From positions 1 through 33,550 of the forward strand of contig JAGXRQ010000038.1 of assembly GCA_018335675.1 (NCBI GenBank): DNA of 33,550 nucleotides. Reading direction: 5' to 3'. Shown here one piece after another: positions 1 to 33,550 of the stretch. Every line of letters starts with the position of its first letter. Position 1 is the first letter of the stretch. The position numbers and the translations under genes are program-made. Under the pieces are notes generated by a model, which saw nothing but the letters and a program-made list of their open reading frames with translations, made no database searches and was not told where the DNA came from. The stretch is from Bacteroidota bacterium. Lineage in GTDB: Bacteria; Bacteroidota; Bacteroidia; Bacteroidales; UBA7960.

Positions 1-214
1 TCTGAACATTCTTTTGTTTCCCTCGCTTGTGCACTTTTGTACTTGAGCAATGAGGACATGATTTAATGATTCTTTTCTCTATACGCTCTTGCTTCACATT
101 CTCTAATACTTGACCTTTTAACTCAAAGTCTTTTAATAAGTCATCAAGTAATTGCTCTTGTGATGCTCCTGTTAACTCTTGGAATAAGTTGCGGATTTCT
201 TGTATTGTTTTCAT
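1..214 (-). CDS. Transposase N-terminus (zinc-ribbon type), partial, runs off the window
   Basis: The gene starts with ATG at 214 and reads leftward off the edge. Its first 71 residues equal those of the partial gene at 33333-33550. The protein begins MKTIQEIRNLFQELTG and then has a charged helical stretch. It then shows CPHC followed by S-x-x-V-H-K-R-G-K, which is the first half of a zinc ribbon. Such N-terminal ribbons occur in IS1595-like and IS1-like transposases, where they help bind DNA. The DDE catalytic part is outside the window, so the family is not settled. No disruption is seen in the visible part. Confidence 0.7.
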   Translation of the reverse strand, partial: MKTIQEIRNLFQELTGASQEQLLDDLLKDFELKGQVLENVKQERIEKRIIKSCPHCSSTKVHKRGKQKNVQ

Positions 215-218
215 TTGG

Positions 219-226
219 CAAAGATA
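219..226 (-). promoter_or_regulatory. -7 element of the left transposase gene
   Basis: On the minus strand this reads TATCTTTG, a match to the Bacteroidota -7 consensus TAnnTTTG. It ends only four bases before the ATG at 214, so transcription would start at or very near the start codon. No good -33 TTTG is seen at the usual distance; GTTC is the nearest. The identical site occurs in the right copy. Confidence 0.4.
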
Positions 227-257
227 ATATATTTGCTGATATATTTAGAACTTAGCT

Positions 258-386
258 ATTGATAATAAATTGATACGTAAAAATTAAAAACCCAATCATT
301 ATCCTCTAAATTTATTAAATTCGCAGCCTGAAAATATATTAACCAAATTACCGTTGAAAACAAGTAACCCATTAAACTACAAAAAG
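258..386. other. Intergenic stretch between IS end and DUF2723 gene
   Basis: About 130 bases of AT-rich sequence. I see no full TTTG-N19-TAnnTTTG promoter; TAAATTTA near 305 is only a partial -7 match. Together with the IS part (1-257) this explains the first 386 bases. If the gene's native promoter lay further upstream, the insertion has separated it from the gene. Confidence 0.5.
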
Positions 387-3300
387 ATGGATCAGCAGCT
401 TTACAAAAAAATCAATAACATTTTAGGTTGGTTAACATTTGGTTTTGCAACCATGATTTTCATGATGACCATAGAGCCTACAGTAAGCTTTTGGGACTGC
501 GGAGAGCGTATTTCCTGTGCTTTTAAGCTTCAAGTTATGCATCCTCCGGGAGCGCCTTTATACCAAATGATTGCGAGAGTATTTTCTTTATTATCGTTTG
601 GAGATAATTCAATGGCTGCGTATTGGATTAATGCAATGTCGGCTGTAATGGGTGGACTTTGCGTCATGTTTATTTTCTGGACAATAAATATGCTTGGAAG
701 AAAAATTGTTAACTTAAGCGGAGAGTTTACTACCAGTAAAGCCGTTGCTGTTTTTGGAGCTGGACTTGTCGGAGCGCTTACTCTTACTTTTAGCGATTCA
801 TTCTGGTTTACTGCTGTAGAAGCCGAAGTTTATGTTACTTCTCTTTTTATGACAGCTTTTGTCTTTTGGGTTATTTTAAAATGGGAGTCTTCATTCTATA
901 ACGAAAAGGACAATTTAAAATGGGTTGTTTTAATTTCATTCGTTGTGGGACTTTCAATAGGGGTACACATGCTCAACCTACTAGCTATCCCGGCAATTGC
1001 ATTTGTATATTATTTTAAAAAATACAAACCCACAGCTTGGGGCATTGTAGCAGCCGGATTAATTGCTTTCGGTATTTTGGGATTTGTTCAAGGTGTCTTT
1101 ATTCCTTATGTTGTTAAATTAGACTGGTTGTTTGAAAGATTCTTTGTTAATTCTGTTGGAATGCCATTCCATTCAGGAACAATCATTTATTTAATCCTTA
1201 TTGTTTTAATATTTGCTTTTGGATTGTATTTTACACAAAAGCACAAACGGATTGTTGCAAATACAATTTTATTGTGCTTCATGTTTATAACCATTGGTTA
1301 TACTTCATTCTTCATGCTTATCATCAGATCCAATGCACACGTCCCAATCAACGAAAATGCACCTAAAGACGCATTAAGCCTCGAAGCGTATCTTGGCCGC
1401 GAGCAATATGGAAGCTGGCCTTTGCTGCACGGACCTTATTATAATGCCCCAATCACAGACGCTACAGACGGTAATCCCGTTTACAGAAAAGATATTGAAT
1501 CAGGTAAATATATTATTTCAAATGAAAGAAAAAGCACTGAATATGTATATGACCCTAGATTTACAACTATTTTCCCAAGAATGTGGAGTAGCAGGGGAAT
1601 ACATCCAATGGGATATGAAAGTTGGGTGCAAATAAAAGGTGTACCTATTAGAGTTGAAAGAAGACGTGAACCTGAAACAATTATTAAACCTACATTTATT
1701 GAAAATATTAAATTTTTCTTCAGATATCAAGTTGACCACATGTATATGAGGTATCTGATGTGGAATTTTTCAGGCAGGCAAAGCGATATCCAAAGCCATG
1801 GAAGCCTTACAAGAGGAAACTGGTTGTCGCTGCCATTTATAGACAATCTTAGACTTGGACCTCAAAAAGATTTACCTGAATCAGTAACATCAAATCCTGG
1901 ATATAGCAGATATTTTATGCTTCCTTTTATCCTTGGAATTATTGGGCTTATTTATCAGGCAAGAAAAACACCTGGAAATGCTTTTGTAGTATTCTTGTTG
2001 TTTTTTATGACAGGACTGGCTATTGTAATTTATCTAAATCAAACACCATATCAGCCAAGGGAAAGAGATTACTCATACATAGGCTCATTTTATGCGTTTT
2101 CGATTTGGGTAGGATTAGGTGTACTTGCAATAAGCGATTTCTTATCTAAGTATATCAAAACAAAACATCTTCCAGCTGCAGTAACTGCGGTATGCCTTTT
2201 GGCAGTACCCGTGGTTATGGCAAAGGAAAACTGGAATAATCATGATAGATCTAACAGATATTTTACTCGAGACATTGCAGCAAACTACCTCAACAGCTGT
2301 GCTCCAAATGCCGTGTTGTTTACAAATGGCGACAACGACACATTCCCGCTTTGGTATGCACAAGAAGTTGAAGGCATTAGAACAGATATAAAAATAATCA
2401 ACATGAGTCTGGTTAATACCGACTGGTATATAGACAATATGGCCAGAAGAAAAACATATGAAGCTGATCCACTGCCGATGTCAATGAAACCTTCCCAGTA
2501 TAGAGACGGAACAAGAGATTATGTTTTTATATATTCTGAACTTGAAGGACATCATGATGTTGCAAAGGTTATAGATTTTGTTGCCAGCGACGATCCTCGA
2601 ACAAAAAGAAGATTGTTTGAAAGTGACCCTGAAAGATACGACTACTTTCCAACCAGAAATTTTAGTCTGCCGGTTAACAAAGAAAAAGTTTTAGCTAACG
2701 GGACAGTAGCTCCTGAAGACGCTGATTTAATTATTGACGAGTTGAAGTGGACAATTACAGGAAGCGGAATTCAAAAAAATGGTCTGGTTTTGCTTGATTT
2801 TCTAGGAGTAAATAACTGGGAACGCCCAGTTTATTTCGCAATTACTACCGGAAATGAAGTTTATTTCGGACTTGAAGAGTATTTTCAACTTGAGGGAATG
2901 GTTTATCGTTTGGTTCCTATCAAAACTGCTCGCCCCGACAGGCGGGATGCCAGAAGGCTTCTTGAAGGAAGAATTAATACCGGAATTTTGTACGATAATT
3001 TCATGAACAAATTCAAATGGGGCAATATAAACGACCCAAGAGTATATGCAAATGAAGACATTAGAAGGCTCGGACAAGCCAGCATGAGATCTCTTGCTCA
3101 TCAATTAGCAGAAGAACTTGTTAAAGAAAATAAACCTGAATTAGCTGTTGCTGTACTGGATAAAGTAATGGAAAAACTTCCTGAATATAATCTTCCTTAT
3201 GGTCTGGAAATGCTCAATATTGCAAGAGCTTATTATTTGGCCGGAGCATTCGACAAAGGAAATGCCATATTTTCAAGAATGCTAGATACGGCAGACGAAG

Positions 3301-3485
3301 ATCTTAATTACTTTTTCTCCTTTAAAGGGAAAAAAGCTGCTTTGCTCGATGATGAGAAATATGAAAAGCTAGCTATTCTTCAAAGGATTGCAGCATTTAC
3401 TGAAGAGTTTAAACAAGAAGAGCTTTATTATGCAGCTGAAGATTTGTTCAACATATATTACAGCATGTATATAACGAAACGATAA
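387..3485 (+). CDS. DUF2723 family multi-pass membrane protein (TMEM260/GT117-like)
   Basis: This is a large membrane protein of 1032 residues from the ATG at 387. A TTG at 354 would add 11 residues but is less likely. The N-terminal half has many hydrophobic helices. Just after the first helix sits the family hallmark: an acidic loop W-D-C-G-E followed by K-L-Q-V-M-H-P-P-G-A-P. The middle is a soluble domain with N-G-D-N-D-T-F-P-L-W, and the C-terminal about 110 residues look TPR-like. DUF2723 (PF11028) is common in Bacteroidota. Its human relative TMEM260 is a protein O-mannosyltransferase, and the fold is placed in glycosyltransferase family 117. A role in lipid-linked sugar transfer to exported proteins is therefore an inference; the acceptor is unknown. 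An IS copy ends 130 bases upstream. Confidence 0.85.
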   Translation: MDQQLYKKINNILGWLTFGFATMIFMMTIEPTVSFWDCGERISCAFKLQVMHPPGAPLYQMIARVFSLLSFGDNSMAAYWINAMSAVMGGLCVMFIFWTINMLGRKIVNLSGEFTTSKAVAVFGAGLVGALTLTFSDSFWFTAVEAEVYVTSLFMTAFVFWVILKWESSFYNEKDNLKWVVLISFVVGLSIGVHMLNLLAIPAIAFVYYFKKYKPTAWGIVAAGLIAFGILGFVQGVFIPYVVKLDWLFERFFVNSVGMPFHSGTIIYLILIVLIFAFGLYFTQKHKRIVANTILLCFMFITIGYTSFFMLIIRSNAHVPINENAPKDALSLEAYLGREQYGSWPLLHGPYYNAPITDATDGNPVYRKDIESGKYIISNERKSTEYVYDPRFTTIFPRMWSSRGIHPMGYESWVQIKGVPIRVERRREPETIIKPTFIENIKFFFRYQVDHMYMRYLMWNFSGRQSDIQSHGSLTRGNWLSLPFIDNLRLGPQKDLPESVTSNPGYSRYFMLPFILGIIGLIYQARKTPGNAFVVFLLFFMTGLAIVIYLNQTPYQPRERDYSYIGSFYAFSIWVGLGVLAISDFLSKYIKTKHLPAAVTAVCLLAVPVVMAKENWNNHDRSNRYFTRDIAANYLNSCAPNAVLFTNGDNDTFPLWYAQEVEGIRTDIKIINMSLVNTDWYIDNMARRKTYEADPLPMSMKPSQYRDGTRDYVFIYSELEGHHDVAKVIDFVASDDPRTKRRLFESDPERYDYFPTRNFSLPVNKEKVLANGTVAPEDADLIIDELKWTITGSGIQKNGLVLLDFLGVNNWERPVYFAITTGNEVYFGLEEYFQLEGMVYRLVPIKTARPDRRDARRLLEGRINTGILYDNFMNKFKWGNINDPRVYANEDIRRLGQASMRSLAHQLAEELVKENKPELAVAVLDKVMEKLPEYNLPYGLEMLNIARAYYLAGAFDKGNAIFSRMLDTADEDLNYFFSFKGKKAALLDDEKYEKLAILQRIAAFTEEFKQEELYYAAEDLFNIYYSMYITKR

Positions 3486-3536
3486 GTTAATAATTCAAAC
3501 ATAAAAAAACTTAATTACCTAAATTTCAATACTTTT

Positions 3537-3567
3537 TTTGTATAAATAAAAAAAAGAATTACTTTTG
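3537..3567 (+). promoter_or_regulatory. Promoter of the rimP-nusA-infB-pgi operon
   Basis: TTTG at 3537-3540 is followed by exactly 19 bases and TACTTTTG at 3560-3567. This matches the Bacteroidota primary-sigma consensus (TTTG -33, TAnnTTTG -7). The start of transcription would fall near 3572, giving a leader of about 75 bases before rimP. Confidence 0.65.
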
Positions 3568-3595
3568 TGGCACAATTAGGTTTTTGTAGAAAGCA

Positions 3596-3620
3596 AGGGG
3601 GCAATTAAGTCCCCTCTTTT
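3596..3620 (+). promoter_or_regulatory. Terminator-like hairpin in the rimP leader (possible attenuator)
   Basis: Bases 3596-3602 (AGGGGGC) pair with 3609-3615 (GTCCCCT), including one G-U pair, around a six-base AATTAA loop. The sequence CTTTTATT follows directly. A GC-rich stem plus a T-run is the shape of an intrinsic terminator. It lies between the predicted promoter and rimP, so it may attenuate the operon or release a short leader RNA. The T-run is short, so read-through is likely. Confidence 0.5.
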
Positions 3621-3646
3621 ATTGGCACAAACTAATTCTTATCACT

Positions 3647-4108
3647 ATGATTGAGAAAGCAAAAATAGAGAAGATTATTAGCGAACATTTTGAAGGCACA
3701 GATAAGTTCCTTGTTGATCTAAACATTTCAACATCTAACCAAATAAGTGTTTTTATAGATGGAGACAGTGGGGTTAAAGTAGCCGATTGTATTGAGCTTA
3801 GCAGACATATTGAAAAAAACGTCAACAGAGACGAAGAAGATTACGAACTTGAAGTTTCCTCTACAGGAGTTGGGAAATCTTTATTAATAACTAGGCAGTA
3901 TCACAAAAATGTTGGTAAGCAAATTAATGTGATTACTAATGAAGGAAACAAAATAAAAGGAAGAATTACGGAAGTAACTTCTGACGGCATAACACTAGAC
4001 ATCAGTGACTTTCTTAGCAAGAAAGAAAAGAAGGAAGGCGTTGAATCTCAGAAGCAAATTCCATTTAATAATATTAGAGAAGCAAAAATCATTTTTTCAT
4101 TTAACTAA
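3647..4108 (+). CDS. rimP: Ribosome maturation factor RimP
   Basis: A 153-residue protein of the usual RimP length. It assists late assembly of the 30S ribosomal subunit in the cytoplasm. The N-terminal alpha/beta domain contains the family stretch D-Y-E-L-E-V-S-S-T-G-V, equivalent to the LEVSSPG motif. Next comes the L-L-I-T-R-Q-Y-H-K-N-V-G-K segment, and the C-terminal SH3-like beta barrel starts near residue 90. The ATG at 3647 is the first of the frame and follows the leader hairpin. The order rimP-nusA-infB is conserved across bacteria and supports the call strongly. nusA begins 13 bases after the stop. Confidence 0.95.
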   Translation: MIEKAKIEKIISEHFEGTDKFLVDLNISTSNQISVFIDGDSGVKVADCIELSRHIEKNVNRDEEDYELEVSSTGVGKSLLITRQYHKNVGKQINVITNEGNKIKGRITEVTSDGITLDISDFLSKKEKKEGVESQKQIPFNNIREAKIIFSFN

Positions 4109-4121
4109 ACACCAGTAATAG

Positions 4122-5360
4122 ATGGATAACATAAATTTGGTTGAGTCGTTTTCCGAATTTAAGGAATTTAAAAACATTGACCGTTCTACTATGATGCTTA
4201 TTCTTGAAGATATCTTCAAAAATATGTTAGTAAAGAAATATGGCTCTGCCGACAATTTTGACATTATTGTCAACATTGACAAAGGTGACCTTGAGCTTTG
4301 GAGAAACAGGGTAATTGTTGAAGACGGGAAAGTAGAAAATCCCAATGAAGAAATAGAATATTCAGATGCCATTAAGATAGAGCCTGACTTCGAAATTGGA
4401 GAAGAAGTTTCAGAACCGGTAAAAATGGAGTTTTTTGGAAGGAGAGAAATATTAGCAATCAGACAAAATCTTGCATCAAAAATTCTTGAACTTGAAAAAG
4501 ACAGTATCTACAAAAAATACCAGGAAAAGGTTGGAGATATTATAACTGCAGAAGTTTACCAAGTTTGGAAAAAAGAAATTCTTGCTCTTGATGATGAAGG
4601 AATCGAACTTATACTTCCAAAAACTGAACAGATTCCGTCTGACTTTTTCCGCAAAGGAGACACTGTTAGGGCTGTAGTTTCAAGAGTTGAAATAAAAAAC
4701 AACAACCCATTGATTATCATTTCTCGCACATCTCCTGTATTTCTTGAGAGATTATTTGAACAAGAAGTACCTGAAGTATATGACGGGCTTATTACTATCA
4801 AAAAGATTGTTCGTGCGCCGGGAGAAAGAGCTAAAGTGGCTGTTGAATCTTACGACGACAGAATAGATCCTGTTGGTGCATGCGTGGGCATGAAGGGCAG
4901 CCGTATTCATGGCATTGTACGTGAGTTAAGAAATGAGAATATTGATGTGATCAACTTCACAACAAACTCAAGTCTATATATTACCAGAGCATTAAGTCCT
5001 GCAAAAATAATTTCAATAAAGATTGACGAGAAAGACAAACGCGCAGATGTGTATCTAAAACCCGACCAAGTGTCTCTTGCTATAGGAAAAGGTGGTTATA
5101 ACATCAAGTTGGCAGGAAGTCTTACAGGTTATGAAATTGATGTTTACCGCGACACAGAAGTTGACTCAGAAGATGTTGCACTAAGCGAATTTTCAGATGA
5201 AATTGAAGCATGGATTATAGATGAGCTCAAGAAGGTAGGTTGCGATACAGCAAAAAGCGTATTAAACTATACAATAAGTGATTTAGCTGCAAGGACAGAT
5301 TTGGAAGAAGAAACTATCAAAGAAGTATATCGTATACTTAGAGCAGAATTTGAAGAATAA
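4122..5360 (+). CDS. nusA: Transcription termination/antitermination factor NusA
   Basis: 412 residues. NusA binds RNA polymerase and nascent RNA, modulating pausing, intrinsic termination and antitermination. Domains in order are: an N-terminal RNA-polymerase-binding region (about 1-130), an S1 RNA-binding domain (about 130-200), KH1 with the loop V-G-M-K-G-S-R near residue 253, KH2 with I-G-K-G-G-Y-N near 320, and a short C-terminal helix-hairpin-helix part (about 360-412). The two acidic repeats of the E. coli protein are absent, so this is the shorter form usual outside the proteobacteria. It sits between rimP and infB as in most bacteria. If the upstream hairpin is an attenuator, NusA could act on its own leader; that is inference. 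Confidence 0.95.
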   Translation: MDNINLVESFSEFKEFKNIDRSTMMLILEDIFKNMLVKKYGSADNFDIIVNIDKGDLELWRNRVIVEDGKVENPNEEIEYSDAIKIEPDFEIGEEVSEPVKMEFFGRREILAIRQNLASKILELEKDSIYKKYQEKVGDIITAEVYQVWKKEILALDDEGIELILPKTEQIPSDFFRKGDTVRAVVSRVEIKNNNPLIIISRTSPVFLERLFEQEVPEVYDGLITIKKIVRAPGERAKVAVESYDDRIDPVGACVGMKGSRIHGIVRELRNENIDVINFTTNSSLYITRALSPAKIISIKIDEKDKRADVYLKPDQVSLAIGKGGYNIKLAGSLTGYEIDVYRDTEVDSEDVALSEFSDEIEAWIIDELKKVGCDTAKSVLNYTISDLAARTDLEEETIKEVYRILRAEFEE

Positions 5361-5417
5361 TAGCAATAAGCGAATACCAAAGAATTAAAATAAATATTTG
5401 TTAACCAATATCTCGAT

Positions 5418-8387
5418 ATGACTGAAGGCCCTCAAGTATGGCGATTAAGCAAAGCTGCCAAGGAATTTAACATTGGCATTAATACTGTTGTTGATTTTTT
5501 ATCCAAAAAAGGATTTAAAATCGACAACAATCCCAATACAAAAATACCGGCAGAAGCATTTGATATGCTTGTGAAAGAATTTCAAGGTGAAAAGAAACTT
5601 AAAGAAGCTGTTTTAAAAACAGGATTGAACATTGCTAAAAGAGAAACTATTTCTTTGGAGGAAGAGAAAAAACAACTTACTGAAGAGTTGAAATCCAAGG
5701 AAACTACAGTAGCAAAAGAAGAGCCATTGGCTGATGAGAAAGACTTGTTCATTAAAGACAACAAATCTTCATTGGTAGAAACCACTCCTGAAATTGCGCC
5801 TATTCCAGAGAAAGAAAAAATTGCCGAGCCAAAAATTCTTGGGAAAATAGATTTGTCTAAAATTCAAAAAGACGATTCTAAAAAAGGCAAAGAAGCAAGA
5901 AAAGAAGAAGCTAAGAAGGAGAAAGAAGCAGCCGAAGCAAAAGCAAAAAAAGAGACGAAGGCAAAGGAACAGGAAGAGATAAAAGTTGAAACTGAACCTG
6001 AGGTAAAAACTGAGCTAAAAACAGAAGAAAAACCTGTAGAGAAAGTTGAAAAACAAACTGAGCAGGTTGAAAAAGTGGTTGAAGCAGCAAAACCTGAGGT
6101 AAAACCTGAAGAAAAAGAAGTTGCTCCGGAAATTGTGGAACCAGTTAAAGCAAAAGAACCGGAGACTAACATTCTTAAGGTCGAATTTAAAAAGCTAGAA
6201 GGTGTTACTATCTTAGGAAAAATTGATCTGCCTGTTGAAAAGGAATTTTCTAAAAAACCTGTAGCTTCATCATCAGACCCAAATAAATCCAAAAAACGCA
6301 AGCGTAAGCGTATTCGCAAGGAAAAAGGAGAAGAAAGCACAACCACCGCTGCAGCAAATACAAATGCGAATGCAACTGCTAATAAGGAATCTCAGCCAAA
6401 AACTGACAATCAGCAAGAACAAGCTGACAAACATAAAAAAGGCGGGAAAAAGGGTCATGTTAAAAAAGTATTTATAAAACCAGAAGTTTCTGAAGAAGAA
6501 ATTTCTCGTCAAATTAAAGAAACATTAGCCACTTTAAGTGGAACAGGTAAATCTAAAGCATCAAAATATCGTAGGCAAAAGAGAGATCACGTTCAGTTGC
6601 AAAGAGAAAAAGAATTCGAACAGTCAGAACTTGAAAAGAAAGTACTACAGGTTACAGAATTCATCCCCGCAAGTGAGCTTGCCAAGATGATGAATGTAAA
6701 CGTTAATGAAATTATTTCAACTTGCATGAGCATTGGTTTGTTCATTTCAATAAACCAAAGACTTGATGCGGAAACCATAAGCATTGTTGCAGAAGAATTC
6801 GGGTATGAAGTAAAATTTGTTAGCGTCGACGACCAAGAGTCAATCAAAGAAGAGAAAGATAAACCTGAAGATTTGCTTCCAAGAGCCCCGATTGTAACTG
6901 TAATGGGACACGTTGACCACGGCAAAACATCGCTTTTGGACCAAATTAGAAAATCAAATATTATAGCTGGAGAAGCCGGAGGGATTACCCAACATATTGG
7001 AGCTTATGTAGTTGAACTAGATGATCAAAGAAAAATTACATTCCTTGACACACCGGGTCACGAAGCATTTACTGCGATGAGGGCGCGCGGTGCCAGAGTA
7101 ACAGACGTTGCAATTATTGTTGTTGCAGCTGACGACAGTGTGATGCCTCAAACAATTGAAGCAATTAACCATGCTCAGGCTGCCAATGTTCCTATTGTTA
7201 TAGCTATCAATAAAATTGATAAGCCTGGAGCAAATGTTGAAAAAGTAAAAGAAGAATTAGCTAAAATCAATGTTCTTGTAGAAGATTGGGGTGGTAAATA
7301 CCAAAGCCAAGAAATCTCTGCAAAGAATGGAATAAACATAGATTTATTATTAGACAAAGTGCTTCTTGAAGCCGAGCTTCTTGATCTCAAAGCAAATCCT
7401 AACAAAAATGCAGTGGGTACTGTTATTGAAGCTTCTCTTGATAAGGGAAGAGGATATCTGGCCACTATTCTGGTTCAGGCCGGAACATTGAAACTTGGCG
7501 ATATTGTTGTTGCCGGCACAGCTCATGGCAAAATCAAAGCCATGTTCAATGAAAGAAATGTAAGAATCTCTACTGCTGGCCCTTCTACTCCTGCCGTATT
7601 ACTAGGATTAGACTGTGCTCCACAAGCAGGAGATACATTTAATGTTGTTGACGATGAGCATGAAGCAAGATCTTACACAACAAAAAGACAACAGATTATT
7701 CGTGAGCAAGGACTTAGAACTCACAAGCATATTACTCTTGACGAAATTGGACGAAGAATTGCCATTGGCGACTTTAAAGAACTTAACATTATTGTTAAAG
7801 GTGATGTTGATGGTTCAGTTGAAGCTCTTGGAGATGCATTATTAAAACTTTCTACAGAAGAAGTACAGGTAAACATTATCCATAAGGCTGTTGGACAAAT
7901 CACTGAGGGTGACGTTCTTTTGGCAACTGCATCTAATGCAATTATTGTCGGATTCCAAGTAAGGCCTTCGCTTGCTGCAAGAAAACTTGCTGAGCACGAA
8001 CAAATTGACATCAGATTATATTCTATCATTTACAATGCTATTAACGAGATTAAGTCGGCAATTGAAGGTATGCTTTCTCCAGATATTGAAGAGAAAATAA
8101 TTGCCAACATTGAAATACGCGAAACTTTTAAAATTACAAAAGTAGGTACAGTTGCAGGTTGCATGGTATTGGATGGAAAAATAAACAGAAACTCAACTAT
8201 CAGGGTTATTCGTGATGGCATTGTTACATATACCGGTCGTCTAGGGTCTCTTAAGAGATTTAAAGATGACGTAAAAGAGGTTTCGGTCGGTTACGAATGC
8301 GGATTGAATATTGACAGGTTTAATGATATTAAAGTTGGTGATATAATTGAAGCGTTTGAAACTATTGAGATTGCAAGAAAACTCTAA
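5418..8387 (+). CDS. infB: Translation initiation factor IF-2
   Basis: 989 residues. IF-2 is the GTPase that places initiator tRNA on the 30S subunit and promotes 70S joining. A winged-helix-like IF2_N region starts at residue 9 ([10 protein letters not shown]). A long Lys/Glu/Ala-rich linker follows (about 60-400), carrying the short motif ILGKIDL twice, at residues 140-146 and 265-271. A second IF2_N-like segment lies near 415-470. The G domain has GHVDHGKT at 497-504 (G1), DTPGH at 544-548 (G3) and NKID at 598-601 (G4). Domains II to IV complete the protein. No disruption is seen. The stop is six bases before pgi, which implies translational coupling. Two antisense reading frames over the linker are by-products of its biased composition. 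Confidence 0.97.
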
Positions 8388-8393
8388 TTCAAC

Positions 8394-9743
8394 ATGATAA
8401 ACTTAAGGCTCAATATTGACAAAACCTCAGGCTTTGTTTCTAAAGATGAGATAAAGCTTTTTAGAAGTGAAATTGAACTTCATTATCAAAACATCTATAA
8501 TAAAACAGGAAAAGGCAACGAATTTCTAGGGTGGGCAACACTGCCTGAAGAAATAAGCAGCTCAATAATTGACAATATTGAAAAAGACGCTGCTATACTT
8601 TCCAAAATCAGTGAGGTTGTTGTTGTAATAGGGATTGGCGGTTCGTATCTCGGATCAAAAGCCGTTATTGATGCACTTAGTAATAATTTCCCTCAACTTT
8701 CAAAAACTTCTGAAAGAATTAACCCTATAGTGCTTTTTGCCGGGCAAAACATTGACGAAGATTACATGCATGATCTTTTAAGTGTTCTCGACAAAAAAGA
8801 CTATTCAATCATAGTTATATCAAAATCAGGAACCACTACTGAACCTGCTATAGCTTTTAGAATACTTAAGAAGCATATTGAAAAAAAATACGGCAAATCC
8901 AATGCAAGAGAAAGAATTATTGCTGTAACAGATAAATCAAGAGGCGCTTTAAAAAAGCTTTCTGATGCTGAGGGATATACCACATATGTAATTCCGGATG
9001 ATGTTGGCGGAAGATATTCCGTATTAACTCCGGTTGGGTTATTGCCAATTGCAGTTGCAGGATTTGATATTCGCAAGCTTGTTGAAGGTGCAAAAAATAT
9101 GCAGCATTATTTAAGAGAAGAAAAAGACCTTGAAAAAAACCCTGCTGCACTATATGCCGTTGTAAGAAATATTTTATATCGCAAAGGCAAAACTATTGAA
9201 ATAATGGCAAATTTCACCCCTGTTATGGCTAACTTAACAGAATGGTGGAAGCAACTTTATGGAGAAAGTGAAGGAAAAGAGAATAAAGGTATTTTTCCTG
9301 CAGGAGTTAATTTCACTTGCGACCTTCATTCTATGGGGCAATATATTCAACAAGGATTACGCAACATTTTCGAGACTGTGATTTCAATTGAACAGCCTCG
9401 GTCTAAAATTGAAATTCCCAACGACCCTGAAAATATAGACGGACTAAACTTTTTGAGCGGAAAAAGGTACAGCTTTGTAAATAAAATGGCTGAACAAGGC
9501 ACTTTGCTGGCACATGTTGACGGAGGTGTTCCAAATATTTGCATCATTTTACCGCAAATAAATGAACAGAATTTAGGAGAGTTAATCTATTTCTTTGAAA
9601 TAGGATGTGCTCTGAGCGGGTACATTCTTGATGTTAATCCATTCGACCAACCCGGCGTTGAAGATTATAAGAAAAACATGTTCGCATTGCTCGGCAAACC
9701 CGGATATGAAGAGCTTGCCAGAGAGTTAAAGTCCAGACTTTAG
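8394..9743 (+). CDS. pgi: Glucose-6-phosphate isomerase
   Basis: 449 residues, the compact form found in Bacillus and Bacteroidota rather than the roughly 550-residue form of E. coli. It interconverts glucose 6-phosphate and fructose 6-phosphate in glycolysis and gluconeogenesis. Visible motifs are I-G-I-G-G-S-Y-L-G-S-K and S-K-S-G-T-T-T-E-P (phosphate site), D-D-V-G-G-R-Y-S (first family signature) and G-Y-I-L-D-V-N-P-F-D-Q-P-G-V-E near the C-terminus (second signature). It follows infB by six bases, so it is very likely the last gene of the rimP operon. It ends seven bases from the convergent repeat-protein gene, leaving no room for a separate terminator. Confidence 0.96.
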   Translation: MINLRLNIDKTSGFVSKDEIKLFRSEIELHYQNIYNKTGKGNEFLGWATLPEEISSSIIDNIEKDAAILSKISEVVVVIGIGGSYLGSKAVIDALSNNFPQLSKTSERINPIVLFAGQNIDEDYMHDLLSVLDKKDYSIIVISKSGTTTEPAIAFRILKKHIEKKYGKSNARERIIAVTDKSRGALKKLSDAEGYTTYVIPDDVGGRYSVLTPVGLLPIAVAGFDIRKLVEGAKNMQHYLREEKDLEKNPAALYAVVRNILYRKGKTIEIMANFTPVMANLTEWWKQLYGESEGKENKGIFPAGVNFTCDLHSMGQYIQQGLRNIFETVISIEQPRSKIEIPNDPENIDGLNFLSGKRYSFVNKMAEQGTLLAHVDGGVPNICIILPQINEQNLGELIYFFEIGCALSGYILDVNPFDQPGVEDYKKNMFALLGKPGYEELARELKSRL

Positions 9744-9750
9744 TAAGTTA

Positions 9751-12700
9751 TTACTGAGTCCCAAAATATATTTGAACCTGAAGTATTTCAAGATCACCTC
9801 CTTGAGGATATATACTTATCCAATTGCAATCGTCACTAACCCAACGCCTTTGACTGCTAATTTCAATTCTTAGCTCTTGCACACCAGAATCTCCCCCAAT
9901 AGAAACTGCAAAGCCACCATACTTTGTTTGGTCTTTGCCATAATTAATGAACAATCTTAAGTTTTTACCGCTAAGATTTTCGCCCTTTGCCATCAAATAA
10001 CTACCTGTCCTTCGCCTTTCAAATGGGACGAAATAGTATCTCTTTTCCACATTATTAGCTATTACCTCCCTAACATTAGAAACATCCATAAATCCGCGAT
10101 TATAGAATGCCTCCATATCTGTACTCTTGGCAATCAACTCATTAATTTCAATAATTTTTCTTTGAGGATATGCTTCACTCGGCCTCATACTTAAAGCCTC
10201 CTGATAAGCATCTCTAGCTCTGTATAATTGCCTTTCCCTTAAATATCTGTCGCCAAGCTCAATTGCTGCTGCGTAATTAGCAGACTCTCCTGACTGACTG
10301 CTTAATATCCTTTCAATTTCTGTAATCCTGTTTCTAGGATATGCCCCACCGGGTTTAACCTCTAATGCTCTTCTGTAAGCATCTCTAGAACGGATATAGT
10401 TCTTTTGATTAAATAATTTGTCTGCCTCAGCAATCGCATCTTTATATGTTTGCTCTACCCCTTTCTGTCTGGCAAGGATTCTATCAACCTCAACAATTCT
10501 GTTTTTTGGATATTCTTCGCTGGGTTTTAGTTCACTTGCAGTTACATAAAATTCTCTAGCCCTCTCATAAGCTCTACTTAAGAAAAACTTATCAGCATTA
10601 GCAATTGCTTCTTTGTAATCATTCTCAATTCTTCTTTGCTCAGCAATTAATGCATTAATCATTTCAATCTGCTCCTTTGGAAATCTTTCCTCAGGCTTAA
10701 GTTGCAGAGCACTTTCATAAAGTGTAATAGCTCTTGCATATGCATTATTAGTAAAAGCATCTCCTGCTTCAGTTAAAATACTTTGATACTGAGTATCCAC
10801 AGACATTTGTTGAGCAAGTAAAATATTTATCTCATCAATTCGGCTTTTTGGATAACTTTCTGATGGCTTAAGTTCGAGTGCTGTTTGATAAAAGTTTTTG
10901 GCTGCAGCCCATGATTTGTTGTTAAAGTTTCTGTCGCCTTGAGCAATAGCTTCAGTATATTTTCTTTCTAGCTCTTGGCCTTCTTTTATAAGCCTTTCGC
11001 ATTCTGAAATTTTGCCAGAAGGATAAGGTTCATTAGGTCTAATTGCTAATGCTTCTTTATATTTGGTTATTGCTTGCTGGAAATTGCCAGAATTAAAAGC
11101 GTTATCACCATCCCTAATAGCCTTAGAATAGCTTTCTTCTTTTGCCAAATCACCCATAATTTGGTCTATCTGACTAATCTTGTCTTTTGGATATGCTTCA
11201 TTGGGTTTTAAACCTAATGCCCTTTGATAAGATTCTTTTGCTTTTGAATATTCTCTGTTTTCAAATGCCCTATCGGCAAATGCTATTGTATTATTATACT
11301 GATTATCGACATCCTGAAGCCGTTTTAGAATATCATTAATTTCATTAATTCTGTTACGGGGATATGCCTCAAGCGGCTTTATTCTGGCCGCTTCCTGATA
11401 ATATGGCAGGGCATCGTTATATTCTTTCTGATTAAACCTTTGATCTGCGTCTTTAATTGCAGCTTCGTATCTCTGATTAACATCCAATTTTGCAAGAATA
11501 TCGTCAATTTCTGCAATTTTTTGAGCCGGATATCTTTCAGCAGATTTTAGGGATAATGCTTCCTGATAATTTGTTTTTGCCACTGCATATTCTTTCATTT
11601 GAAATGCTCTATCGCCCTTATCGATATATTCTTTGTATTTAGCATCAATCTCTGCCTTATCCATTAATAGTTGATTAATTTTCGCGAGCATTTCACGAGG
11701 GTATTCTTCATCTGGCAGTATTTCAGATGCAGTTCTATAAGAAACCAATGCATTTGCATATCTGTTTACTTTAAATGCATTATCGCCTTCTTCAATTGCC
11801 CTATCATACCTTCTTTTTGCATCAGCAAGCTCTCGAATTAGCCTGGTAATTAGATCTATTTTGTCTTTTGGATATTGCTCTGAAGGTTTCAATCCTGAAG
11901 CTTGCCTGAAAGACTCAAGAGATTTAGCATAATCTTTTTCATTAAACTGTTTTTCGCCTTCTGCTATGAACTTATTGTATTGTTCCTCCTGTTGCTGTAC
12001 CGAAAACAAGTGTCTGTTTATAGTATCTATTCTATCCCTAGGATGTTTTTCATCGGGCTTGTATGTTACTGCTTCTTTATAGAATGTAAGTGCATTTTGA
12101 TAATCAAGCACCCTATAGAAATTGTCGGCCTTTTCAATTGCAGCATTGTACTTTCTTTCATTTTCCCAGAATTCGGTAAGAATTCTGTTAATTTCATCAA
12201 CTCTTTTTAAAGGATGTTCTTCGGTTGGTCTAATCTCAAGGGCTTGTTTATAAATATCAAGCGCTCGCCTCCATAAAGAACCATCAAAGGCTTTATCTGC
12301 TTCTGCAATTAGCGCATTGTAATTACCTGTAAGTTGTTTATACTGAATCGTTCTCTGTTTTAAAAAGTCAATTTGACTTCTTGCACCCGGATCAACAACT
12401 AATGCTTCATCCATTAGAGCCTCAGCTTCGTCAAATTTACCTTCTTCAATAAGTTTTTCAGCAGCTATCATCAAATCTCTAATTTTCCTCTCTCTTGAAT
12501 CTCTCCTGGCTAAGAGATCATCGATAATTTTGATCCTTTCCGGTGGATAAGGCTCATCGGGAAAAATAGCAGAAGCTGCAATATAACTTTCCCTTGCAGC
12601 ACGCAGTTCTTCAGCATTAAACTGGTTGTCTGCCTGCAATATAAGTCTGTCGTAATGCTTTTTCTTATTTAAATACTCTTCAACAAGTCTTTTTAATTCA

Positions 12701-13182
12701 GCAGCACGTCTAAGTCTGGCCTGAGTTTCAGATTCGGCATAAGCAAACTCCCCTTTAGATTCATTATACTCAATTCTAACAAGCTCTTCATCAAAAAACG
12801 AAAGATCAATTGCTGTAACATATTGAAATAAATCAACAGTAAAAAGAAACTCACGATAGGTTCTGCGAGAAGCTCTATCTGGCAATTTTGTATCAAACAC
12901 TATCCTTTTTTTAATAAGATCAGGACCTGTAAATTCAACAATATACACTTTGTCATACTGAAGATAAAACTCGAACCTTCCTAAAACATTTGGAGTATGA
13001 GACTCTGCAACAGCACCGTCGATAAAAATCTTAATAGAAGCTTTTGTAAGTGGTTTATTGTCTCTTTCAACTCCACCAAGTACTTCAAGAACCCCACGAG
13101 GTTGACTGATTGCCGCATTTGCTAATAGCAATAGGACAATAGTTAAAAAAGCCGGAATCAATTTTACAATTATCTTCTTCAT
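9751..13182 (-). CDS. Secreted TPR-like repeat protein with 57-residue units
   Basis: 1143 residues. A signal peptide ends near residue 26 (L-L-L-L-A-N-A-A-I-S before QPRG), so it is probably periplasmic or surface-exposed. A beta-rich carboxypeptidase-regulatory-like domain (about 27-120) is followed by two divergent repeats. Thirteen regular units of 56-57 residues then fill about 290-1029. Each unit is a TPR helix pair (AI-x-x-A/G-D-x-x-F ... Y-x-x-A-x-x-x-Y-x-x-A-L-x-L-K-P-x-E) plus a third helix starting Y-P-x-x-x-I-x-E-I-x-x-I-L. The C-terminal about 110 residues are beta-rich and unrecognised. TPR arrays bind proteins; no enzyme motif is seen. The N-terminal combination recalls T9SS or gliding-associated envelope proteins, but I cannot assign it. 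It converges on pgi. Confidence 0.8.
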   Translation of the reverse strand: MKKIIVKLIPAFLTIVLLLLANAAISQPRGVLEVLGGVERDNKPLTKASIKIFIDGAVAESHTPNVLGRFEFYLQYDKVYIVEFTGPDLIKKRIVFDTKLPDRASRRTYREFLFTVDLFQYVTAIDLSFFDEELVRIEYNESKGEFAYAESETQARLRRAAELKRLVEEYLNKKKHYDRLILQADNQFNAEELRAARESYIAASAIFPDEPYPPERIKIIDDLLARRDSRERKIRDLMIAAEKLIEEGKFDEAEALMDEALVVDPGARSQIDFLKQRTIQYKQLTGNYNALIAEADKAFDGSLWRRALDIYKQALEIRPTEEHPLKRVDEINRILTEFWENERKYNAAIEKADNFYRVLDYQNALTFYKEAVTYKPDEKHPRDRIDTINRHLFSVQQQEEQYNKFIAEGEKQFNEKDYAKSLESFRQASGLKPSEQYPKDKIDLITRLIRELADAKRRYDRAIEEGDNAFKVNRYANALVSYRTASEILPDEEYPREMLAKINQLLMDKAEIDAKYKEYIDKGDRAFQMKEYAVAKTNYQEALSLKSAERYPAQKIAEIDDILAKLDVNQRYEAAIKDADQRFNQKEYNDALPYYQEAARIKPLEAYPRNRINEINDILKRLQDVDNQYNNTIAFADRAFENREYSKAKESYQRALGLKPNEAYPKDKISQIDQIMGDLAKEESYSKAIRDGDNAFNSGNFQQAITKYKEALAIRPNEPYPSGKISECERLIKEGQELERKYTEAIAQGDRNFNNKSWAAAKNFYQTALELKPSESYPKSRIDEINILLAQQMSVDTQYQSILTEAGDAFTNNAYARAITLYESALQLKPEERFPKEQIEMINALIAEQRRIENDYKEAIANADKFFLSRAYERAREFYVTASELKPSEEYPKNRIVEVDRILARQKGVEQTYKDAIAEADKLFNQKNYIRSRDAYRRALEVKPGGAYPRNRITEIERILSSQSGESANYAAAIELGDRYLRERQLYRARDAYQEALSMRPSEAYPQRKIIEINELIAKSTDMEAFYNRGFMDVSNVREVIANNVEKRYYFVPFERRRTGSYLMAKGENLSGKNLRLFINYGKDQTKYGGFAVSIGGDSGVQELRIEISSQRRWVSDDCNWISIYPQGGDLEILQVQIYFGTQ
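10095..12313 (-). repeat. Coding tandem array, 13 units of about 171 bp
   Basis: Inside the secreted TPR protein, thirteen consecutive units of 56-57 codons are in register without linkers. They diverge at the DNA level but keep the protein pattern, for example Y-P-x-x-x-I-x-E-I, in nearly every unit. The near-constant unit length shows a repeated three-helix module rather than plain 34-residue TPRs. Confidence 0.8.
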
Positions 13183-13307
13183 GATGTGTTGTTGTAAATA
13201 TTAATCTAGAATTATTTTCAGCTACTGCGTCATTGTTTTTGTACGAAATAAAAACTAAAGAGTTCGAAATACAACCACTAAAATAAGCAAATTAACATCT
13301 TAATCGC

Positions 13308-13315
13308 CAAATTTA
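13308..13315 (-). promoter_or_regulatory. Possible -7 element for the TPR repeat protein
   Basis: On the minus strand this reads TAAATTTG, an exact TAnnTTTG match, about 125 bases upstream of the ATG at 13182. A weak -33 candidate (GTTT, 13335-13338) lies 19 bases further upstream. Confidence 0.3.
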
Positions 13316-13365
13316 ACATCACAAAACAGCTTTTAAACATTATTTTTATATACTGATTTTATATC

Positions 13366-13396
13366 TTGCTATAAAACAAAAATTTCACTACATTTC
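13366..13396 (+). promoter_or_regulatory. Likely promoter of the nitroreductase gene
   Basis: TTG at 13366-13368, a 20-base spacer, then TACATTTC at 13389-13396, one mismatch from TAnnTTTG. The ATG follows 23 bases after the -7 element. Confidence 0.4.
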
Positions 13397-13418
13397 GGGT
13401 TGTTTTAAAATTGCTATT

Positions 13419-13934
13419 ATGAAAGTGAATTCAGAATTAATATTCCGGAGGAGAAGTATAAGAAAATATACACAAAGACAAATTATTGATGAAGCTACAA
13501 TTCTGCATTTCTTAAATGCAGGAATGTGCGCTCCTAGTGCTAGAAACAAACAACCTTGGCAATTTATTGTTGTAAATGACCCTGCAATACTTGATATCTT
13601 ATCTGAAAGACATCCTTATGGAAAAATGCTTAAAGAGGCCTCTTTGGCAATATTAATCTGTGGAGACAAAGGCATTGATGACAATGAAAGTTATTTATTG
13701 CAAAATTGCGCGGCAGCTACTCAAAACATTTTATTGGCAGTGCATGCTGAGGGTCTTGGGGCTGTTTGGCTAGGAATTCATCCTCGAGAAGAAAGAATGC
13801 ATATGTGTAGAGAGCTATTTTCATTGCCAGAATGTATTATGCCGGTGGCTTTAATTTCTATTGGAATTCCTGATGAAGAAAAATCGCCAAACAATAACTA
13901 CGAACAATCAAAAGTTCATTGGAATAAATGGTAA
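13419..13934 (+). CDS. Nitroreductase family FMN-dependent oxidoreductase
   Basis: 171 residues, typical for short nitroreductase-fold proteins (PF00881). The start shows R-R-R-S-I-R-K-Y, which contacts the FMN phosphate. Then comes A-P-S-A-R-N-K-Q-P-W-Q-F, the hallmark second FMN-binding segment. The glycine-rich stretch E-G-L-G-A-V-W-L-G-I lies in the C-terminal half, and S-I-G-I-P follows near the end. Such dimeric enzymes use NAD(P)H to reduce quinones, nitroaromatics or flavins; the real substrate cannot be inferred. It stands alone, divergent from the TPR protein gene and followed by 196 bases before the propeller-cyclase gene. No signal peptide is present, so it is cytoplasmic. Confidence 0.88.
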   Translation: MKVNSELIFRRRSIRKYTQRQIIDEATILHFLNAGMCAPSARNKQPWQFIVVNDPAILDILSERHPYGKMLKEASLAILICGDKGIDDNESYLLQNCAAATQNILLAVHAEGLGAVWLGIHPREERMHMCRELFSLPECIMPVALISIGIPDEEKSPNNNYEQSKVHWNKW

Positions 13935-14058
13935 ATTATAGGTATTATCACTTAGTTATGGCGATTTAATTTTGAATAGTGTTCATTCTATACCATTAAC
14001 AAATTCAAATAGTTAAGCATTGTTTATCGTTTTATTTTATATTTTTTATAGACAAAAC

Positions 14059-14088
14059 TTGATTTATTCACATATTTAATTAAATTTG
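14059..14088 (+). promoter_or_regulatory. Promoter of the propeller-cyclase gene
   Basis: TTG at 14059-14061, a 19-base spacer and TAAATTTG at 14081-14088 fit the Bacteroidota consensus well. The leader would be about 38 bases. A second -7-like TAATTTTG lies at 13967-13974 without a clear -33 partner. Confidence 0.55.
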
Positions 14089-14130
14089 TAACGATTAATT
14101 AGTAGTTTTTTTATACGTAAATACCACAGC

Positions 14131-17100
14131 ATGCAAAATTGCAAATTCACTGTTATAAAATATTTCGTTCTGATAATTTTATCAGTGGTTTGTATTTTTA
14201 AAGCCTCCTTCTCACAAAACTATATATTCCAAGTTTACAACCAAGACAATGGATTGCCTCAGGTTCAAGTAATTGATTTATTGATAGACAGCAGAGGATA
14301 TTTATGGACAACAACAAGTGGTGGCGGCATTGGTAGATTTGACGGCATAACATTTACAACATATTCTACAGAACATGGACTGGGAAGCAGCAATGTATTG
14401 TGCGCTTTCGAAGACAGTAAAGGAAATATTTGGGCAGGGACATATGAAGGAGGATTAAATCTATACAATGGCAAGGGGTTTACAAACTTTAGGCATGAGA
14501 ATTATATAAACACTATTAATTCAATATGCGAAGACAAGGATGGGAAACTGTTATTAGGAACACAAAACAATGGTGTATTTACTTTTGATGGTGAAACTTT
14601 CGAGCAATTTGAAATTCCGGAGAGTTTCAAAAACTCAACCATCAACAGGCTGATTTTATATAAAAATGAATATTGGCTAGCTGTAGAGCACTTTGGATTA
14701 ATGAGAATAAAGGAAAATGAAATTATTCTTTACACTCAAAAAAATAATTTTCCGGGCAAAACCCCAAGATCATTTTTCACTGATTCTCAAAATACTTTAT
14801 GGATAGGCTCTGACGCAGGCCTTACGAAATTTGAGAACGACAGCTTCATTCATTTTGGCAGACAGCACGGACTAATAGCCACACCTATATTGGATATCGT
14901 AGAAGATAGTGAAGGAAATTTGTGGGTTGCAACATTTGGAGAAGGAGTTGCTATTTTCGACGGAACTACTTTCAGGCATATTACCAACAAGCAAGGATTA
15001 ACAAATAACTTCATAAGATCTCTTGAAGTTGACCCTTCCGGAGGAATCTGGATCGGAACAAACGGAGGTGGCCTGTGTAGATTTGGCGGAAAGCTCTTTA
15101 CAGTGTTAGATGCCTCTTCAGGACTGAAAAATAACTTAGCTATAAATATTCTTGAAGACAAAAATGGAAATGTATGGTTCTCAAATATTGGAGCTGGCAT
15201 AACAAAGTGGGATGGCAAAAACTTCAAGTACTATTCTAAAGATAATGGCCTTGCAGATAATTTAATTTATGGACTATTTGAAGATAGTAAAGGGAACATA
15301 TGGTTTGCACATCAAACTGCCGGTGTTACAGCTTTTGATGGAAAATCATTCAAAATATATAATGAAAAAAATGGCCTTGTCAACAATTTTGCAACCGTTG
15401 TTAGGGAAGACTCCAAAGGAAACATATGGATATCAACACGACAAGGGATAAGCATGTTTAATGGCAAATCATTCAAAAACTTGACTATCAATGACGGACT
15501 AAAAAGAGATAAAACCTACCACATGGCAATTGACAAACATGATAATGTTTGGACTGCTTGTGAATCGGGAGTCTTAAATGTAATATTCCCCATATATGAT
15601 GAAAAATCAGATAATACAAGATTTGAAATAAAGAGTTTCACACCAGCTACCCCATATATTAATACATTTTCTACAATTGCAATTACGGATAACGGAAGTG
15701 TTTGGATTGGATCTTTTGGAAATGGTTTATTTCATTTTGATGGGGAAAATTTCAAAAACTTCACTGTAGAAAATGGCTTAAGCTCAAACCACATTTATTC
15801 TTTATTGGCTGATGGGGAAAATACTATTTGGATGGGCCACTTGAAAGGCCTTGACAAAATTCAATATCAAAATGATTCTATTATAAATGTTTCATCATTC
15901 TCAAAAGAACAAGGGTTTATTGGAATAGAAACCGCATTAAATTCAATTATAAAAAGATCCAACGGACAAGTAATGGTTGGGACAGCAAAAGGTGTTATGA
16001 TTTACAATCCTGAATATGACATCGACATCTCGTGCGAGCCTATTACACATATTAAAAGCATACAAGTTTTTTTCCAGGACTTTGATTTTTCTGAATATGC
16101 CGACGAAATAGACAATAGAACATTTCTACCAAAAAATCTTGTACTTAATCACAAGCTCAATCATCTAACGTTTGACTTTATAGGCATCAAATACTCATCA
16201 CCGGAAAAAGTAAAGTACTCATGGATACTTGAAGGTTTCGACAAAAAATGGTCGCCTCCCACAAAAAACACTTCGGTGACATATACAAATCTTCAGCCTG
16301 GCAAGTATACTTTTAAAGTCATAGCTTATAATCCGTTTACAAATCTGGCTTCTGCACCGGCTGTTTATAGCTTTGCAATTAAACCACCTTTTTACAAAAC
16401 TATTACATTCTATATTTTAGCAGGATTGTCAACATTTATCATAATATTTCTTTCTATATATTACAGATTCTATTCCTTGAAAAAAATGAATCTCCGCTTG
16501 GAAGATCTTATTGACATTAGAACAAAAGAACTTCAGGAAGAAAAAGGGAATGTTGAAGCACAGAGAAATAAGATTTTGGCTCAAAACATAGAAATATCAA
16601 GGAAAACTGTAGATCTGGAAGAAAGCAATGAAGAGCTTAGAATAAAAACCGAAGATCTTGAGTCGCAGAGAGCTGCAGCAGAAATGGCCAATATTCAATT
16701 AGTTAAAGAGAAGAGAAAGTCGGACGATTTATTGCTAAACATTTTGCCACTTGAAATCGCAAACGAATTAAAATCAAACGGCAAAGCATCAGTTAAGCAA
16801 TTCAGTAGAGTTACGGTAATGTTTACCGACTTCTCTGATTTTACAAACATATCAAAATCTCTTTCTCCAATAGAATTGATAAACAGACTTGATGATAATT
16901 TCTCTGCATTTGATTCTGCTATAGAACAATACAGGATTGAAAAAATAAAAACCATTGGCGACGCATACATGTGCGCGGGCGGACTACCTGTTCCTAATTT
17001 AGCAAACCCCATAGAAGTTGTACTTGCAGCATTAGACATTCAACACTATCTTAGTGAACAAGCTGAAATATCAAAGCTTATAGGAGAAAAACCATTTATG

Positions 17101-17436
17101 GCTAGAATAGGCATTCATACAGGTAAAATTATTTCAGGAATTATTGGAAAGAAAAAAATTGCTTATGACATATGGGGTGAAACTGTTAACCTTGCAAGCA
17201 GGATGGAGTCAGCCGGAGAAATTGGAAAAATAAATATTTCAGGTATTACATACGAATTCATAAACCCATATTTCGAAACTTTCCATAGAGGAAAAATAAG
17301 CCTTAAAAACTCTCCTTCGCTTGATATGTACTATGTTACAAGAATAAAACCTGAATATTCAGAAGATGAAAATGGCATTTTCCCAAACAACAAATTATAC
17401 ACTGCAATTGGTGAAATAGACGCGCAATTATTATAA
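14131..17436 (+). CDS. Propeller/Y_Y_Y sensor fused to class III adenylate cyclase
   Basis: 1101 residues. A signal peptide (about 1-29) leads into some fourteen Reg_prop blades (G-N-I-W-x-G-T-x-x-G-G-L-x-x-F-D-G type), enough for two seven-blade propellers. A Y_Y_Y immunoglobulin-like domain follows (about 680-750, W-I-L-E-G-F-D-K-K-W). One TM helix (about 758-780), a coiled coil (about 785-870) and the catalytic domain complete it. Metal aspartates are D900 (M-F-T-D-F) and D944 (I-G-D-A-Y). K940 and D1013 are the adenine-specifying pair, and N1020 and R1024 the transition-state pair, so cAMP is the predicted product. The outer part equals that of Bacteroides hybrid two-component sensors, which usually bind glycans, but no kinase or receiver domain is present. 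A paralogous cyclase follows 124 bases downstream. Confidence 0.88.
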   Translation: MQNCKFTVIKYFVLIILSVVCIFKASFSQNYIFQVYNQDNGLPQVQVIDLLIDSRGYLWTTTSGGGIGRFDGITFTTYSTEHGLGSSNVLCAFEDSKGNIWAGTYEGGLNLYNGKGFTNFRHENYINTINSICEDKDGKLLLGTQNNGVFTFDGETFEQFEIPESFKNSTINRLILYKNEYWLAVEHFGLMRIKENEIILYTQKNNFPGKTPRSFFTDSQNTLWIGSDAGLTKFENDSFIHFGRQHGLIATPILDIVEDSEGNLWVATFGEGVAIFDGTTFRHITNKQGLTNNFIRSLEVDPSGGIWIGTNGGGLCRFGGKLFTVLDASSGLKNNLAINILEDKNGNVWFSNIGAGITKWDGKNFKYYSKDNGLADNLIYGLFEDSKGNIWFAHQTAGVTAFDGKSFKIYNEKNGLVNNFATVVREDSKGNIWISTRQGISMFNGKSFKNLTINDGLKRDKTYHMAIDKHDNVWTACESGVLNVIFPIYDEKSDNTRFEIKSFTPATPYINTFSTIAITDNGSVWIGSFGNGLFHFDGENFKNFTVENGLSSNHIYSLLADGENTIWMGHLKGLDKIQYQNDSIINVSSFSKEQGFIGIETALNSIIKRSNGQVMVGTAKGVMIYNPEYDIDISCEPITHIKSIQVFFQDFDFSEYADEIDNRTFLPKNLVLNHKLNHLTFDFIGIKYSSPEKVKYSWILEGFDKKWSPPTKNTSVTYTNLQPGKYTFKVIAYNPFTNLASAPAVYSFAIKPPFYKTITFYILAGLSTFIIIFLSIYYRFYSLKKMNLRLEDLIDIRTKELQEEKGNVEAQRNKILAQNIEISRKTVDLEESNEELRIKTEDLESQRAAAEMANIQLVKEKRKSDDLLLNILPLEIANELKSNGKASVKQFSRVTVMFTDFSDFTNISKSLSPIELINRLDDNFSAFDSAIEQYRIEKIKTIGDAYMCAGGLPVPNLANPIEVVLAALDIQHYLSEQAEISKLIGEKPFMARIGIHTGKIISGIIGKKKIAYDIWGETVNLASRMESAGEIGKINISGITYEFINPYFETFHRGKISLKNSPSLDMYYVTRIKPEYSEDENGIFPNNKLYTAIGEIDAQLL

Positions 17437-17526
17437 AAAATTCAGTGACTTACTGTTATTTCCTTGTATTTAGATTATTACATTTGATTCTTGTATAATA
17501 TTATAACAATTTTGGCTATAATATTT

Positions 17527-17534
17527 TACTTTTG
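17527..17534 (+). promoter_or_regulatory. -7 element for the second cyclase gene
   Basis: TACTTTTG is an exact TAnnTTTG match, 26 bases before the ATG at 17561. No convincing -33 element is at 19-20 bases. It suggests the second cyclase can be transcribed on its own. Confidence 0.4.
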
Positions 17535-17560
17535 TTTTTAATATCAACGATTACTTTTTT

Positions 17561-19117
17561 ATGTTAAGCACTTTTGTTGACATATCTGTTTTTGGGGCAC
17601 TTATTATGGCAGGGCTATATTTTATAGCTTTTTATGCTGTAAGAAGAGGAAAACCTAGTCCTTTATATTTTGGGATTTTTATTTTATTTAACAGCTTTTT
17701 CATACTACTAAAAACCACCGCCTTATCATATTATTTGGTGAAGGGCTTATCAATAGAATTAATTTCCGACATCAATTATTTCACTTTTTGCATCGCAATT
17801 GTATTTCTAGGCTTATATTTTAAAAGAATATACGGCAAATTTATCCCGAGAATTCTTATAAATTTTCTAATTATTTATTTTGCTTTACTTTCTATAATCC
17901 CATTTACGATAAAACACGAATTTCAAAGATTACTTGAAAACACAATTCATTTATCGTTGATTATATTGCTGATTATTCTGATTTTTTACATTTTCCAGGC
18001 AATAAAAGCAAAAAAGAAAGGAAGCTTATTGTTTTTAATTGCAACCTTCATTTTGCTAGCTGCTCTTGTAAATGATTATTTATTTATAAATGGATTATTA
18101 AAAACAACAGAATTGTATTCATTAGCTGTTTTTATTTTTATACTGTTTCAGGCTTTATATATCTCGCTCAAAAACAGTGTTATAACATCTGAGAATAAAA
18201 TAATGGCCAGCGAACTTGATTATCATAATAAAAATCTGGAGCAGATTATTGAAGATAAAACCCGAGATATTGAAATAATGAAGGGTGAAATGATTGAACA
18301 GCAGGAGTTTTTGCAAGACCTCAAATATCAGCTCGATGAAAGAAAGGAGGATCTTCAGGCTCAAAGTGAAATGCTGGATGTGGTTAATAAAGCTCTTGAT
18401 ATTGAGAAAAAAAAGTCGGATACATTATTGTTGAATATTCTTCCCGAAAAGATTGCTGAAGAGTTGAAAAGTACAGGCGAAGCAAAACCTATGCTATTCC
18501 CGGAAGCCTCAGTGCTGTTTACTGATTTTGTTTCTTTCAGTAAAATTGCAGCCAATATGACTCCTGAGGAATTGATTAAAGAATTGCATTTTTATTTTGT
18601 TCATTTTGATGAGATTATTGAAAAATATAAAATCGATAAAATCAAAACCATAGGCGACGCATATTTATGTGCTTCGGGCATTATGAACGAGCCCGGAAAC
18701 AGAGTTGCAGCGTGTGTTATGACAGGCTTGGAGATATGCAGATTTATGAATGAAATATTGGAGAAAAGAAAATGTACAGAGCAATACTGCTTTGAAATTA
18801 GAATAGGTATTCATACAGGACCTGTAGTATCAGGCATTGTGGGCAAAACAAAATTCGCTTTTGATATTTGGGGAGACACTGTTAATACAGCCAAAAGAAT
18901 TGAATCAGCTTGCAACCCTGGCGAACTGAATATTTCAGACTCTACATATCAAAAAGTTAAAGATTACTTCATATGCACCAGCAGAGGTGATATAAAAGTG
19001 AAACACAAAGGAAACATTGAAATGTTTTTTGTAAACAGACTTCGTCCGGAATATTGCACTGATAGCGAAGGCTTTATTCCGAACGAAGAATTTCACAAAA
19101 TTATTGGATTAAAATAA
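17561..19117 (+). CDS. Seven-TM anchored class III adenylate cyclase
   Basis: 518 residues. Seven hydrophobic helices fall near 8-27, 35-57, 71-89, 95-115, 129-149, 154-177 and 184-205. This resembles the 7TMR-DISM membrane unit but lacks its usual outer DISMED2 domain. A coiled coil (about 210-285) leads to the linker K-K-S-D-T-L-L-L-N-I-L-P and the cyclase domain. Metal aspartates are D322 and D366, the adenine-specifying pair K362 and D435, and the transition-state residues N442 and R446, so it should make cAMP and looks active. From the linker to the C-terminal tail (R-L-R-P-E-Y) it resembles the upstream cyclase, which suggests duplication of the output module. Its stop is four bases from that of the convergent tryptophanase gene. 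Confidence 0.87.
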   Translation: MLSTFVDISVFGALIMAGLYFIAFYAVRRGKPSPLYFGIFILFNSFFILLKTTALSYYLVKGLSIELISDINYFTFCIAIVFLGLYFKRIYGKFIPRILINFLIIYFALLSIIPFTIKHEFQRLLENTIHLSLIILLIILIFYIFQAIKAKKKGSLLFLIATFILLAALVNDYLFINGLLKTTELYSLAVFIFILFQALYISLKNSVITSENKIMASELDYHNKNLEQIIEDKTRDIEIMKGEMIEQQEFLQDLKYQLDERKEDLQAQSEMLDVVNKALDIEKKKSDTLLLNILPEKIAEELKSTGEAKPMLFPEASVLFTDFVSFSKIAANMTPEELIKELHFYFVHFDEIIEKYKIDKIKTIGDAYLCASGIMNEPGNRVAACVMTGLEICRFMNEILEKRKCTEQYCFEIRIGIHTGPVVSGIVGKTKFAFDIWGDTVNTAKRIESACNPGELNISDSTYQKVKDYFICTSRGDIKVKHKGNIEMFFVNRLRPEYCTDSEGFIPNEEFHKIIGLK

Positions 19118-19121
19118 ACTC

Positions 19122-20498
19122 TTAGACTCTTTCCAGTTCAACCGTAAAATGTCGCATTATAGGTGCTTCGTATGCAATCTTAAGCCCTTTGTTAATCTTA
19201 TCTCTTCTTTCATAAACATTTGCAAGTGAAGCAGCAATATAATCCATATGATTATTTGTATAAACCCTTCTGGGAATTGCAAGTCTAAGCAATTCTAAAG
19301 CAGGATAACGATTTTCTCTCGAAACAGGGTCTCTATCGGCTAAAATGGTTCCAATTTCAACTCCTCTAACACCACCTTCAAGATATAATTCAATGGCTAG
19401 TGTTTGAGCCTGATACTCTTCTTTTGGAACATTTGGCAAAAACTTCTTTGCATCTACAAAAACCGCATGTCCGCCAGTAGGTTGTTGAATTGGAACACCA
19501 TATGATTTAAGTTTTTCTCCCAGATAAGCAACCTGCCCTACTCTTGCCTCAAGATAATCGAACTCTGTTCCCTCCATCAAGCCCTGTGCAAGAGCACCAA
19601 GATCTCTTCCTGCCAAGCCGCCATAAGTAACAAAGCCTTCAAACATTATACAGTAAGTGCTTGCTTTTTGAAATAACTCTTTATCTCTACACGCCAAAAA
19701 CCCACCAATATTAACAATAGCATCTTTTTTGCTGCTCATTGTAGCGCCATCGGCATAGCTAAACATTTCCTTTGTAATTTCCTTTATGGTTTTATTTTCG
19801 TACCCCGATTCGCGAGTTTTAATAAAGTAAGCATTCTCAGCAAATCTGGCTGAATCGAAAATCAATGGGATACCATATTTTTTACACAATGCAGAAACAT
19901 CTTTAATGTTTTGCATTGAAACTGGTTGCCCGCCCGAGGTATTACAAGTAATCGTTAATACGCACAATGGTATTTTTTCAGTAGGATACTTCTTGTATGT
20001 TTCCTCAAGTTTTTCTAGAGATACATTTCCCTTAAAAGGATGATAAATTTCAGTGTTAAAAGATTCATCAATTGTGCAATCTACAGCTTTTGCCCTTCTA
20101 AATTCTATATGTCCCTTTGTTGTATCAAAATGTGAGTTGCCCGGCACAATATCCCCTTCCTTTATCATAGCAGAAAAAAGAACATTTTCAGCTGCCCTAC
20201 CCTGATGCGATGGCAAAAAATATGGCATCCCAAGCAAATTATTAATTACATCCTTTAGTTTGAAATAAGATAAGGAGCCGGCATAACTTTCATCGCCCAA
20301 CATAATCTCAGACCACTGATACTGGCTCATTGCACCAGTTCCGCTGTCGGTAAGCAGGTCAATAAAAACTCTGTCGCTTCTCAAATTAAAAAGATTATAT
20401 CGCGCTTCTTTTATCCAGCTCTCCCTCTCCTCGCGACTACTTCTATAAATTGGTTCAATTACTTTTATTTTAAACGGTTCAGCAAATGGAAGATTCAT
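19122..20498 (-). CDS. tnaA: Tryptophanase (tryptophan indole-lyase)
   Basis: 458 residues, normal for the family. It is a PLP enzyme that splits tryptophan into indole, pyruvate and ammonia. L-T-D-S-G-T-G-A-M-S, P-S-H-Q-G-R-A-A-E-N and M-S-S-K-K-D mark the beta-eliminating lyase fold, with K258 as the PLP lysine. It was separated from its close relative tyrosine phenol-lyase by comparison with remembered family sequences. It has V-E-I-G-T where TPL has an arginine (M-E-R-G), and M-R-H-F-T with the histidine found in tryptophanases where TPL has phenylalanine. It also has D-S-A-R-F-A-E-N-A-Y-F as in TnaA. It lies alone, convergent with a cyclase and divergent from the SpoIIE phosphatase gene. 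No tnaC-like leader peptide was recognised. Indole as an extracellular signal would fit the neighbourhood, but that is inference. Confidence 0.87.
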   Translation of the reverse strand: MNLPFAEPFKIKVIEPIYRSSREERESWIKEARYNLFNLRSDRVFIDLLTDSGTGAMSQYQWSEIMLGDESYAGSLSYFKLKDVINNLLGMPYFLPSHQGRAAENVLFSAMIKEGDIVPGNSHFDTTKGHIEFRRAKAVDCTIDESFNTEIYHPFKGNVSLEKLEETYKKYPTEKIPLCVLTITCNTSGGQPVSMQNIKDVSALCKKYGIPLIFDSARFAENAYFIKTRESGYENKTIKEITKEMFSYADGATMSSKKDAIVNIGGFLACRDKELFQKASTYCIMFEGFVTYGGLAGRDLGALAQGLMEGTEFDYLEARVGQVAYLGEKLKSYGVPIQQPTGGHAVFVDAKKFLPNVPKEEYQAQTLAIELYLEGGVRGVEIGTILADRDPVSRENRYPALELLRLAIPRRVYTNNHMDYIAASLANVYERRDKINKGLKIAYEAPIMRHFTVELERV

Positions 20499-20960
20499 GA
20501 CTTGAAATATTTTATGATTTAAAATTCGATTAACTAAGTGTAAGAAATGGAAATACCCAATTGATAGTAATGGGGCGAAATTAGAAACTAAAAGAGTCTC
20601 GTTTCTTTATGTTTTTGAAGAGAATTTTAAAGTTTTGAGTATGAATGCTAAGCATATTTTAGAATTTCGTAAAACAAAAATATGACAAATTCTTGTTTTC
20701 GTTAATTTTTTGATAGTTAATTTTTTAAAACAATATTGTCAATCTTTCAAATAATCAATTATGGCTGCTTAAATAAAGTTTTTTCAAAATTCAAGATTCC
20801 TGAGATTGAAGATAAAATGGCCTTGGGTTTATTGGTTTTTATCAAAAAAAGAACCAATAAAAATATCGTTTTGACCAGACTTTCACAATTACATTTTAAT
20901 TCTCTATTGTTTAAAAAACTTTTTGTAGTTTAGCATTTGTTATAAAACCAATCGACAATA
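20499..20960. other. Divergent intergenic region, 462 bases
   Basis: Very AT-rich spacer between tnaA (minus) and the TPR-SpoIIE gene (plus). It holds the 11-base direct repeat GTTAATTTTTT at 20701 and 20716, and a long hairpin at 20828-20861. It also holds a minus-strand TATTTTTG (20675-20682), and a plus-strand imperfect TAGCATTTG (20931-20939) with TTG at 20907-20909. A 65-codon frame from a TTG at 20736 has no recognisable product and spans the hairpin; I do not call it a gene. Confidence 0.5.
20828..20861. repeat. Inverted repeat with 10-base perfect arms
   Basis: TTTATTGGTT at 20828-20837 pairs with AACCAATAAA at 20852-20861, and the stem can extend inward through a G-U and A-T pairs. 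No T-run follows on either strand, so it is not a standard terminator. It lies upstream of the probable start of the SpoIIE gene, where an operator would sit. Confidence 0.6.
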
Positions 20961-23468
20961 ATGAGATTCCTCCGACTCTTATTCATTTTTTCGGCATTAG
21001 TTTCTTCTTCATCTTTTATTTATTCTCAAAACACAAAAATTGATTCACTCAAAAATGAACTAAAAAAGCCATTACACGATACAACAAGTACCGGGATATA
21101 TGTAAAAATTGCAAATTATATGTCAGACCTGGGAATTGAGTCTGATTCTGTTTTTTCATATGCTGACAAAATAATTGCACTGGCAGATAAAAACCTACCA
21201 CAAGAAGTCATCCCACCAATAAAAGACTCTATCTCAATAACTTTTATCAAACATAAAGCAAAAGCCCACTATATAAAAGGTTATAATTATTTAAACATTG
21301 GAGAATTTAATGAGGCTATTCCCCTTTTGGAGAAATCAATTGAAATTCACACACTAATAAAAAACTACAGTGATATAGGGTCTTGTTATACCCCACTTGG
21401 AATTATACAATACGCATTGGGAAATTATGAAGGTGCCATTGAGTATTTCACAAAGGGACTGGATATTTTTATTGAGCTTGACGATCAAACAAGAATTGCA
21501 ACATCAAACAACAATATAGGAATAATATATCGACATCAGGGATTATATGATAAAGCTGTTGAGCACTATATGAAAAGCTTAAAGGTATATGAAGAAGTTG
21601 GACATAAAGAAGGCGAGGGTAAATCGCACAACAATATAGCAATCATTTATAATTACCAAAAAAACTACAATCTAGCCATTGAGCATTATAGCAAGGCATT
21701 AAAAATATTTGAGTCGATTAATGACAAAAGAGAAATTAACAGAATCAACAATAATTTGGGCATTGTTTACAGTAATATGGCAGAAGATGAAAAGGAAGAT
21801 GAACAAAAGAAAAAGCAATATTACGACAAGGCACTCAACTACTATGAAGAATCTTTAAAAAACGCAAAAGAGCTTAATGACAAAGTTGCAGTATCGGCAT
21901 GCCTTAGTAATATGGGAAGCATTTACAAAGAATTGGGCTTATTTTCAAAAGCATTGCAATACCTTTCTGAATCACTAAAAATTGACAAGGAAATGGGAGA
22001 TGTTGCAGGCATGGCAACAGTACATGTTAGACTTGCAGAGGTTTATAATGCAATGGCTAAACAGATAATTAATAGTGAAGATGACAGTACTCGCCAGCTT
22101 TTTTATACCTATGTTGATAAGGCAATAGATTTCTCGGAACTCAGTTATAAAACGTCCTTAGAAATAGGTTCTTATCCGATTCAACGTTCTGCTTTGCTTC
22201 AACTTATGACAGCCTGGAAATATAAAGGCGATAATTCTAAAGCTTTATTATACTCTGAAAAATATATTGAAGTAAATGAATTTATTTATAATGATGAAAG
22301 ATCAAAGGCTCTTGCAGAAATGCAATCAAAGTATGAGGCTGAAAAAAAAGCATTGGAAATAGAGAACCTTAATAAGGAAAACTCATTAAGAATAATAGAA
22401 CTAGCCCATAGTGAGGAGCAAAGAAAAAAGCAAATTACAATCATTTATTCTTTCATAATTGTTTTTACAATAATTATTTTGTTCTCTATCATAATCACAA
22501 GGCTTTTTCTTCAGAAGAAAAAAGCAAATATTGTTTTAGCAGAGCAAAGAGATCATATACAGGAACAAAACATTATGCTTCAGGAGGCAATGGAAGAAAT
22601 CAGAGCTCAGAAAGAAGAAATTGAAAGTCAGCACGAAACAGTTGTTAAGCAGAAAATCTATATCGAAGAACAAAAATACAGAATTGATGACTCAATAAGA
22701 TATGCTCAAAGAATACAAAGCGCGGTTTTACCTACAGACAGCATTGTATCTAAATTGTTTGATGAATATTTCATTTTATATCTGCCAAAAGATGTTGTTT
22801 CGGGCGACTTTTACTGGGCTTCTGAGTCGGGTGAATGGATTATTCTAGCCGCTGCAGATTGCACAGGACATGGCGTACCCGGGGCTTTCATGTCGATGCT
22901 TGGCATGAGCTTCTTAAATCAGATAACTGCAACAAAAAAGTTTACAAATGCTTCGGATACTCTTTTCGACCTCAGAAAAGAAATAATAAAAGCACTTCGT
23001 CAGTCAGAAGATGATGATGATTCTCAGCTGGATGGAATGGATATAAGTCTGGCCGCTATAAATAAAAACACATTAAAATGCCATTGGGCAGGAGCAAACA
23101 GCCCAATTTGGATAATAAAGAATAGCTACGATGATGATTCTGATGAAATTATTGAAGAGATAAAAGGAGACAAAATGCCTGTTGGCATTTACATTAAAAT
23201 GGATAAATTCACCAACCACGAGATTCAATTAAAAAAGGGTGATAAACTATATTTGTTTAGTGATGGATATGCTGATCAATTTGGTGGCAGGGAAAAGAAA
23301 AAATTCAATAAAAAAGCATTAAAAAGTTTACTATCAGAATCTGCTTCATTACCTATGTCGAAGCAAAAAGAAATATTAGAAGCCAAGCTTTATGAATGGA
23401 AAAATCCTGAGCAAGGAATTCAATACGACCAAATAGATGATATTGTGTTTATGGGAATAAAAATATGA
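20961..23468 (+). CDS. TPR / TM / SpoIIE-type PP2C phosphatase
   Basis: 835 residues. A signal peptide (to about residue 22) is followed by six or seven TPRs (about 95-400, with motifs such as N-N-I-G-I-I-Y and N-Y-x-x-A-I-E-H-Y). One TM helix lies at about 493-517 and a coiled coil at about 520-590. The C-terminal SpoIIE/PP2C domain has S-G-D-F-Y-W with D616, A-A-D-C-T-G-H-G with D633, P-G-A-F-M-S and a late S-D-G-Y-A-D. These aspartates are the usual metal ligands, so the phosphatase looks active. The family dephosphorylates serine or threonine, often on anti-sigma-factor antagonists; this architecture is frequent in Bacteroidota and its substrates are mostly unknown. The TPR part should be periplasmic and the phosphatase cytoplasmic. 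No STAS or anti-sigma gene is adjacent. Confidence 0.88.
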   Translation: MRFLRLLFIFSALVSSSSFIYSQNTKIDSLKNELKKPLHDTTSTGIYVKIANYMSDLGIESDSVFSYADKIIALADKNLPQEVIPPIKDSISITFIKHKAKAHYIKGYNYLNIGEFNEAIPLLEKSIEIHTLIKNYSDIGSCYTPLGIIQYALGNYEGAIEYFTKGLDIFIELDDQTRIATSNNNIGIIYRHQGLYDKAVEHYMKSLKVYEEVGHKEGEGKSHNNIAIIYNYQKNYNLAIEHYSKALKIFESINDKREINRINNNLGIVYSNMAEDEKEDEQKKKQYYDKALNYYEESLKNAKELNDKVAVSACLSNMGSIYKELGLFSKALQYLSESLKIDKEMGDVAGMATVHVRLAEVYNAMAKQIINSEDDSTRQLFYTYVDKAIDFSELSYKTSLEIGSYPIQRSALLQLMTAWKYKGDNSKALLYSEKYIEVNEFIYNDERSKALAEMQSKYEAEKKALEIENLNKENSLRIIELAHSEEQRKKQITIIYSFIIVFTIIILFSIIITRLFLQKKKANIVLAEQRDHIQEQNIMLQEAMEEIRAQKEEIESQHETVVKQKIYIEEQKYRIDDSIRYAQRIQSAVLPTDSIVSKLFDEYFILYLPKDVVSGDFYWASESGEWIILAAADCTGHGVPGAFMSMLGMSFLNQITATKKFTNASDTLFDLRKEIIKALRQSEDDDDSQLDGMDISLAAINKNTLKCHWAGANSPIWIIKNSYDDDSDEIIEEIKGDKMPVGIYIKMDKFTNHEIQLKKGDKLYLFSDGYADQFGGREKKKFNKKALKSLLSESASLPMSKQKEILEAKLYEWKNPEQGIQYDQIDDIVFMGIKI

Positions 23469-23529
23469 TTAACACAATATATTCCAAATAATAGCGTATC
23501 ATATCCTATAATTAATCAAATTTTATGTA

Positions 23530-25017
23530 ATGAATATTTTCAGACAAATTTTTGCAGTTGCAATTGTTATACTAATTAATACAATATTGCCTGCATCCTC
23601 AACATCAGCACCTAGAATTCTAACCCTAAATGATGTATTGCAAATAGCTCTTGATAAATCGCCGGATGCACAAATGGCAAGGCACCGCTTTAGAGGAAGT
23701 TATTGGCAATATAGAAGTTACCGTGCCGGCTACCTGCCTCATTTGCGGTTCGATGGAACTGTTCCAAACTTAAACCGCAGCATATCTCCTATTACCCTGC
23801 CTGATGGCTCTGATGTTTTTATCAGGAGAAGTCTGGCAACGTCGAGTGGCTCATTATCAATAAGTCAAACAATTGGGCTTACAGGCGGGCAGCTATTTAT
23901 TAGCTCAGGGTTGCAAAGAATAGACCTCATTAGAGATGACAAAACTGAAGTATCATACCTTACAACACCAATTAATGTTGGCTTTAGGCAGCCATTGTTT
24001 TCATATAACCCATATAAATGGGAAAGAAAAATAGAACCCATAAGATATGAAGAGGCAAAAAGGCAATACATAGATGACCTTGAATCAATCTCAATTACAG
24101 CAACAAATATGTTTTTTGATCTTTTACTTGCACAAATGAATATTGAGATAAATCGGTTAAACCTAAGCAGCAACGACACTTTGTACCAAATTGCTAAAGG
24201 AAGATTTTCCCTGGGAAGAATTGCAGAGAACGAGCTACTTCAGATGGAGCTAAACCTTCTAAACTCAGAATCTTTATTCGAGCAATCCTTAATTGATTAT
24301 GAAGCCGCACTATTCAATTTTCGCTCTTACTTAGGTATTGACGGGAATTCTAACATTGAGCTTTTCCCACCAAAAGAACTGCATAGTTTGAAAATAGCTG
24401 TTGAAAAAGCTATGGAAGAGGCAAAAAAGAACAGACCCGACATGCTTGCCCAACAAAGATATCTGATTGAAGCAGAAAGTCAGATAAGCAGGGCAAAAGC
24501 CGACAGCCGGGTGAACGCAAATCTTTTTGGAGTGGTTGGATACACCCAAAGTGCAGATAATTTTGATGCAGCATACAAAAACCCACTTGACCAGCAGCAG
24601 GTAAGTATTGGCATTTCTATCCCTATAATTGATTGGGGTGTTGGTCGCGGCAAAATAAAAATGGCTGAATCAAATCTTGAGCTTATGCAAACAAGAGTGA
24701 ATCAGGCAATGAATGATTTCGAGCAAGAAATATTCTTAAGAGTAATGGAGTTCAACATGCTTGAAAGTCAGCTAAATATTGCACAAAAAGCCGATGTTAT
24801 AGCTGAAAAAAGATATGATGTAACCCTGCAAAGATTCTTAATAGGGAAAATAGACATTATTGAACTAAACCTTGCAATAGAAGAAAAAGACCGCTCAAAG
24901 CAAAGGTATCTTGCAGCCCTTAGAAGCTATTGGAGAAGTTTTTATGAAATGAGAAGACTTACGCATTACGACTTCCTAAATGACAAGCCAATTGAAGTAG
25001 ATTTCGCTATTTACTAA
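23530..25017 (+). CDS. TolC-family outer membrane protein
   Basis: 495 residues with a signal peptide (cleavage near residue 27, after S-S-T-S-A). L-T-L-N-D-V-L-Q-I-A-L-D-K-S-P begins the first outer-membrane-efflux (PF02321) repeat. The second repeat starts near residue 290, with A-E-S-Q-I-S-R-A-K-A-D. Long amphipathic helices and the I-S-I-P-I-I-D-W-G segment fit the trimeric channel fold. Such proteins form the outer-membrane exit duct of tripartite pumps or type I secretion. Neither a membrane-fusion protein nor an inner-membrane transporter gene is nearby, so its partner must be encoded elsewhere. It begins 61 bases after the SpoIIE gene and could share its transcript. Confidence 0.88.
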   Translation: MNIFRQIFAVAIVILINTILPASSTSAPRILTLNDVLQIALDKSPDAQMARHRFRGSYWQYRSYRAGYLPHLRFDGTVPNLNRSISPITLPDGSDVFIRRSLATSSGSLSISQTIGLTGGQLFISSGLQRIDLIRDDKTEVSYLTTPINVGFRQPLFSYNPYKWERKIEPIRYEEAKRQYIDDLESISITATNMFFDLLLAQMNIEINRLNLSSNDTLYQIAKGRFSLGRIAENELLQMELNLLNSESLFEQSLIDYEAALFNFRSYLGIDGNSNIELFPPKELHSLKIAVEKAMEEAKKNRPDMLAQQRYLIEAESQISRAKADSRVNANLFGVVGYTQSADNFDAAYKNPLDQQQVSIGISIPIIDWGVGRGKIKMAESNLELMQTRVNQAMNDFEQEIFLRVMEFNMLESQLNIAQKADVIAEKRYDVTLQRFLIGKIDIIELNLAIEEKDRSKQRYLAALRSYWRSFYEMRRLTHYDFLNDKPIEVDFAIY

Positions 25018-25143
25018 GTAATGCACAATACCTTTTTTTAAAAGTCTACTTTTTGCATTTTCTCCGTTGATAATCAGTGAAATTTTAAACATTTCCACTG
25101 AATAATTTTTATGTTTTTTTTTGTGCAAGTTTTTGGTTAAATA

Positions 25144-25174
25144 TTAGGCTGGCAAATAAAGTTTTTTAATTTTG
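25144..25174 (+). promoter_or_regulatory. Likely promoter of the Cys/Met enzyme-thrC group
   Basis: TAATTTTG at 25167-25174 is an exact -7 match. A partial -33 element, TTAG (25144-25147), precedes it by 19 bases. The leader is about 45 bases, too short for a SAM or threonine riboswitch. Confidence 0.4.
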
Positions 25175-25224
25175 TAAGGCTTAAGAGAATATTTTATTTA
25201 ACCATCAAACATAAAACCATTATT

Positions 25225-26688
25225 ATGAGTAACAAAGGAGTAGATTTTTATGTAAAGGCCGGTCAAAGGGCTATGCAATGGCACAAAGAAAACATTGCCA
25301 GAATGAAAAAATGCAATTTCGACACAATAGCTGTGCACGGAATTTATTCAATGCAAGAAGCATTAGATTTTAATCAGGGCTCAATCATTGAGCCAATATA
25401 CATGTCAACCTCTCAAACATATAGAGATTCCGACGAGATGGAAGCTGCTTTGTCTTATAAAATACCTACATTTTGCTATTCTAGAATCGCAAATCCAAGT
25501 ATGTATTATTATGAAGGAGTATTGGCACTATTAGAGTCATATAAAACAGGCGTTGACGCATCTTGTATTGCAACAGCTTCCGGGATGGCGGCAATACAAA
25601 GTGCTGTTGACCCATTCTTAGTGGTAGACCCAAAGAAACCTAACGCTCCAATGAATTTTGTTGCAACAACCCAGGTTTACGGAGGCACTTATCAGCAATT
25701 TTCAATGAGGAAGGAAGCAGAACATAAAGTTGAATGGAGAAAAGTAATAAACTCAAACAATATTGATGAATGGGCTGCACTCATTGACGAAAATACAAGG
25801 TTCCTATATGGAGAACTACCGAGCAATCCTTCACAAAGCTTTTTCGATATTGCAAAAGTTGCAGAATTAGCTCACAAGCACAATATTCCATTAATCATTG
25901 ACTCAACCGTAGCAACTCCCGCTCTATTAAGACCTTTGGAATTCGGAGCCGATATTGTTGTGCAATCAGTTACAAAATCATTGTTCTCAAGCGGGTTTGG
26001 TATTGCAGGAGCAATTATTGCGAGGAAAAACATTCACAGCAACATAGACAACGATGCAATGAAAGAAGATTTCTGTACATACCTTAAGCTTCTTCCAAAC
26101 AGGGATAATGGTCCTAACATTTCTCCAATGAATGCAGTTTTAGCTTTGAATGATATTAGAACTATTCGTTCCAGAATAGACCTTGTAAGCCGAAGCACAA
26201 TGAAAATTGCCAAATTCCTTGAGAACCACAAACATATTGAAGGAGTTGATTACTTAGGATTAGAATCTCATCCTCTTCATGAATTAGCTAAAAAATATAT
26301 GTTCCTAGTAGATTCTGAACTTGATGACATTTATAATCAAAAAGTTAATCGTTATGGTCACCTCATGTCTTTCCGTATTAAAGGCAGTGCACAGAATACA
26401 AGAGACGTATTTGATGGATTCCAGAGAATTTGGAGAGCAACAGACCTTGGCAGAATCAAATCAGTTGCCACAATTCCTGCAATTTCCACACATCAGCAGC
26501 AAGGAGAAGAAGGCAGAAAGCTTGCCGGAATTCCACATAATCTTATTCGCTTATGCGTTGGAGGTGAACACCCTGATGATATAATTGCTGATATAGATCA
26601 GGCATTATCTGCACTTGACGGCAAGAAATATGCAATAAGTTTTCCTGAATATTCTGCAGGTGGTGCTTCTTCTGCAACATTGAAATAA
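25225..26688 (+). CDS. Cys/Met-metabolism PLP-dependent enzyme
   Basis: 487 residues, longer than the 380-430 typical of the family (PF01053). About 40 N-terminal residues (A-M-Q-W-H-K-E-N) precede the usual F-D-T-I-A-V-H-G start. Other motifs are Y-S-R-I-A-N-P-S, A-S-G-M-A-A-I, I-D-S-T-V-A-T-P and S-V-T-K-S-L-F-S-S-G with PLP lysine K251. The family includes cystathionine gamma-synthase, O-acetyl- or O-succinylhomoserine sulfhydrylase and methionine gamma-lyase, which cannot be separated by eye here. Threonine synthase lies 25 bases downstream and a predicted homoserine kinase after it. That favours a biosynthetic role at the homoserine branch point, making homocysteine or cystathionine, over methionine breakdown. 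Confidence 0.82.
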   Translation: MSNKGVDFYVKAGQRAMQWHKENIARMKKCNFDTIAVHGIYSMQEALDFNQGSIIEPIYMSTSQTYRDSDEMEAALSYKIPTFCYSRIANPSMYYYEGVLALLESYKTGVDASCIATASGMAAIQSAVDPFLVVDPKKPNAPMNFVATTQVYGGTYQQFSMRKEAEHKVEWRKVINSNNIDEWAALIDENTRFLYGELPSNPSQSFFDIAKVAELAHKHNIPLIIDSTVATPALLRPLEFGADIVVQSVTKSLFSSGFGIAGAIIARKNIHSNIDNDAMKEDFCTYLKLLPNRDNGPNISPMNAVLALNDIRTIRSRIDLVSRSTMKIAKFLENHKHIEGVDYLGLESHPLHELAKKYMFLVDSELDDIYNQKVNRYGHLMSFRIKGSAQNTRDVFDGFQRIWRATDLGRIKSVATIPAISTHQQQGEEGRKLAGIPHNLIRLCVGGEHPDDIIADIDQALSALDGKKYAISFPEYSAGGASSATLK

Positions 26689-26713
26689 AAGTTTTACAAT
26701 AAATAAACATAAA

Positions 26714-28078
26714 ATGCAGTCTGTCAATTATTATTCAACAAACCTTAAGGCCAACGAAGCTACATTTAAAGAGGCTCTGTTAAAAGGACTTGCTCCGGAT
26801 AAAGGATTATATATGCCTCAAATGATTCCTCAGATTTCAAAGGAATTGATGGATAGCTTTTCCGAAATGCCTTATTATGAAATCGCATATCATGTTGCAA
26901 ATCATTTCTTAAGAGGACAAATTCCGGATGAAGAGCTCAGAAAAATCACTAAAGATGCTTACAATTTTGAAGTTCCTCTTGAAAACGTGATGAACAGATG
27001 CTATGTGATGAGGCTTGATCATGGACCGACTGCATCGTTTAAAGATTTTGCAGCCAGAATGATGGGAAGGCTTATGAATTATTATCTAAAATTAGATAAA
27101 CGTAAGCTTCTCATCCTTACTGCAACATCCGGAGATACCGGCAGTGCTATTGCAAATGCTTTTTACGGGCTTGATAATATCGAAGTAGTAGTTCTATATC
27201 CTGAAAAAGAAGTTACAAACAGGCAAAGGAAACAAATGACTACTCTAGGCAAAAACGTAAAAGTCATTTCACTTGATGGAAAATTCGACGATTGCCAAGC
27301 ATTAGTTAAGCAAGCATTCTCGGATGAGGAACTAGATTATTTAAATCTTTCCTCAGCTAATTCAATAAATATTGGAAGGCTGATACCACAGATTGTATAT
27401 TATTTCTATGCTTTTGCAAAACTAAGGAATCAGGAAAAAGACGAACAAATTGTATTTAGCATTCCCTCCGGGAATTTCGGAAATATGATGGGGAGTATGC
27501 TTGCAAAACGAATGGGCTTACCAATAAAAAGGCTTATTATAGCAACCAATTCAAATGACGAATTTCCTGTTTTAATGCAAAAAGAAGAATATCACAAGAT
27601 TGAACCTTCAAAAGATTGCATTTCCAGCGCGATGAATGTTGGGCATCCAAGTAATCTTGCCAGATTAATTGCATTATATGGAGGGGTAATGAATGAGAAA
27701 GGCAATATTAGCAAGCATCCGGATTTTGAGCAGATGAGAAGAGATATTTTTGCAATTAGTATTTCTGACGAACAAACCAAGGAAACTATTAAGGAAGTTT
27801 ATGAAGCATATAATGTTATACTTGAGCCACATGGTGCTGTTGGCTGGGCAGGGTTAACAAAATTTTTGCATAATCATCCGCAAGCACCTAACCTGCTTTG
27901 TGTATCACTTGAAACTGCACATCCTGCTAAATTTCCGGAGCACATTAATGAGATTTTATCTTTAGATCCGGAATTACCTCCAAGTCTAAGAGGCATTGAA
28001 GATAAAAAGGAGTTCATTACATCTCTCGACAACAATTATGATAGTTTTAAAGCATTTCTTAAAAAGAATTACAAATAA
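26714..28078 (+). CDS. thrC: Threonine synthase
   Basis: 454 residues, normal for the E. coli/yeast-like class. It converts O-phosphohomoserine to threonine and phosphate using PLP. The N-terminus Y-Y-S-T-N and A-P-D-K-G-L-Y-M-P are typical. The PLP lysine is K110, in H-G-P-T-A-S-F-K-D-F-A. The phosphate cradle T-S-G-D-T-G-S-A follows about 25 residues later, and S-A-N-S-I-N-I-G-R-L lies in the middle. The gene starts 25 bases after the Cys/Met enzyme gene. A predicted homoserine kinase, which would supply its substrate, follows 106 bases downstream. Confidence 0.95.
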   Translation: MQSVNYYSTNLKANEATFKEALLKGLAPDKGLYMPQMIPQISKELMDSFSEMPYYEIAYHVANHFLRGQIPDEELRKITKDAYNFEVPLENVMNRCYVMRLDHGPTASFKDFAARMMGRLMNYYLKLDKRKLLILTATSGDTGSAIANAFYGLDNIEVVVLYPEKEVTNRQRKQMTTLGKNVKVISLDGKFDDCQALVKQAFSDEELDYLNLSSANSINIGRLIPQIVYYFYAFAKLRNQEKDEQIVFSIPSGNFGNMMGSMLAKRMGLPIKRLIIATNSNDEFPVLMQKEEYHKIEPSKDCISSAMNVGHPSNLARLIALYGGVMNEKGNISKHPDFEQMRRDIFAISISDEQTKETIKEVYEAYNVILEPHGAVGWAGLTKFLHNHPQAPNLLCVSLETAHPAKFPEHINEILSLDPELPPSLRGIEDKKEFITSLDNNYDSFKAFLKKNYK

Positions 28079-28184
28079 TCTGCTTTAAACAAAACATAAT
28101 TTTTAATTGTTTCAATGGCTAAGACCTTTTTAATTCGCAATATTATAACATGAAACGAGAGTGATTCGTTAAATACAAACACGG

Positions 28185-29390
28185 ATGAAATATATCATTA
28201 TTCTGGCCGACGGAGTTGCCGACAATCCAATTGAAAAGCTTGGTGGCAAAACCCCGCTTATGGCTGCAACCAAACCCAATATCGACGCACTTTGTGCTAA
28301 AAGCCGTTGCGGTAAACTAATTACTGTTCCTTCCGATATGCCACCCGGTAGCGAAATTGCAAATATGGCTGTATTAGGTTATGATGTGAAAGAAGTTTAT
28401 CAAGGCAGAGGCGTCCTTGAGGCTGCAAGCATTGGCATCGATATTGAACCCGGAGAACTCGCAATGAGGTGCAATATAATTTGCATCGAAAACGAAAAAA
28501 TAAAAAACCACTCTGCCGGACACATCACAACAGAAGAGGCAAAGATTATTCTTAATGATTTAAAGAAAAAATTTGACAATAATCTTGTTTCCTTCTTCCC
28601 TGGAGTAAGCTACAGGCACCTTCTCAAGATTAAAAATGGCAGCAGCCAAATTTCTTGCACTCCTCCTCATGATGTGCCGGGAACACCCTTTAAAGATGTT
28701 ATGATAAAGCCAACTTCTAAAGAAGGTGAAGTAACTGCAAATATGCTCAACAATCTGATATTGGAATCTCAGAAGTTTTTAGCAAATCACCCTGTTAACA
28801 TGAAAAGGATAAAAGAAGGCAAAGACCCTGCAAATTCTATCTGGCCGTGGTCGCCGGGATATAAGCCTAACATGAAAACATTTCAGGAGCTATATGGCTT
28901 GTCGGGTGCAGTGATATCCGCCGTTGATCTTCTTTATGGAATTGGCAAATATGCTGGCTTTAAGGCTATTCATGTGCCCGGATCGACCGGATTATATGAC
29001 ACAAATTACGAAGGAAAAGCTAAAGCTGCTGTTGATGCGCTCAAAGAAGTTGACCTCGTTTATCTTCATATTGAAGCCAGCGATGAAGCAGGACATGAAG
29101 GAAATGTGGAATTAAAAACAAAAACTATTGAATATCTTGACCAAAGAGTTGTTAAATATATTGTTGATGAAACTTCAAAAATGAATGAGCCTGTGACAAT
29201 TGCTATTCTCCCGGATCATCCAACTCCTTGTGAAACAAGAACTCATAACCATGATGCTGTTCCTTTTATGATTTTCAACCCTCTGCTTGACGCTGATGAT
29301 GTACAAGTTTATGACGAAAAATCAGTGGAAAAAGGCGTTTATGGAATTCTTAAAGGAAATGAGTTTATAAAAACATTAATAAACAAATAG
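28185..29390 (+). CDS. Predicted homoserine kinase, phosphoglycerate-mutase (ApgM) fold
   Basis: 401 residues of the archaeal-type cofactor-independent phosphoglycerate mutase family, alkaline phosphatase superfamily. The metal-site start is I-I-L-A-D-G-V-A-D (D9), followed by the catalytic serine loop M-P-P-G-S-E-I-A-N (S56). Near the end are A-S-D-E-A-G-H-E-G and L-P-D-H-P-T-P with T-H-N-H-D, further metal ligands. The subfamily next to threonine synthase (TIGR02535) is proposed to be a homoserine kinase that replaces the GHMP-type ThrB. Its position right after thrC supports that reading. The alternative is a glycolytic phosphoglycerate mutase, which the sequence alone does not exclude. 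Confidence 0.82.
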   Translation: MKYIIILADGVADNPIEKLGGKTPLMAATKPNIDALCAKSRCGKLITVPSDMPPGSEIANMAVLGYDVKEVYQGRGVLEAASIGIDIEPGELAMRCNIICIENEKIKNHSAGHITTEEAKIILNDLKKKFDNNLVSFFPGVSYRHLLKIKNGSSQISCTPPHDVPGTPFKDVMIKPTSKEGEVTANMLNNLILESQKFLANHPVNMKRIKEGKDPANSIWPWSPGYKPNMKTFQELYGLSGAVISAVDLLYGIGKYAGFKAIHVPGSTGLYDTNYEGKAKAAVDALKEVDLVYLHIEASDEAGHEGNVELKTKTIEYLDQRVVKYIVDETSKMNEPVTIAILPDHPTPCETRTHNHDAVPFMIFNPLLDADDVQVYDEKSVEKGVYGILKGNEFIKTLINK

Positions 29391-29419
29391 GTAATCCGGC
29401 CTTCACAAAAAGCTTTACC

Positions 29420-31210
29420 ATGAAAATAAATCATATCGGCATTCTCTTTCTTACAATTGCAATCTGCATTTCCAACTTATCATTTGCAGCAAATAGCAAA
29501 GGACCTGTAATAGTTGTTTCACCTGAAAACATTAATATTGAGGTAAAGCAAGGATTTACAAATGCAGCAATTATTAGCATTTACAATCCCGGAGATGAAG
29601 ATTTAAGCATATTTATAACTGCAGAGTACGATAGTAAAAGCAAATCGGGAGGTTGGATAAGTTTTAACATTACTGATGAAATCGTAAAACCAGGTGATAC
29701 AAAAGATATTGAGGTTACCTTTAGTGCTTCAAATCTTGAACTTGGGGATTTCATTGCAAATATTATTATCGAAAATAATGCAGAAGAAGATGTATTTATT
29801 GAAACAATAATGTCGGTAGTATTTCCGGCTTTTAATTTAACTTTTATAATTAAAGATACAGACGAATTTACGATTGATGATGCTGTAATTTCAGTTGAAG
29901 ATATTGTCAATGATGCTGGCAACTATGTATTTGAAGCTTTAGTGCCGGGTTCATACGAATATCTGATAGAAAAAGAAAATCACTTTTCAGCATCTGGAAC
30001 TGTAATTATTTCTGACGATGACAAAGTATTGGAGATTACTCTTATTTCTGAAATTACAGAAGTTTTTAATATTACTTTCTTTATTGAAGATGAGTTTGAA
30101 AATCCAATTGAGAATGCCTATCTGGAAATTGAGAAATTAGGAAGTTTCTTAAGCAACGAAAACGGAGAAATATCGATTATTGCCTTCGAATATAATTATC
30201 AGTATAGTGTTAGCAAAACAGGTTTTTATAGTTTTTCCAATGAAATATTTATTGACGAAGATCTATTGATTCCTGTTACTATGACTTATCTGAAATTCAA
30301 TATTGACTTAACTGCAGACCCTTTAAATGGAGGACTTGTACTAGGCGGAAGAGAATATTATTATGGTGAATCCGCAACAATTATTGCAGAGCCCGGAGAG
30401 TTTTTCAATTTTCTTTTTTGGACTATAAATGATGCCTTTTTATCAGACGAAGAAGAATTCACCTTTCAGGTTTTTGAAGATTTAGACATTACAGGCCACT
30501 TTGAATTATTCAGATATAATATATCAGCTATTGCCAATCCCGAAGCCGGAGGAGAGGTTTCAGGCAGCGGAGAGTATTTTCATGGGCAACCCGTTACATT
30601 AATTGCCATCCCATCAAATGGCTACAGTTTTATAAAATGGACAGAAAATGATTATGACATTTTAGGCGCTGAAGCAGAATATACATTCAATGCTTATGAA
30701 GACAGAACTTTAGAAGCTCATTTTAGTCTTATCTCATATACTTTAAAATTCTCTGTTGAAGATCAGGACGAAGTGAAAATACCTGATGCAATAATAACCT
30801 TAAACAGTGTTAACTATGAGCCTGGCTTTTATGTTTTTGAAGATTTAGTGCCGGATACATATACATACTCAGTGTCTAAAGATGGTTATTTTACTGTTAA
30901 TGGGAGTGTTACAATTACTGATTCTGACATTATTATTCCAATCGTGATTATAAAAGATAACACAGGACTTGCAGAATTTAATTATGATATATCGGTTTAT
31001 CCAAACCCAGCAAAAGACTATTTCACTGTTAGTTGCGGTGAGATTATTTCTGAAATTAGACTGTATAACGCATCAGGAACAGAAATGCAAAGGACTTTCC
31101 CCAAAAGCAATATGACAATAATTAATATTTCAGAATTTAGCAGTGGCCTTTACTTTGCAAAAGTATTTTTAGGCAATAACCCTATTATCATAAAAATCTA
31201 CAAACCCTGA
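29420..31210 (+). CDS. T9SS-exported protein with PEGA-like and InlB-B-like repeats
   Basis: 596 residues. A signal peptide (to about residue 23) is followed by an Ig-like domain (about 30-135). Three PEGA-like beta repeats begin F-N-L-T-F-I-I, F-N-I-T-F-F-I and Y-T-L-K-F-S-V, each with a V-P-x-x-Y-x-Y or similar core. Two divergent InlB B-type repeats lie between the second and third (about 290-440; G-G-x-V-x-G-x-x-x-Y-x-x-G and F-x-x-W-T-x-N). The last about 75 residues are a T9SS sorting domain: V-Y-P-N-P-A-K-D-Y-F near residue 526, G-L-Y-F-A-K-V-F, and K-I-Y-K-P at the end. It should be exported through the outer membrane and fixed to the surface or released. No enzymatic motif is seen, so adhesion or a structural role is a guess. 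Confidence 0.85.
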   Translation: MKINHIGILFLTIAICISNLSFAANSKGPVIVVSPENINIEVKQGFTNAAIISIYNPGDEDLSIFITAEYDSKSKSGGWISFNITDEIVKPGDTKDIEVTFSASNLELGDFIANIIIENNAEEDVFIETIMSVVFPAFNLTFIIKDTDEFTIDDAVISVEDIVNDAGNYVFEALVPGSYEYLIEKENHFSASGTVIISDDDKVLEITLISEITEVFNITFFIEDEFENPIENAYLEIEKLGSFLSNENGEISIIAFEYNYQYSVSKTGFYSFSNEIFIDEDLLIPVTMTYLKFNIDLTADPLNGGLVLGGREYYYGESATIIAEPGEFFNFLFWTINDAFLSDEEEFTFQVFEDLDITGHFELFRYNISAIANPEAGGEVSGSGEYFHGQPVTLIAIPSNGYSFIKWTENDYDILGAEAEYTFNAYEDRTLEAHFSLISYTLKFSVEDQDEVKIPDAIITLNSVNYEPGFYVFEDLVPDTYTYSVSKDGYFTVNGSVTITDSDIIIPIVIIKDNTGLAEFNYDISVYPNPAKDYFTVSCGEIISEIRLYNASGTEMQRTFPKSNMTIINISEFSSGLYFAKVFLGNNPIIIKIYKP

Positions 31211-31223
31211 TACTCAAAAAAAC

Positions 31224-32075
31224 ATGAAATATACTAGATTAGTTTTATTGGCAATTCAAATATTTATATCCATTGTTATAATAAGCTGCGATATAATTGA
31301 ACCACCCTACATGACAAATTATTCCTCTGATAATGGTGATGATGGAGTTGTTGTTAAAAAAATTCTTCTTGAAGAATTTACCGGGCATTTGTGCCCAAAT
31401 TGTCCGGAAGGAAAGAAGGTTGCCCAGCAACTTAAAGAACTATACGGAAAGAAAATCGTTGAAATTAGCATTCATAGCGGAACATTTGCTAAGCCATTAG
31501 GTGGTGCCTTTGCAAATGATTACCGCACAACTTTTGGTGATGAAATTACTGCATACTTTGGAGTAAATCAATATCCAACCGGAATGATAAGCCGAACAAA
31601 TTATGAGGGTAGTACTGTAATTTCACCTTCAGCATGGGGTAGCGCAATAAGCCAGATTATTAACGAAGAGCCTACAATAAAGATAAAAATTGAAACAGCC
31701 TATAATGCAACCTCGCGTAAATTAGAAATTGACTTAACCGCAGATATGCTATCTAATTTAGATGGATCATATTTTATAACAGCCTTTATTGTTGAAAATG
31801 GAATTATTTCTCCTCAAAAAACAAATGACCCTGAGTACCCATCAGGTGTAATTGTCGATTACGAACATAATCATGTATTAAGAGCAGCTGTAAATGGTAC
31901 CTGGGGTGAAAAATATACAGAAACAGGCGCCAACACAGGCGATTCGTTTTCTTTTAATTACAGCATTACTCTAAACCAATCGTGGAAAGCAGAAAATTGC
32001 AAAGTAGTTTCCTACATTTGCAATGGAGAAACAATGGAAGTTATACAAGTAGAAGAAGCAAGAGTGACAAATTAG
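31224..32075 (+). CDS. Omp28-like lipoprotein with CxxC
   Basis: 283 residues. The lipobox I-I-S-C places lipidation at C22. The domain opens with L-L-E-E-F-T-G-H-L-C-P-N-C-P-E-G, the signature of Omp28-related outer-membrane proteins. C57 and C60 form a thioredoxin-like CxxC. It is preceded by 13 bases after the T9SS cargo gene, so both are probably co-transcribed. Omp28 of Porphyromonas is a surface lipoprotein. A disulfide or redox role for the CxxC is plausible but unproven. No T9SS tail is present. The stop codon overlaps that of pfkA on the other strand by four bases. Confidence 0.85.
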   Translation: MKYTRLVLLAIQIFISIVIISCDIIEPPYMTNYSSDNGDDGVVVKKILLEEFTGHLCPNCPEGKKVAQQLKELYGKKIVEISIHSGTFAKPLGGAFANDYRTTFGDEITAYFGVNQYPTGMISRTNYEGSTVISPSAWGSAISQIINEEPTIKIKIETAYNATSRKLEIDLTADMLSNLDGSYFITAFIVENGIISPQKTNDPEYPSGVIVDYEHNHVLRAAVNGTWGEKYTETGANTGDSFSFNYSITLNQSWKAENCKVVSYICNGETMEVIQVEEARVTN

Positions 32076-33172
32076 TCACCCATGCATATTCCAACTCCTC
32101 TAGCAGTTTTCACTAAATCTGAATCCGGATTAACGAAGTTATAATGGCTTATTGCCTCGTCGAATGACACAGAAACTATATTTGGATGTCTGTAGGCTAC
32201 CATTTGCCCAAACTCTTTATTTAAAACCATTTCAAAGGCTTTTACACCAAACTGAGTTGCCAATACTCTATCATAAGCTATTGGAGTACCTCCCCTTTGC
32301 AAGTGACCAAGTACTGTCTCACGCATATCAGTATCAAGCCCGGCGTTTTTCAATTCATGAATCAATTTAGTAGCTACACCTCCTAACCTCACATTTGCAT
32401 ATCCTGTTTCATTACTTTGCTCAAATGACATTTCTCCATCTATAGGCTTTGCACCCTCAGCAATTACAACAATAGCAAACCCTTTTCCTTTTTCGAATCT
32501 TCCATAAATTCTGTCAACTACTTTGTTTATATCATAAGGTATTTCCGGAATCAAACAAACATGAGCACCACCAGCAACAGCAGAATGTAGGGCAATCCAG
32601 CCGGCATATCTGCCCATTACTTCAAGCACAAGAACTCTATTATGACTCGCAGCCGTTGTTACCAATTTATCAACTGCCATCGTAGCTTCCTGCACTGCAG
32701 TTTGAAATCCGAATGTAAAATCTGTTGCAGAAAGGTCGTTATCAATAGTTTTTGGAACTCCAATTATATTTAATCCTTTTTCATAAAGTTGCTTGGAAAT
32801 TTGCTGAGACCCATCTCCACCAATATTGATGACAGCATCAACACCCATATACTGCAATCTGCGAAGCATCTCATCTGAACGATCAGCACTTCCCCATGTC
32901 CCATCAGAGTTTTTTATAGGCCATGCAAACGGGCCTCCTTTATTTGTTGTTCCAATTATTGTACCTCCACGAATATGAATGCCTCCTACTTTTTTCTCAT
33001 CTAATACCACAATTTCATTAGGTTCTTTCAACACACCGTCGAATGCATTTATACTACCTACAACTTCCCAGTTTTTTTCTCTTGCGGCTCTAAGAACAAT
33101 AGCTCTGATAACTGCATTCAGTCCGGGACAGTCTCCACCACCTGTGGCAACTAATACTCTTTTGTTGTTCAT
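32072..33172 (-). CDS. pfkA: 6-phosphofructokinase
   Basis: 366 residues. It phosphorylates fructose 6-phosphate to fructose 1,6-bisphosphate in glycolysis. Motifs are T-G-G-G-D-C-P-G-L-N (nucleotide site, residues 10-19), I-G-G-D-G-S (117-122), P-K-T-I-D-N-D (140-146, catalytic D144) and E-V-M-G-R-Y-A-G-W. The donor-selecting position is glycine (G121), as in ATP enzymes, while the second position is lysine (K141), as in PPi enzymes. This mixed G/K pattern is known from ATP-using group III enzymes of actinobacteria and trypanosomes, so ATP is the likelier donor. It converges with the Omp28-like gene, with overlapping stop codons. Confidence 0.94.
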   Translation of the reverse strand: MNNKRVLVATGGGDCPGLNAVIRAIVLRAAREKNWEVVGSINAFDGVLKEPNEIVVLDEKKVGGIHIRGGTIIGTTNKGGPFAWPIKNSDGTWGSADRSDEMLRRLQYMGVDAVINIGGDGSQQISKQLYEKGLNIIGVPKTIDNDLSATDFTFGFQTAVQEATMAVDKLVTTAASHNRVLVLEVMGRYAGWIALHSAVAGGAHVCLIPEIPYDINKVVDRIYGRFEKGKGFAIVVIAEGAKPIDGEMSFEQSNETGYANVRLGGVATKLIHELKNAGLDTDMRETVLGHLQRGGTPIAYDRVLATQFGVKAFEMVLNKEFGQMVAYRHPNIVSVSFDEAISHYNFVNPDSDLVKTARGVGICMGD

Positions 33173-33211
33173 TTTGTTTTGATTTTTATAGAAAAACTTA
33201 TGTTTTCAATG

Positions 33212-33219
33212 CAAAGGTA
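33212..33219 (-). promoter_or_regulatory. -7 element of pfkA
   Basis: On the minus strand this reads TACCTTTG, an exact TAnnTTTG match, 39 bases before the ATG at 33172. The -33 region is not a clear TTTG. pfkA thus has its own promoter between itself and the right IS copy. Confidence 0.45.
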
Positions 33220-33289
33220 ATAAGAAATTAATTCCATAAACATTTGTCATAACAGCGCAAACCTTTGCGGTTAAAATATTAACATTTAA

Positions 33290-33546
33290 AGCTAAGTTCT
33301 AAATATATCAGCAAATATATTATCTTTGCCAAATGAAAACAATACAAGAAATCCGCAACTTATTCCAAGAGTTAACAGGAGCATCACAAGAGCAATTACT
33401 TGATGACTTATTAAAAGACTTTGAGTTAAAAGGTCAAGTATTAGAGAATGTGAAGCAAGAGCGTATAGAGAAAAGAATCATTAAATCATGTCCTCATTGC
33501 TCAAGTACAAAAGTGCACAAGCGAGGGAAACAAAAGAATGTTCAGA
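33290..33546 (+). mobile_element. Right IS copy, 5' terminal part
   Basis: Exact inverted copy of 1-257; four more bases of the gene (33547-33550) follow. The element's inner end is at 33290, preceded by the AT-rich sequence TTAACATTTA. Only the transposase-start end is visible, so target duplication cannot be judged. Confidence 0.85.
33321..33328 (+). promoter_or_regulatory. -7 element of the right transposase gene
   Basis: TATCTTTG fits TAnnTTTG and ends four bases before the ATG at 33333, implying a leaderless or nearly leaderless message. It is identical to the left copy. Confidence 0.4.
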
Positions 33547-33550
33547 TGTA
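33333..33550 (+). CDS. Transposase N-terminus (zinc-ribbon type), partial, runs off the window
   Basis: 72 full codons from the ATG at 33333, cut by the window edge. The sequence equals the left copy, and the CPHC half of a zinc ribbon lies near residues 54-57. Its relation to IS1595-like or IS1-like transposases is inferred from the ribbon and its position; the catalytic domain is not visible. Confidence 0.7.
   Translation, partial: MKTIQEIRNLFQELTGASQEQLLDDLLKDFELKGQVLENVKQERIEKRIIKSCPHCSSTKVHKRGKQKNVQM

Follow-up and report, generated by a model that had tools for sequence, protein, structure and literature searches.

What kind of receptor is encoded where the periplasmic half of a Bacteroides polysaccharide regulator appears to be joined to a class III cyclase, which cyclic nucleotide would it make, and would a glycan be its ligand? 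These questions are raised by P0001, the protein encoded by a forward-strand open reading frame (Table 1) of the window, that is, the whole stretch of 33,550 nucleotides (a 33.5-kb contig) that was analysed. The genome of origin is a draft, 98% complete and in 150 contigs, so that absences from it are soft; the source shows Bacteroidota-type traits, namely SusD homologues and a type IX secretion tail. Judged from its sequence and predicted structure, P0001 is very likely a single-pass receptor adenylyl cyclase with an ATP-selecting Lys/Asp pair.

The gene is one uninterrupted frame with an ATG start, and the first frame of its reverse complement contains many stops. This open frame and the complete active site described below rule out a chance or pseudogene origin, and it is not plausible that the domain layout came about by chance. 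Pfam recognised Reg_prop (1.6e-49, three stretches passing singly), Y_Y_Y (5.5e-15) and Guanylate_cyc (2.2e-49), while hydropathy gave two hydrophobic segments, 3-30 and 754-780, read as a signal sequence and a single transmembrane helix; by eye, Ser28-Gln29 after the first stretch is compatible with a Bacteroidetes Q-rule signal peptide. An AlphaFold2 model built on a 34-sequence alignment (mean pLDDT 86.9) displays, on reading its strands, fourteen consecutive four-stranded blades in residues 46-625. They are followed by the Y_Y_Y domain, and a long helix (758-814) and a further one (840-871) lead to the cyclase, confidence being low across 805-835; with a pTM of 0.63 it does not fix the placement of the sensor relative to the cyclase. 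The first-pass annotation had predicted fourteen propeller blades, a Y_Y_Y domain, one transmembrane helix and a coiled coil. The blade count agrees with the strands of the model, the Y_Y_Y domain is borne out by Pfam and the model alike, and the single transmembrane helix by the one hydropathy segment beyond the signal sequence; as for the coiled coil, a helical linker is indeed there, and its coiled-coil character is only partly confident, with block pLDDT values of about 40-65 across residues 790-860.

Table 1 Features of P0001 and the adjoining cyclase gene, with positions in the window
Feature	Position	Strand	Basis or remark
Whole gene P0001, 1101 aa, propeller-Y_Y_Y-TM-linker-class III cyclase	14131..17436	+	ORF, Pfam
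Predicted signal peptide, residues 1-28	14131..14214	+	Hydropathy, sequence; cleavage site read by eye
First seven-bladed propeller, about residues 29-318	14215..15084	+	AlphaFold strands; superposition on 4a2l residues 28-784
Second seven-bladed propeller, about residues 319-634	15085..16032	+	Model; single seven-bladed propellers align at ~319-634
Y_Y_Y domain region, residues 638-750 (Pfam core 688-749)	16042..16380	+	Pfam, model
Transmembrane helix, residues 754-780	16390..16470	+	Hydropathy, model
Cytoplasmic helical linker, residues 781-871; low confidence 805-835	16471..16743	+	Model
Class III cyclase catalytic domain, residues 888-1069	16792..17337	+	Pfam, fold match
Metal-binding Asp900	16828..16830	+	Alignment; role presumed
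Adenine-selecting Lys940	16948..16950	+	Alignment; role presumed
Metal-binding Asp944	16960..16962	+	Alignment; role presumed
Adenine-selecting Asp1013	17167..17169	+	Alignment; role presumed
Transition-state Asn1020 (first codon) and Arg1024 (last codon)	17188..17202	+	Alignment; roles presumed
Second class III cyclase with 7TMR-DISM membrane domain, 518 aa, possible partner	17561..19117	+	124 bases downstream

Matches to a Bacteroides-type promoter pattern numbered three in the window against 2.25 expected, none of them near 14131, and sigma-70-type and terminator-like sites in the window were at chance level. A tblastn search of phage records returned 11 matches, of which the five shown fell in the sensor part at 20-25% identity; 80% query coverage was reached in none of the 11.

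The sensor half is of the Bacteroides hybrid two-component (HTCS) type, as had been proposed from the sequence, and this holds by similarity as well as by fold. The closest solved sensors, 4a2l (BT4663, 5.8e-51) and 3v9f (BT3049, 3.4e-49), match nearly the whole periplasmic part, and the P0001 model superposes on 4a2l with Z 41.2 (700 residues aligned, rmsd 4.1, 23% identity) and on 3v9f with Z 35.4. Single-propeller proteins of 8-15% identity come next at Z about 28-30, and therefore the fold alone names no ligand; the fold-match list, full of propellers, is uninformative on the other parts of the protein. P0001 shares two seven-bladed propellers and the Y_Y_Y domain with the sensor halves of BT4663 and BT3049, and it has the propeller and Y_Y_Y periplasmic part and the one transmembrane helix that define an HTCS sensor. 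Behind that helix, however, HTCS proteins carry a histidine kinase, a receiver and an AraC HTH, whereas P0001 carries the cyclase, and Pfam found no histidine kinase, receiver or HTH output in P0001.

Two further predictions concerned this output, namely that it is a cyclase instead of a kinase and that every catalytic and adenine-selecting residue is present, and both held, the first through the Guanylate_cyc match, the second with six of six residues by alignment. From the class III literature we take Asp900 and Asp944 to bind metal, Lys940 and Asp1013 to select adenine, and Asn1020 and Arg1024 to serve the transition state. P0001 has in common with class III adenylyl cyclases of the Rv1625c/Cya type the catalytic domain and all of these D/D, N/R and K/D residues, and its fold can be aligned with those of bacterial adenylyl cyclases (5o5l, Rv1625c) as well as of class III guanylyl cyclases. 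The six residues are also found in the neighbouring cyclase, in the Y_Y_Y cyclase encoded on contig C73 of the same genome and in 40/40 relatives (the Arg being unreadable in one), and the genome's fourth cyclase, on contig C40, carries Thr instead of the Asp. Among 53 ORFs at named loci, 49 hold all six and 53 the K/D pair, both counts being partly built in, as the search patterns [IL]EKIKTIG and YDIWG[DE]TV contain K or D. The K/D pair is a good, imperfect predictor of ATP over GTP. On these residues, reading P0001 as a putative adenylyl cyclase is well supported.

The assembly of these parts sets P0001 apart from each known system to which it was compared. Rv1625c is reported to have a six-transmembrane anchor (eLife e13098), and P0001 has one transmembrane helix and a propeller sensor. 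The 7TMR-DISM cyclase receptors, one of which is encoded next door, also couple a membrane sensor to a cyclase, but their membrane domain has multiple transmembrane segments and no propeller. Propeller-Y_Y_Y PP2C (SpoIIE) sensors, of which the genome has four, contain the sensor module of P0001 with a phosphatase output. The ANP receptor, GC-A, resembles P0001 in joining an outside sensor through one transmembrane helix and a helical linker to a class III cyclase (catalytic match 9e-34). GC-A makes cGMP and has a kinase-homology domain, whereas P0001 has the K/D pair for adenine selection and no kinase-homology domain in Pfam. We envisage that P0001 dimerises and that an outside ligand or envelope state would shift its paired Y_Y_Y stalks; this movement could be relayed via the transmembrane helices and the linker to the cyclase homodimer and set its geometry, and the homodimer would turn ATP into cAMP.

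The genome holds four class III cyclases and nine Y_Y_Y matches, and the outputs of the latter are four PP2C/SpoIIE phosphatases, two cyclases (P0001 and the C73 protein), two histidine kinases, one of them with a receiver, and one LuxR-type HTH, this last in a fragment at the end of contig C104. In the C73 protein Y_Y_Y and cyclase score above the cut-offs and Reg_prop below (0.001), and a propeller is presumed. The sensor of P0001 matches a histidine kinase sensor at 31% over 771 aligned positions, a PP2C phosphatase sensor at 32% over 820 and the C73 sensor at 23% over 357 plus 47% over 74, while its cyclase domain, compared with two of the genome's other three, is at 51% to that of C73 and at 47% to the neighbour's. 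Because the sensor is closer to those of the kinase and the phosphatase, and the cyclase closer to C73, the sequences carry a sign that sensors and outputs may have been exchanged. Output swapping is known biology, and each part of P0001 belongs to a known family; a paper on the signalling helix describes histidine kinase, cyclase, PP2C and other outputs behind a common linker (PMC1592074). A recent duplication involving the neighbouring cyclase is ruled out, the catalytic domains being 47% identical.

How widespread is this design? A profile built from two sequences and covering the stretch from Y_Y_Y to the cyclase matched 255 of 295 same-order genomes, in many cases through just one of these parts. 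Guanylate_cyc matched 176 of the 295 and none of the three further genomes sampled from the family to which the window belongs. Our 40 relatives were taken from 43 listed matches outside the genome itself with an open frame >1000 aa; they come from 36 genomes and were picked for length, so that counts among them are not a prevalence. With a profile made from the genome's own Y_Y_Y domains, Y_Y_Y accompanied the cyclase in 40/40 at E <0.01 and in 39/40 at 0.001, and the profile is not indiscriminate, because 20 of 21 shorter cyclase ORFs in the same search had no Y_Y_Y. Pfam, run on 12 of the 40, found the cyclase in all 12 and both Y_Y_Y and Reg_prop above cut-offs in 11, the exception (L070) having a weak Y_Y_Y match and no Reg_prop. 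In named genomes, 52 of the 80 top-ranking matches to P0001 had both domains, some of these loci belonging to Spirochaetes; the labels among the named matches listed, mostly of Bacteroidota, included Flavobacteriales, Bacteroidales, Saprospiraceae, Melioribacteraceae, Kapaibacterium and Treponema, and Reg_prop, Y_Y_Y and cyclase occurred together in four of four named proteins checked by Pfam, including that of T. bryantii NK4A124. The nearest full-length relatives of P0001 among the matches listed are 32-37% identical, and no close orthologue was found among them. The domain-architecture survey called for by the first-pass annotation therefore shows a recurrent design, with predicted Y_Y_Y-cyclases in at least 37 same-order genomes (the 36 examined plus the source); judged from these domain matches, the design is not rare, and to find a cyclase where a kinase would sit is not exceptional in the order.

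Many of the relatives carry an HD domain as well. It directly follows the cyclase in 26 of the 40 ORFs and is encoded by a gene immediately downstream in four; the remaining 10, one of them at a contig end, have neither a fused nor an adjoining HD. An HD gene lies 94 bases downstream of the C73 cyclase, and no HD domain was found in P0001 or in the window. Among the 53 named ORFs drawn from the best 80 matches, 16 are cyclase-HD fusions, and of 16 copies aligned 15 retain the HD residue pair. Their consensus, YHN..H, is reminiscent of class I cyclic nucleotide phosphodiesterases, but the profile matches to these are weak; compared with solved structures, the HD profile matched 2pq7, an uncharacterised HD hydrolase, at 6e-9, YedJ at 0.00025 and class I phosphodiesterases only from 0.026, and the fused HD of L070 gave a weak PDEase_I match (0.0088, below the cut-off). 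A pairing of cyclase and phosphodiesterase in the HD-bearing relatives is plausible, the simplest reading being that one protein may both make and break a cyclic nucleotide. A class II phosphodiesterase had no match in the genome, by a model whose control was weak (it matched 2 of 14 control genomes, none above the cut-off).

If P0001 makes cAMP, what would receive it? A genome search for a Crp-like receptor, suggested by the first-pass annotation, came back empty, although a gene may have been missed in the 98%-complete draft: the Crp HTH model PF00325 had no matches, HTH_Crp_2 had one, below the cut-off and in a 150-aa frame, and the only cNMP-binding domain in the genome is fused to an aspartase (aspartate ammonia-lyase). 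Since no Crp was found, cAMP probably acts through another protein. The cNMP-aspartase fusion recurs, with a match spanning both parts in 59 of 295 same-order genomes plus one partial match. HMMER alignments to protein kinase G set the His of the genome's own fusion against the phosphate-binding Arg of the kinase. Across 21 fusions aligned, the residue is His in 20 and Tyr in one. This His for Arg makes the domain doubtful as a normal cAMP receptor, and on its sequence the fusion is a candidate receptor of a non-canonical kind, with an altered pocket. Cyclase matches were found in 53 of the 60 fusion genomes (seven lacked one; the 60 include the partial match, G256) and in 123 of 235 others (Fisher 1.2e-7, ignoring relatedness and genome size, from sets read by hand from tables), an association that carries no weight in our conclusions.

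Could the same receptor serve polysaccharide utilisation, with a glycan oligosaccharide bound by the propeller and cAMP replacing the phosphorelay to turn on a polysaccharide locus? This would be a narrower form of the receptor cyclase reading, not exclusive of it, and it draws on the sensor fold, which is that of the heparin/heparan-sulphate-sensing BT4663, and on the binding of oligosaccharides by PUL-linked HTCS sensors of such build, as one report describes (PMC3243724). We nevertheless consider it unlikely. The window contig has no SusD homologue, while five lie on other contigs of the genome, and a Pfam scan of 18 window proteins recognised no enzyme of polysaccharide degradation; the adjoining susC/susD or polysaccharide-degrading genes that characterise PUL-associated regulators were likewise not found among these 18. 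The neighbours of P0001 are instead a nitroreductase-family protein upstream and the 7TMR-DISM cyclase, a tryptophanase and a TPR-SpoIIE protein downstream. The sole Y_Y_Y sensor encoded on the same contig as a SusD homologue, where a TonB barrel also lies, is the C104 protein, which ends in a LuxR-type HTH, the same sensor module drives PP2C phosphatases four times in the genome, among other outputs, and no Crp was found to bring cAMP to promoters. The glycan ligand that the first-pass annotation had entertained is therefore not supported for P0001, an absence of support that is not disproof.

Two other alternatives concern the active site and its product. The P0001 cyclase might form a heterodimer with the downstream 7TMR-DISM cyclase, two sensors feeding one active site: the genes are adjacent on one strand, the active site is complete in both, class III cyclases are dimers, and at least two cyclase genes lie within the fetched stretch of the named loci L149, L168, L186, L188 and L189. 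Yet each of the two cyclases holds all the residues of a homodimer, their catalytic domains are only 47% identical, and relatives of the gene pair for comparison were not found, all of which makes this arrangement quite improbable. A product other than cAMP, cGMP or another cyclic nucleotide, seems to us very unlikely; some class III enzymes do break the residue rule and the genome search found no Crp, but Lys940 and Asp1013 are of the ATP type and the pair is present in 40/40 relatives examined. A homodimeric, single-pass adenylyl cyclase remains our preferred reading of P0001.

Each of its parts being familiar, what seems new is that the combination of this sensor with a cyclase is common and that many members have an HD hydrolase. 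Our literature search found no description of a propeller-Y_Y_Y cyclase, which is not proof of absence, most subscription journals lying outside its coverage. A 2005 census of the four Bacteroidetes genomes sequenced by that time reported that adenylate cyclases were absent and Ser/Thr/Tyr kinases few or lacking (PMC1183210). It is conceivable, and we offer it as a rather doubtful extension, that propeller-Y_Y_Y cyclases of Bacteroidota and Spirochaetes form a large class of receptor adenylyl cyclases that has so far gone undescribed, that many of them carry or adjoin an HD phosphodiesterase of their own, so that one polypeptide makes and destroys the signal, and that cAMP acts there without Crp, the cNMP-aspartase fusion with His for Arg being one candidate target. 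Little has been written on cAMP signalling in Bacteroidota. If the reading of P0001 is right, one genome would read a single kind of outside sensor as phosphorelay, phosphatase, direct DNA binding and second messenger, and the role of cAMP where no Crp was found would become testable.

The window holds other signalling genes close to the propeller-Y_Y_Y cyclase P0001, among them a second class III cyclase with a 7TMR-DISM membrane domain, in which residue alignment found the active site to be complete; these and the features located elsewhere are collected in the table.

Features of the window, of other contigs of the same genome and of a related locus
Feature	Location	Positions	Strand	Remark
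Second class III cyclase, 7TMR-DISM membrane domain	Window	17561-19117	+	Directly downstream of P0001
TPR and SpoIIE phosphatase domain protein	Window	20961-23468	+	Near both window cyclases
Flg_new_2 repeat protein, type IX secretion sorting tail	Window	29420-31210	+	
Further Y_Y_Y cyclase	C73 (L015)	4783-8115		Domain search
HD-domain gene	C73 (L015)	8210-8821		Domain search; after the Y_Y_Y cyclase
Aspartate ammonia-lyase with fused cNMP-binding domain	C50 (L016)	6922-8781		
Y_Y_Y fragment with LuxR-type HTH	C104 (L024)	170-943		At contig end
TonB-barrel locus	C62	47004-48162		
TonB-barrel locus	C89	2539-3697		
Propeller-Y_Y_Y cyclase with receiver domain	L149	1850-5515		Among matches listed

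The cNMP-binding/aspartate ammonia-lyase fusion is kept, by our own count, in 59 of 295 same-order genomes, and in the alignment its phosphate-binding Arg position is occupied by His. A SusD homologue lies on the same contig as the Y_Y_Y/LuxR-type HTH fragment, as does a TonB barrel. The TonB-barrel loci of C62 and C89 have identical scores and are split alike in frame, which suggests a duplicated contig stretch.

A UspA-like gene, assigned by eye, also follows the C73 Y_Y_Y cyclase. The response-regulator receiver domain of the L149 cyclase lies at its C-terminus, and this protein aligns with D and A at the transition-state Asn and Arg positions.

An HD domain is fused to the Y_Y_Y cyclase in 26 of 40 same-order loci (L056-L095), and a separate HD gene adjoins it in four more of the 40 (L056, L057, L063 and L068). 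Among the matches to P0001 listed, cyclase-HD fusions were also found in which no Y_Y_Y domain was detected, in loci L167, L173, L178, L181, L192, L169 and L171 of named genomes, the last two with one such ORF each. Because these fusions occur without a detected Y_Y_Y domain, the cyclase and HD domains together seem to constitute an independent module.
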